From Azorinus chamasolen (taxonomy: Eukaryota > Mollusca > Bivalvia > Cardiida > Solecurtidae): DNA of 64,000 nt. The notes beneath the pieces were generated by a model. The model saw only the letters and a program-made list of their open reading frames with translations. It had not been told where the DNA came from and ran no database searches. The DNA lies in the NCBI GenBank assembly GCA_963576725.1, contig OY755240.1, forward strand, positions 63,098,003-63,162,002, given 5' to 3'. Positions 1 to 64,000 of this stretch are shown here, piece after piece; position 1 is the first letter of the stretch, and the number at the start of each line of letters is the position of its first letter. The position numbers and the translations under genes are program-made.

Positions 1-275
1 ATGTGTCAAAATGGAATAAACATCGAAGGCTAAGGAGCTACATTTTGATAAACGTTTGTCTTGTCATGTACATATTAGCTTTAACCCACTCCCTCACACT
101 GACCGTATCACGCCTTTCGACGCCACTGTAAAAGTAACATTTTCAAACATTGTAATAAATAGACCATTTGCTCCTATAGGAGCAAATGGTCTATTTTTCA
201 CAATGGTTTCATAACTACACAATTCTAAGTTTTCCCGGGCGAGCATGTCCTCGGACTCTAGTTAAGTTGCGTATA
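1..275. repeat. Type A hairpin MITE, left part, cut by a second MITE
   Basis: A long hairpin at about 150-210 has arms reading AATAGACCATTTGCTCC and its complement around a TATA centre, flanked by CATTGT and CACAATG. The same unit recurs at about 14950, 24447, 25040, 25206, 27380, 32798 and 48600. The flank CATCGAAGGCTAAGG is also at 27265, and 1-690 matches the reverse complement of about 30440-30867. The unit is interrupted at 276 by a type B element and resumes after 480. Nothing here looks coding. Confidence 0.75.
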
Positions 276-478
276 CAGTAAAGTTCCACTAATGCGACTA
301 CCTAAAAGAGGTATAATTCTGGGAGCTATATGCAGGTGGTAGCTTAATGCAGAACAAAAGTAATGCAAAGCTCCTATAGGAGCTTTCTGTATTACTTTTG
401 TCCTGTATTAAGAAACCACCTGCTTATAAAGACACCCATGTTTATTCATTAAGCGGTCGCATTAGCGGGGTTTTACTG
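276..478. mobile_element. Type B pogo-like hairpin MITE
   Basis: It starts CAGTAAAGTTCCACTAATGC and ends GCATTAGCGGGGTTTTACTG, with TA on both sides, as expected for pogo/Tigger-type Tc1-mariner relatives. The interior is an almost perfect hairpin (about 331-423) centred on CTCCTATAGGAG, with arms reading GCAGGTGGTAGCTTAATGC. The related type A copy at 27380-27540 runs from its GGACTC flank to its ACTTTACATTTGG flank with no such unit between, so that copy approximates the empty site. It is non-coding and non-autonomous. Confidence 0.8.
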
Positions 479-480
479 TA

Positions 481-759
481 CTTTACATTTGGATTCGATC
501 ATGCTCCTGTCAGACATTAGTTTATATAGCACCGATGTCGCATAAATGCACCACGACAAATAGTGCAGTCCCAGATCAGACGCCACCTTTTCAAGGCGGC
601 GTCTGATCAGGGACTTCACTTTTTGTCTTTTTGTCTCAAACTCTTCACAGCGGCGGACGAACAAATTTCCAAATGACAAATTTCCTTGCGTGTAAAAAGA
701 TGAATTTTCACCTTAGCGTTTCCTGCGTCACGTATGTAACATGCATCATGTTGGTCTAA
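481..759. repeat. Type A remainder and type D hairpin repeat
   Basis: A hairpin at about 565-628 has arms CCCAGATCAGACGCC / GGCGTCTGATCAGGG. The same unit is at 15797-16042 and, inverted and partial, at 30460-30540. The open frame on the minus strand across 473-679 only reads through repeat sequence and resembles no family. 690-759 shows nothing recognisable. Confidence 0.6.
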
Positions 760-940
760 TACGAGGGGTGATCAGAAAATACGCGGAAATGCTCTAATTT
801 TTTTATTTTTCGCCCGACATTCATAGTATTTCACAGAAACAAAGGTGTAAGAAATCTAAATTCAATTCGCAAATTTTAGGACTGTACAAGCTGCATAGAA
901 TGAAATAAGGTTTCTATAGTAACGTCAACAACGTCTTTCC

Positions 941-1130
941 GGTGTAACGAAGTAAAGTGACCCCATAGAATACTGACCCCCGGTCAGTATTTTTTAAAAA
1001 ATAGTGACCCCCCGGTCATAGTATTTTGACCCCCCGGTCATAATATTACGACCCCTGCACACGAAGAAAACTGACCCCTTACGAAGAATTGCGACCCCCC
1101 ATAGAATAGTGACTCCCTGTCTTTGTTTCA
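941..1130. repeat. Left terminal region with repeated GACCCC words
   Basis: The words TGACCCCCGGTCAGTA, GTGACCCCCCGGTCATAG, TTGACCCCCCGGTCATA and related forms occur every 20-45 bp. The mirrored region is 14340-14500 on the other strand. The dyad TGACC-N3-GGTCA is the same motif found several times in every satellite monomer inside the insert. Confidence 0.7.
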
Positions 1131-1350
1131 ACAAAACATACGCCCGCACGCACACACACACACAACACGCCTGTACATAAACAATTACACACACGAACGC
1201 ATGTACGCACACATACCGGTGCACATATGAACGCACGCTCGCACATATACCGACACTTACACATACACTTCGAAACACTCTCATACATGCAAGCACTTAA
1301 ACACTCACGCACACACTCACACGCACGTAGGAACACATGTATATATGAAG
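1130..1350. repeat. CA-rich imperfect microsatellite
   Basis: The sequence alternates ACAC, ACGC and ACAT with no long pure run. Open frames on the minus strand here encode only Cys/Val/Arg low-complexity strings and are not genes. Confidence 0.85.
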
Positions 1351-1719
1351 AGATCACTTAATGAATTGTAAAATGTTGTATTGACTTCCATCTGACACTT
1401 TACAAAACGGAAATAGCTGTTAAAATTTCAATAATCTAAGTTCTAACTTAAAATTTCATGGATGGAACATTGTGTCAGTCACTGTAAAACTAAACAAAAC
1501 TTCATTTGGCAGTGGATTTTTGAATGGTCAATGCTGTGTGCAATGCCATATAGCATATCTGTATTTTGAATACATTTGTAATTTATCACCTATTGAAATT
1601 AATTGAAATAAGTCTCATCGAAGTGAGGCAACATAAGTGTTCGACATCATGCCTTTTGAATTATTTTAGCGAAATGGGAAATAATTTTTATTTTGTTGTT
1701 GTTGTTTTGTTTGCTTCGT

Positions 1720-1741
1720 CTACCACCACCACCACCACCGT

Positions 1742-1824
<83 letters not shown>

Positions 1825-1855
1825 ACTACTACTACTACTACTACTATAATTACCG

Positions 1856-1886
<31 letters not shown>

Positions 1887-2275
1887 CATTACTACAGTTA
1901 CTATTACTACTATTAATCCCACAACTACACATACTACTCCTCCTACTACTACTCCTATACCTCATCCTATTACCTACCTACCTTCACATATACCCAGTAA
2001 AAAACCCACCCACCCAAAACCTAGTCACCCACTCGAGCACAAACCCAACCACCCACAAACCGATCCACCTACTACTGCCGCTGCTGCTGCTACAACTGCT
2101 ACTATTACTATTCCTACTTCCTAGTACTACTTCTGCTATTGCCTACTACATTCCACCTATACTACTTCCACTACCTATACTACTGCGCTACTACTACCTA
2201 TACTACTACTACTTTAAATACTACTATCTACCTACCTACCTACCTACCCTACCCTACCTACCTACCTAGTGACCG
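1720..2275. repeat. TAC/TAT trinucleotide microsatellite and derived tracts
   Basis: An almost pure TAC run from about 1742 to 1890 passes into degenerate TAC, TACC and ACCC tracts. All six frames are open because the repeat lacks stops, giving poly-Thr, poly-Tyr and poly-Ser artefacts. 1350-1720 before it is AT-rich with nothing recognisable. Confidence 0.93.
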
Positions 2276-2379
2276 CACGGTCATAGCATTTTCAGCCCTT
2301 TTTATCACTGACCAATATGCACAACGTTCATTAGAACAAACGTATTATTTAGAAAGGGGGCACTTTTACTGAAGAATAT

Positions 2380-5300
2380 CGACCCTGGTCAATATTCTTA
2401 AAAAAAGGCAATCCCCGGTCATAGTACTTTTTAATCTATCTCCAGTATAATTAAAGAAAGTTAAACTTTACTCGAAAAAAATTAACCTTGGTCATTATTA
2501 TTATAGATGAAGTGACCCCCGGTCATAGCAAGTTTGAGCAGCGTTTATTATATCATGACTAAAGCGCGCACAGCTAATTGAACCCAAGTATTTTGTTCAT
2601 AGGGGTCACATTTTCTGAAAGAAAATCGACCCCGGTCAGTATCTTAAAAAAAAATCGACCCCGGTCATAGTGCTTTGACACACGTTCGTGATATGTTGAA
2701 CAACTCCCGCGAACTTAATCTACCGCCAGTATAATTTAGGAATGAGTTTAACTTTACTCGATTTTATTTAACGTTGGTCATAATTCTTACAGATGTAGTG
2801 ACCTCCGGTCATAGCAATTTCAGCTGTGTTTATACTGTAATGACTTAAGCGCAATCCTAACTGAACCCAAGTATTTTGTGCATAGGGGGTCACATTTTCT
2901 GAAGAATATCGACCCCCGGTCAGTATTTTTTAAAAAATAGCGACCCCGGTCATAGTACTTTGACACACGTTCATGATATGTTGAACAGTTCCCGCGACTT
3001 TAATCTACCTCCTGTATAATTTAAAGAAAGGGTTTAACTTTACTCGTAAACTATTTAACTTTGGTCATAATTACAGATGTTATGATCCCCGGTCAGAGCA
3101 ATTTCAGCCCTGTTTGTCATATCATGGCTAATGCGCGCCTTGCTAACTGAACCCAAGCATTCTGTACACAGGGGGTCACATTTTGTGAAGAATATCGACC
3201 CCCGGTCAGTATTTTTTAAAACATAGCGACTCCGGTCATAGTACTTTGACACACGTTCATGATATGTTGACCAACTCCTGCCAACTTAATATACCTCTGG
3301 TATAATTAAAGACAGAATTTAACTTTACTCGATTTTATTTAACCTGTGTCATAATTCTTACAGATGTAGTGACCCCCGGTCATAGCAATTTCAGCCGTGT
3401 TTATCCTGTAATGACTTAAGCGCGCAATACTGATTGAACCCAAGTATTTTGTGCATAGGGGGTCACATTTTCTGAAAATATCGACCCCCGGTCAGTATTT
3501 TTTAAAAAATAGCGACCCCCGGTCATAGTACTTTGACACACGTTCATGATATGTTGAACAGTTCCCGCGACTTTAATCTACCTCCTGTATGGTTTAAAGA
3601 AAGGGTTTAACTTTACTCGTAAACTATTTAACTTTGGTCATAATTACAGATGTCATGATCCCCGGTCAGAGCAATTTCAGCCCTGTTTATCATATCATGT
3701 GTAATGCGCGCCTTGCTAACTGAACCCAAAAATTTTGTACACAGGGGGTCACATTTTCTGAAGAATATCGATCCCGGTCAGTATTTTTTAAAAAATAGCG
3801 ACTCCGGTCATAGTACTTTGACACACGTTCATGATATGTTGACCAACTCCTGCCAACTTAATCTACCTCTGGTATGATTTAAGACAGAATTTAACTTTAC
3901 TCGATTTTATTTAACCTATGTCATAATTCTTACAGATGGAGTGACCCCCGGTCATAGCAATTTCAGTCGTGTTTATCCTGTAATGACTAAAGCGCGCAAT
4001 ACTGATTGAACCCAAGTATTTTGTGCATAGGGGGTCACATTTTCTGAAGAATATCGACCCCCGGTCAGTATTTTTTAAACAAAATAGCGACCCCGGTCAT
4101 AGTACTTTGACACACGTTCATGATATGTTGAACAGTTCCCGCGAATTTAATCTACCTCCTGTATGATTTAAAGAAAGGGTTTAATTTTACTCGTAAACTA
4201 TTTAACTTTGGTCATAATTACAGATGTCACGATCCCCGGTCAGAGCAATTTCAGCCCTGTTTATCATATCATGGCTAATGCGCGCCTTGCTAAATGAACC
4301 CAAGCATTTTGTACACAGGGGGTCACATTTTCTGAAGAATATCGAGCCCCGGTCAGTATTTTTTAAAAAATAGCGACTCCGGTCATAGTACTTTGACACA
4401 CGTTCATGATATGTTGACCAACTCCTGCCAACTTAATCTACCTCTGGTATAATTCAAGACAGTATTTAACGTTACTCGATTTTATTTAACCTGTGTCATA
4501 ATTCTTACAGATGTAGTGACCCCCGGTCAAAGCAATTTCAGCCGTGTTTATCCTGTAATGACTAAAGCGCGCAATACTGATTGAACCCAAGTATTTTGTG
4601 CATCGGGGGTCACATTTTCTGAAGAATATCGACCCCCGGTCAGTATTTTTAAAAAAATAGCGACCCCCGGTCATAGTATTTTGACACATGTTCATGATAT
4701 GTTGAACAGTTCCCGCGACTTTAATCTACCTCCTGTTTAATTTAAAGAAAGGGTTTAACTTTACTCGTAAACTATTTAACTTTGGTCATAACTACAGATG
4801 TCATGATCCCCGGTCAGTGCAATTTCAGCCCTGTTTATCATATCATGGCTAATGCGCGCCTTGCTAACTGCACTCAAGTATTTTGTACACAGGGGGTCAC
4901 ATTTTCTGAAGAATATCGACCCCGGTCAGTATTTTTTAAAAAATAGCGACTCCGGTCATAGTACTTTGACACACGTTCATGATATGTTGACCAACTCCTG
5001 CCAACTTAATCTACCTCTGGTATAATTTAAGACAGAATTTAACTTAACTCGATTTTATTTAACCTGTGTCATAATTCTTACAGATGTAGTGACCCCCGGT
5101 CATAGCAATTTCAGCCGTGTTTTTCCTGTAATGACTAAAGCGCGCAATACTGATTGAACCCAAGTATTTTGTGCATAGGGGGTCACATTTTCTGAAGAAT
5201 ATCGACCCCCGGTCAGTATTTCTTAAAAATAGCGACCCCCGGTCATAGTATTTTGACACACGTTCATGATATGTTGAACAGTTCCCGCGACTTTAATATA

Positions 5301-7440
5301 CCTCCTGTATAATTTAAAGAAAGGGTTTAACTTTAATCGTATACTATTTAACTTTGGTCATAATTACAGATGTCATGATCCCCGGTCAGAGCAATTTCAA
5401 CCCTGTTTATCATATCATGGTTAATGCGCGCCTTGCTAACTGAACTCGAGTATTTTGTACACAGGGGGTCACATTTTGTGAAGAATATCGAGCCCCGGTC
5501 AATATTTTTTAAAACAATAGCGACCCCGGTCATAGTACTTTGACACACGTTCATGATATGTTGACCAACTCCTGCCAACTTAATCTACCTCTGGTATAAT
5601 TTAAGACAGAATTTAACTTTACTCGATTTTATTTAACCTTTGTCATAATTCTTACAGATGTAGTGACCCCCGGTCATAGCAATTTCAGCCGTGTTTATCC
5701 TGTAATGACTAAAGCGCGCAATACTGATTGAACCCAAGTATTTTGTGCATAGGGGGTCATATTTTTATGAAGAATATCGACCCCCGGTCAGTATTTTTTA
5801 AAAAATAGCGACCCCCGGTCATAGTATTTTGACACACGTTCATGATATGTTGAACAGTTCCCGCGACTTTAATCTACCTCCTGTATGATTTAAAAAAAAG
5901 GGTTTAACTTTACTCGTAAACTATTTAAATTTGGTCATAATTACAGATGTCATGATCCCCGGTCAGAGCAATTTCAGTCCTGTTTATCATATCATGGCTA
6001 ATGCGCGCCTTGCTAACTGCACTCAAGTATTTTGTACACAGGGGGTCACATTTTCTGAAGAATATCGACCCCCGGTCAGTATTTTTTAAAAAATAGCGAC
6101 CCCGGTCATAGTACTTTGACACACGTTCATGATATGTTGACCAACTCCTGCCAACTTAATCTACCTCTGGTATAATTCAAGACAGAATTTAACATTACTC
6201 GATTTTATTTAACCTGTGTCATAATTCTTACAGATGTAGTGACCCCCGGTCATAGCAATTTCAGCCGTGTTTATCCTGTAATGACTAAAGCGCGCAATAC
6301 TGATTGAACCCAAGTATTTTGTGCATAGGGGGTCACATTTTCTGAAGAATATCGACCCCCGGTCAGTATTTTTTAAAAAATAGCGACCCCCGGTCATAGT
6401 ACTTTGACACACGTTCATGATATGTTGAACAGTTCCCGCGACTTTAATCTACCTCCTGTTTAATTTAAAGAAAGGGTTTAACTTTACTCGTAAACTATTT
6501 AACTTTGGTCATAACTACAGATGTCATGATCCCCGGTCAGTGCAATTTCAGCCCTGTTTATCATATCATGGCTAATGCGCGCCTTGCTAACTGCACTCAA
6601 GTATTTTGTACACAGGGGGTCACATTTTCTGAAGAATATCGACCCCCGGTCAGTATTTTTTAAAAAATAGCGACCCCGGTCATAGTACTTTGACACACGT
6701 TCATGATATGTTGACCAACTCCTGCCAACTTAATCTACCTCTGGTATAATTCAAGACAGAATTTAACATTACTCGATTTTATTTAACCTATGTCATAATT
6801 CTTACAGATGTAGTGACCCCCGGTCATAGCAATTTCAGCCGTGTTTATCCTGTAATGACTAAAGCGCGCAATACTGATTGAACCCAAGTATTTTGTTCAT
6901 AGGGGGTCACATTTTCTGAAGAATATCGACCCCGGTCAGTTTTTTTTAAAAAATAGCGACCCCGGTCATAGTTCTTTGACACAAGTTCATGATATGTTAA
7001 ACAACTCCCTGCGAACTTAATCGACCTCCAGTATAATTCAAGAAAGGGTTTAACTTTACTCGATTTTATTTAACCTGTGTCATAATTCTTACAGATTTAG
7101 TGACTCCCGTCATAGCAATTTCAGTCGTGTTTATCCTATCATGACTAAAACGCGCAATACTAATTGAACCCAAGTAATTTGTACATATGGGGTCATATTT
7201 TCTGAAGAATATCGAACCCCGATCAGTATTTCTTAAAAAATAGCGACCCCGGTCATAGTGCTTTGACACATGTTTATGATATGTTAAACAGTTCCCGCGA
7301 ACGTAATCTACCTCCAGTATAATTTAAAGAAAGGGTTTAACTTTACTCGTAAACTATATTTTATATCTTGTACATAAGGGGTCACATTACCTGAAGAATA
7401 TCGACCCCCGGTCAGTATTTTTTAAAAATAGCGACCCCGG
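2380..7440. repeat. ~287-bp satellite array in two-monomer higher-order form
   Basis: Two monomer types alternate. One carries TTGAACAGTTCCCGCGA (at 2981, 3554, 4128, 4702, 5274, 5850 and 6425, spacing 572-576), the other TTGACCAACTCCTGCCAAC in between. Each ~287-bp monomer holds several copies of the dyad TGACCCCCGGTCA plus AGGGGGTCACATTTTCTGAAGA and TATTTTTTAAAAAATAGC. First and last monomers are more diverged. Minus-strand frames of about 65-70 codons recur once per monomer and end at the same points. They look like a by-product of the repeat, though coding cannot be excluded by reading alone. Confidence 0.93.
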
Positions 7441-7465
7441 CCATAGTGCTTTGACACACGTTCAT

Positions 7466-7795
7466 GATATAAGTATATGTATGAAGCATTCAGGAAACAC
7501 CGCATACAAAAAAACACACAACCGCCCAAACAGCACCAACACGACAAACAGCAAATGTACATGAATATAAAAGACACAAAGTGACGCACGGACAAAAGAA
7601 ACAAACAATAGGGGGAAGATGGAAGTACCGCCTTGAAACGGTCAGTGACAAATGCCACTGGGGGTTTCAACTGGTTTATGGGTGCCCAATCTCACACTTA
7701 TTCCATCCCCACCCTGAAAAAACAGTGTAAATAAATAAATCCCCTCTCCGACTAATCTACAACAACCGCGATGGCAAATACAGTGGTAAAAGATG
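7466..7795 (-). repeat. SINE-like dispersed repeat, copy 1
   Basis: It shares GGAAGATGGAAGTACCGCC, GTCAGTGACAAA, CGACTAATCTACAACAACCG and GCAAATACAGTGGTAAA with 35840-36175, and the reverse-oriented core with 49690-49990. It sits inside a satellite monomer: GACACACGTTCATGATAT precedes it and GCAGTGACCTCCGG follows. Several hundred bases of monomer between these points are missing, so this is not a simple insertion. Orientation is inferred from the CA-rich segment forming the presumed 3' part on the minus strand. It may belong to a molluscan V-SINE-type family, which was not verified. Confidence 0.6.
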
Positions 7796-8309
7796 CAGTG
7801 ACCTCCGGTTATAGCAATTTCAGCCGTGTTTATTATATCATGGCTAATGCGCGCCATGCTAATTGAACCCAAGTTTTTTTGTACATAGGGGATCACATTT
7901 TCTGAGGAATATCGACATCCATCATTATTTTTCAAAATATAGCGACCTCCAGTCATAGTGCTTTGACACACGTTTATTATATGTTGAACAGCTCCTGCGA
8001 ACTCAATCTACCTCCAGTATAATTTAAAGAAAGGGTTTAACTTTACTTGTAAAACATTTAACATTGGTCATAATTCTTACATTTGTAGTGACCCCCGGTC
8101 ATAGCAATTTCAGCCGTGCTTATTATATCATGACTAAATCGCGCAAATGCTTATTGAACCCAAGTATTTTGTACATAGGGAGTCACATTTTCTGAAGAAT
8201 ATCGACCCCGGTCAGTATTTTTAAAAAATAGCGACCCCCGGACATAGTGCTTTGATACACGTTTAACCGTTCATGATATGTTGAACAGTTCCCGCGAACT
8301 TAATCTACC
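7796..8309. repeat. Diverged satellite monomers
   Basis: About two monomers of the 287-bp satellite continue here, with the GACCCCCGGTCATAG and CCCGCGAACTTAATCTACCTC landmarks. The second is interrupted after CTACCTC by the foldback element and resumes with CCAGTTTAATTT at about 11642. Confidence 0.85.
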
Positions 8310-11300
8310 TCTGCTGCAACCTGAATTGTAATAACAACCGGAATTATAATACAATTTATTACAAAACTGGTTATGATGCGAAAACGTTATTACAATTGGT
8401 GGTCAACCTGAATTGTAATAACAACCTGAAGTGTAATAAAATAATTTTGTGTCTGTATTTGTGTGTCTATGTGAGTATGAATGTGCGCACGTGCTAGTAT
8501 GTTGATAGTATGTGTATGCGTGTAGTTTGTATAGGAGGGGCGCATGCATGTAGGCGCATGTGTACATGTATGAAGTAATACATCAGATATTCTAGATGAT
8601 AGTACAACGACTTAGAAATTATTATTACAAAACTGGTTATGATGCGAAAACATTATTACAATTGGTGGTCACCCTGAATTGTAATAACAACCTGAAGTGT
8701 AAAAACATTATTTTGTGCCTGTATTTCTCTCTGTGTATGTATGTGTGTGTGCGTGCGCAGTGCTTGTATGTGTGTGGTTTGTAGGGAAGGTGCGCATGCG
8801 CTTGCGCGCATGTGTGCATGTATGAAGTAATACATGAGTTATTCTAGATGACAGTGCAAAGACTTAGATATATTTATTACAAAACTGGTTATGATGCGAA
8901 AACATTACTGTGTGTAATATGTGAAGTAATACATCAATTATTATTGCAGTACATAAAATCTTATTCTTATAAATGTGCTACAATCAATATATAATATTGG
9001 AATATAGTTTGTCAGTGATGTTGATAAAATAGGAAGAATTTACATACAATAAAACTCTTCTATAGTTTCCAAAACAGTTTGAGGAAAGCCCTCCACTCAG
9101 AACATTTTCATAATGCGTGATACCATACACGCGCGCATGCGCGCGCACACACACACACACACACACGCATGCACGCACGCACTCGCGCGCACGCACGCAC
9201 GCACACACACATACGAAGACAGACATGCATCCACACAGACAGACACATACACAGACAGACACATACAAACACACGCACACACAAACGTACACACGCACGC
9301 ACGAACGCACGCACACAATTTGTTATCATTACAATTCAAGTTGGCCACCAATTGTAATAATATGTTCGCATCTTAACCAGGTTTGTAATACATTTCGTTA
9401 AAAGTTCTGCAAAAATCGTTTACATCACTTAGTCAACCGGAACTGTAAGAAACACTGGGTATATTATAAGATATATTGTCTATCAAAGTTCCTCTTCAAT
9501 TTATCAATACCATCGAAAAATCGTATTCTACTACTGTCTGTATACTATCATCTGGAATAATTTGTGTGTTAGTTCATTCATATAGACATACGCTAAAGCC
9601 ACCCCACACAAAAACACACACAAAGAAAACTTTTTTATTACAATTCAAGTTGTTGTATCAATTCAAGTTTACAACCATTTGTAGTAATATTTTCGAAACT
9701 TAACTGGATTTATAATTAATTTGTCTAATACAATCTGTTTACTATCATCTAGAATTATTTATGTATTAGATCTACTTCAAACATACACATGCTCAAGTCC
9801 CCCATCAAAAGCCAACAGTCATACACACACAACAGACACACATATACAGACACAAAACATTTTATTACAATTGTAATACTATTGTCGCTGCTAAATCAGT
9901 TTTGAAATAAATATTTCTAAGTCTTTATATTATCATCTAGAATAAATCATGTACTACTTCATACATGTACACATGTGCACACACCGATGCGCCCCTCCCC
10001 TACAACCTACAGTCATACACATACAAACACGTGCGCACATACATACACAGAAAAATACAAATACAAAATTATTTAATTACAATTCAGGTTATTATTACAA
10101 TTCAGGTTGACCATCGATTGTAATAATGTTTTCGCATTATAACCAGTTTTGTAATAAATAGTACTAAGTCGTTGTACTATCATCTAGAATAACTCATGTA
10201 TTACCTCATACATGTACGCATGCGCATACACGCATGCGCCCCTCTCCTACAAACTACACGCATACACATACCCGCACGTGCGCACATTCATACGCACACA
10301 CACATATACACAAATACAGACACAAAATTATTTTATTACACTTCAGGTTGTTATTACAATTCAGGTTGACCACCAATTGTAATAATGTTTTCGCATCATA
10401 ACCAGTTTTGTAATAACAATTCTAAGTTGTTGTACTGTCATCTAGAATAACTCATGTATTACTTCATACATGTACACATACGCGCACACGCATGCGCTCA
10501 TCACCTACACATTATACTAGCACTTGCGCACATTCATAAACACAAGATACACAAATACAGACACAAAATTATTTTATTACACTTCAGGTTGTTATTACAA
10601 TTCAGGTTGACCACCAATTGTAATAATGTTTTCGCATCATAACCAGTTTTGTAATAAAAAATTCTAAGTCGTTGTACTATCATCTAGATTAACTCATGTA
10701 TTACTTCATACATGTACACATGCATGCACGCGCTTGCGCACATCACCTACACACTACAAGCATACACATACTAGCACTTGCGCACATTCATAAACACACA
10801 GACACACAAATACAGACACATAATTATTTTATTACACTTCAGGTTGTTATTACAATTCAGGTTGACCACCAATTGTAATAATGTTTTCGCATGATAACCA
10901 GTTTTGTAATAAAAAATTCTAAGTCGTTGTACTATCATCTAGAATAACTCTTGTATTACTTCATACATGTACACATGCGCGCACACGCATGCGCACATCA
11001 CCTACACATTATACTAGCACTTGCGCACATTCATAAACACAAAGATACACAAATACAGACACAAAAATATGCGCCCCTCTCCTACAAACTACACGCATAC
11101 ACATACCCGCACGTGCGCACATTCATACGCACACACACACATATACACAAATACAGACACAAAATTATTTTATTACACTTCAGGTTGTTATTACAATTCA
11201 GGTTGACCACCAATTGTAATAATGTTTTTGCATCATAACCAGTTTTGTAATAATAATTTCTAAGTCGTTGTACTATCATCTAGAATATCTGATGTATTAC

Positions 11301-11640
11301 TTCATACATGTACACATGCGCGTACACGCATGCGCCCCTCCCATACAAACTACACACATACACATACTATCAACATACTAGCACGTGCGCACATTCATAC
11401 TCACATAGACACACAAATACAGACACAAAAATATTTTATTACACTTCAGGTTGTTATTACAATTCAGGTTGACCACCAATTGACACACAAATACAGACAC
11501 AAAAATATTTTATTACACTTCAGGTTGTTATTACAATTCAGGTTGACCACCAATTGTAATAACGTTTTCGCATCATAACCAGTTTTGTAATAATTTTTAT
11601 TACAATTCCGGTTGTTATTACAATTCAGGTTGCAACATAC
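8310..11640. mobile_element. Foldback element with minisatellite arms
   Basis: The left end reads GCAACCTGAATTGTAATAAC and the right end is its reverse complement (11613-11635). The left arm (8310-8990) and right arm (9330-11640) are tandem ~250-bp units in opposite orientation. Each unit contains TTACAATTGGTGGTCAACCT, CATCATAACCAGTTTTGTAAT, a TACTTCATACATGTACACATGC segment and a CA/CG-rich stretch. Right-arm units begin near 9936, 10190, 10443, 10687, 10938 and 11277. A short duplication lies at 11420-11545. No protein family is recognisable. The insertion interrupts a satellite monomer. Confidence 0.8.
9120..9320. repeat. CA/CG microsatellite at the foldback centre
   Basis: Alternating ACAC, ACGC and GCGC with ACAGAC words lies near the symmetry centre of the foldback element. 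All frames are open because of base composition only. Confidence 0.88.
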
Positions 11641-11652
11641 CCCCAGTTTAAT

Positions 11653-11904
11653 TTAACCCTTTACCCAATAGCCTGTTTCTAGTTTTGAAGACATATGACC
11701 ACTTAAAGCAGGTTGAAAGTAAAGCAGAATGCGCCTTATTGCGCATTCTGCTTTACTTTCAGCCTGCTTTAAGCTACCACCTACTAGGATATAGAAAATA
11801 TTTATTATGCAATATGTTCATGACTGTATGAATTTGAACTATTTTCTTCAGCGGAGGAATAAATCAAACACGCTAAAAGCCGCTTCTATCAGGTAAAGGG
11901 TTAA
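11653..11904. mobile_element. TTAA-flanked hairpin MITE in a satellite monomer
   Basis: TTAA (11653-11656) is followed by CCCTTTACC, and GGTAAAGGG is followed by TTAA (11901-11904). Neighbouring satellite monomers read AATTTAAAGAAAGGG, so they show the empty site and the TTAA is duplicated on insertion. The interior hairpin (about 11710-11775) pairs CAGGTTGAAAGTAAAGCAGA with its complement around GCGCCTTATTGCGC. TTAA targeting and CCCT ends are typical of piggyBac-like elements. Confidence 0.88.
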
Positions 11905-13165
11905 AGAAAGGGATTAACTTTACTCGTAAACTATTTAACCTTAGTCATAATTCTTACAGATTAAGTGACCCCCGGTCATAGCAAGTTCAGCACTGTTTAT
12001 CATATCGTGGCTAATGCGCGCCATGCAACCTGAACCAAAGTATTTTGTACATAGGGGGTCACATTTTCTGAAGAATATCGACCCCCGGTCAGTATTTTTT
12101 TTTAAAAAAAGAGTGACCCCCGGTCACTGTGCTTTGACACAAGTTCATGATATGTTGAACAGCTCCCGCGAACTTATGTGTGTGGCTTTTCCTGCTTGAC
12201 TTTACTACTTTTTCATTTAACCTACCTCCAGTATAATTTTAGAAAGGGTTCAACTTTACTCGATTTTTATTTAACCTTGGTCATAATTCTTACAGATGTA
12301 GTGACCCATAAGTATTTTGTACATAGTGGGTCATATTTTCTGAAGAATATCGACCCCGGCCAGTATATTGTCAAAAATAGCGAACCCGATATTAACTCTA
12401 TGATTCACGTTGATGATATGTTAAACAACTCTAGTATTTATTTATTTTGTAAAAAGGGGGTTCACTTTAATCGAACAATACCTTTTCCTTTGTCATTATT
12501 CTTGTAGATGTAGTGACCCCAGTCATTGCATTTTGACCGTGTTTATTATACTATACTAATACGCACAATGTTAATTGAACCCAAGCATTTTGTAGATAGG
12601 GGGTCACATTTTCTGAAGAATACTGACCCCCGGTCAGTATTTTTTAAAAAAAATAGCGACCCCCGGTCATAGTGCTTTGACACATATTCATGATATGTTA
12701 AACAACTCCCTGAAACTCAAATCTATCTCCAGTATAATTTAAGGAAAGGGTTTAACTTTACTCGAAAAATATTTAACCTTGGTTATAATTCTTACAGATG
12801 TAGTGACCCCCATTCATAGAGTATTTTTAGCCCCGTCTATTATATAATGACCAATGCGCCCAATGCTAATTGAACTCAAGTATGTTGTAGAAAGGATGGA
12901 TGTCATTTTTTTCTGAAGAATATCGAACCCCGGTCAGTATTTTTTAAACAATAGTGATCCCCGGTAATAATGCTTTGGCCCACCTCCGTGATATTTTGAA
13001 CAACACCAACAACTTTAATTTGCCTCATGTATACTTTACAGAAAGGGTTTCACGTATTTCGAAAAACAATATTTAACCTTGGTCATAATTATTACAGACG
13101 TGTGACCCCTAGTAATATCATTTTGAGCCCCGTCTAATATATCATGACCAATGCGCGCAATGGAC
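11905..13165. repeat. Satellite monomers, right block
   Basis: About four diverged copies of the 287-bp monomer, with GACCCCCGGTCA, TTTTTTAAAAAA and AGAAAGGGTTTAACTTTACTCG landmarks. At 12177-12217 one monomer carries a ~40-bp piece matching the tail of the SINE-like repeat (TGTGGCTTTTCCTGCTTGACTT; compare 49943). Confidence 0.85.
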
Positions 13166-14335
13166 GCCAAGTAATACGACTTGTAATCATTGTTCGTACA
13201 GAGTATCACACACACTCACGCAAGCAGTCACGCACACGCGCGCATGCACACACACACGCACATGCACGTACACAATCACTTATAAATAAACATTCTTCCG
13301 CACGCACCCACACATTCACACACCCCTACACAACATCGGAATACAATTTCATTTATAGAGAATTTTGTCAATTATTGTCGAAGAGATGCTGTTGATTTTC
13401 TTATATAAAAGGTCAAGCACGTGTGACATATACCATAGAAATATAGTGTGTACATTTGCAACAGGCCATTTTCCTCTGCAGATAATAAACATTAGATTAG
13501 TTGTTCATAATGTTTTTACTTCTATTTCAAACGAGCTTTGTAGAAAACCACACAAGGATTTGGTGCGTGTTTATTTTTTTCTAAAAGGACGAGTTTAATA
13601 GATCCAATAAATCACGAACACGAGTCTTATATTCTATTCATAACATAACCTAAAGAAGATAGTTTTCCTTGTGTGTTCGTTACCTATTTGTGGCTGCCTA
13701 GTAAGTCAAATGTATGACATCGAAAATATCAGCACCTGTTGAGTTTCAAAACAGTTTGCCAATCAGACTGAGATTAATCGTCAACTTTTATCCTTTTACA
13801 AAATGTATATTCAATTGAATTTAATTTGCATTTGTGTTCGTTTATATTGCGAATTATTACTCAAGGGTACAAAATAAAATACACAAGTAGTAGTATTTGC
13901 CTTTATAAAAAGAAGAGTTTACTTACTGTAAAGATTTAAAAACATGATTTGACAAGTAAGGTCGGTCGCTGTTAGAACCATTTATTAGATCGCACAGAAA
14001 AGGTTGTTATACTCAAAATGCATTGTAGATGTCCCCTTAAAATAAGTTATATTACCACTACTTCTACTAATACAACTACTTCTTTCACACCCTCTGTCAC
14101 TTTTCTGCTAGTGCCAACATTTGTCAAAATATTGACAGTATCTAAATAATAAAGTGTTTCCGTTAAATTCCGTTTACCCCCCACCACCACCACCACCACC
14201 ACCACCTCCACCACCACCACCACGCTACCACACACCACACACACATACCCACTCACCCGATGCTGCAGCAACTATAACAACAACAACAAAACTGCAGCCG
14301 CAACAATATTAGGTTATTTGCAATGGTAACTAATT
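13166..14335. other. Non-repeated AT-rich stretch with microsatellites
   Basis: A CA-rich microsatellite occupies about 13200-13335 and a CCA run with CAC tail occupies about 14178-14250. The remainder is AT-rich with stops in all frames. No family was recognised and no TIRs were seen. Confidence 0.6.
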
Positions 14336-14534
14336 TGTTAGTAATAGTTGGGGCGGGGGTCAATATTTTATAGATATCGCGGAGGGGGGTCACTATTTTT
14401 CAGAGGGGAGTCGATATGTTTTAGAAAGGGGGTCGCTTTTTCTGAAGAATAGTGACCGGGGGGTCAGTATTCTATGGGGGTCACTTTACTTCGTTACACC
14501 GGCCCAAATGTACGAATTTTAAACTCTAAGCGGT

Positions 14535-14809
14535 AACGAAACACCGCGTCGAATTTGTGCTAGATGGATTCCCAAAATGCTCAATACTGATATGAAAAGA
14601 CTTCGTGTGGAATGTTGTGAACAGTTTCTAAAGAGATTCGAACGAGAAGGGGAAAAGTTCATGGACAGAATTGTCACTGTTCATGAAACGTGGATCAGCC
14701 TGTACACGCCAGAGACCAAAGCTCAGTCGACAATGTGGAAAAATCAATATTACGGTAAAGAATTTAGAGCACTTTTCCGCATATTTCCTGATCACCCCTC
14801 GTACTACTG
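14535..14809 (+). pseudogene. Mariner transposase fragment, broken
   Basis: The frame reading TPRRICARWIPKML, then RVECCEQFLKRF, RIVTVHETWI and YTPETKAQSTMW matches the middle of mariner transposases (usual forms ARWVPRML, RIVTGDETWIHHYDPETKRQSMEW). It covers about 90 codons of a protein that is normally about 345 residues. The first catalytic aspartate (GDETW) is replaced by histidine (VHETW), and the segments with the second and third acidic residues are absent. The frame then runs into the right TIR. The fragment cannot be catalytic. Identification rests on family motifs read by eye. Confidence 0.85.
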
Positions 14810-14897
14810 ACTTCTGTTAAAACAACTTTAAACCTGACAGATTAAATTTATATGCACGCGCACGTGATTATACATATCGTCTTGACATGTATAAATA

Positions 14898-15105
14898 TTA
14901 AACCACTCCCTCAAATTGACTCCTCTGTAAACGCCACTTTTTTAAACCATTGTGATAAACAGCATTTGCTCCTGTGGACAAATGCCCTATTTATCACAAT
15001 GATTTCAAAATTACACAATTCTAAACTTTTCCTTTGCTCTAGTAATTGTTCCTTTTCGGTAAATTTATTCAAAGAGGTTGGACCTAATAATAGCCTGTGA
15101 GGTAC
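14898..15105. repeat. Type A hairpin MITE copy
   Basis: It carries CCATTGTGATAAACAGCATTTGC with the complementary CAAATGCCCTATTTATCACAATG, and a left TTAA. The right end lacks a clear TTAA. Same family as 24447-24676. Confidence 0.7.
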
Positions 15106-15152
15106 TGCGGATCAATGTTTGTTTTAGTTTGAATAAGAAGATGCCCTCTCAA

Positions 15153-15367
15153 TTAACCCTTTCGCTGCCAATGTCGGACCTGTGATTACCTATGCAAACA
15201 GTTTGGATCCAGATGAGACGCCGAGTAACTCGGCGTCTCATCAGGATCCAAACTGTTTGTTACTGTTACTATGTTTTTGAAACAAAAATGAAGAAAATCA
15301 AAAAAATGAAAATTTGTAGCAGACGACAAAGTTAGCAGACAAGAGAGTTTGGTAGCGAAAGGGTTAA
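15153..15367. mobile_element. Type F hairpin MITE, complete, TTAA-flanked
   Basis: TTAA flanks both ends. TIRs are CCCTTTCGCTGCCAA and TTTGGTAGCGAAAGGG (one mismatch over 15 bp). The internal hairpin (about 15195-15262) pairs AAACAGTTTGGATCC and GATGAGACGCCGAG with their complements. This is the clearest complete piggyBac-like MITE in the window (215 bp). A derivative without the hairpin lies at 49167-49330. Confidence 0.9.
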
Positions 15368-15544
15368 AACGTTTATGTATGTATGAGGCAGCTATACAGT
15401 TAACTCCCTGAATACTAATCTAAAAACTAATGGCATCATGAAAATTAATTAGATGAATCGTAATAATAGCATATGAACAGGTGAAATTGTGTCCACGACA
15501 GAAACAATAAAATCGAATCTACATGTATAATATATATTAAGCAA

Positions 15545-15605
15545 ACAGGGTAGACCCTTATCAGGCGGTTCATATAGGAGCCATATGATCTTGGTCTACT
15601 CTGTG
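15545..15605. repeat. Type E hairpin remnant
   Basis: It holds AACAGGGTAGACCCTTATCAG and GATCTTGGTCTACTCTGTGTTGC around a shortened centre, with the flank AAGACGGAGAAAGGCG typical of type E units. Confidence 0.6.
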
Positions 15606-15796
15606 TTGCAAAGACGGAGAAAGGCGTTTCCATTGAGTAAAGGGTTACCTGTTTACACTATAGATGCGCTTTTTAACGACTTTGCTAACAGAGTCGTCTG
15701 GTCACGATGTACTCCGTTTACTTAAGGAATTGTATCGACCTGATACCATACAGTTTCTGCAAGTAGTCCAATGTTTGTATGCTTTTGTCAAAAGGA

Positions 15797-16042
15797 ATAA
15801 CCCTTTCACCGCAAATGTCGCAAAAATGCACTACAACAAATAGAGCAGTCACAGATCAGACTCCGCCTTTTCAAGGCGGCGTCTTATCAGGGACTTCACT
15901 TTTTGTCTCAAACTCTATTTGTATAACTGTACTTTATTCCATTGAAATTTGCATTTATTTATCTCATTTCCTTATTTTACCTAATGGCTTAACAAAATGC
16001 GTTTGCAGCCGACAATTAGAAATTTGGCGCCGAAAATGTTAA
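15797..16042. mobile_element. Type D hairpin MITE
   Basis: Left end ATAA-CCCTTTCACCGCAAATGTCG, right end GGCGCCGAAAATGTTAA. The hairpin CAGATCAGACTCCGCC / GGCGGCGTCTTATCAG is at about 15850-15893. The same unit occurs near 560-630 and at 30349-30540. Confidence 0.72.
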
Positions 16043-16130
16043 ATAATTATCCTGTTGCGCACGCACCTGTGGTTACCTTTCAATATTAACTACCCGTGAT
16101 ACGTCGAGTACCTCATCAGGATCTAAACTA

Positions 16131-16300
16131 CAGTAAAACCTCTCTATAACGGCCACTAAATCACATCATATATTTTGTGTTAACGACAGGTGGCTGCTTA
16201 AAGCAAGGTGAAAATCTTCCATCTTGCTTTAAGCAGTCACCTGTCCTAAATACCAATTAATCAACACAATTCAGTTGCCGTTATAGAGAAGTTTTACTGT
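16131..16300. mobile_element. Type C pogo-like hairpin MITE
   Basis: It begins CAGTAAAACCTCTCTATAAC and ends GTTATAGAGAAGTTTTACTG, with TA flanks at 16129-16130 and 16301-16302. The interior hairpin is GGTGGCTGCTTAAAGCAAGG with its complement. Other copies lie at 23584, 26187-26391 and 52277-52467. Confidence 0.85.
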
Positions 16301-16439
16301 ATATACATGTATGTATATATTTTTTAAAAGAAATGTAACGAAAGTCTGTTTCGAAATCTGACCCAGAATAATTTGAACTGCTTGATAAAGGCTAAATATA
16401 ATAAACATGTAACCCTGAACTGGCTCACTAATGTCCTTT

Positions 16440-16610
16440 GCAAACAAGGGACCGAGTGGTTAAGGTGTTCGGCTGAAAATCGGTCTGAGCATTTGGATGT
16501 TACATGCGAGGAAACCTTCCAGCTGGCTTGCGGTAGTTCGGTGGTTCTATCCGGGTGTTCTTGTATGCACGGTACAATGCAATTCGATACGTGCACGAAT
16601 AAAAAAACCT
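16440..16610 (+). repeat. tRNA-derived SINE-like copy
   Basis: GGGACCGAGTGGTTAAGGTG resembles a Pol III A box of Ser/Leu-type tRNA. It is followed by a body AGGAAACCTTCCAGCTGGC, GGTTCTATCCGGGTGTTCT that also appears reversed at about 57345-57430. The B box is not clear in this copy. Open frames on both strands here are chance readings. Confidence 0.6.
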
Positions 16611-16865
16611 ATGAAGTGTCCCTCCACCTGTAATTAGCTGGACGTCGCGTTATGATTGTAAAATACTGTTAAAGCAACGCAAAACTTCAACACAAACAAC
16701 AAACCGTGTACACCAAGATGTGTGTGGGGGTGGGGTGGGATGGAATAGCCCTCTCATCAGGGTCTTCACCGTTTGTATATATCCGTTTTCCCTTTATAAA
16801 CATGAATATTTACGGTAAGGTTGACTTGTTTGAGACCTAGAATAGTCCATTTGAAAATTCAGCGT

Positions 16866-17106
16866 TTAACTCCATAAATACGTCTTTCTACCCTTTGCCA
16901 ACAGAGTAGACCCAGATCAGACGGTCCCTATAGGAGCCGTCATATCAGGGGGATCTGTTCTGTTTGCGTATGTTATAATTTAGATACGACTACAGTTTCT
17001 AACATGGCCGAAAATTCCCGTGTCCATGTGCTATTGTACAGGTAATCTAATAAATATTCATGAGGTAATTATGTCTTACATGAATATTCACGGAGTATAT
17101 GGTTAA
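16866..17106. mobile_element. Type E hairpin MITE
   Basis: TTAA lies at both ends. The hairpin (about 16900-16970) pairs CAGAGTAGACCCAGATCAGACGG with its imperfect complement around CCCTATAGGAG. The right half has CAGTTTCTAACATGGC and AATATTCATGAGG. Confidence 0.75.
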
Positions 17107-17110
17107 AGGT

Positions 17111-17366
17111 TTAATCCTTTCCCTTATGTAAGCGCATTTTAACGCATTTGCAAACAGAGTAGACCCAGATCAGACGGCTCCTATAGGCTCCTATAGGAAC
17201 CGTCTGATCAGGTTCTGCTCTGTTTGCTTATGGTGTAATATGGATCCGATTCTACAGCTTCTGCCTGAGCCAAAATGTGTTGTTCATATGCCATTATAAA
17301 AATAATCTAATTAATATTAATGACGTCATTATTTCTTACAAGAACATGTAACAGGGTAAGGGTTAA
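17111..17366. mobile_element. Type E hairpin MITE, complete
   Basis: TTAATCCTTTCCCTTATG at the left and AGGGTAAGGGTTAA at the right form TIRs with TTAA flanks. The hairpin at about 17155-17222 has CAGAGTAGACCCAGATCAG arms and a duplicated GGCTCCTATA centre. It abuts the preceding copy. Confidence 0.82.
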
Positions 17367-17583
17367 TCATTTTTACGAAAATATTGTTTAAATGGTACAT
17401 TGAGACTCGTAAGCACATGTGCGTTCAGCGTATAACCTTTATTGTTATAACTGCCATTATTATTTCCCTACCACGAGTTTATATAATTGTCTTATGATAT
17501 TGGTTAGTTTTTTTTTCAGATGATACCAAAGACTAATGGCGTATCCAAACATGTTCTTTACATTATGTCACCTTCACTTGTAG

Positions 17584-18258
17584 TCACAGTTCACCTTTTT
17601 GTAATCGTTTTACCGTAACTTTCATTGACTTGTGGTCACCAGTGTTGCAGATCACCTGTTCCCCATCAACTATATACTCAGAGTACTGAACTTCGTAGAG
17701 TGTCCGAAAACCGGCTTTCTCGTAAATGCTCTTGGAGTAGTTCGATGTTCCCTCGCCTTTTATGTACACATTTTCTAAGTCGAAGCCTTGAACCATTTCT
17801 ATCGCAGGAGTGAAGATCTTTGTTGCCAGGCTTTGATGTCGATATTCTCGGGCCGTAGAGAGGCCAACGAAATGAATCGGCTCGGAACCAGCTCCTGTCG
17901 ATCCAAAAAAGTCAGCCATTTCTCCACAGTGTTTAAAAAGAGCCAAATATTTCTTTATACCCGGGTCTATGGCTTTGTCAGGTTCGATTTTTTGATTTGA
18001 TCGAATGATGCGTATTATGCGTATGGCCATTGGCTCTCCTGTGTCCGAATTGATGAGCATCAGAGACATGTTGTCACGCAGTGCCGCAAGAAACAAATTA
18101 GAATATTCAGGCGTCCATTCTAAGTTTATGGACTTGCCGGCCGGTTCGTCCTTTACAAAGGGTTCCATCAGCGTCAGGGCATCGTCATACTATTCTTCAG
18201 TGACAAGAACAAGCTTCCCTTCCGTAATCTTGACAGCATCTCTCGCGCTCTCGAACGC
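17584..18258 (-). pseudogene. GNAT acetyltransferase exon (AANAT-like) with nonsense codon
   Basis: Translation gives AFESARDAVKITEGKLVLVTEE, then TAG, then YDDALTLMEPFVKDEPAGKSI and an open run of 194 codons. Order: N-terminal DEP segment typical of invertebrate arylalkylamine N-acetyltransferases, then GLSTAREYRHQSLATKIF (acetyl-CoA motif A), then KGEGTSNYSKSIYEKAGF (motif B). The intron acceptor CTTTCAAG lies just upstream (AG at 18259-18260). The paralogue at 56423-57091 has TAT where this copy has TAG, and Gly where this copy has Ser in RHQSLA. Upstream exons are not visible. It is probably a recent pseudogene; use of the Met 14 codons downstream cannot be excluded. Confidence 0.75.
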
Positions 18259-18275
18259 CTTGAAAGAAGACAATA
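18259..18275 (-). other. Splice acceptor of the GNAT exon
   Basis: The minus strand reads TTGTCTTCTTTCAAG then GCGTTCGAG. The paralogue has TTTTCTTTTAAG then GCGTTCGAG at 56411-56431, so both exons start at the same codon. Confidence 0.7.
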
Positions 18276-18429
18276 TAACTATTAGGGTAGCGTGTAACGG
18301 GTATCTAATGCTACATGTAACATGCTTGTGGCTGTAATAGCCCTTCTCTTGCTGAATTTTAAAATATATTTCTCCTTCTTTATATATCTTCACTGTGTAC
18401 ACGTATTTCGCTGTGCAATCACTGCTGTG

Positions 18430-18545
18430 GAGTGCACTGGTTGCACAATCAACTTGTAAATAGTGCAGACCCTGATGAGACAGCTCCTGCAGGAGCTATC
18501 TCATCCTGCCTGCACTATTTACGGGTCGGTATAGTAACGTGAATA
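18430..18545. repeat. Hairpin repeat near the GNAT exon
   Basis: GTAAATAGTGCAG and its complement CTGCACTATTTAC flank GATGAGACAGCTCCTGCAGGAG and its complement. It ends GCGAAGGGTTA, close to the TTAA-type termini of types D and F. Confidence 0.65.
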
Positions 18546-18679
18546 GCAAGCGAAGGGTTAGGTTTTGCTGTATGTCTTCGCACAATGCTATCAGAGCGTA
18601 AAATAGTTTCGATTCTGATGAGACCACGACCCTAACTCCGTCATTGTTTTTCATCGATTCGTTCAGTTTAGTTGGAATA

Positions 18680-18954
18680 CAGCTGAACTTTGATATCGCG
18701 AATTCGGATAACTCGAACTTCGGGATAACCCGAACAAAAGGTTCAGCAGTTCCAAAACTTATACCTGATATCGAGAAACACACGTGACAGCTTAATACAG
18801 TTCTAAAGTAATGCTGAAATGATCCTGTACTTTAGACATGCATTAAGCTATGAACTTGAGAAAATTTTAAAGATTAGAAATCGGAAAAGTCGAACCATTG
18901 TTATCTCGTGGTAATGTTTATGGTACCTTGAAGTTCGATATCGAAGTTCAGCTC
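18680..18954. mobile_element. Pogo-like hairpin MITE, copy 1
   Basis: Left end TA-CAGCTGAACTTTGATATCG, right end GTTCGATATCGAAGTTCAGCT. The interior carries a hairpin CAGCTTAATACAGTTCTAAAG / CTTTAGACATGCATTAAGC. The second copy is 50693-50950. Confidence 0.75.
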
Positions 18955-19009
18955 TACATGTACAGTAATTCCTGTTTACAGTTTACAGCTTTATCATAGG
19001 CTTTTTTAA

Positions 19010-19115
19010 ACAACTGGTAACTTGATGCATGACGAAAGTAATACAGAAAGCTCCTCTTGGGGTTTTCTGAATTACTTTTGCCCTGCATTAAGCAATCACC
19101 TGCTCTTATAGATGC
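19010..19115. repeat. Type B hairpin remnant
   Basis: CTTGATGCATGACGAAAGTAATACAG and CTGAATTACTTTTGCCCTGC pair around AAAGCTCCTCTTGGGG. The CAGT ends are not preserved. Confidence 0.6.
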
Positions 19116-19259
19116 CTATGTTTATTCAGTGTATGGTTGCTATGAGTAGATTATACTCTACTTGTACATTACGTCATACATTTAGACGCCATCGTAGCAA
19201 CTAGCACTAACTACTGTACATCTTTGTACTGAGCAGAATGCTGGTGATGAAAAGGTACA

Positions 19260-19495
19260 TTAACCCTAAGACCTCCGTGAATATTCATGATAATATGATC
19301 CCATCATGAATATTAATTAGATAAATTTTCAAAGTGGCAGATTAACACATGAAACATTTGCCGAAGCAGAAACTGTAGAATCAGATCTATATAGTATTCC
19401 ATAAGAACACAGAGCAGACACTGATCGGACGGCTCCTACAGGAGCCGTCTGGTCTGGGTCTATACTGTTTTCTTAGGCGTAGAAAGGCGTATATA
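19260..19495. repeat. Type E hairpin MITE, reverse orientation
   Basis: TTAACCCTAAGACCTCCGTG at the left is followed by AATATTCATG tracts and GCAGAAACTGTAGAATC, then the hairpin GGACGGCTCCTACAGGAGCCGTC and GGCGTAGAAAGGCG. The order is inverted relative to 17111-17366. Confidence 0.7.
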
Positions 19496-19814
19496 AGAAT
19501 TACTATGCTAGTAGCTTTGAAGTTCAGCGGTATTTTGGCGAGTTAGAAAAGTTGTAAAATGCGAGCCTTGGCGAGTATTTAACTACTTTTCTGACGAGCC
19601 AAAATACAGCTTAACTTCAAAACTACCAGCGAAGTAATTATTTTATCATGCAAGTTCAATAACGAATTGAGAAAATGAAGAAAACGAAAGTTTGTTCTAG
19701 CGGTTCTGTCCCCTGAATAAAAATACATGCTAGTACAATATACGTGACGTCATATCGGCGTGCAGTGACGTCGTCGATTTTTATAACATAAATAAAATAT
19801 AAATTGATCTCCCG

Positions 19815-20085
19815 AAAGTAAACATTGCAACACAAAAGGAGAAAATTGCAGACTCGGTTTTATTGAGTCTGTTCATGAGCAGTAATAGAAAGTGCAACAC
19901 TGCTCACGCCCCCTGGCGCCGGCTTAAGCGGTATTCAATTTTCAGAACAAAATGTACTGAAATTCATGATCTCGAAGGATCAGAAAGTATAACAACACTG
20001 AGAATGAAGTACGAGGCGACGGTTTACGACCGCCACACAAACACTTAACACCTGCTGTTGTGAAAATTATAAATTCTGATTAAAC
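19815..20085. repeat. Dispersed repeat, inverted copy at 63110-63370
   Basis: TTCATGAGCAGTAAT, CGGCTTAAGCGGTATTCAATT, GAATGAAGTACGAGGCGAC and ACACTTAACACCTG all recur as reverse complements at 63155-63370. Family unknown. 20085-20600 after it holds nothing recognisable. Confidence 0.75.
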
Positions 20086-20602
20086 TTGATTTAATCCTTT
20101 GATACATGTATGGACAAAAAGTTCAGACAAAGGTGAGCAAATGTGTTAAATTTGATGTTTATGTTAAATTATGCCTTTTCTTCCTACTGTTTATTTCCTG
20201 TTGGCTGAATTAAACGTGCATCCCAGTGGGGTCAGTACATATGCACTGTACCTCACAAAATACAACGTCGACGTGGAAAATATTATGCTAGTAGGAAGTG
20301 ACTGTATTTCGTGACGTTGCATGATAAATGGAGTAAATCGGTAAAGTAGAGCCACAGAGCAATTATCACACAGACTCGTCAAAGATTAGATAGCCATTAA
20401 GATGTGTTATCTTTCACATGAGCACTATTAGATTTGATGACACTGACAAACTCGTAAGGTATACATGAATGAACGTTATTTTATCAAATCCTGTTTTTTC
20501 TCGCGTGGACAAGTTGGTTTCCTGTTTTATTCTCATGTATTTTAAAACAACTGTTCGGTATATGATCGCCTGGGTTAGCCATTTCCTCCATAAATACCAC
20601 AT

Positions 20603-21639
20603 GGCACCGTCACAATGAATTTTAAACATCGACAGAAAAATGTATAAACACTAGATATATAGACAATGAATCGAACTTCCTGTTTACGAATTTTACTCCT
20701 CTCCAAAGTTATGCCTCTGTTTACATTCAATCAAACGATATATCGGGTAAAGCTTTTTGCCAATACATGTAAGTAATCTAATGTATAGCCTATGTAACTG
20801 CAAAGCAAAAATCTCCCAGTTGAAACGGTCCTCAGAATCCACAGCGGAGAATCTCGAGAAACACGGTAATTTTGACAGGTCGGAAACGACCTCGGAACCG
20901 CCCGCTTACCGACTAAACCGACTATTTGCGCTGAACCAGGGCTGCATACAATAGCTAGTAAGCAACTGTGACACTTACTGTGAAAACTGCGTTCGATTGA
21001 CTTTATATACACTGTTGGACAGGTGAAATTGTCTCTAAACCATTTGTTTCAGCTTTCAGCATCCATTTTACGTCAAGTGACAAGAAATGAAAGCTGAAAG
21101 CTTATTGACGAGGGCCCAGTTTCGACCAATGTAATTTGCAATTACAATATTAGTCACGTGATACAAACATGGTGTGGAATTTGAATAAACTGAAAAATGT
21201 TCATTTGAACGCCCAATTTACATTTCTTAGAAGTTAATCGAACGCGATTTTCGCAGTAAGTTTCACAGTTGCTTACTAGCTATTGCATACAGCCCTGATT
21301 CGACCCTGGCAAACGTTCAAATAGCCGTTTTAGTCGGTAAGTAGTCCGTTGCGAGGTCGTTGCCTGTCTGTCAAAATTACCGTGTATTTTGGGATTCTCC
21401 TTTGTAGCGTCTGAGAACCGTTTCAACAAGGAGTTTTTCACTTTGCAGTTGCGTAGACTATATAATAGACTACTTATTGGTAAAAAGCTTTACCCGATAT
21501 ACCGTTTGGTCGAATGTCAACATAGGCATTACTTGGGAGAGGGGTAAAATTCGTAAATAGGTAGTTCGACCCTAAGTCTCTATATCTAGTGTTCATACAT
21601 TTTTTTCTGTCGAGGTTCGTAATTCCTTGTGACGGTGCC
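20603..21639. repeat. Long inverted repeat, ~400-bp arms
   Basis: Left arm 20603-21003 begins GGCACCGTCACAA. Right arm 21235-21639 ends TTGTGACGGTGCC. Matching landmarks include ACTAGATATATAG / CTATATCTAGT, AAGCTTTTTGCCAAT / ATTGGTAAAAAGCTT and CATACAATAGCTAGTAAGCAA / TTGCTTACTAGCTATTGCATA. The ~230-bp spacer has its own short hairpin, TTTCAGCTTTCAG / CTGAAAGCTT. No transposase was seen. It is a foldback-type element, family unknown. Confidence 0.82.
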
Positions 21640-21654
21640 CTGTGATAATAACGT

Positions 21655-21880
21655 GTTTTTGAGCATCAGCAAACACAGAAGACCCAGATAAGACGGCTTC
21701 TATAGGAGCTGTCAGATCAGGGTAGGTCGTGTTTGCTAATGGAAATTGGTAGATCTGTTTCTTTAGTTTCTAAAATGGCTATGCTGTTACACCTTCTATA
21801 TTTCATTATAACTATTTTGTTCATGAATATTCAGTAGGCATTGACATCTGTAATAAACATAGAACACGGAAACGGGTTAA
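21655..21880. repeat. Type E hairpin MITE, diverged
   Basis: AGACCCAGATAAGACGGC and GCTGTCAGATCAGGG flank TTCTATAGGA. The right part reads CAGTTTCTAAAATGGC and ends AACGGGTTAA. Confidence 0.7.
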
Positions 21881-22785
21881 CATTGAAAGGTTAACAAGGA
21901 AACGGTTATGACTTCATGTTCCTATGATCCGTAGGTATGTACTTATTGACATTTATATTCAAGAAGGTAAACTAACGAGAACTTGACTTTGTGATTTACG
22001 AACGACTTTCCCTGAATTGTAAAGTTTCAGGCCACACTTGAGTTTCTGTCAGCCGACATATGAGTAGTAACAAATGTATCCAGTTTGTATGAAATTTGTT
22101 AGTTCTACATAACGGTATTTATGCGACCGACAGACGAACGAAAGGCTTCTTGTCCCCAAATCTACATTTAAGTTCTTTTTATTGAGACCAATCTGATTTT
22201 ACTATTTTCTATCAAACATAATGTTAGCTATTGGATAATAACGGGTTTCATGTTTGTGACCTTGACCTTAGACCAAGTGACCCCATTACATCACATTTAA
22301 CTTTTAAAATGCATTGAAGAAATCAACTTGTGAAAATATGTTTCAGTGACTAAACATTATTAAGATATAGAATGCTAATTATTTTAATAGTTTACCCATT
22401 GTGACCTTGACCTTTAATTCATTGACCCAAAGTTCTATATGAACCGTCTACTTAATATGTTCCGTCATCTTATGATACACGAAGGCTCTATCAGACAGAA
22501 CAAACACAATATGTCCCATAATCTATCTGATAAGCAAAAGCTGTTATTTGTAAAGTGTGAATACTTCGTATGACCAATCTTCTTACATTATGTTTTTCTA
22601 CACTTTTGACATGTGACGTATACGTTTCTACTTTGTGGTGAGTTAGAAGTACAGAACGAAATTTTCTTAAATGTGTTACATATTTGTACGAATTTATCAC
22701 ACATGCGTGAGGAAAGCGTACGAAATTTTTACATTTGTGACATATTCATATGTGTGAAAATTATGGTTCAACATGCGTTGATATG
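21881..22785. other. AT-rich stretch with two GACCTTGACCTT words
   Basis: TTTGTGACCTTGACCTTAG (near 22253) and TTGTGACCTTGACCTTTAA (near 22400) are about 145 bp apart and suggest two decayed monomers of a tandem repeat with a GACAGACGAACG tract upstream. No gene was recognised. Confidence 0.5.
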
Positions 22786-23215
22786 TTATACCCTGACCTA
22801 GCCTCTCTTTCACGAACAGCTGGATCTGGATCTAACTTTTCTGACCGAATATACAGAGTAAAAACGTTAGGTAAAAATGATAACCTCACCTTTATTTTCT
22901 GCTCCAAAGTTAAAGAACTTAACATCCTGCTAATTCGAAGCAAATCGAACAATCAACTAACTTATGGAGTTCAACTTGATGTGTACCTTAATACAAGGAC
23001 CGCGCGTGCCTTTATCGTAATCTTTGTATAGTGTCACTATTAATGTTTGACCCAACGTTATAAACGTGCACACATATGTATTTTATACGCAGATGGAAAG
23101 AAACAAAACATATTTCAGTAGATGTTTGAATACAGGTTACGTACGTTCAACGAACTCACCTCATTTGAAAAGAAATGATATGTTTTTGGTTGAATAAAAA
23201 TAAAAGAAAACAGCA
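22785..23215. repeat. Dispersed ~420-bp repeat, inverted copy at 33070-33495
   Basis: Shared landmarks are CCGAATATACAGAGTAAAAA, AAAGTTAAAGAACTTAACATCCTGC, CAATCAACTAACTTATGGAGTTC and AGATGTTTGAATACAGGT, all present reversed in the second copy. Short frames here are not conserved as protein between copies. Family unknown. Confidence 0.75.
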
Positions 23216-23269
23216 GAACTAAGGTTCAATAGTATACCATAGTTTCATTGATAACACATTGACCCAAAT

Positions 23270-23580
23270 TTAACCCATTTCCCACATAGGCTATCCTGTG
23301 ACCAACCTTTTTGAATGAATATACTGAAAAGGCGCATTTACTAACAAAGGGGAAATTTAAAGAATTGTGTAGTTTTGGAAACATTGTGCTCACAGATTCT
23401 TTCTCTAGATACAGGACTGGTCTGAACAACCAAGGCAACATATATATTTTTATATACGTTTATAGTACAGTTATAATACAGGACTGTTAAAAGATACTAT
23501 TTTAAATACTCGCTTAAGATACATGCGTATTCTACTGGTCAACACACTGCTCACGTCACCCTGCATTTAATAACTGGAAA
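23270..23580. repeat. Type A MITE fragment and unassigned sequence
   Basis: TTTAACCCATTTCCCACATAGGC, GGTCACAG-type words and GAATTGTGTAGTTTTG correspond to the reversed outer part of type A units without the hairpin. The remainder shows nothing recognisable. Confidence 0.45.
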
Positions 23581-23583
23581 CTA

Positions 23584-23668
23584 CAGTAAAACCTCTCTAT
23601 AACGGCCACTAAATTACATCAAGTAGTTTGTGTTAAAGGCAGGTGGCCGCTTAAAGCACACACATAGT
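23584..23668. mobile_element. Truncated type C pogo-like MITE
   Basis: It starts TA-CAGTAAAACCTCTCTATAAC and runs through AGGCAGGTGGCCGCTTAAAGCA, then stops before the hairpin centre. Confidence 0.7.
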
Positions 23669-23712
23669 GTTTATACATGGGTCCTTATATCACGCTACTG
23701 GTTCCTTTGCTA

Positions 23713-23942
23713 TTAACCATTTCCCTGCTCTATATTTAGGCAAACTTTCAACACCTACTGAATATTCATTAACAAAATAGTTATAAAAATATGGAAGGTG
23801 GAACATTGTAGACATTTTAGAAAGTAAAAGAACGGATCGATCAAATTATATTAGCAAACAGAGCAGACTCTGATCATACGGCTCCTCTGGGTCTACTCTG
23901 TCTACAAATGAAAACACGTTTATATTTGAGGGAAGGGCTAAA
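23713..23942. repeat. Type E hairpin MITE, damaged
   Basis: TTAACCATTTCCCTGCTC at the left, AGCAAACAGAGCAGACTCTGATC and CTGGGTCTACTCTGTC as arms around a shortened GGCTCCT centre, and GAGGGAAGGGCTAA at the right. 23945-24440 downstream holds no recognisable feature. Confidence 0.7.
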
Positions 23943-24446
23943 ACACCCTCAAAGTAATGTACCTCCTCATACATGTAAGCTATGGGTCCCCGTAAACGCT
24001 AATGGCCATATTTAGTAGGCGCCAAACTGGACAGGGTCAAAGGACCAGACACGCCAGGGCCAAACCCATCTTAGGACTTGTAGTCACCAAAAACAAAATA
24101 GGAGTGGACTTTTCTAATTAAGCAGAGGAGTGAATGCAATGAAATAATTCCACGCGCACAAATTTAATGCAAACGTTACAGAACAGGGATGGGACCGGAC
24201 AGGGATAAATTCACAGTGTCTGTTGCATCCTGCAAAACTTCATTTCCAAACAGCTAGGTAAACCCTTCTCATTGAGTGTCAGTACCAGAATGAATGCACC
24301 ATAGTAAACACTAATGACCCCCTCTAACATCTTGGCTAAAATAGCTCTACTAAGGTAAATGACCAGGCAAGACAACCCCAATAAACATCTACAGTTAAAA
24401 TCAAAGTACTAAAAGTCCTGTTGGATTTGTGACATGAGGTAACGAG

Positions 24447-24676
24447 TTAACCCTTTCCTCCATAAAATACGTCCTTCTACGCCTCTGTAAAAGTCAATTT
24501 TTGAAACCATTGTGATAAATAAAGCATTTACTGCTAAGGAGCAAATGATCTATTTATCACAATGGATTCAGAACTACAAAATTCTAAAAATTTCATTTTC
24601 TCTAGTTAATGCTTCTTTTTGGTAGATTTGTTCAAAGAGGTTGGATCTAGAAAGAGCCGATGAGGGAATGGGTTAA
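24447..24676. mobile_element. Type A hairpin MITE, complete, TTAA-flanked
   Basis: TTAACCCTTTCCTCCATAAAA at the left; GATGAGGGAATGGGTTAA at the right. The hairpin AACCATTGTGATAAATAAAGC with its complement surrounds TTTACTGCTAAGGAGCAAAT. It is 230 bp including TTAA on both sides. Confidence 0.88.
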
Positions 24677-24737
24677 CCCATATCCGAGGACGTGATTATC
24701 ATATGCAAACCGACTGAAGTCTGTATAGAGCTGAGTA

Positions 24738-24778
24738 TGAATGAATGAATGAATGCATGAATGAATGAATGAATGACT
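24738..24778. repeat. GAAT tetranucleotide microsatellite
   Basis: Eight to nine near-perfect GAAT units with one GCAT variant. Confidence 0.9.
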
Positions 24779-24959
24779 AAGTAAATTGACTCCTTATTAG
24801 GATTCTGACAATTCAGATAAGCGAATCAAACTAATGTGTAACACATTACAATATTAACACTAATGTCCGAATAAAAAGAATATCAATCTGAAAAGTGAAA
24901 ACATGATTGTGGTCAGAATTGAACAAACAACGAAGGCTAAAGGAGTAGACTTTGGTAAA

Positions 24960-25205
24960 CGTTCTGTCTTGTCAGGTATACAAGCTTTAACCAATTCCCT
25001 TCTAGTGATACCTTTTGTCGCTTATGTTACAGTCAACTTTTGGAAACCATTGTGATAAATAGAGGAATTTCTCCTATAGAAGTAAATGCTCTATTTATCA
25101 CAATGATTTAAAAACTACACAATTCTGACTTTTAACGGAGGATCTTGCTGTCGGACCCCTATAACCACGGTGCGTACATTGCATTTGGATTCAGCTACGC
25201 TTCTA
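24960..25205. repeat. Type A hairpin MITE copy
   Basis: AACCATTGTGATAAATAGAGG and its complement flank TTTCTCCTATAGAAGTAAAT. It is immediately followed by another type A unit at the next TTAA. Confidence 0.72.
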
Positions 25206-25437
25206 TTAACCCTTTCCTCTATAAATACGCCTTTCTACGCCTATGTAAAATTAACTTTTTGTGACCATTGTGATAAATAGAGAATTTGCTCCTAAGGAGC
25301 AAATGCTCTATTTATCACAATGGTTTCAGAACTACAAAATTCTAAAATGTTCCTTTCCTCGATTAAATGATCCTTTTTGGGTAGATTTCTATTCAAACAT
25401 GTTGGGTCTAAAAATAGTTCATGAGGAAATGGGTTAA
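25206..25437. mobile_element. Type A hairpin MITE, complete
   Basis: TTAACCCTTTCCTCTATAAAT at the left; CATGAGGAAATGGGTTAA at the right. The hairpin ACCATTGTGATAAATAGAG and complement surround GAATTTGCTCCTAAGGAGC. It shares its right TTAA with a type E remnant (25434-25593). Confidence 0.87.
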
Positions 25438-25593
25438 AGCAGTGAATATTTATAATGACAGTATGACAAAGGGATTGTTTATCATGACAGAAACTACAGA
25501 ATCGGATCTATAATTAATTCACACGCAAATAGAGCGGACACTGATCAGACGGCTTCTGTTTGAAAAGGCAATAAATGTGGAGTAAAAGGTTAA
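25434..25593. repeat. Type E MITE remnant sharing a TTAA
   Basis: After the shared TTAA it reads ATTTATAATGACAG, GACAGAAACTACAGAATC and AGAGCGGACACTGATCAGACGGC, then lacks the second hairpin arm and ends AGTAAAAGGTTAA. 25600-26180 downstream has no recognisable feature. Confidence 0.65.
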
Positions 25594-26186
25594 AATACAG
25601 TAGACCGAAATTTGACTTGAAATAATTCTAAGATGGATAATCACCATTTACTTATTCAAGGACTTTGTTACTAAAACGGGTAATGGCTATAAATGCATCC
25701 ATTGATCAATATTGCACTGTTCGATAAAAATAAAATACTTATCCGAACTGCACACAAGAAAAAGAATTTCTTGCAAAACGTCGTCGCAAAATGAAAATTC
25801 GATTCGATCAAAATTCGTATTCAGAGGAGACTTATACATCAGATTACATGTCAGTTTAAAAGGGGTTACGTAGGTAGAATATGACCGCAAAACAGAGCAA
25901 GCAGACGTGCACACCGAACATATCCAGACCAGACCTTGCGTTCAATTGCTAATCTCGGTCTACTATGTTTGTTGCTCAACAGAAAACAAAGGACTGAAGC
26001 GCTCTGACTAATATTGGTCAAACGTTTATGCAAACTTATTAAGATGAAATATTTACAACTTTATTCCATGAATATACATGTCAGAAATAATGCATGTTTG
26101 AATTCTAATTAGCTTAATAGTATCTATGGTTGTAGATGAACAGGCTTAATGTTGGCCCTGACTAAAGCTGCAGTCAAATCTATATA

Positions 26187-26391
26187 CAGTAAAATCCTCT
26201 TTATAACGACCACTAGATTACATCAAGTATTTTGCGTTAAAGGCAGGTGGCTGCTTAAAGCAACGTGGAAGTAAAACAGAACGCTCCTATAGGATCGTTC
26301 TGTTTTACTTTCACCTTGCTTTAAGTAGCCACCTGCCCAAAACACCAACTAACTAACACAATTAAGTGGTCGTTATAGAGAGGTTTTACTG
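26187..26391. mobile_element. Type C pogo-like hairpin MITE, complete
   Basis: CAGTAAAATCCTCTTTATAAC to GTTATAGAGAGGTTTTACTG with TA on both sides. The interior is a near-perfect hairpin centred on ACGCTCCTATAGGATCGT. The next element begins at the TA at its right edge. Confidence 0.88.
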
Positions 26392-26393
26392 TA

Positions 26394-26621
26394 CAGTAAA
26401 AAGTTCGATACTACGAAGAGTAAAATCTCGATACTGCGAACACTCAAACAAGTACCATTATTGATTTTTAACACAAGTGGCAGCTTAATGCAGGGTGAAA
26501 GTCATGCAGAAAGCTCATCTGGGAGCTTTCTGCGAGACATTCATCCTACTTTTAGCAGGCACCTGCCTGCAAAGACATAAAGTCTTTATTACTAAAGTTT
26601 CGTAGAATCGAGTCTTTTCTG
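26394..26621. mobile_element. Second pogo-like MITE abutting the first
   Basis: CAGTAAAAAGTTCGATACTAC and GTAGAATCGAGTCTTTTCTG form the TIRs, with TA flanks at 26392-26393 (shared with the preceding element) and 26622-26623. The hairpin GGCAGCTTAATGCAGGGTGAAAG centres on AGCTCATCTGGGAGCT. Same type B class as 276-478 but with different terminal sequence. Confidence 0.8.
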
Positions 26622-26629
26622 TAATTCTA

Positions 26630-26971
26630 TAAGCAAACGTGATAGACCCTGATCAGACGACTCCTATAGGAACTGTCTGTATTGGGTCTACTCTGTTTGC
26701 AAATGCGTAGAAAAGCGTATCCTATAGGAGCCGTCTGATCTGGGTCTACTCTGTTTGTAAAGGCATAGAAAGGCGTATCATATAGGAGCCGTCTGATCTT
26801 GGTCTACTCTGTTTGAAAAGACGTAGAAAGGCGTATCCTAAAGGAACCATCTGTTCTGGGTCTGCTGTGGTTGCAAAGGCATAGAAAGGCGTATCCTATA
26901 GTAGCCGTCTGATCTGGGTATACTCTGTTCAGAAATGCGTAGAAAGGTGTATTTATGGAGTAAAGGGTTAA
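26630..26971. repeat. Minisatellite of half-hairpins (type E)
   Basis: After one type E hairpin, a ~62-bp unit (GCGTAGAAAGGCGTATCCTA, TAGGAGCCGTCTGATC, GGGTCTACTCTGTTTG) repeats about four to five times in tandem. Only the right arm plus flank is amplified. The block ends GTAAAGGGTTAA, whose TTAA (26968-26971) also begins the next sequence, TTAACCCTTCTCC. Confidence 0.82.
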
Positions 26972-27229
26972 CCCTTCTCCCGATAAGCGCCACATGACTG
27001 GTTTTGAAAATAAAAAGATAAAAATAAAACCCAACCACTTTGATCAAGATAAGCCATCAAGTAATTCTACGTCTCGCCAGTATTCAGGCTGTTTGACACT
27101 CGGTCAAATTTTCGCATCAAAAATATAAACAAAATGGAGAAAAAAAACCAATGCACTAGCGTTTGAGCAGACAATGGCACAGCTAGCGATACGGTCTTGC
27201 GCATGTGCGTAACATCAAACTGAAAGGTG

Positions 27230-27545
27230 AAAACATCATTGTGGCCAAAATGGAACAAACATCGAAGGCTAAGGGCTAGACTTTGAATAAAGATTTGTCT
27301 TCTCATGTACATTTAAGCTTTAATTCAATCCCTCATATTGACGCCTTTTGGCGGCTCTGTAACAGTAACATTTTCAAACCATTGTGATAAAGACAGCATT
27401 TGCACCTATAGGAGCAAATGGTCTATTTTTTCACAATGGTTTAAAAACTACATACTTTTTAATTGTCCCGGGGGCATGCCCTCGGACTCAGCTACTGTTC
27501 CTACTTTACATTTGGATGGCCCCTGCCAGCTATGATCAGCAATAT
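27230..27545. repeat. Type A MITE with flanks, uninterrupted
   Basis: Same order as 1-275 plus 481-500: GAACAAACATCGAAGGCTAAG, GCCTTTTGGCGGCTCTGTAAC, hairpin CCATTTGC-type arms, CCCGGGGGCATGCCCTCGGAC, then ACTTTACATTTGG. It lacks the type B insertion found in the 1-690 copy. Confidence 0.75.
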
Positions 27546-27957
27546 CTGCATATGAAACATATCAGGCGCCAAAAGGGTTATAGAACAAATATTACATCTC
27601 TTTTGTATGACTGTTATAGAGAGGTCGAATGTCCTTGATGATGACGTCACTTTGTTACATTTAGCATTGCACATATGTGATATACATGTACATCGTAGGA
27701 AGTCCTATCAAACACACTTTGTAATGTATACAGAGGTCGAGATAAAATGCATACATTAAAACATTTTCAAGAATAATTTCGTTATTTTGACAACTAATCC
27801 TATGTTGTGACTTGCGAATACTCTTAAGAATCGTTTCGAACAGACGATTCTATAGAATGTTCACAACATTGGTTTGGGTGGGGAACGGACGATTTTAATA
27901 TTTAAGTATGCGTCTGAAACGTTGACGTTGTCGTAAGGCCGGAAGTAAGGCCTACCA

Positions 27958-28515
27958 TTACCGTCCGGCCTTGACGTGTCTTATGACTAACCCGAAACTC
28001 AAGTTGATTTTGAAGGCACGGTTCTGACGGTCGTAGATCCCTTGAAAGGCTTCTCCTATATCCGATACGGTCATGCCGGGTAACATGTGACCATTGTAGA
28101 TTAAGTCGACCGGACATTTCCTGTATATCTCCAAAATCAGGTTTGTGTACGTTCGGTAGCAGACCCGCAAATCTTCATCGACGGAGCCATCGGTGATTAT
28201 CCAAGGGTTTTCTCCTTCCCGGAACGGGGTTAAGCCCAAGCCCACCTGATAATGTTGATTCATGTTATGGGCGTGTAGCGACTATCTGTCGTCGAACCGA
28301 ACCGGGCACCGGCGGTATCGGTAGACGTTAGGCCCGGTTGTTGGGATTTTCGGACTTCGGGATTGGTGGTGGCGGGCGTTGCACGAACCTGCAATTCGTT
28401 GGCGTATGCGAACTCGACCTGACAGCGACGGCATATGTAAGCTTCTACTCCAGAACTTCCTGCGGACTTTGGGGATGCTGCCCGTCGTGTCAGGCGTCGG
28501 AATGCCGGTTTAACT
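27958..28515 (-). pseudogene. Decayed coding block, downstream part, family unknown
   Basis: Two consecutive minus-strand frames are readable. The first (about 28515 to 28265) includes YICRRCQVEFAYANELQV, a CxxC segment resembling a degenerate zinc finger. The second (28263 to 27958, 101 codons) reads MNQHYQVGLGLTPFREGENP to FKINLSFGLVIRHVKAGR. The frames are separated by a TGA just before the second Met. Base composition is clearly GC-richer than the surroundings. I do not recognise the family; both pieces may come from one protein of a mobile element. Confidence 0.45.
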
Positions 28516-28818
28516 TTGTTTTATTTTCCGTTGAAACTCCAGTTCTCTGGCCAACTTTAATGTCAAATCACACGAGACTGAGACTTTCCTCGCGTAGGCA
28601 GCTTGGTTGTGTTGTAGTTTTAGCTTCCTGGTAAATGATTTCCCTTATGGCGTACATACGTAGTTTTCATTCTCGTGAAGGCCTTGGACGCGTTGTGTTA
28701 AGTTACGTTTATAAGTAGACATTTCCCTGCACTGTTAACCGTGTAAATGAATGGACACATTATTGAGTACATTTAACGTGTAATAAATGATAGGTATATA
28801 ATACCACTTACATCCCCC

Positions 28819-28935
28819 TTAGGAAGGAAGGAAGGAAGGAAGGAAGGGAAGGAAGGAATGAATGAAGGGAAACGTGAGAGGGAGGGAGGGAGGGAGAGAA
28901 GGAAGGAGGGAAAGGAGAAAGGAACGAAGGAACTT
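28819..28935. repeat. GGAA/GGGA microsatellite
   Basis: GGAA units from about 28822, passing to AGGGAGGG and GAAAGGA tracts. It interrupts the GC-richer coding block; frames across it are artefacts. Confidence 0.88.
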
Positions 28936-28944
28936 ACGAATCTG

Positions 28945-29265
28945 GTGGATTCGAGGAATTTCTAAGAAGCCGTCATCATCCTGTTTTGCCGGTAGGGTAT
29001 CGGCTACCGTTTTGCTTACGGCGATTTTCTCTGGAGATCGCAAAAATAGGAGTTAGGACATCGGCATCTACCGCGGACCACGTGACTGGGGAACCGGGCG
29101 CTAGGATGTACTTTAGCGCGAGCAATTCAATCAGGATCTCTTGCGTGTAAGGGTGATGCCGTAAGTGGCGGAGAAATTTTGAAAGTTGTCCACGCTGACG
29201 CCTCCCCGAAGCAAAGTTTGTACTACTAGATCCATGATATTTAATAATCCAGCCAATTTTCCCAG
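28945..29265 (-). pseudogene. Decayed coding block, upstream part, family unknown
   Basis: The minus strand reads MDLVVQTLLRGGVSVDNFQN, then ATYGITLTRK, a frame change, EILIELLALKYILAPGSPVT and WSAVDADVLTPIFAISRENR. Strong codon-like structure with a shift and internal stops suggests a former protein exon oriented like 28515-27958. The GGAA microsatellite lies between the two. Family not recognised. Confidence 0.4.
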
Positions 29266-29449
29266 TCGCCGGGATTACTCGTGGGACAACGCAAGGAACC
29301 GATTTGGTTGTTACGATCGACTCTCAAGAAACAGGGCATAATTTCCTCTGTAATAGAGAACGAAATTTGTTTTCTTTGGAATATAAGGGGGCTAGAGAGA
29401 GAAACGCCGGCTTAACGTGTCCATTGCAGCCTTTGTTTTCATTTTCAAT

Positions 29450-29545
29450 TATTATTATTATGCCTGTCCCATTATACTGGGGAGACATTTTTTGTACGTG
29501 GCGTCCGTCTGTCCGCCCGTCTGTCTGTCCGTCTGCTCGTCTGTA
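29450..29545 (-). repeat. Terminal hairpin and gacaga tract of a tandem-repeat element
   Basis: On the minus strand a GGACAGACAGACGGGC tract is followed by AAAAAATGTCTCCC and the hairpin partner GGGACAGGCAT. This is the same 3'-end design as at 54330-54412 and 32405-32495. Any monomers would lie at 29546-29740. Confidence 0.5.
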
Positions 29546-30348
29546 TTCCTGATTTTAATTTGTCCGCGCGGTTTTTCCAAAACCTTTGGTCGGATTTTCA
29601 TGAAACTTCATAGGATTGATCAGCCTAGTTGTGCATATCTTATTCCTGTTCCGGTTCAATGATTTTGGAATTTTGAATGGAACATTTTGTCCGCGCAACT
29701 CTGCCCAACTGTCCGCACTGTACTGCTGTAGTGTCCAGTTTAACATATAGAATCTATGATATATTTGAGTATGTACCTTTATCTGTTAAATATCAAAATC
29801 TGTTAAATATTAAGATCTGTCCTTTCTCCATTAAAACCTTTGTTGTCACCGCTCTTTAGAATCCTCTCTTCAAGACAATTCCAAAAAGTGGTCACAACAT
29901 AAGGTTTGGTGGAGAAATAATGGAGATATTCTTGAAAATGTTTTAATGTATGCATCTTATCTCGACCTCTGTGTACATTACAAAGTATGTTTGATACGGC
30001 TATCTATGATGTATATCACATATGTGTCCTGCTAAATGTATCAAACTGACGTCATCGTCAAGGACATTCAAAAGAGAAATAATCATTTATTTTGTTCTAT
30101 AACCCTATTGCGTCTAATATGTTTCATTTGCTGAGAGTATCGTCTGCTTTGGGTTTTAAAGTGGCGTTTTCATCAATGTCTTTTAATAATATATTCAGTG
30201 TCAAACAGTTTGAATCTTTGGGAGACGCTGAGTTACACATGTTCTTTTATTTTCTTTTATTTTCAAATGCCAATCAGGCGGCACTTATTAACTTATTAAG
30301 AATTGTTTTTGCAAAAGACAGTGCCCGTGTGTCCCACCTCCAAAGGGT

Positions 30349-30585
30349 TTAACCCTTTCGGTGCCAAATTACTAATGTTCGCCCGGAATGCAATTTTTGA
30401 TAAGTAAGGAAATGAGATAAATGAATGCAAATTTCAAAGGAATAAAACGCAGATATAGAAGAAGAGTTTGAGACAAAAAGACAAAAAGTGAAGTCCCTGA
30501 TCAGACACCGCCTTGAATTTATGCGACATCGGTGCTATATAAACTAATGTCTGACAGGAGCATGATCGAATCCAAATGTAAAGTA
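30349..30585. repeat. Type D MITE fragment
   Basis: TTAACCCTTTCGGTGCCAAAT start, then GAGACAAAAAGACAAAAAGTG and GTCCCTGATCAGACACCGCC. The hairpin has lost most of one arm. It then joins GCGACATCGGTGCTATATAAAC as in the reversed 481-560. Confidence 0.65.
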
Positions 30586-30790
30586 CAGTAAAACCCCGCT
30601 AATGCGACCGCTTAATGAATAAACATGGGTGTCTTTATAAGCAGGTGGTTTCTTAATACAGGACAAAAGTAATGCAGAAAGCTCCTCTAGGAGCTTTCTG
30701 CATTACTTTTGTCCTGCATTAAGCTACCACCTGCATATAGCACCCAGAATTATACCTCTTTTAGGTGGTCGCATTAGTGGAACTTTACTG
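30586..30790. mobile_element. Type B pogo-like MITE, inverted copy
   Basis: It begins CAGTAAAACCCCGCTAATGC and ends GCATTAGTGGAACTTTACTG. The hairpin GCAGGTGGTTTCTTAATAC and complement surround AGCTCCTCTAGGAGCT. It is the reverse complement of 276-478 in the same host context. Confidence 0.82.
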
Positions 30791-30867
30791 TGTACGCACC
30801 TTAGCTGGAGTCCCAGGACATGCTCCCCCGGGAAAACTTAGAAGTGTGTAGTTTTGAAACCATTGTG

Positions 30868-32495
30868 AACAAGATGTGTTTGTGAAACACTATGCCCCCT
30901 CGATATGATATTTGACCCTAAGGGATGACCTTGATCTTGACATGTCACCCCTCAAACTGTGCAGCTTCATGAGGTGCACATGCATATCACATATCAAGTC
31001 TGTATCTCTACTGGTTCAAAAGTTATGACCAATGTTAAAGTTGGTGACCTTTGACCATGAAGGATGACCTTGACCTTGACATGTTCCCCTCAAACTGTGC
31101 AGCCAAATGAGAAACACACATATACCAACTATCAAGTCTGTATCTCTACTGGTTCAAAAGTTATGGCAAATGTTATAGTCGGTGACCTTTGACCCTGAAA
31201 GATGACCTTGACCTTTAAATGTCATCCCCAAAATGTGCAGCTTCATGAGATACACATGCATACCAAATATCAAGACTTTATCTCTAATGGTTCAAAAGTT
31301 ATGGCCAATTTGAAGTTGGTGACCTTTGACCCTGAAGGATGACCTTGACATTTCACCCCTCACACTGTGCAGCTTCATGAGATACACAAGCATGCCACAT
31401 ATCAAGTCTCTATCTGTACTGGTTCAAAAGTTATGGCCAATGTTAAAGTCAGTGATTTGACCCATGTTTGACCTCTGCCCTTTGAGGATGACCTTGACCT
31501 TGACATGTCACCTCTCAAAATGTGCGACTTTATGAGATACATTTGCATGCCAAATATCAAGTCTCTATCTGTACTTGCTTAAAAGTTATGACCAACGTTA
31601 AAGTCAGTGATTTGACCCATGTGTTTGACCTCTGACCTTTAAAGATGACCTTGACCTTGACATGTCACCACTCAAAATGTGCCGCTTTATGAGATACATA
31701 TGCACGCCAAATATCAAGTCACTAGCTATACTGGCTCAAAAGTTATGACCAATGTTAAAGTTACAGACAAAGAAACAGACAATTTGACCTTTGACCTGAA
31801 AGATGACCTTGACCTTGACATTTCACCCCTCAAAATGTGCAGCTTCATGAGATACACATGCATGCCAAATATCAAGTCTCTATCTCTACTGGTCCAAAAG
31901 TTATGGCCAATGTTAAAGTCGGTGAATTGACCCATATATTTGACCTCTGACCTTGAAGGATGACCTTGACCTTGACATGTCACCCCTCAAAATGTGCGGC
32001 TTTATGAGATACATATACATACCAAATATCAAGTCTCTATCTGTACTGGCTCAAATGTTATGACCAATGTTAAGGTTGCGTTAAAGTTACAGACAATAAA
32101 CAGACAATTTGACCTTTGACCCTGAAGGATGACCTTGACCTTGACATGTCACCGTTCAAAATGTGCGGCTTCATGAGATACACAAGCATGCCAAATATCA
32201 AATCTCTATCTCAACTGGTCTAAAAGTTATGGCCAATGTTAAAGTCGGTGATTTGACCCATATATTTGACCTCTGACCTTGAATGATGACCTTGACCTTG
32301 ACATTTCACCCCTCATAATGTGCGGCTTAATGAGATACATATGCATACCAAATATCAAGTCTCTATCTGTACTGGCTCAAAAGTTATGACCAATGTTAAA
32401 GTTGCTGACAAACAAACAGACAAACAGACAAACAGACAAACAAACAGACAGGGCAAAAACAATATGCCCCCCAGATTTGATCTGGGGGGCATAAT
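30868..32495 (+). mobile_element. Tandem-monomer (pearl/Helentron-like) element, copy 1
   Basis: The 5' end is AACAAGATGTGTTTGTGAAAC then ACTATGCCCCCTCGATATG. The body is about ten monomers of 150-180 bp with CTACTGGTTCAAAAGTTATGG, CCAATGTTAAAGT, TGACCTTTGACC and GATGACCTTGACCTTGACATG. The 3' end is a gacaaacaaacagac microsatellite, GGGCAAAAACAATATG and a hairpin ATGCCCCCCAGAT / ATCTGGGGGGCAT. It lies inside a type A hairpin: ACCATTGTG is before it and AAAATATACCATTTGCTCC after it. No protein is encoded. Central tandem repeats, microsatellite and 3' hairpin resemble bivalve pearl and Helentron-derived elements; the assignment is inference. Confidence 0.8.
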
Positions 32496-32559
32496 AAAAA
32501 TATACCATTTGCTCCTATAGCGCTAATCGGGAGAACCCCTTTTACCATTTACTCCATAA

Positions 32560-32720
32560 ATACGCCTTTCAACGCCTTTACAAACAGAGTAGATCCAGAT
32601 TGGACGGTTCCTATAGGATACGCCATTCTACGTATTTGAAAACAGAGAAAACCCCGATCAGACGGATCCTATAGCATACACCTTTCTACGTCTTTGCAAA
32701 CAGAGTAGATATGTGGTCTC
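32560..32720. repeat. Type E half-hairpin duplications
   Basis: The left-arm plus flank unit (ACGCCTTTCAACGCCTTTAC, AAACAGAGTAGATCCAGAT, CGGTTCCTATAGGATACG) is repeated about two and a half times, again one arm only. Confidence 0.7.
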
Positions 32721-32797
32721 TTTGTGTCTAACATGACTAAACAACATGTTAAGGCTCAGCAGAGACAGGTATACTCTATCGCCCGCTTGTACTCCAT

Positions 32798-33012
32798 TTA
32801 ACCGATTTCCTCACATCGCCACCTTTTGAGTCACTTCTTAAAACATTGTGATACATAGAGCATTTGCTCCAAAGGATCAAATGCTCTATTTATCACATTG
32901 GTTTCAAAACTAATCAATTATCAAAGTTCCCTATTTTTAGTAAAAGCTCCTTTTTCAGTAGACTTATTCGAAGAGACAGGGTCTAAAAATAGCATGTGAG
33001 TGAATGGGTTAA
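32798..33012. mobile_element. Type A hairpin MITE, complete
   Basis: TTAA at both ends. The hairpin ACATTGTGATACATAGAGC and complement surround ATTTGCTCCAAAGGATCAAAT. Right end GTGAGTGAATGGGTTAA. Confidence 0.85.
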
Positions 33013-33069
33013 ATCAGGGTCACTGTGTTATTAGTGAACATATGGTACCCTGTTGAACCTTTGTTCTGT

Positions 33070-33495
33070 TATTTGAATGTATGTTTACTTACTTTTATTC
33101 AAACAAAAACAGGCCATGTCTTCTCAATTGAGACGATTTAGATAAACCTACGTCACCTGTATTCGAACATCTACTAAATTATGTTTTATCTAATTCCATT
33201 TGCGTATAAAATACATGTGTATGTTCCTTTAAACTTTGGGTGAACATTAATAGTGCCACTGTACATTGGTTACGATAAAAGTATAAGCGACCATTTAGAG
33301 AGACACAAATCAAGTTGAACTCCATAAGATAGTTGATTGTTCGATTTGCTTCGAAGTAGCAGGATGTTGAGTTCTTTAACTTTGGACCAGAAAATAAAGG
33401 TGAGGTTATTTTTACTCTGTATATTCGGTCAGACACACTTTTGCAAATAGTTAGACCCAGATCCAGGTGTTACTGGAAGAGATGTTGTTTCAGGG
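33070..33495. repeat. Dispersed ~420-bp repeat, second copy
   Basis: Reverse complement of 22785-23215 with about 80 percent similarity by eye, including CTCCATAAGATAGTTGATTG and GAAAATAAAGGTGAGGTTAT. The 86-codon minus frame here does not correspond to any known family. Confidence 0.75.
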
Positions 33496-33925
33496 TATAG
33501 TCTTTGCAGTCTTTGCAATTTAATTTAAAAGTCGATTTGATGTATCATGATTTACATACAAGTTTGAGTCTGATTGGACGCTTTCAGTCTGAATTAGCCC
33601 TGTCCCTGTTCAATATTCATGTAGGAAACAAGTTGGCTTCCTTCCAAATTCCAAAAGGAAACGAAGGAGAGGCCTGTTGCAGTTTTTATCGAACAGTTGC
33701 TATACACAGGGGCCGTTTGACAAGGTTTTGACACCGGATCGTAAATAGGTTTCTATAAATAACTATTGTGCATATCAAATTGTACGTGCGCAATAAATAG
33801 AACGAAGACGATGATTATCAAGCGCCACTGCCTAGTATTTCAATTTTCTGTAAATATGTTGATGGAATAACGGAAAAATCACCAAAAGAATTATACAAAT
33901 ACGAGGAAAAAAAGAAAAAAGAGAA
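33496..33925. other. No recognisable feature
   Basis: AT-rich sequence with a short plus-strand frame (33504-33731) that has no recognisable domain and no support from a second copy. Confidence 0.5.
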
Positions 33926-33930
33926 AAAAT

Positions 33931-34029
33931 GGTAATAAGTGGATTTCGAACCCACGCCAGGTCATACAAAGAGTAAAATTGAACACTGATTACCAATGCC
34001 ATAGTCCACTCGACCACTGAGTCATCGAT
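33931..34029 (-). repeat. tRNA-like SINE head with Pol III terminator
   Basis: The minus strand has an A-box-like AGTGGTCGAGTGGACTA, a good T-arm and B box GTGGGTTCGAAATCCAC, then CCA followed by TTTTTT. The acceptor stem does not pair, so it is not a standard tRNA gene. It is most likely a tRNA-derived retroposon or tRNA pseudogene. Confidence 0.5.
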
Positions 34030-34680
34030 ATAAATAGCTCTGATTTATTAGTTTTATTAACTTAACCTACTGCTGCAGAAACGCGGTTTAATAAGAATCA
34101 AGTCGGGAAGCAAATATTAATTGATAAAAAGTACATGTTTCCTTTTTACTCGCATGACAATTAATTAAGAAACTCTAAAGGGACGGGAAATGGCATATAC
34201 CTAAATAATCTGTTCAGTTCCATCGATTTATGAGTAGGTCAAAAGAGTAGAAACTGAGCCGACCGTTACTCGATTTTTATACGGAATGCAAAATTCATTG
34301 GAGAGTAGGATAAAATATTCACGTCTATATGAATTAAAATATCGACATTCTGGATTAATCTGATTTTCTTTTACAAATTCAACCACGTTTTCTATAAATA
34401 CTTTAATACTCAAACTCCTTATTGGTTAGTGATAGTATGACTGCGTATTTTTTATATAACCAATACTCGCGCATGCGAATAGCCACAACTCGTCCCGTCC
34501 GGTAGACGGTGATATTCTTTTTACTATAAAAATCATCCAAAAATACGCAGACATCCAATTCCAACACTGTGGAGAGACCTCTAAAACAATGATATTTATT
34601 GGCTGGTGTTTTATAAACTTTTCAAAGGAAGTTATGTCTTCGCGAAAAACTGTAGAATAAGATTGTGCCATAATCAAATA
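34030..34680. other. No recognisable gene
   Basis: AT-rich. An 83-codon minus frame (34677-34426, beginning MIMAQSYSTVFREDITSFEK) matches no family I recognise and has no clear splice or repeat context. It could be chance or a short exon. Confidence 0.4.
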
Positions 34681-35275
34681 AAATCAGACCTAGATCCTGT
34701 AGGAGCCGTCTGATCTGGATCTATTCTGTTTGCAAATGCATGAAAAAGGTATTTATATGAGCGAACTGGTTTAACAGTCACTATTCTAACCTATAAACGA
34801 ATGCGGTCCCATTGTATACAGGGTATACTCAGATCAAAGGTCGTCTAAAATAATCCACCGATAAAGGTCCGCACTATTTGCCACACTAATAAATGTGAAA
34901 AGTTTTCTCCAGTTTATATTTCTTCTGCAGACACCCCACCCACTACACGTACGCACGCACACACATCCTTACTCCCACTTTGCCTTTATTTAAACGAGTT
35001 AACTTCATATGATATTATAAGGTCAGAAGATCTAATAACCCTTTACAGCAAGTTACACCTTTCTATGCCCTTGCAAACAGAGTAGACCAATATATTGCGG
35101 CTACTGTAGGATCCATCTGATCAGGGTCTGCTCTGCTTGCCAGCGATATAATATAGATATGATTTTACAGTTTCTGCCATAGTTAAAAGTGTCTGTGTCC
35201 ATGTACTTTTGTAACAAGTAATCTTATTAATAACCATAATGTCATATTTTCTTACATGAATATTCATGGAGTTAA
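34680..35275. repeat. Type E fragments separated by unassigned sequence
   Basis: A half hairpin at 34686-34735 (CTGTAGGAGCCGTCTGATC) and a diverged unit at about 35040-35275 with CAAACAGAGTAGACCAATAT, GGATCCATCTGATCAGGG, CAGTTTCTGCCATAG and AATATTCATGGAGTTAA. 34760-35040 between them holds a short CA run only. Confidence 0.6.
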
Positions 35276-35334
35276 GCGAAAAAGAAACCCGTGTTTGTTC
35301 CTTTACTTGGTCGTTGTAGAACTGTTTTACTCAA

Positions 35335-35581
35335 AGGGGGCCATTTCGTGGATGTAAAAAAATGATAGGGTCGATTTAGTGTTTATAACACTAAATTGAC
35401 CCAATCAATTTCTTTTTTGACTTATAGACCAAAACAATCTTCTTACCCACAACATAGAGGACGGTAGAAAGACGGTAAAAAAATTGATTGCGTCGAATTA
35501 GTGTTATATACTATAACACTAAATTGACGCAATCATTTTTTTTTTACTTTTAGACCATCTAGACCTACGAAATGGCCCCCT
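35335..35581. mobile_element. Double-hairpin MITE with GGGGGCCATTTCGT ends
   Basis: TIRs AGGGGGCCATTTCGTGG and CCTACGAAATGGCCCCCT. Two separate hairpins lie inside: GGGTCGATTTAGTG / CACTAAATTGACCC at about 35370-35408, and TTGATTGCGTCGAATTAGTG / CACTAAATTGACGCAATCA at about 35482-35536. Both hairpins share the GTCRATTTAGTGTTATA word, so one probably arose from the other. Confidence 0.8.
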
Positions 35582-35649
35582 GTGGTTTTACTACAGACGC
35601 CGATAAAACAGGAAACTTTCTTGAATGCTTGTTGTGATTTATGCCTAAT

Positions 35650-35815
35650 GGGCCCGTCACACCATAACGTTCTGGTCAGCGTTCTCTGGCGTTTGAGGAA
35701 ACGTTGGTAGTCGCCCATGGTCGCTTGAATAGCGCTAGAAGAGCGTTGTGTGAACGCTTGTGAACGCTAGTGAACGTCGGTGATCGCCGGGAATCGGCGG
35801 AGAACGCTGGTCCGA
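35650..35815. repeat. Left arm of an old inverted-repeat element
   Basis: Starts GGGCCCGTCACAC and continues with many AACGTT, GCGTT and GAACGC words to GAGAACGCTGGTC. A mirrored arm, GACCAGCGTTC to GTGTGAC, is at 48335-48553. The SINE-like copy, Naiad and LTR element lie between, so this looks like the host of the nest. The match is through short words and is not strong. Confidence 0.45.
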
Positions 35816-35839
35816 AAAAAAAGTTTTGAACTTGCACAC

Positions 35840-36180
35840 AAAAAAAGTACAAAAATGAGTCATGCAGGAAACACCACATACAGAACAAACACTCGCCCGA
35901 ACAGCAACACAAGGAAACAGCAAATGTACATAGGTAGACAAAAACAACAAGAGACGCACAAAGACAAAACAAACATACAATAGGAGGAAGATGGAAGTAC
36001 CGCCTTGGAACGGTCAGTGACAAAAGTCACCGGGGGTTTAAACCGGTTTATGGGCGCCCAACCTCACCCTTATTCCATCCCCATCCTAAAAGACAAACAG
36101 TGTAAATAAACGTATCCCCTCTCCGACTAATCTACAACAACCGCGACAGCAAATACAGTGGTAAAGTGCATGTATAACAA
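35840..36180 (-). repeat. SINE-like dispersed repeat, copy 2
   Basis: Same sequence as 7466-7795: GGAAGATGGAAGTACCGCC, TTTATGGGCGCCCAACCTC and GACTAATCTACAACAACCGCG. It lies directly downstream of the Naiad retroelement on the same strand. The three copies (with 49690-49990) share the core AAACCGGTTTA. Confidence 0.65.
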
Positions 36181-36292
36181 AAAAATACATTTAATTGAAC
36201 ATACTGTATCCACCTATCGCTAGTGTACTCAATGATTGAGCTGCAAACAGAGTAACTGTAGAAAAGTAATAAAGGGTACGACAAAAATGAAA

Positions 36293-36357
36293 TAGTACAG
36301 ATATCCGACGTTCTCCTTCCATTTCTGGCTTTAAGAGGTCGCCTTCATAGAGTACTA
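36293..36357 (-). promoter_or_regulatory. Candidate SECIS element after the Naiad stop
   Basis: Minus-strand fold by hand: helix I UAGUAC (36357-36352) with GUACUA (36298-36293); 4x4 internal loop; quartet UGAA (36347-36344) opposite GGAU (36306-36303), the non-Watson-Crick SECIS core; helix II of 11 positions with two mismatches (36343-36333 with 36317-36307); apical AAA at 36332-36330; short helix III CCA/UGG with a GAAA loop. The 11-nt distance from quartet to AAA and the extra helix fit type II eukaryotic SECIS elements. Helix I includes the TAG stop itself. A selenocysteine role is inferred. Confidence 0.72.
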
Positions 36358-39300
36358 AACCTTTCTTGTCGGTGTACATGCAAAGAGGCCAGCGTGATTG
36401 CCAACTGTAAAAGGGTTCACAACCAAACATGCAGTATGTTGTAGTAATACAGGATCATATTCCTTTTTAATGATTTTTTTTATATATTTGATGAACAAAG
36501 TGAGAAAATGGGTATGTCCAATAATTTTACGAAGCTTGTAAATCACATCACCATAAAATTCAGGATGTGAGATACCGTGTCGCAAAAGTACCTTGAGATT
36601 ACATTTGTACTTGCCAATAAGCGAGAGATTTCGATAGTAAAATTTAGAGAAAGATTTTCTTAGTTTATGGTATCTATATCCTTGTTTAAGCAGTTTTTCA
36701 GTTAAAATGAGATTTCGACTGTTAAAATCGTCAACAGATGAACAAGCTCTAGCAAAACGAATAAGTTGAGATATATAAACCCCGTAAGATGGAGCACGGG
36801 GAACATCCCCGTCAAGATGAGGACAATTTACAATATTAAAATCAAAATCATCTCTTTTGTCATATATTTTAGAAGAAATCATTCCATTATTAATTTTAAG
36901 GTCTAGGTTAAGAAACGCTGCATAATTGTCGGACGGGTTAGCTTTATTCAATTTGAGTTCTTTAGGATAAATTGTAGGAATCAGAGCATCAAAGAAAGGG
37001 TTATCTAAGTTAAAAATATCATCCAAATATCGACAAGTTTCATTGAAGGCTTTTATAACATCTTCTTGTGATTGAGGATTCAAACTCAACATGAAATCTC
37101 TCTCATAGCAGTACAAAAACAAATCTGCGACAAGTGGTGCACAATTCGTACCCATGGGAATACCAATTACCTGACGGTATATAGCATTCCCATAACGTAC
37201 AAATATATTATCCAAAAGAAAGGTTAGTGCTTCGCAAACTTCTGAGCAAGTCCAATTGGTGTAATATTTCATTTGCTCGTCAGTAAAGAAATCTTTTTCA
37301 GCATTACATGCCAAGAATGATGTTTTTTCTCGGGCAAATACTTTCTGGATCAAGTTAGTAAGCTTATCCTTAATTAAAATATGAGGCAGAGTTGTGTACA
37401 GAGTAGAAAAATCGTACGTGCTTACAGTGGATGCAAGATACCTTTTGTTCTTAAGTTTGTTTAAGACTTCTGAAGAGTTCTTAATAGACCAGAAGAGATT
37501 TATTCCAGAATTTTCATAAGTCTTATCACAGTAAAATTTTACATGTTCCTTTACCTTCGTTAAACAAGAAGTCAAAAGTATAGACAATTTAGTAGTTGTA
37601 CATGAACTAAAATTTGCAATGAAACGCGCTTTATATGGTTTTTATGTAGTTTTGGTAACCAATACATTGTAGGAAGTTTATGTTGTGTAATTTTAATATC
37701 GGTTCCAAATTGTTCACACTTTTTGACATGGTCTGAAATGATGGTCTTTTCGTCAGTGGTAACTGAAATGTATGACTTGGTATTAATAATTTCCTGCTTC
37801 AAGACATCGATATAATGTAATCGTCAAATAATAATCACATTATTTGATGCCTTATCAGCAGGAACAAAAACGTATTTTGAATGGAAATCCTGTAAACCCT
37901 TTTTAAGATGTCTAAATGAAGTTCTAGGTTTAGGTGGAAGAAGGTGTTTATTAGAGCTGTAAAAGGAAATGCGTTTATCAATTATATCAAAAATTAGTTT
38001 TTTCCAACAAGAAAGGGCATTAGACTCAACATGTTCTCTTCGACACCATTTAATACTAAACTTTTGTAAAGCCTCCGCAATCTGAACTCGACAAGAGTTA
38101 AAATCTATCAAGGATGGTATTCCATATTTGAGACCTTTATTCAAAAGAGATCGTAGACGTTTATCTTTAATTATCTCAAAATTACCAGTAATCACATGAC
38201 CAGCCGGAGAATAGCAAAATTTTGAGGTGGCGCAATCTCAATTATCAGGAATATTATCATTAATATTAAGGTCGGCCACAATTTTATTATAGTTGAAAAT
38301 TGTATTTCTGATGGGTTTGTTATATTTGTAGCAGATGATAGGTGGTTCTGTATTTTTAAAGTATTTAGGAATAGTGTCAATTACATTTTTGTCTCTAAAA
38401 CTACTTTGGAGGTCAATAAAATCAATACCTTTATTAATAAAAGGAATTTTCAAGAAGAATCTTTGGTGTTCAGATAATTTGTCGATGTGCGGTCTGAGAA
38501 CATGTAGAGTAAAGCTTTGTATCAAACTAGCCGTTCCTATGAGAGGATCTGATCGAAAAATAATTTTATCGGCTTGCTCGTCAATTTCTTTTAATGAACA
38601 TATAGATAAGGAGGAAAGTCTAGAAAGCATGGCATGTTTACCCGAAGTTAGGCGTAAAGTATGTAGATCAAGAAGAGTCATTTTCAAACGAGATTTTCGT
38701 TTAATATTACCATTTTTGCGAATGCCATGCGATCGAGATTTGCGTTTTCTAATAGAAAAAATTGAAAAAATATCTATATCTGGTTCTTTTGAAATATTTC
38801 CAGTCTGGTAAATATTATCATTCAGTCCTAAAGGAAAAGGTGTTTGCAATTTTTTGATCCAATTTAATTCAGATATAAATCTAGCTTTCGATTTAAAGCT
38901 ACTAGTCGCCTCCTTATCATATGTTATATGCTCAACAATTTGTACTAAAACATCTTTAAAAGAATGGCCAGATTTCCGAAAGTGTTGGTATAAAAAAATG
39001 TTTAGTTTACGATTTCGACACTGATATGCATGCTCACGAAATCGAGTTTTCAAAGCACGTCCTGTTTGTCCTACGTACTGTATACCGCAACTAGGCGCGT
39101 TTCAAGTTAAAACATAAATAACGTTAGTAGTAGTACAATCAACGTCTGAGTTTATCTTGACATTAAATGTTCTACCATTAACTGTAGATTTTATAGTGGA
39201 ATTACAAGAAATGTTACTACAACATATGCACCTCTTAGCAAAGCACTTTTGGATAATTGGATACACTCTGTGTCGCCTGCATAAGGACCGTTTACGAATA

Positions 39301-39545
39301 GAAGAAACATTTTGGATAACAGATTTTAAAGGTGAAAGTACAACTCTTGGTCCATTGAAAAAACATTTATTAATAGAAAGAGATGGTATGTGAAAAGATG
39401 ATGCCGACTGAAGATTAAGTTGTTTTAAACGAACAAAAGGTTGAAGGGAAGAGAAATTAGAAATATGTCTGGGTACTTGTACAGACGACACAGATTGCAT
39501 ATTTAAAGCATTTGGTTCTATTCGAGGTATTTTAACTTTATTCAT
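36355..39545 (-). CDS. Naiad GIY-YIG/reverse transcriptase with in-frame TGA codons
   Basis: Numbering from Met at 39545: Cys cluster CICCSNISC near residues 111-125; GIY-YIG core VIYVLT, TGA (148), then SCGIQYVGQTGRALKTRFRE; TGA (436) in N-TGA-DCATSKFCYSPAGHVITG, the CxC region; TGA (574) in NNVIII-TGA-RLHYIDVLK; then WLPKLHK. Reverse transcriptase motifs follow: YDFSTLY (Asp at 37411-37413), GIPMGTNCAP, RYLDDIF (YLDD Asp pair from 37021-37023). The frame ends at TAG 36355-36357. One shift occurs at a five-A run (37639-37643); reading resumes in another frame through ARFIANFSSCTTTKLS. All internal stops in frame are TGA at expected Cys positions. The product would nick DNA and prime reverse transcription at the target. 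An upstream in-frame TAA at 39600-39602 limits the start. Confidence 0.85.
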
Positions 39546-39674
39546 ATTGGAAAGTGATAGAGGGGCACCTGTATTGTGTTCATCAACACGTCAATTACAT
39601 TAGTGTAGCTACCAAGTGCATCAAATTGTTGGTGAACACAACACCTACCACGAGGTGCATGACATACTTACTTG

Positions 39675-41150
39675 TGTTGTGGGGTTCTTAAACGTCAGGA
39701 TGACACCACTGACCTCTCGGGTCAGAAATAAAAGAATTTAAAAAGAATAACTGAAGACAGAAGTGTGATTAAACTGTATTTTGAATCAAACTCTAATCTA
39801 AGTAAACAATCTAATCTAAGAAACAATAATATTTACACAATATTTACACCAGAGCCAAAAAGTAAACAAGCTTAGTTCTAAAAAGTGCATCAGCCAATTG
39901 CTAATGAAAAGATAGAAGAAAAAGAGCCAAAAATGGAGCTAGGGAATAATTTAGATTTGATTGAGCGATTCTCTCCCCTAACCATTTAGAATCAAAAATA
40001 TTAAATGCAAAAGATCAGAGATGCTTAAGGCTTCACCAAATAGCAGTAAAGTTAAATTATGCTAAATAGTAAATACCAATGAAAGTTACCTTCTACAAAG
40101 TAAGAAGAGTAGCTTTCAGGTCCCTGGTTCTGGAGAGAATCTCAGAAGCATAGAACAGACTCACTTATATAGAGAAATGTCACATGACCTAAACTAAGCT
40201 ATCTGATTGGATGGCTACAAGATATCACCAAATCTCACACTAATTTGTTTTTCCAAAGACTAATGCAATAAATCTAATTTACACAACAATAGACTTATTT
40301 TATCTCAATATAATCAAATATGAGTGCCAAATTGCAATCAAAAATCATTTAAGAAAAACCTCTTTAGTCTAGGTCTGCAGCCCCTAGGCTTCAGACCCAT
40401 TCACTCTAGAAAATCATCAATTACAGAATATAGATAATCTCAATAATTCTAGAAAAATAGCAATCTTAAATCTAGCATATTCATAAACCCTAAGAACATA
40501 GTTCCAGAATTTATAACAACTTATTGACTGTAAAAATAGCAAAAACAAGTGGCTCTCAGGCTCTGTAGCCCCTAATGGCGGCCATTACCCTAAGGGCACC
40601 TGTTGCTAAATATTCCAATAATTGCAAACTATGGCTCTCTACAACATGTCACTGTTAAATTAATATGCCTAAATCATCTAAACAACAATGATCAACATAT
40701 TAGCCATACAAAATAGTCCAAACTAATCTCAAACATGTTTAAAATGGCATTAGTTTGGGTCTAACTGAGAAGTAGGTCAACTGCCCAGAATGTAAACAAA
40801 GAAGATTATGGCTAATTGCTCTAATTATAGATAATGACACTTCACATAAATGTGTATAAGAAGTTTCCTTACTAAAACAAATCAAAATAAGTTACAGATC
40901 ATAGAGAATTTCTATTAAAAGATGTATTTCCACTCTAGATCATATCTGTCTATATAAGCTATATAGATGGAAATGACATCAGAGCAAAAATCATATTCCA
41001 AGCTTAAAACACATTAATTTCACCAAATATACAAAGTGTCAAGCACGTAAATGTGTATCGTAACTATCAACACTAAGATCTGTATCCAAACTAGCTAGAC
41101 AGATTCATAGATCTGTTCAAGAATGGCAACTCAACTCCAGTTTTACAACA
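39675..41150 (-). repeat. 3' LTR
   Basis: Offset from the other LTR is exactly 7151 bases throughout. The minus-strand sequence just before it (41151-41170) reads CTCCAGGGGGTGCTG, a plausible short polypurine tract. Confidence 0.93.
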
Positions 41151-43118
41151 CAGCACCCCCTGGAGAAAAATAAAAATATCGCAAGATATTTTTACATTTC
41201 GTCCCCGAAATAATGCTTAAATTGTTGAGTTGACATGCTTTAAGTACAAACATATCAAAAATATAAATTTTGTATCAGACTAAAAAATATCTGATACGAA
41301 CACTAGGAACTATCAAAACTGAAAGTAAAACAATAACTATATACAGTTTATCAAAGTCATATAAGAGAAAAAACAATGGACTACTAGTAAATGAGAAAAC
41401 TAATTGAACTTAATAAGTATTCCTCATTAAACCAATAATCAAAATTTAATCAATCAAAAATAATCAAAAATAATTTTGAAAAATTACATGAATAATCTTC
41501 TAATTATAAAAGCGAATTGTAATGTTCAAAAAAGAATTATAAGAGACTAACACAATTTTGACTGATGAAAAATATGCAAAGTAGCAAAAATAGTACAATT
41601 GTATCAGTTGCTAAGTGTTAAACTCTTATCTAGAAAGTGTCTAAAAAATTACATGACACTCACTAAAAACTCATGCAAAAACTAAATCCTGTCACATAAA
41701 AATTGTGACATCTTACAAAAATAATAAATACTGAACAAAATATGTAACAGATATAATCCAGTTATCTAAAAAAATCTCAAGTGGTAACACTTGCAAAACT
41801 TCTAACCTATACAACAGTAGGTTTAACTTCAGAACAATAATAACTTGCCATTAGAAAAATACAAATATGCTATTAACCAAGAGTATCTGTGTCCGAACAG
41901 AAATACTTAAGCAAGAAAATGCAAAGTCTAGTGAAAACTTATCAACAAAAAATTATCAACAAAAATATTAACTCGACTATGATCACTATGCATGGCCTTC
42001 CTGATTTACTTATAAAGTATAAAGTCTGATAAAATCTCTAACTTGAAGTTCCTTCAAAAAATGAGTTATAAGAGACAACAACAATTTAATTTACGAAACT
42101 CAACTGGTGCATTTAAAACTGTACACCTACTAAGATCTCAATAGCTTATAAGAGTAGTCTAGATTTCTCAATAAATTTCTCAACAACTCTCTTAGTTCAG
42201 AGAAAAAATGCTATCCTGATAACTTCTGTGCTTATTACATGAAAAGAATTCCCTAAAACTGACAAACACACACACATTATTTGAGACAAGCCAATAGATA
42301 CTTAAAACCTAATGCCTATTCTCAAAGGACAAACAAACATAAAGGTGGGTATGCGCACAATTAAAGCAATACCTCAGCTCAAAAGACAAAAAATGCAGAT
42401 GTAAGAGATTAGACCCTAGCACCTAAATGCATAATTGCCTAAACACGAATAAAAAATTTAACTTGCCTATGCGTAGATATTAGAACCTAGCATCTCAATG
42501 CAGTTAACTCTCAAAAACTAACAAAAATAATTGCCTATGCCTAGATACTCAAAATCTAGCATCTCAATGCAATACTCTCAAAAAATACACAAAAATCATT
42601 GCCTATGCGTAGATACTTAAAACCTAGCATCTCAGTGCAATACTCTCAAAAAATACACAAAAATCATTGCCTATGCGTAGATAGTTAAAACCTAGCATCT
42701 AGTAGCAAAAATAGAGCATCTCTTAAACATAAAAAGCACAAAAAATAGATCAAGCAAAATTCTTATCTGACTAACTCTTAAAACTAACTTAAAAGTTCTA
42801 CTAACAAAACTTAAAACTAAAATCTTAACAACTAGATCTTGTGGTCTTCTGTGGATCTAGGAAAGTCTTTCGGATGGCACACGCGATTTGAAATTACAGT
42901 TCTTCTTACAAACACGAGTTAAAGTTAAAGTTCACATTACACATATCTGTAGCGCGAGAGTCTTTCAATTATTACATTTCTGTAGCGTGAGTGTCTCTCA
43001 CTTTTCACAATATTTAAAACACAAATTTACGTTTCACAGATTTCTAACGCGATAAGTATTCACAAGTCTCTCGTCTCACTGGTTCACTAATTAATTTTAC
43101 ACTTGTAAGAATTATGAT
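41151..43118 (-). repeat. Non-coding 3' interior of the LTR element with tandem units
   Basis: AT-rich without long frames. At about 42400-42710 a ~65-bp unit (TTGCCTATGCGTAGATA, AAAACCTAGCATCTCAATGC, AATACTCTCAAAAA) repeats four to five times. No reverse transcriptase motif was found in any frame. Confidence 0.75.
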
Positions 43119-44165
43119 TTACGTGATGATCCAAATACTGTAATGTAACGCGTAGTCACTATATACATCTGGATCATACGCGAAATTCTGTTGTATGGTA
43201 CACACTCTTCCATACGTCTGGAATCGTTCCCTGGACACGCCTCGATCATCTATGTGGACATTGGTTCTCGGTTTGGCCCCAACTCCTGGATTTGTCTGAT
43301 TGGTTTTCGGTTTGGCCCCAACTCCTGGATCTGTATGGTGCGATTTATGGCCCACGTTGATGGTTCTAATGGGATGACAGACAGGTTTTGGTTGAGTCCT
43401 TCGTCTTCTTCTTAGGTTTCTGTCTCGATTGCAGGGGTTTTGGACATGCCCCATTATGTGGTTCTTCGGTCCTGGTTTTGCCTTTATGCGTCTGTTGCAG
43501 TTACAGGTTTTGCAGCCTCTGATAAAGTTTCTAATGTCCTGATCCATCTTGTACCAATGAAATTTCAGTCTGATTTGCTTGGAGGTTTTGTTGACTCCAA
43601 AGTGACCTTTATCTGCAGGACTATGGTTTTTCTGGATAATGTCTTCCTGCAGAATCTTTGGAACAAGAAGCTGGTGGTCAAATTTCTTTGTCGTAGAGTA
43701 GCGCTTTTGGTACAGGACTTCATCACGCCGTATTATGTTGTCTGAGTTGAGCCAGTATTTTCTAACTGCTGGACTGTAATTGGCTACCTCGTCTTTATCT
43801 GGCATATCTTTTCGTTTAAACCATTCTTGGATTATACTCAGATCTTCATCTTTATTCTGCATTTCAGATATCTCTTTGGTTGTGTAGCTAGGCCTTGAAG
43901 CTGGTTGTGGTGTAGTATCAGCTCCATTTTCATTTTGCTGATGGACATCTTGGTCACAGTCTAAGGCCCTGATAACATGATTGGCGGGACCAAGGTCAAC
44001 TATGGCTTCAGTTCTAACTCGATATATAAGGACTTCAGCTTGTTCTTTTACTTTCCTCTGGTTAGTTGTATCATGGTTTTGACTTCTCTCTCGGGGGTGA
44101 TGAATCTGGCTCTGGTCAAGTAGGTTGGCCATTCGGTTAAAGTATCGATCGGTTTTGTCTAACAT
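43119..44165 (-). CDS. Truncated pol remnant: integrase zinc domain only
   Basis: A 348-codon frame in the -1 frame relative to gag; its ATG overlaps the gag stop as ATGTTAG. Residues 100-160 resemble the linker before integrase (DLSIIQEWFKRK, LNSDNIIRRDEVLYQ). The integrase HHCC zinc motif follows: His181, His188, Cys218, Cys221. After PGPKNH the sequence turns basic and Pro-rich with a repeated DPGVGAKPKTNQTN unit, and no DD(35)E core is present. Protease, RT and RNase H should lie between gag and this point and are absent. The product cannot integrate DNA by itself. Confidence 0.82.
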   Translation of the reverse strand: MLDKTDRYFNRMANLLDQSQIHHPRERSQNHDTTNQRKVKEQAEVLIYRVRTEAIVDLGPANHVIRALDCDQDVHQQNENGADTTPQPASRPSYTTKEISEMQNKDEDLSIIQEWFKRKDMPDKDEVANYSPAVRKYWLNSDNIIRRDEVLYQKRYSTTKKFDHQLLVPKILQEDIIQKNHSPADKGHFGVNKTSKQIRLKFHWYKMDQDIRNFIRGCKTCNCNRRIKAKPGPKNHIMGHVQNPCNRDRNLRRRRRTQPKPVCHPIRTINVGHKSHHTDPGVGAKPKTNQTNPGVGAKPRTNVHIDDRGVSRERFQTYGRVCTIQQNFAYDPDVYSDYALHYSIWIIT

Positions 44166-45745
44166 TTGGGCTGGTTCTCGGCCATTAGATCCAGCCCTCT
44201 GGAGTTTTCCGACAACTTCTGGTCTATTTTTGTTTCATTTCTTGGGCATTTCGGTGAAATATGACCTTCTTCGCCACAGGTATAACATATCATCTTTCGT
44301 CGATTGGGTTGATGCATACTTGTGGAGTTTCTCTCTGTATTGACTGAAGACAGGCTTCTCTTCAAGTCATGAGCAAACTGTTGTAAACGCTCTTCTGTCA
44401 CAAATTTTCTGCCATTTAAGCGTCTTACATCAGGCTCGGATTCTTCTCTTGTATCTTCATTGAAGATGTGTGGATCCATCTCTGGACCAGCTTGTATGTG
44501 GCGTAAACCGGATCTCTTTCTGGTAGCTTCTTTGCAACATTCATGCCAGCTGACAAGATCAATGGCGTTGTTCAGTGACTGCGGCTGACGTACCAAGACC
44601 TCATATGCAATACTCTGGTCTGGCAAGCCATTCATGAAGTGTTGGATCAGCAGCTTTTCATATGTCGTAGTATGACCAATATCTGGATAAGCCTTTGACA
44701 TCAGGGCTCGTACTCGGGATGCATATTCTTGCAGATTTTCCTTTGAACTCTGTTTGATTTGGATTAGGTTGGCTCTATGAGTCTCTGCTGGAGCAATGTG
44801 ACTGAATCTTTCTCTCAGGGCCCTGATTAGCTTGAATGCGTCTTCTCGAATGTCAATGGTAAGGTTGGCTGCAAATACCAAAGCCTCGTCTTTCAAGCTC
44901 AGTAGAAGTTGTTCTACTAATTTACGCCCAGTCCATCCGTAACGCTCGGAAAGTAGTTGGAATTTCAGCCAAAATGCGTCCCATTCACCAGTTTTGCCAT
45001 TGAAGGTTGGAAAATGTGGTTTCGGTTCATCGGAGTATCTGGTTCTCTCTGGATTATATGTATGTGGATATCTGACATGGGAGCGATCAGCAAAGTTGTC
45101 CCCCTGGTATCTTGGAGTTGGTCTCACTGGAGGTTCTCTCCGTGGAGGGTAGTTGTAATCCCAGACTGGTGACTTGGGTCTTCTGATAGGTGACCGGTTC
45201 ATGTAGTCAGACTGATGGGGTTGCCGTCTCGGGAAGTGTGAGCCTTCAGGTTTGAAGTTTGGCTCACATGCTGGAAGTCCTGGCATTGTAGCAACTTGAA
45301 AGGTTGGTCTAGCTGGCTGACCTTGGACCGGCAAGTCGTTGGTTTGGCGTGGTGGCTGGGGTGTAGTGACGTGTCCCCAACCACTTCTGCTGAAGATATC
45401 TGCCTCTTCTCTGATAGGTGGCAGGTGCAGGTACTCATTGTTAGAGCGACATGGCAGGAGTGGCGTTGGTGAGCGTCTTGCAAAAGTGTTAGCTCTGGTG
45501 GATGACACTGTGCCACTAGGTGGAACTCTGTCTGGATCTAGATGTTTATAGTGGTCATCTGGTGAGATTGGACCTGTTGGTGTAGCCCAATCATGGTCTT
45601 CATGGTCTTCTTGAAGTAGCTGATATGGCGTAGGGAGCTTTCGTGACAGTAGCTCCATCAAGTTTTCTGGATGTGCTTCGATGACGGATATGTCTTTGTA
45701 GATGTTGGCAATGTTTCTCTCTGGCTGGAACACTTGAGTGACCAA
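44159..45745 (-). CDS. Gag of the LTR element
   Basis: An open frame of 528 codons. Residues 1-240 are Pro/Arg-rich. A retrotransposon gag core (PTFNGKTGEWDAFWLKFQLL to LRERFSHIAPAETHRANLIQ and YEKLLIQHFMNGLPDQS) spans about 245-410. A single CCHC zinc knuckle, Cys487, Cys490, His495, Cys500 (CYTCGEEGHISPKC), lies near the end. The product should assemble the particle and package RNA. The frame is intact, and its stop (TAG 44161-44159) overlaps the ATG of the next frame. Confidence 0.9.
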   Translation of the reverse strand: MVTQVFQPERNIANIYKDISVIEAHPENLMELLSRKLPTPYQLLQEDHEDHDWATPTGPISPDDHYKHLDPDRVPPSGTVSSTRANTFARRSPTPLLPCRSNNEYLHLPPIREEADIFSRSGWGHVTTPQPPRQTNDLPVQGQPARPTFQVATMPGLPACEPNFKPEGSHFPRRQPHQSDYMNRSPIRRPKSPVWDYNYPPRREPPVRPTPRYQGDNFADRSHVRYPHTYNPERTRYSDEPKPHFPTFNGKTGEWDAFWLKFQLLSERYGWTGRKLVEQLLLSLKDEALVFAANLTIDIREDAFKLIRALRERFSHIAPAETHRANLIQIKQSSKENLQEYASRVRALMSKAYPDIGHTTTYEKLLIQHFMNGLPDQSIAYEVLVRQPQSLNNAIDLVSWHECCKEATRKRSGLRHIQAGPEMDPHIFNEDTREESEPDVRRLNGRKFVTEERLQQFAHDLKRSLSSVNTERNSTSMHQPNRRKMICYTCGEEGHISPKCPRNETKIDQKLSENSRGLDLMAENQPKC

Positions 45746-46806
45746 GTGTGATCAGACCGGATGCAGTATAACTCTTTGATTGTACAGACTCGGATGCAGT
45801 ATAACTCAGTTGAGATATCTTTCAAAACACTTGAGAGATCAAGTGTGATCAGACCGGATGCAGTATAACTCTTTGATTGTACAGACTCGGATGCAGTATA
45901 ACTCAGTTGAGGTATCTTTCAAAGTAACCTGGCTATACTAGATAACCAAGGTTTTGTACGGATGCAGATAACAGACAATTTGGAAGAAAAAAATGCTGTT
46001 TTATACCAAGATATAAAACTGCAAAGTGATTTGCAAATTTGCATTTAATAAAAAGTACTGAATTTGATTTTGAATTTCTCAGTTAAACTCAGATATCTGG
46101 TTATAGCTCATAGCCTTCACCTGTAGATCTGGAGGTCATCTACAAATGCAGTTCATAAAGAGATGTCTATAACTAGTAATCTGTAAAGTGTTCACTAAAA
46201 CACAAAGGTGTTACAAATCAAAAGAAATAGCGCAAGCCAAAATGTGCATAATTTGGTTAGTGAACTCTTGCAGGGCAAATGGACTAGGAGATAAAGTATC
46301 GCAAATTTCACTTTCACAGACACCTACTGCTGTGTGCTCGAATTTGCAAAACTTTAACAGACAAAGAGTCTGAGACTGGTCAAAGAAAGAAATGGATAGA
46401 AACAGGGTTGGACTTCTAGGGACTTAAAGTTATCACTTTTCTCCACTGGCAAGCCTCTACACTGTTAGCGCGTTAGAGACAGAATTGTCAGTCAGAGGTA
46501 TGACACTTTATGACCTTTTAGACTTCAATTACTTTCCCCCACTGGCAAGCCTCTACACTGTTAGCGCGTTAGAGACAGATGTCAGTCTGAGGTGTCTACA
46601 ATCACTTTCTCCACTGGCAAGCCTCTACACTGTTGGCGCGTTAGAGACAAATGTCAGTCTGAGGTATGATTGGCCTTTAAAACAAAATGTCTACAAAACA
46701 AAATAATGGACCACGGGCTGAACCTAAAGTTGGGAGCTTTAAGGCTGTTACTGCACAATCTTTATTTGAAACTTCCTAAGAGAAACTTTTTTTTAAAAAA
46801 ACCAAC
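45746..46806 (-). repeat. LTR-element leader with two minisatellites
   Basis: A ~57-bp unit (CCACTGGCAAGCCTCTACAC, GTTAGCGCGTTAGAGACAG) repeats three times at about 46440-46670. A ~100-bp unit (GTGTGATCAGACCGGATGCAG, CTCAGTTGAGATATCTTTC) is duplicated at about 45735-45930. The rest is AT-rich. No coding sequence was found before gag. Confidence 0.8.
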
Positions 46807-46824
46807 ATCCCACTTCTGACACCA
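46807..46824 (-). promoter_or_regulatory. Primer binding site for tRNA-Leu
   Basis: The plus strand reads ATCCCACTTCTGACACCA, which is the 3' end of a metazoan tRNA-Leu including CCA. Its complement on the element strand therefore pairs with the primer tRNA. It starts two bases from the 5' LTR. Confidence 0.85.
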
Positions 46825-46825
46825 G

Positions 46826-48301
46826 TGTTGTGGGGTTCTTAAACGTCAGGATGACACCACTGACCTCTCGGGTCAGAAATAAAAGAATTTAAAAAGAATA
46901 ACTGAAGACAGAAGTGTGATAAAACTGTATTTTGAATCAAACTCTAATCTAAGTAAACAATCTAATCTAAGAAACAATAATATTTACACAATATTTACAC
47001 CAGAGCCAAAAAGTAAACAAGCTTAGTTCTAAAAAGTGCATCAGCCAATTGCTAATGAAAAGATAGAAGAAAAAGAGCCAAAAATGGAGCTAGGGAATAA
47101 TTTAGATTTGATTGAGCGATTCTCTCCCCTAACCATTTAGAATCAAAAATATTAAATGCAAAAGATCAGAGATGCTTAAGGCTTCACCAAATAGCAGTAA
47201 AGTTAAATTATGCTAAATAGTAAATACCAATGAAAGTTACCTTCTACAAAGTAAGAAGAGTAGCTTTCAGGTCCCTGGTTCTGGAGAGAATCTCAGAAGC
47301 ATAGAACAGACTCACTTATATAGAGAAATGTCACATGACCTAAACTAAGCTATCTGATTGGATGGCTACAAGATATCACCAAATCTCACACTAATTTGTT
47401 TTTCCAAAGACTAATGCAATAAATCTAATTTACACAACAATAGACTTATTTTATCTCAATATAATCAAATATGAGTGCCAAATTGCAATCAAAAATCATT
47501 TAAGAAAAACCTCTTTAGTCTAGGTCTGCAGCCCCTAGGCTTCAGACCCATTCACTCTAGAAAATCATCAATTACAGAATATAGATAATCTCAATAATTC
47601 TAGAAAAATAGCAATCTTAAATCTAGCATATTCATAAACCCTAAGAACATAGTTCCAGAATTTATAACAACTTATTGACTGTAAAAATAGCAAAAACAAG
47701 TGGCTCTCAGGCTCTGTAGCCCCTAATGGCGGCCATTACCCTAAGGGCACCTGTTGCTAAATATTCCAATAATTGCAAACTATGGCTCTCTACAACATGT
47801 CACTGTTAAATTAATATGCCTAAATCATCTAAACAACAATGATCAACATATTAGCCATACAAAATAGTCCAAACTAATCTCAAACATGTTTAAAATGGCA
47901 TTAGTTTGGGTCTAACTGAGAAGTAGGTCAACTGCCCAGAATGTAAACAAAGAAGATTATGGCTAATTGCTCTAATTATAGATAATGACACTTCACATAA
48001 ATGTGTATAAGAAGTTTCCTTACTAAAACAAATCAAAATAAGTTACAGATCATAGAGAATTTCTATTAAAAGATGTATTTCCACTCTAGATCATATCTGT
48101 CGATATAAGCTATATAGATGGAAATGACATCAGAGCAAAAATCATATTCCAAGCTTAAAACACATTAATTTCACCAAATATACAAAGTGTCAAGCACGTA
48201 AATGTGTATCGTAACTATCAACACTAAGATCTGTATCCAAACTAGCTAGACAGATTCATAGATCTGTTCAAGAATGGCAACTCAACTCCAGTTTTACAAC
48301 A
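46826..48301 (-). repeat. 5' LTR
   Basis: Compared base by base with 39675-41150 the length is identical and I find two differences: A at 46921 against T at 39770, and G at 48102 against T at 40951. No indel. Ends TGTTGTGGGG and TTTTACAACA. Confidence 0.93.
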
Positions 48302-48334
48302 CTTGCATATCCTGCAAGAGAATGATAACAACAT

Positions 48335-48553
48335 CTCACTGAGACCAGCGTTCTTCAACGTTTAATTTTAAACGCTAAAGAACGTTTAAGAACGTTAATG
48401 TAACGTTTTACTAACGTTCGATGAGCACGCGTTCGGGTATCGTTAGTCAGTCGTTACTCTAGCGTTACTTGGTTGTTACTAATCGTTTGCTTTGCAGTGA
48501 ACGACTCACTGGCGACCTGTCATCGACCGCTGAACGGTCCCCTAGCGCACGCA
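48335..48553. repeat. Right arm of the old inverted-repeat element
   Basis: Runs GACCAGCGTTCTTCAACG through repeated TAACGTT, GAACGTT and TAGCGTTAC words to GTGTGAC. It mirrors 35650-35815 by short-word content. 39603-39674 and 48306-48334 are the short stretches immediately around the LTR insertion. Confidence 0.45.
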
Positions 48554-48589
48554 GCGTGTGACTAAAGTCAAACGAACGTCAAATGCTAT

Positions 48590-48773
48590 TCTTTGTGAAA
48601 CCATTGTGGTAAATAGAGAATTTTCTCCAATAGAACCAAACACTCTATTTATCACAATGGTTTCAAACTACAAAATTCTATTCTAAAAGTTTACTTTTCT
48701 GTAGTGAATGCTTCTTTCGGTAGATTTATTAAAAGAGATTGTATCTAAAATAGCCTATGAGGTAATGCGTTAA
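48590..48773. repeat. Type A hairpin MITE copy
   Basis: AACCATTGTGGTAAATAGAG and complement around AATTTTCTCCAATAGAACC. Right end TAGCCTATGAGGTAATGCGTTAA. Confidence 0.75.
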
Positions 48774-48833
48774 GATTCGCACAAGCTTTGAAAAACTACT
48801 GACCAAATGTCATGAAACAAGCTTTCCAAGTGT

Positions 48834-49133
48834 TTAACTCTTTGCATGCTAGCGGTGAAACAGTCATTACCAATGCAAACAGTTTGGATCCAGGTGAGAC
48901 GCCGCATCATGATCCAAACATGATCATCAGGATCCAAACTGTTTGTCATCTTGACAATATTTTTACAAAAAATGAGAGAAAGTTTATTTTAAGAACTGAA
49001 GCAGTCGACAATTGTTGCAGATGAATAATTACTTAGCTTGTAAAGAGTGAGACGGCGAATTACTCGGTGTCTCAGGAGGACCCAGTTAGCTTGCAAATGC
49101 AAATTAGACGCAAATAACCGGGGTATGGGTTAA
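48834..49133. mobile_element. Type F hairpin MITE, extended
   Basis: TTAACTCTTTGCATGCTAGCGG left, ACCGGGGTATGGGTTAA right. The hairpin AAACAGTTTGGATCC with GATCCAAACTGTTT contains an inner GATCCAAACATGATCATCAGG rearrangement, and a second partial GAGACGGCGAATTACTCGG unit lies at 49050. Confidence 0.72.
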
Positions 49134-49166
49134 GTTGCATGGCATATGCATGCCCTTTATTTCTCC

Positions 49167-49330
49167 TTAACTCTTTCGCTTCCAATATTCGTCATCTGCA
49201 AAATTTGTCGCCTGCTACAATTTTCCATTTTTATTTTTCTTCATTTTTGAATGAAACAGAGACCGTAACAAACAGTTTACATATAACTGTTTGCAATCAC
49301 AGATGATACATTGGCAGCGAAAGAGTTAAA
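49167..49330. mobile_element. Type F MITE lacking its hairpin
   Basis: TTAACTCTTTCGCTTCCAAT and ATTGGCAGCGAAAGAGTTAA are near-perfect TIRs with TTAA. The central GATCC hairpin of 15153-15367 is gone, leaving ACAAACAGTTTAC and AACTGTTTGCAA. Confidence 0.83.
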
Positions 49331-49689
49331 TTGAGAGAAATAACAAAACTGAAAACTCAAAAACTGCCTGACGGATAGAAACGAAACGAAATTGTTAATG
49401 TAAATAACTTTTGATTTTCATCGTTTAGAAACGTTAGAATAATAGCTTGAAACCGGGCAATGCCTGGATGATTAAAATATCTGGATATATTCCCCTGTCA
49501 TAAAATGATAATCAAGAAGGACAACTCTTCCACCTTAAAGTGTTATCGTTTATAAACTGTCGTGCCCTTAACGGCTTCCCTGCAGCAGGTGCTCTGACTT
49601 CAGCAAAGTCATTGAGTACATATTTGACGGATTTTCACAGTTATTATGCTATGTTTTACATATTGTCATGTGTTTACCGTCCTCTATGG
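49331..49689. other. No recognisable feature
   Basis: AT-rich sequence without a recognisable gene or repeat family. Confidence 0.5.
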
Positions 49690-49990
49690 TGTGGGTAAGT
49701 CCGGCGGGAATACCTTTATTTAAACTTTTTGTAAAGCTAGGGTGACTTTGAGAGAAGAGTGAGGTTAGGACGTCCGTAAACCGGTTTAAAACCCCAGTGG
49801 TGTTCTTGCTACTGACCGTGCCAAGGCGGTACTCTCTTTGTCACCCTTGCTTTTGTTTGTCTTGTGTCTTTGTGCGTGTGCTTTTGTTCATGTCTCTAGC
49901 CCTTGTGTGTTTGTTGGTGTTTTCTGTGTGTGTGCTTTTGGATGTGGCTTTGCCTGTTTGACTTTAATACTTTTCCATCGATACGTTCAG
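49690..49990 (+). repeat. SINE-like dispersed repeat, copy 3
   Basis: Plus orientation: GTAAACCGGTTTAAAACCCC, CTACTGACCGTGCCAAGGCGG, then a T/G-rich tail TTGTGTGTTTGTTGG ending GCCTGTTTGACTTTAATAC. The 72-codon frame at 49838-50056 is a reading of the low-complexity tail. Confidence 0.62.
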
Positions 49991-50125
49991 ACTTATTATG
50001 AATCAACCTCCAACGCAGTGATCTCCCCTAATCGCTACACTGAAGAGACGACTTGACAAGGGAGATCACTGTGATGAGTTTGATTATGAATTAGACCTGC
50101 AAATTTCTACTGCATATTCACACTA

Positions 50126-50327
50126 CAGCAAAACTCCTCAAAACCGGAATTCTAGTAGAGATAAATTTAGATACCTTCAGGCAGATGGCAGTTAATGCAG
50201 GGAGGAATTCATGAAGAAAGCTCCCAGAGGAGCTCTCTGTATGACTTTCACCCTGCATTACGCTGCCATTGTCTCCAAGACCGATATTTATATTAAATTT
50301 AACGTCCGGTTTAGAGGCGTTTTAATG
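50126..50327. mobile_element. Pogo-like hairpin MITE (type B relative)
   Basis: TA-CAGCAAAACTCCTCAAAACC and GGTTTAGAGGCGTTTTAATG-TA. Hairpin GGCAGTTAATGCAGGG and complement around AGCTCCCAGAGGAGCT. The 162-codon plus frame from 50211 reads through this MITE into unassigned sequence and shows no domain. Confidence 0.75.
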
Positions 50328-50692
50328 TATAGTGTATGCGAAAGGGGCATTACCCATATTATAAATATGTTCCACGTCCTACAAAAATTAATTGTCTCAA
50401 TGAAACTCGTTGTGATAGTTCATTATATAGCAGTAAACTATTTTTCAGGCGAAGTATATAGACACGTTTTGCTTCGGTATTTCTTTAATCATTTGCCCTG
50501 TTTTATATACAACATTGCATGCTTTTATTTTTCTTCATTTTTGTTTTCACGGCGTCTCATCTGGATCCCAACTACTTGCATAGGTAAGCACGGATGGGAC
50601 ACGTGCTTTCCTCAAGACAGATTATATTACAGACCCGCGCAGTTTTGGATGGAAGTTGTTGATTTTCGTTTGAACACTGTGTTATACATATA
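50328..50692. other. No recognisable feature
   Basis: An open plus-strand frame reads through this stretch, giving hydrophobic segments such as CFIYNIACFYFSSFLF, but its start lies in a MITE and no family was recognised. A GGATCCC-containing half of a type F hairpin may lie at about 50550-50575. Confidence 0.4.
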
Positions 50693-50950
50693 CAGTTGAT
50701 ATTTCGAACCCGGATAATTCGAACTTCGGGTTGACACGAACTAAAAGTTCGGTCCTTCCGAAAAACAGAATTGCTTTAAAATATATCACTACGGTTATCC
50801 AGAAACACACGTGACTGCTTACTGCATGTCTAAAGGAGTTTTCAGCATTACGTTAGACATGTATTAAGCTGCGAACCCGATAAATTGCCCAGATTAGAAA
50901 TCAGATAACTTGTGTAGTCCCTTGAAGTTCGAGATACCGAAGTTCCGCTG
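50693..50950. mobile_element. Pogo-like hairpin MITE, copy 2
   Basis: TA-CAGTTGATATTTCGAACCC and GTTCGAGATACCGAAGTTCC with TA at the right. The interior ACTGCATGTCTAAAGGAG / TTAGACATGTATTAAG corresponds to 18680-18954. Confidence 0.78.
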
Positions 50951-50999
50951 TACATGTATTGCCCTTTGTCTATAATACATAGAGGATACATAGAGGATC

Positions 51000-52270
51000 T
51001 TCATGAGTGTTCATTACAATTGGTTTTTATGAAACGAGTTTACTACAATAAAATGACACAAGCTTTAGCGAGTGTCGTATTCATTATAGTAAACGAGTTT
51101 CCTGAAAACAATCTGTGAACACGAATGTAAAATTATTTTTATCACATAAGCCTTAAAATGCCATAGAAAATAAAACAGGCTATAGCTGACGACTGTTTCG
51201 GCCATTGCTTACACAAACAGCGTAGTAATACGAGGGACGACGCACATGGAGCGCTACGATTGGCTAACGATTGCTAATTTGCGCGAAATACGAAACTCTG
51301 TCACGGCACTCCCATATCGCAGATTATGTGATAAATGTACATATTGCATTAAGATCCTCTAGCAAACAGGGTAGATCCATATCGAATAATCTATAGGAGT
51401 AGGCTGATAGTGGTATACCCGAGTTGTCATTAAAATCGACAATGGGAAGTTCAATCTCTTGTTTGGTAAAAGTTTCCCATTGCCTGAACATTTTGAAAAA
51501 AATATTCCTTTCAAATTACACCTGTAGGCCATCATGTTCTATTTGCTTTTTAAACGCGACACTTTTTAATAAAATTTGTCAGCTTCGGAGAATGAATAAA
51601 GAAGAACCAAATGTGAAGTATTTGAAACATTTTATTAAACAATAAACATGTATCAAAAGTAAAACAATACATCTTATGCAAATATTAAAAACATCATGAG
51701 CCTACTTTTAATTCCATTTTCAGCTAAATATTTCCACTCAGTCTTATAAACTATTGAAGGATAATGTATTTTTCAAGAACATGTTTTTAAACAATAAACC
51801 TTAAAGGGAGCAAACAAAAGCGAGAGAAAAGTAACCTAGCGATTGCAATTAATGGTCGAAACGACGCGGGACGAATTCCTTAAACGTATTTGGAACGTAT
51901 GCCAGCCATTATTATCTTGTGAACTACACGCTTATTTCACGTGACTCGATATAATAGAGACAAAAAGTTAAATTCGACAATTACTGCTAGAAATGACACA
52001 CATAACTTATTACATTTACATATCCATGTTAATTAGCTTATTATGTTCTTTGCTAGCATAAGTATTTTCAAAGCTAATATTTATAGGTTTTGTAGATTTT
52101 CTAAAAACGATTTCACGTTATTATTGAGTTTAAAATGCAACATTGCATACCAAATAGTGTAAGCACTCTTATCTTTGAAATATTGCTGGTATTCACGACA
52201 AATCCGACACGAAATCTAGTCCATATATTTAGTAATATAGATTGTATATGTTACCGGTACAAGGGCATGC
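51000..52270. other. Unassigned AT-rich stretch
   Basis: A GAAACGAGTTTACTACAATAAAA / ATTATAGTAAACGAGTTTCC inverted repeat lies at about 51035-51110 and a worn type E fragment (AGCAAACAGGGTAGATCC, TCTATAGGAGTAGGC) at about 51360-51420. Otherwise nothing recognised. Confidence 0.5.
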
Positions 52271-52276
52271 CATATA

Positions 52277-52467
52277 CAGTAAAACCTCTCTATAACGACC
52301 ACTAAATTACATCAAGTAGTTTGTTTAAAAGGCAGGATGATACTTAAAGCAAGGTGAAAGTAAAACAGAACGCTCCTATAGGAGCGTTCTGTTTTACTTT
52401 CACCTTGCTTTAAGCAACCACGTGCCCAAAACACCAACTAATTAACACAATTTAGTGGCCGTTACTG
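52277..52467. mobile_element. Type C pogo-like MITE with shortened right end
   Basis: CAGTAAAACCTCTCTATAAC at the left; the right end is GTGGCCGTTACTG, missing about 13 bases of the TIR. The hairpin ACAGAACGCTCCTATAGGAGC and complement is perfect. TA flanks remain. Confidence 0.8.
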
Positions 52468-52493
52468 TATAACACTTAACTATTTATATATGT

Positions 52494-52660
52494 ACAGTAT
52501 AGTCTGTTTTAAGCGATCATCAAAAAGAGGTCTAATTGTGGGTCTGTAAGGCAAGTAGTAGCTTAATACATGACTAACATAATTCCCAAAGCTCCCCGTA
52601 TTTAGCAACCACCTGCATTGTAAGGTGTATGTGTCCAATAAATATAATGTCATTTAAAAT
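52494..52660. repeat. Worn type B relative
   Basis: CAGTATAGTCTGTTTTAAGCG, AAGAGGTCTAATTGTGGG, GTAGTAGCTTAATACATGAC and GCAACCACCTGCATTG preserve the order of type B units with the hairpin mostly lost. 52660-53170 after it shows nothing recognisable. Confidence 0.55.
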
Positions 52661-53169
52661 AGGTTCTATTCTATAAAGAGCTTCCTATATTACATTAGAT
52701 ATAAGGAGAGCAAAGAAAACAAGCAATCCCCATCTGCAATAATAAAACAAATAATAAAGAAATCAATAACATGATATTAAACACATGCTGCAAATTAAAA
52801 CAATGCCAAAGTTTACCAACGGTAAAAGGATATCAATTATTCTCGCACTGTCTAGTGTCACATAGCAATGAATATTGATTTATCGTAGAGCAAGCCTATT
52901 TACTTACAATCAATGTTTTTAAAAATGTTTCTGTAACAAAATCAATCAATAGCAAATAATTCGAACATACGCTTTCCTTACAATGACACCTATCAGTATC
53001 TCATCCATCTTTTGTACCCGTTACGTTAATTCCTGTAAACTAACATGCACAGTTGTGTCACGCAGAAATCTCCTCTAGGACCTTTCTCCATAATTTTCAA
53101 ATTGCATCAATCAGTCATCTGCCTAACAGACACCAATTATTAATTACTAAAATTTCGAAGTATCGAGTT

Positions 53170-54415
53170 TTTACTGTACAGTGCTCCCTCTCTACAACGA
53201 CACCCTTTGGGATACGAATATTGTATGTGTTGTTCAGAGGGAGTTGTTATAGGGAGGGAAAATCAAACATAACTAGAAGTTTGTTTTTGTCACAAAAACA
53301 GATGTCTCCCCTTCCCATCCTCTTTCCAATACACAAGTGTAATGTCTGTAACTCCAAACTTATCAGGGTCTAATTTTAAGTCATCAGGGGAAATAAATCC
53401 AACATTATCAGGGGGAGACAATTCAAAACCCCGGGTACACAACAACACATGCTGGTCAACATTCCTGTGAAGTTTGGTGACTCTAGTACTAGTGGTTTCA
53501 GAGATACACAGGACACAAAGTAAAGTTTCTCTTATTTTAAGTCATAAGGGGCAGTAACTCCAAAGTTATCAGGGGGAGACAATTAAAAAGCCCAGATGCA
53601 TAACAACCCATGCTGGTGAACATTCCTGTGAAGTTTGGTGACTCTAGCCCTACTGGTTTCAGAGATACGTGCAGCACAAAGTTTCTCTAATTTTAAGTTA
53701 TCATATCAGGGGCAATAACTCAAGAAATTATCACGGAGAGACAATTCAAGAAACCCTGGTGCACAACAACGCATGCTCATAAACATTTCTGTGAAGTTTG
53801 GTGATTCTAGTCCTAGTGGTTTAAGAGATATGCACGTCACTAAGTAAAGTTTGTCTAATTTAAGTCATCAGGGGCAGTAACTCCAAAGTTAACAGGGGGA
53901 GACAATTCAAAAAACCCAAGTGCAAAACAACTCATGCTAGTGAACAATCCTGTGTAGTTTGGTGTCTATAGCCCTACTGGTTTCAGAGATACACACGACA
54001 CAAAGTTTGTATAAATTTAAGTGTTCATATCAGGGGCAATAACTCAAGAATTATCAGGGCGAGACAATTAAAAAAACATAGGTGCACAACAACTCATGCT
54101 GGTGAACATTCCTGTGAAGTGTGGTGACTCTAGTACTAGCGGTTTCAGAGATACGCGCGACACAATTGTTTTCTAATTTTAAGTTATCAGGGGCAATAAC
54201 TCCAAAATGATCAGGGGGAGACAATTCAAAAACCCCAGGTGCACAACAACTCATGCTGGTGAACATTCCTGTGACGTTTTGTGACTCTAGCCCAACTGGT
54301 TTCAGAGATACGCGCGACACAAGTTTGTGACGGACAGAAAGACGGACGGACGGACAGACAGACAACTCTGGCAAAAACAATATGTCTCCCAATAAATGGG
54401 GGAGACATAATTAGC
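53170..54415 (+). mobile_element. Tandem-monomer element of a second sequence family
   Basis: About seven monomers of 150-180 bp with CATCAGGGGCAATAACTCC, GGGGGAGACAATTCAAAA, GCACAACAACTCATGCTGG, CATTCCTGTGAAGTTTGGTG and TGGTTTCAGAGATACGCGC. The 3' end has a GACGGACGGACGGACAGACAG tract, GGCAAAAACAATATG and a hairpin TGTCTCCC-AATAAATG-GGGGAGACA. Design matches 30868-32495 although the monomer differs. The start is near 53275, where TTTTTGTCACAAAAAC precedes AGATGTCTCCCC. Confidence 0.75.
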
Positions 54416-54473
54416 TTGTTTGCAGATCCCCAGATAAGGTGTATTTCGAGAACTAAAACTGTTCTGCCTCAAT

Positions 54474-54540
54474 CAAACCCTATGTTGTGACATAGTGACG
54501 ATTCTAAAGAGTGGTCACAACATAGGGTTTGATGGAGGCA
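54474..54540. repeat. Type G hairpin
   Basis: CAAACCCTATGTTGTGACA and GTCACAACATAGGGTTTG arms with ATTCTAAAGAGTGG. Related hairpins are at 58436-58502, 59358-59432, in the arms at 27808-27870 and 29850-29910, and worn at 57285-57315. 54540-55008 holds nothing else recognised. Confidence 0.75.
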
Positions 54541-55009
54541 TAAAGAAAATACGATGGAAAAAGGTTGTTTCTTGAGCCTTGTTGTTTCGGAAACAGTGAC
54601 ATGCGTTGTTGTAAGGAGGGAATCGTTATTGAGAGGGCCGTTGTAGGAAGGGAGCAATGTATTCAAATACATGAAGTAGTACATAAAAATCAATGTCTGC
54701 TAATACCAACCATTTTTTTCTAAAGCAGTGTCTCTACATTTCTTTAAACAAATAAACACCACAGTCAATCAGCTGATTGAGTAATAAATTATGGACCAAG
54801 TGACGTTTCAGATTACAAATGAACAAAATTAGGATGGAACAACACTGCCAAAAAGGAATTACATTTATTAAACATGATAATATCTTTATAAAATGCTATT
54901 TACATTGCCGTGTGATTGTGATGTTCCCTTTAAATCAAAAGTAAATAGAAATATGGAATCTGGTTTTAGTCACTGAAGAATACTGACGCAAAGCTCTAAT
55001 ATTGATATA

Positions 55010-56318
55010 CAGTCGAGTCCCGGTTATTCGAAGTGCCGGGGACCAGCAATTCATTTCGAATAAGGCATGTGATTGAATAAGCCAAATAATCTTGAAAGTA
55101 TACGAAGGCTTCGTGTTGAGTCTAGAGACGGTCCCGATACCTACACATATATGGTTTTAAAGGAAGATTTCGGTTATTTAAGCACAAATGAAGAGCATTT
55201 TTGTCAAGAAATGTAATAAAAACAACTTGTTTGCGTCATAAACTGTCATTATATCAACAAAATTTACTAAATAAAAGGAAAACAAGTGTTATGCATAACG
55301 TAACTTACATGTACATCAATGAAATAAGCACAGCTAAATCCGAGCGAATATCACTACAGTAAAGAATCAGCATCGGCTTACACATGTGTGTACTGCAGTT
55401 TGGTCTGGGTGTAAACGTTTTAACATTATAAAAAGTTTTTTTTAAAAGATTTTTTTTAATACTAATGAGGCAATCATTAAAAATCATATAGGAGATCGTT
55501 ATCAGTCAATTTCCAGGTGTAGATATAGCACTGAATTGATTCCAAAAATGCCGAGTTTCTAAGCATGGTTTAGAGAGTACCCTGTGTAATTTTCACATCA
55601 TAACACATTTTGCTGTCGCAGGCTCAACACACTGCAGGTGGCTGACCTAATTCTGCCAAATAAAAGCATAAACACCAATTTCCTGTGTTGATTCCTGGGC
55701 TTCATGGTTCAGTAAAGTACACGTGTTTGTCTCATATGTAATTATCCTTTGACAAGGGTTACTCCTTGAAACAAGAAATGCTGCGCAGTTTAACTTCGAA
55801 CTTCAAATTAAAAATGGTAGAATTTGTGTGTGAAAAGGCCCTTTTCAAAATTTGTATTCTGGAATACAAGGATAAATATAGTTGGTTCAACCGCATAAGG
55901 TAAGACTTTATTCATAATCCTTTAATACCAAATTACTGAAAAAACCCTAATAATGACAATTAAATCATGAATCTAACACACAACGCAGTAAGGCCGAGTT
56001 TTACCATGTCGGTAATTACGATAAATTGACACCTTATTGTTTGACAGTTTTTTCAATATGGCGCCGATTGTCTGTGTTCGCTGGTCCTTAATCCATGTTT
56101 GTCTACACCTTCGGATTATAGGTGTGAAAATCAAAGGTAAACATTTACGCGGGACAAAATATGACTTCGAGTAAGGCCGGGTTTTCGGACGAGACGAATT
56201 TGAATAATCCAAAATATTTAACATAGAAATAAGAAGGATGGAGATCGGGACTAACACCATGCTTCGAATAACACCGGGTCTTCGGATGAGAGGTGTTTGA
56301 ATAACCGGGACTCGACTG
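55010..56318. mobile_element. 1.3-kb pogo-like element without transposase
   Basis: TIRs CAGTCGAGTCCCGGTTATTC (left) and GAATAACCGGGACTCGACTG (right, 56296-56318), TA on the left and CA on the right. Subterminal copies of TTCGAATAA and CCGGGTYTTCGGA words occur inside the right end. Frames of 60-95 codons within show no DDE or HTH motif I can identify. It lies just upstream of the second GNAT exon, so probably in its intron. Confidence 0.75.
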
Positions 56319-56422
56319 CAGTACTTTCCACCGGATCAAGGGGTTTTTAGATAACTTTCTTTATAACAAGCATCTATTTTGAAAATTTACTTAGTAATCC
56401 AACTTTATTATTTTCTTTTAAG

Positions 56423-57091
56423 GCGTTCGAGAGAGCGAGAGATGCTGCCAATATAACGGAAGGGAAGCTTGTTCTGGTCACTGAAGAATATTATGACGAT
56501 GCTCTGGAACTCATGAAAAACTTTCCACAAAACGAGCCGATCAGCAAGTCCATTGACTTACAATGGACATTAGAATTCGCTGAAATGTTTATGGCATCAT
56601 TTCGTGAACACCTCTCTCTGATGCTCATCAATTCAGACACAGGAGAGCCGATGGCATTACGCACAATACGCATTGTCCGTTCCAATCAGGAATTCGAGCC
56701 TGAAAAAGCTAAAGACATAGGTGTAAAGAAAATAATGGCTTTTATAAAATACTGCGACGAAAAAGCGGACTTTTTTGGACGAACAGGATCTGATTCCGAG
56801 GCGTTTCATTTCATGGGTCTCTGTACGGTTCCAAATTATCGACACCAAGGCCTGGCCACAAAAATATTTAATGTTGCGATACAAATGGTTAAATGCTTCG
56901 AACTGGAAAAAGTGTGCGTAAAGGGCGAAGGGACATCGAACTACTCCAAGCGTATTTACGAGAAAACCGGATTTGAGACTCTCAGTGACACTCAGTTCTC
57001 TGATTATATAGTAGATGGCGAACAGGTGTTCTATAATACTGGTGACCACAAGTCTATGAAAGTATATGGAATTACGATTAGGACAACTTAA
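56423..57091 (+). CDS. GNAT acetyltransferase, 3' exon (AANAT-like)
   Basis: The exon begins after TTTTCTTTTAAG with AFERARDAANITEGKLVLVT and is open for 222 codons to TAA. N-terminal EYYDDALELMKNFPQNEPIS is typical of invertebrate arylalkylamine N-acetyltransferase-like proteins. Acetyl-CoA motif A is VPNYRHQGLATKIF. Then KGEGTSNYSKRIYEKTGF and a C-terminal DYIVDGEQVFYNTGDHKS. The family transfers acetyl from acetyl-CoA to amines, in the cytosol; the substrate cannot be told. Paralogue of 17584-18258 on the opposite strand. The last ten residues (YGITIRTT end) differ from the paralogue. The upstream exon is not in evidence; substitution of the last exon alone as a retained duplicate is possible. 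Confidence 0.8.
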   Translation, partial: AFERARDAANITEGKLVLVTEEYYDDALELMKNFPQNEPISKSIDLQWTLEFAEMFMASFREHLSLMLINSDTGEPMALRTIRIVRSNQEFEPEKAKDIGVKKIMAFIKYCDEKADFFGRTGSDSEAFHFMGLCTVPNYRHQGLATKIFNVAIQMVKCFELEKVCVKGEGTSNYSKRIYEKTGFETLSDTQFSDYIVDGEQVFYNTGDHKSMKVYGITIRTT

Positions 57092-57294
57092 ACAGGCTTA
57101 GAGTCCGTGATTCATCAAATACAACCATTTACCTACACATTGTATAATACAACGATAGAATTCAAAGAATGTACAACGTGGCAGTCTAACAGAAATTCGG
57201 ATCTGATCTCCTGCAAGTCCCAGAGGTCCAGATAAATTAAAACGTTTTCGAGAATTTCTTCTTTACTTCTCCACCAACCCCTATATGACCCCTC

Positions 57295-57510
57295 TTCACA
57301 ACATAGGTTTGGTACAGAAATGACTATTTTACATGTACGGAACAAATTGCTTTGTTTCGTGCACAAAAGAACACCTGAGTAGAACCGCTGACCTACCGCC
57401 AGACAGCAGGAAGGTTTCATCACATGAAAAGTCCAAGTGCACAAGCCGGGATTCAAACAACAGCAGTGAGGGGCTAAATGAATGTCAGTCGAAGGCCATA
57501 ATATCTGGAA
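57295..57510 (-). repeat. tRNA-derived SINE-like copy, second
   Basis: On the minus strand: TTTGAATCCCGGCTTG (B-box-like), then GATGAAACCTTCCTGCTGTC, GGTAGGTCAGCGGTTCTACT and CAGGTGTTCTTTTGTGCACG, matching the body of 16440-16610. Confidence 0.6.
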
Positions 57511-57589
57511 CGATGGTTATTTATATTTTGCATAATAATCTAACCTGATATTAAGAATACTTTCCTGAAACACAGTTACATACTTTGAC

Positions 57590-58021
57590 TCTTTCCCTAA
57601 TGAACATTTATGCAATATTACATCACTTAATGAATATTCATTTGCTTAATTTTACAATGGAATACTTTCAAGGAAAGTCTTCTCTTAGACAAAAACAATT
57701 GTAAGATCTGGGTCAATGCTTATAAAGCTTTTTAATTGAGTCTGAGTTCGTTCTCAGATTTGGGCCTTTGTCTGAGTTCGTTCTCAATTTTTATTTGCTC
57801 AAATCGGACCAATCAAAAGCTTGAGAACTCAAATCTGACCAATCAAAAGCTTGAGAACGAACTCAGACTCAACAAAAAAGCTTTATAAGCATGGACTCAG
57901 ATTCCGCAGTTTCTGTCTGAGCCAACTTGTCCTGTGTTCATATGCCATTATAACAAATAATCTAATTAATATTCACGATGTCATAATTTCTTGCATAAAT
58001 ATTAATGGAGTAAAGTGTTAA
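57590..58021. mobile_element. Type E MITE with an exchanged hairpin
   Basis: The right half (GATTCCGCAGTTTCTGTCTGAGCC, TGTTCATATGCCATTATAA, AATTAATATTCACGATGTC, GTGTTAA) matches type E at 17240-17366. The hairpin is different: ATGCTTATAAAGCTTTTT plus GAGTCTGAGTTCGTTCTCA and complements (57713-57895), with an internal duplication of GAGTTCGTTCTCA and CCAATCAAAAGCTTGAGAAC. Confidence 0.75.
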
Positions 58022-58022
58022 G

Positions 58023-58056
<34 letters not shown>

Positions 58057-58081
58057 TAATAATAATAATAATATAATAATA

Positions 58082-58144
<63 letters not shown>

Positions 58145-58170
58145 TAACAATAATAATAATAATAATCTCC
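58022..58170. repeat. ATA/ATG trinucleotide microsatellite
   Basis: About 150 bp of ATA units with scattered ATG and AT slips, starting right after the TTAA end of the preceding MITE. Confidence 0.92.
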
Positions 58171-58174
58171 ATTA

Positions 58175-59600
58175 CCTCCAGATAAGGAGAGCATTCATAT
58201 AAATGGATACAAACAGTGCATTAGTGTATATACATATATAGTGAACAAACAAATGGTATGAAAGATCTGAAATGATTATGTGGTGTTGTATCCCTGTGTG
58301 TAGTTGTTTCCCTTTGGCGAAGCAAATACATCCAACTATACAACGACACATAGCTAAGTGTTATAACGAAAATGTTCAATCAGATCTACAGATAACGGTG
58401 CGTACTCAAATGCTTCATTTCTCAAACAAACCCTAAAATGTGACCACTCTTTAGAATCGTCTCTTCGATTCTAAAGAGTGGTCACAGTGTAGGGTTTGGT
58501 GGAGAAATAAAGTAGCTATTGTTGAAAATATTTTAATTTAAGCATCTTATCTGGATCTCTGTTTATGCACAGTATTGAATTGGTTTCGTAAGTAACTGTA
58601 TCTGAATTGGCAGTATCGAGTTGATACATCTATCATATGTCGGGCGCTCAGGAAATACACCAGACATGTTTTGTTTCCAGTATTGTAATCAGAATATTTT
58701 TACATATGTAAGATGGCATAAACAGTGGTAAATTTCATCCGTATAAATTAAGTATCCAAATAAATGTCCAGCGTGAAAATCCAAACCAAGTTCTGTAAAA
58801 AAATGTAGAACTAATAAATTATATAATTGTATTAGTGTCGGATTTCCGAACACACATCAAATTTGTGGCGGATGCCACTCACTGAATAAAATTACATTTT
58901 CCCGGGCGATGTTAATGCCGTTCGTAAGTAACCCCGAAAAGGTGCACACTTTTCGACTTAGAAACTAAACTAGAAATTGTTAAAATAGAAAGCTAGCTTG
59001 GTCACGTCCCTTAATGAACCGTGCACGCGACCTCTGACATGTTTTAGCGTAAACTAAGGGATCTGATAACAATAGGCCTATTCCAATTCCTACCGCGTGT
59101 TAATGTATGCATTCATACGTAATTTAGCTATCATCCCGTCAGCATGGTTTTATCTGGTCGATTTAACATTTATTACGCAAGATAAATGATCTGGATAACA
59201 ATTGTAAAGAAGGGAAAGCCATTAGTGTGCATTTACAGGTGTTACATAAGACGCGATCAACATGACAAGAGTGGATAAAATTTATTTAATCTAACCATGT
59301 ATCAGAAGTCCAGATAAGGTGCGTAAATTAACGCATGTTCAAGAACAGCTTATTCTTCACCAAACCAAATACTCTGTAGAATCGCATCGAAGAGACGATT
59401 CTAAAGAGTGGACACAGTATAAGGTTTCATGGAAAAATGATGATAATGCAACTTATGTTCTGCGTTAAATAGTTACTACGTTTGTAGGTTGGTCGCATGT
59501 GCAATATGGCTCCTGGCTGTTTGTGTTATATTTACTATTAGAATAGCTCTCTCTTAAGTACCTTGAAAATGTAGAGATACCTCGTTTATAAACACCGTTA
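58175..59600. other. Unassigned sequence with two type G hairpins
   Basis: Type G hairpins at 58436-58502 (CCACTCTTTAGAATCG / CGATTCTAAAGAGTGG) and 59358-59432. Between them, 58520-59340 is AT-rich without a recognised gene. Confidence 0.6.
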
Positions 59601-59616
59601 GTATAGAAGTATTCTC

Positions 59617-60087
59617 GACGTCTCATCATGATCCAAACTGTTTGTCAGTCTGTTTTTCTTTTTATAAAGCAATTTAACAAACACCCATTCTAAAACTTGA
59701 AGTAGGAGACAATGTGTCCAGCACTGACATGCTTAATCTTAATTTCAGGAACGGTAGGATATTGGAAAAGACATTTTACCAAAAAGGAAAGCGATGCATT
59801 TGACAGAATTTGTCAGGATCGACTGAAACAGTCAATTTTTAATTTTAGATACGATGCTCCTTCAACCCATACTCTATAAATATTCAGGCAGGAAATAATG
59901 GCATCATGAATATTGATTTTAAAAAACCCAAATATTATAATGGCACTATGAACAAAATAGTTTAATCGTTGCTAAAAGCAAACAGAACAGACCCTGATCA
60001 GACGGCTTCCGTAAAAGCCGTCTAATCTGGGTCTACTCCGTTTGCAAATGCGTAGAAATGCGTTTGTATTCAGTAAAATGTTAAACC
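59617..60087. repeat. Half type F hairpin and type E hairpin MITE
   Basis: GACGTCTCATCATGATCC and AAACTGTTTGTCAGTC at 59617-59650 is one arm of a type F unit. At 59875-60087 a type E element in reverse order has AAACAGAACAGACCCTGATCAG, GGCTTCCGTAAAAGCC and GGGTCTACTCCGTTTGC, ending GTAAAATGTTAA. Confidence 0.68.
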
Positions 60088-60089
60088 TT

Positions 60090-60970
60090 TCCACGTTGAT
60101 TTTTGAAAGTGGCACAGTCCATCAGTGTATAACAGAAGGGTCCATTCACTATGAAATAGTGACTTTTAAATAAGCACATGTACATACAGGTTGTGTAAGT
60201 CATTCTGGTAATCTTTTATACTGAACAATCTCACCTACCATAACGGACTTCTGAGTCCGTAACTTCTGACCATAATAAAATGAAAATGCCAGCAGTGGTG
60301 TGGGTGAGAATTTACACTATGAAGCCTTGAAAGTTTGAAGGCTATCATAGCGGAAAATGTTAACGTAACACAAATATTAGAAACTTTATTTTTTTTTCAC
60401 TTTTACAAATTTTGTTGTATCAATTATTCAAAAATGGCTGAGATGTCAATTTCGAAAATGCAAGTTTGTTTACTGAATGATTCATATTCGTGTCAGCGTC
60501 GTGAGAAATCGGGTTTGTACGATGTTTCTTTTATACTTTGTGTATTTACCTGTTAATGATAATAAAATTCAGATATCATCCAATAAATATGTATAATCGA
60601 AACAAAAACGGATCATTCACAGGTAAAATAATTATTTTAGTTGTCTTTGCTTCGGAGAAAATTTACTTTCATTTCCTAGTCTGTTTGCGCATGCTCAGTA
60701 ATTGTTCAGGGTTAGGTCTAAAACGTTGATCGAAGTGGTAAACTGCGGTGGGTGTCGGACTCGCGCGGACCAGAAAAATGCGTTTTAGAGGGGGGTTATG
60801 GTACATTACTTTAAAACCTATTTTTTATCATTTACAGCAAAATTAATGGGGGAAATACCTAGATTTTTGTTATTAAAACGTTTTATACCAGTCAAAGTCC
60901 GCGCGGACCACGGAAAAATCCTCCGGACTCGCGCGGACCTGACAAATGGGTGTAAGAGGGTTTTTATGTG
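60090..60970. other. Unassigned; direct repeat of a CGCGCGGACC word
   Basis: GGACTCGCGCGGACCAGAAAAATG at about 60758 and GGACTCGCGCGGACCTGACAAATG at about 60922 are direct repeats; AGTCCGCGCGGACCACGG lies between. The 60335-60556 frame has no recognisable domain. Confidence 0.5.
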
Positions 60971-60972
60971 TT

Positions 60973-63082
60973 AACAAGATGTGTATGTGAAACACTATAC
61001 TCCCTCGATATGATATGTGCAGCTTAATGGGGTACACATGCATGCCAAATATCAATTCTCTATCTCTAATGGTTCAAAAGTTATGGCAAATGTTAAAGTT
61101 GGTGACCTTTGACCATGAAGGATGACCTTAACCATGACATGTCACCCCTCAAACTTTGCGGCTTCATGAGATACACATGCTAACCGGTATCAAGGCTGTA
61201 TATCTACTGGTTCAAACGTTATGGCCAATGTTAATGTTGGTGACCTTTGACCTTCATAGATGACTTTGACCTTGACATGTCACCCCTCAAACTGAGCCAA
61301 ATGAGAAACACATGTATACCAACTATCAAGTCTGTATCTCTACTGGTTCAAAAGTTATGGCCAGTGTTAAAGTCGGTGACCTTTGACCCTGAAAGATGAC
61401 CTTGACCTTGACACGTCACCCGAAAACTGTGCAGCTTCATGAGATACACATGTATACCAAATGTCAAGTCTGTATCTCTACTGGTTCAAAAGTTATCGCC
61501 AATGTTAAAGTCGGTGACCTTTGATCCTGAAAGATGACCTTGACCTTGACATGTCACCCCAAACTGTGCAGCTTCATGAGATACACATGCATACCAAAAT
61601 ATCAAGTTTGTATCTACAGGTTCAAAAGTTATGGCCAATGTTAAAGTCGGTGACCTTTGACCCTAAAAGATAACCTTAACCTTGACATGTTTCCCCTCAA
61701 AATGTACAGCTTCATGAAATACACATGCATACCAAATATCAAGACTCTATCTCTATTGGTTCAAAAGTTATGGCCAATTTGAATTAGGTGACCTTTGACC
61801 CTGAAGGATGACCTTGATATGTCACCCCTCAAACTGTGCAGCTTCATGCGATACACAAGCATGCCACATCTCTATCTCTACTGGCTCAAATATTATGGCC
61901 AATGTTAAAGTCGGTGATTTGACCCATATGTTTGACCTCTGACCTTTAAGGATGACATTGACCTTGTCACCTCTCAAAATGTGCGGCTTTATAAAATACA
62001 TATGCATGCCAATTATCAAGTCTCTATCTGTACTGGCTCAGACGTTATGACTAATGTTGAAGTTACAGACAAACAAACAGACAATTTGACCTTTGACCCT
62101 GAAGAATTACATTGACCTTGACATGTCACCCCTCAAAATGTACATCTTCATGAAATACAACAAGCATGCAAAATATCAAGTCTCTATCTATACTGGTCCA
62201 AAAGTTATGGCAAATGTTACAGTCATTGATTTGACCCATATATTTTACCTCTGATCTTGAAGGATGACCTTGACATTGACATGTCACCCCTCAAAATGTG
62301 CGGCTTTATGAGAAACATATGCATGCCAACTATCAAGTCACTAGCTGTACTGGATCAAAAGTTATGACTAATGTTAAAGTTACAGAAATAGAAACAGACA
62401 ATTTGACCTTTGACCCTGAAGGATGACGTTGACCTTAAATGTGCAGCTTCATGAGATACACAAGCATGCCAAATATCAAGTCTCTAGCTCTACTGGTCCA
62501 AAAGTTATGGCCATTGTTAAAGTCGGTGATTTGACCCATATATTTGACCTCTGACCTTGAAGGATGACTTGACCTTGAAATGTCACACTTCAAAATGTGC
62601 GGCTTTATGAGATACATATGCATGCCAAAAAAAAGTCTCTATCTGTATTGGATCAAAAGTTATAGCCAATGTTCAAGTTGCGTTAAAGTTACAGACAAAG
62701 AAACGGGCAATTTGACCTCTGACCTTGAATGATGACCTTGACCTTGACATGTCACCACTCAAAATGGGATGCTTTATGAGATACATATGCATGCCAAGTA
62801 TCAAGTATCTATCTACTGGTCCAAACGTTATGGCCAATGTTAAACTCGGTAATTTGACCCATATATTTGACCTCTGACCTTGAAGGATGACTTGACCTTG
62901 CCATGGCACACCTCAAAATGTGCAGCTTTATGAGATACATATGCATGCCAAATATCAAGTCTCTATCTGTACTGGATCAAAAGTTATGGCCAATGTTAAA
63001 GTTGCTTACAAACAAACAGACAAACGGACAAACAGACAAACAGACAGACAGGGCAAAAACAATATGCCCCCCCCCCCCCATA
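60973..63082 (+). mobile_element. Tandem-monomer (pearl/Helentron-like) element, copy 2
   Basis: Begins AACAAGATGTGTATGTGAAAC, ACTATACTCCCTCGATATG and contains about thirteen monomers with GGTTCAAAAGTTATGGC, TGACCTTTGACC and GATGACCTTGACCTTGACATG. It ends with acaaacagacaaac repeats, GGGCAAAAACAATATG and a run of 13 C. The 3' hairpin partner is reduced to CATAAAA. Same ends as 30868-32495, so the boundaries are supported by two copies. Confidence 0.82.
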
Positions 63083-63104
63083 AAATTACGAGTCTGCAAT
63101 TTTC

Positions 63105-63425
63105 TCTTTTTGTGTAGCAATTTTTGCTTTCGGGGGATCACCTCCCTTCAGAATTTATAATCTTCACAACAACAGGTGTTAAGTGCTTGTGTGGCGGCAG
63201 TAAAACGTCGCCCCGTACTTCATTCTCAGCGTTGTTATACCTTCTGATCGTTCGAGATCGTGCATTTCAGTACATCTTGTTCTGAAAATTGAATACCGCT
63301 TAAGCCGGTGCTAGGGGCGTGAGCAGTGTTGCACATTCAATTACTGCTCATGAACCGAGTCTGTAAATTTTTTTTGTGCTGCAATTTTTGTTTTCGGGGG
63401 ATCACCTCCCTTCAGAATTTATGAT
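63105..63425. repeat. Dispersed repeat with flanking ~50-bp direct repeats
   Basis: GCAATTTTTGCTTTCGGGGG-ATCACCTCCCTTCAGAATTTAT at about 63115 and its near copy at about 63380 flank a ~215-bp segment that is the reverse complement of 19850-20070. Confidence 0.72.
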
Positions 63426-64000
63426 AGTTTCTAACATACACCTCAGCGTTGAGCTCATGTCAAGAATCTTGGCAAAACCAATAAAACTGGTAATACAGTT
63501 TAATTTCAGAGGATATTTGATGACTTATTTTCATGCCGCTTCACGCTTCGATTATTGCATAAATGTGAACAAAATTGAATGATATCTGCTCAATATTTCG
63601 AAAACAGTTTCTACAAACTGTAGATTCCGAACTTCTTATAAGGGCACTGAAATTATGTTATAACCTCAAAGGACACACAACCTATTGGGAAATCCCAGGC
63701 TTTCGATTTTCTTCTGTTGAACTGTCCACGAAACACACAAAACAATTTACTTTCTGTTTTGTACGGGAGTTAGTTTGAGCCAACTACAGGGGTATATGTA
63801 ATGTAACCGGATGTAAGAGAGTGCAACTGCAGGTGCTAAAGGGTACCGGTGCTGAATGAGACTCGGAAATAGTATTGCGAAAACACGGTAAATATGGAAA
63901 AATAGTCAAACAGGGAGAGCCACACACGGAATGACACCGCATCAAACACCATCTAACGAGAAACGGTAAAGCCACAAGACAAAACATAACAGGACGCATA
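63426..64000. other. No recognisable gene at the window end
   Basis: Short plus-strand frames (63376-63582, 63575-63778) and a minus frame (63784-63999) show no domain or splice support that I can identify. Confidence 0.45.

Follow-up and report, generated by a model that had tools for sequence, protein, structure and literature searches.

The genome of the bivalve Azorinus chamasolen contains, on the minus strand of a stretch of 64,000 nucleotides (contig OY755240.1, here C6, positions 63098003–63162002 of a 1.72-Gb assembly; hereafter, the window), a retroelement whose reading frame is interrupted by in-frame TGA codons. This locus raises the question of whether these codons are remnants of decay or specify selenocysteine (Sec). 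The initial annotation, made from the letters of the window, had favoured Sec, and this inference is now supported by TGA at all three sites in 30/30 loci of the genome, cysteine in distant relatives, a covarying SECIS-like hairpin and a host tRNA-Sec gene.

Reading frame and copy state

The frame that opens with ATG at 39545 (minus strand) contains three stops, and TGA is the only type among them, exactly as first described (Table 1). Base composition predicts ~24.6 TAA, ~10.4 TAG and ~10.4 TGA in 634 codons; TAA and TAG are both absent, which has a chance of ~2 × 10−16 under this single-base composition model. Past a run of five A, the −1 frame stays open as far as the terminal TAG.

Table 1 Features of the Naiad-type element in the window (positions are those of the window).
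Feature	Position	Strand	Remarks
Naiad-type Penelope-like element, body of window copy	35843..39670	−	Usual span of matches to other copies
Reading frame part 1: N-terminal endonuclease, CxC linker, RT start	37640..39545	−	635 codons, three in-frame TGA
GIY-YIG endonuclease domain, ~residues 142–233	38847..39122	−	Limits judged from model secondary structure
Sec site 1, residue 148: aligned with the first Cys of relatives' Cys pair ahead of GIY-YIG core	39102..39104	−	TGA in 30/30 loci
Sec site 2, residue 436: leading position of CxC	38238..38240	−	TGA in 30/30 loci
Sec site 3, residue 574: start of RT region	37824..37826	−	TGA in 30/30 loci
Five-A run, −1 frame loss in window copy	37639..37643	−	12/30 loci carry one extra base
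Reading frame part 2: telomerase-like reverse transcriptase	36358..37641	−	428 codons, open
YLDD, presumed catalytic motif of reverse transcriptase	37018..37029	−	Both Asp invariant in 49 aligned sequences
TAG stop codon	36355..36357	−	Ends part 2 frame
SECIS element with a core of AUGA and GA, an AAA bulge at the apex and an additional apical helix	36294..36356	−	Rfam RF00031, 25.3 bits

The break at the A-run lies where it had first been placed, and it is not unique to the window copy: the sixth base is absent from 18 of the 30 loci, two of which (L027 and L029) also have substitutions at the run. The window copy may, as first suggested, be mis-sequenced at this homopolymer, but many copies have the same short run. 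When TGA is read through, 53 of the 69 copies found with the N-terminal part have frames of 1030 codons or more; copy L002 has a single frame of 1063 residues with TGA at 148, 436 and 574 and a terminal TAG. A programmed −1 frameshift at the run was considered and rejected, given the long open frame in these 53 copies. Because of those frames, and because T-AAA-AAC is presumably not a standard slippery heptamer (even though the shift needed is −1), we take the shorter run to be damage, although its scatter stays unexplained: short and long states are intermingled on a tree of the loci (support values not read). The window copy has lost its frame at the run and is therefore probably inactive, that is, not autonomous.

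The limits in Table 1 are approximate: matches to other copies vary slightly, by a few bases, in where their lower ends lie, and certain copies do not reach the full extent. The span first proposed, 36355..39545, falls inside this larger element. The window copy is solitary, with no second tandem unit or long direct repeat in 34500–41500; other copies in the genome form tandem units spaced ~3961 bp apart. A hammerhead ribozyme was not among the seven Rfam matches with E ≤ 10 in 34000–41000.

Protein architecture

Naiads are defined by an N-terminal GIY-YIG endonuclease, a CxC linker and a reverse transcriptase (RT) after it; further reported traits are a CCHH zinc motif in the endonuclease, pseudo-LTR or tandem copies, the lack of a hammerhead ribozyme and an insertion bias for microsatellites. 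Pfam gave no match at E ≤ 1 for the protein of part 1 (P0001) and nothing for that of part 2 (P0002), and a sequence search of the PDB returned a single weak match for each half, which was set aside. Among eight relatives scanned, three (P0074, P0077 and P0081) matched PF01541 (GIY-YIG) above the curated cut-off; P0035 covers the endonuclease domain yet has no match above this cut-off, and the remaining four lack the N-terminus.

The model of the N-terminal half (44 sequences used; mean pLDDT 76.8) has no PDB match at E ≤ 0.001, and its closest structure is the catalytic domain of I-TevI (1ln0_B; E = 0.033, TM 0.81 on the target, probability 1.00). For the C-terminal model (pLDDT 87.3), the top ten PDB matches are all telomerase RTs (best, 6zdq_A; E = 1.1 × 10−7), and the RTs of Penelope/Poseidon elements are akin to telomerase. 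From these models and the Pfam matches of relatives, the protein is a GIY-YIG endonuclease followed by a telomerase-like RT, the layout of Naiads. The endonuclease combines Sec148 and Cys153 with several downstream histidines, of which His188 is nearly invariant (some of these residues may bind metal), and the linker motif reads U-D-C at residues 436–438, with Cys at column 438 in 85 of the 88 homologues that cover the position. Sec at site 1 stands in place of a Cys that is a putative zinc ligand, and Sec at site 2 turns the CxC linker into a U-x-C pair.

Conservation of the TGA codons among genomic copies

Alignment of genomic copies, which had been proposed as a check, gave TGA in 90 of 90 site-by-locus cells (30 loci, window copy counted). 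By itself, constancy among the 29 close copies is weak evidence, as a rough expectation is only two to three changes. A second search of the same genome with a protein query, which retrieved partly the same loci, found the three TGAs in 69/69 scored copies (one of which has an extra TAA), and with the all-Cys relative P0077 as query 48/48 scored matches were TGA-bearing, one with four TGAs; the three sets overlap, and the protein searches scored best candidates only, such that unscored Cys versions may exist. Non-Cys sense codons, named at the outset as a result that would count against Sec, occurred at these sites in none of the 30 loci and none of the 69 copies. TGA-bearing copies recur across many contigs.

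Other families carry the same codons. Family F2 is also young, its copies being 99–100% alike over 931 bases (40/40 scored), and the copy that was read has TGA at all three sites but a frame break in the endonuclease. Diverged pieces next to other copies (75–77% DNA identity) have TGA at site 2 in the one case and at site 3 in both cases covered. The final stop is TAG in all 28 loci that cover it and TAA in F2; it is never TGA. The element is an abundant, young retrotransposon.

If the window copy were simply dead, the TGAs would be chance nonsense mutations, and the frame break at 37643–37639 and the extra stops in 13 of the 30 loci fit such pseudogene decay. These extra stops (15 instances at 14 places: nine TAA, one TAG and five TGA) are each private to a locus or common to one neighbouring pair, not the scatter of random stops that the initial annotation had named as damaging to its reading. 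The three sites, by contrast, are TGA throughout both sets of copies, TAA and TAG are absent where ~35 would be expected, and the corresponding positions hold TGA or Cys in other families and in distant relatives. Unless the sampling of copies is grossly biased, decay is already refuted, and we assign it a negligible probability.

Cysteine at the same positions in relatives

As had been proposed, each TGA coincides with a Cys of distant relatives: the first lies in the Cys pair ahead of the GIY-YIG core, the second opens CxC and the third follows an 'NNxxxx' stretch. Cys occupies site 2 in 14 of 15 distant relatives and site 3 in all 15, and only 9 of 635 columns, sites 2 and 3 included, are at least 80% Cys among these sequences. 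At site 1, alignment gaps stem from a length difference of two residues, and a Cys stands right after the strand preceding the GIY-YIG core in 13/13 of the Cys-type relatives printed.

Among 97 homologues of part 1, site 3 is the point at which open reading frames tend to stop: 50 end exactly one residue before it (an end that does not reveal the type of stop codon), 16 have Cys and 11 have Trp, whereas 19 stop short of this point and 1 begins beyond it. Site 2 is Cys in 68, Trp in 17, Ser in 1 and Glu in 1, with 1 ending exactly before it, 8 ending before and 1 starting after; as the search took homologues of 0.55–1.75 times the query length, these counts under-represent proteins that have Sec at site 2. 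Site 1 is reached by few (3 Cys, 3 Trp, 1 Lys and 11 gaps), and 79 sequences start downstream. Of the 120 listed homologues of part 2, 7 reach site 3, with Cys in five and Trp in two. The deviant letters (K at 148 in P0080, S at 436 in P0083 and E at 436 in P0093) we take, without proof, to reflect misaligned or broken stretches. P0038, used as a query, retrieved a copy of the same family.

These homologues also bear on a sequencing or assembly artefact, which the variation of the A-run, a homopolymer, might suggest. The TGAs lie outside homopolymers and on many contigs, and the 50 reading frames that end at site 3 come from other data sets; we see practically no chance that an error produced the TGAs.

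A SECIS-like hairpin at the stop codon and a host tRNA-Sec gene

Sec decoding requires a signal in the message, and a candidate hairpin lies at the end of the frame, overlapping the stop codon (Table 1). The match to RF00031 (SECIS_1) has E = 0.15 over 4227 families, or ~4 × 10−5 when restricted to one family (E divided by the number of families), and its score lies below the gathering score of 35. The form common in other copies (L002 and L021) reaches 26.0 bits; for the diverged copy L027, in which the GA core no longer has its G, Rfam yielded nothing at E ≤ 5. The hairpin was absent from the initial annotation.

A gap-free alignment was obtained for eight forms of the hairpin, drawn from F2, F3 and the window family together with variants L018 and L027. 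F3 contributes three of these rows, its copies being represented by the hairpin only, with coding parts not read. AUGA, AAA and the A of GA are invariant across all rows. The proposed structure pairs 91.7% of cells compared with 27–42% in slid versions, a control biased towards the structure because the latter was derived from F1 and F3 folds of the same sequences. Between families, 7 of 18 pairs show changes on both sides, and the covariation score of 0.325 (0.191 in shuffled alignments) was reached by none of 500 shuffles; shuffles matched the count of two-sided pairs in 22/500 and that of pair types in 457/500, making these two measures weak or uninformative. Folding energies were lower than those of shuffled sequences, modestly so for the window form (z = −1.24) and more clearly for the others (−3.09 for F1, −2.12 for F2 and −2.85 for F3), and the minimum-energy fold of F2 is not that of a SECIS. 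In the basal helix, the last base of the stop codon is paired in all eight forms (G–C in four, G–U in three and A–U in one, the last being the TAA of F2), and the first two bases are each paired in seven of eight.

The host genome encodes a tRNA-Sec (C15:42628169–42628254; 80.7 bits; anticodon TCA by ARAGORN). Two further matches, both at 47.2 bits, barely exceed the cut-off (47) and were set aside because control genomes give signals too (14 of 14, above the cut-off in 5). Among five homologues of a host-like ORF, the best one with a species name comes from Mercenaria mercenaria, at 45%.

A leaky UGA that is read through without selenium, with another amino acid inserted and the hairpin promoting read-through in general or serving as a structural signal in the RNA, would be compatible with the sub-gathering Rfam score and with the fact that Sec is predicted here from sequence. 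The Cys found at the sites in distant relatives, the covarying hairpin with its SECIS core and the existence of a host tRNA-Sec all speak against such read-through, which we consider highly improbable. The three in-frame TGAs are very probably Sec codons, and we are confident in describing the element as a Naiad-type Penelope-like retrotransposon of a bivalve, the single protein of which is predicted to be a selenoprotein with three selenocysteines.

A fourth TGA column and the probable order in which Sec arose

L040, a degraded copy that belongs to a different family of this genome, carries TGA at columns 137, 148, 436 and 574, each of which is a Cys or Sec column in the window element; it also has frame breaks and other stops, including a TGA at Arg 503. 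Column 137 is Cys in the window element and in 13 homologues, and Trp in four others. As L040 has TGA in the same four columns, the Trp residues of homologues at Sec columns would be TGA codons translated under code 4 by the gene caller of the source. At 15 other conserved Cys columns, Trp occurs in zero to two sequences each; both Trp residues at column 813 come from all-Cys relatives, and columns 485 and 802 show one Trp each.

On a tree of 85 homologues and the window element (FastTree; an exact end before site 3 coded as Sec, unclear states left open, support values not examined), site 3 changed at least twice and site 2 at least three times. Sec at site 3 marks the ingroup bar P0038, and Sec at site 2 had more than one origin. 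These counts are minima because P0100, P0199, P0202, P0203 and P0211, five more close relatives in which site 3 is Cys, lack the region used for the tree and were left out. Sec at site 3 looks older than Sec at site 2, with exceptions.

Such interchange bears on why Sec is used, not on whether it is. Once an element carries a SECIS, one-base changes from Cys to TGA could be tolerated and drift to fixation without selenium conferring any advantage. This neutral ratchet, which competes with a functional reading of Sec and leaves the identification of Sec untouched, is consistent with the repeated changes at sites 2 and 3, with the five relatives off the tree that have Cys at site 3 and with column 137, which is Cys in the window element and TGA in L040 within one genome. 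Free drift predicts wider spread than is seen, as recoding is nearly confined to four columns and Trp is rare at the 15 other Cys columns, in a sample biased by the length filter of the search. We regard the ratchet as a serious contender, a little short of even.

Possible mechanism

By analogy with other selenoproteins and Penelope-like elements, the SECIS that overlaps the stop would recruit the host Sec machinery, all three UGAs would be decoded as Sec and the ribosome would terminate at TAG (or TAA in F2); the GIY-YIG domain of the product would nick DNA, and its RT would copy the element RNA by target-primed reverse transcription. Because the UGAs all precede or open the RT, the RT would be made only after three successful Sec insertions, and transposition should therefore depend on the selenium supply of the host.

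The position of the stop inside the basal helix of the SECIS permits a bolder proposal, which we think quite improbable: a terminating ribosome would unfold the SECIS, rendering Sec decoding self-limiting, and the overlap of stop and SECIS would act as an intrinsic switch, tied to host selenium, by which the RNA passes from translation into reverse transcription. After the first full-length protein, later ribosomes would halt at UGA 1–3, and the RNA, freed of ribosomes, would serve as template for the protein just made.

Relation to known systems and significance

Multi-Sec selenoprotein Naiads were reportedly described in clams and spiders by Craig, Yushenova, Rodriguez and Arkhipova in 2021 (Mol Biol Evol 38:5005). 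Those Naiads reportedly share with the window element the N-terminal GIY-YIG domain, the CxC linker and the C-terminal RT, as well as high copy number in a clam and several Sec residues per protein; the window element adds a member to the multi-Sec clam Naiads already described. The geometry of a stop within the SECIS, the covariation between families and the order of Sec gain may or may not already appear in that work.

Another bivalve message with many UGAs is that of selenoprotein P, the product of a host selenium-transport gene. Mollusc selenoprotein P has up to 132–133 Sec in one bivalve (PMC8744743, PMC8230778), and bivalves can therefore read several UGAs per message; selenoprotein P is a host gene, whereas the window element is mobile. 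Canonical Penelope/Poseidon elements likewise combine an RT with a GIY-YIG endonuclease in tandem arrangement (PMC11167929), and differ in that the endonuclease is C-terminal there and N-terminal in the window element.

The element provides a rather full example of mobile DNA that has taken up the selenocysteine code of its host. Standard gene callers misread such proteins, and many homologues are broken at Sec codons or apparently have these codons read as Trp. A single genome offers recent copies, families that differ in age and Sec number and a covarying SECIS, with Cys relatives as controls, and signs that Sec was gained in steps can be seen there alongside the decoding signal and the host gene for decoding. 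This makes it testable whether Sec confers an advantage on an endonuclease–RT or accumulates by a neutral ratchet, and whether transposition depends on selenium.

Frame breaks in the Naiad families

At the A-run 37643–37639 (minus strand), where the Naiad copy in the window has five A's and loses its frame, 18 of the 30 inspected genomic loci of this family lack one base, and the short and longer states are intermixed on the tree of these loci. The spread of the short state may reflect repeated slippage events, errors in base calling, or an old variant that was mobilised in trans. In F2, a second young Naiad family of the same genome, the endonuclease frame is broken at a T-run, at about 1800–1900 in the one copy read (L036; tandem array on contig C16), and the F2 copies are 99–100% alike downstream of this run.

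Other features of the window

Two further pieces of Naiad tail occur in the window, with the SECIS outside the matched parts of both. Judged from their sequence, the 530-aa and 371-aa ORFs look like pieces of a retrotransposon other than Naiad. The two acetyltransferase-like ORFs resemble each other; a protein search with the plus-strand ORF yielded five homologues (top named one, Mercenaria, 45%). For two of these homologues, the precomputed Pfam annotation lists domains of acetyltransferase families (PF00583 and PF13673 or PF13508).

Further features of the window
Feature	Position	Strand	Remarks
Naiad tail fragment	7481–7790		83.5% identity to 35855–36165
Acetyltransferase-like ORF	17584–18189	−	By eye
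ORFs, 530 aa and 371 aa	43119–45751	−	Gag-like with CCHC knuckle, and integrase pieces; labelled by eye
Naiad tail fragment	49687–49895		71% identity to 35936–36139
Acetyltransferase-like ORF	56351–57091	+	By eye

Naiad-like proteins under bacterial names

Four Naiad-like proteins from the homologue searches (P0082, P0086, P0193 and P0197) are recorded from bacterial MAGs, two of them from Candidatus Thiodiazotropha, which are symbionts of lucinid clams. These MAG-filed proteins probably stem from host contamination.
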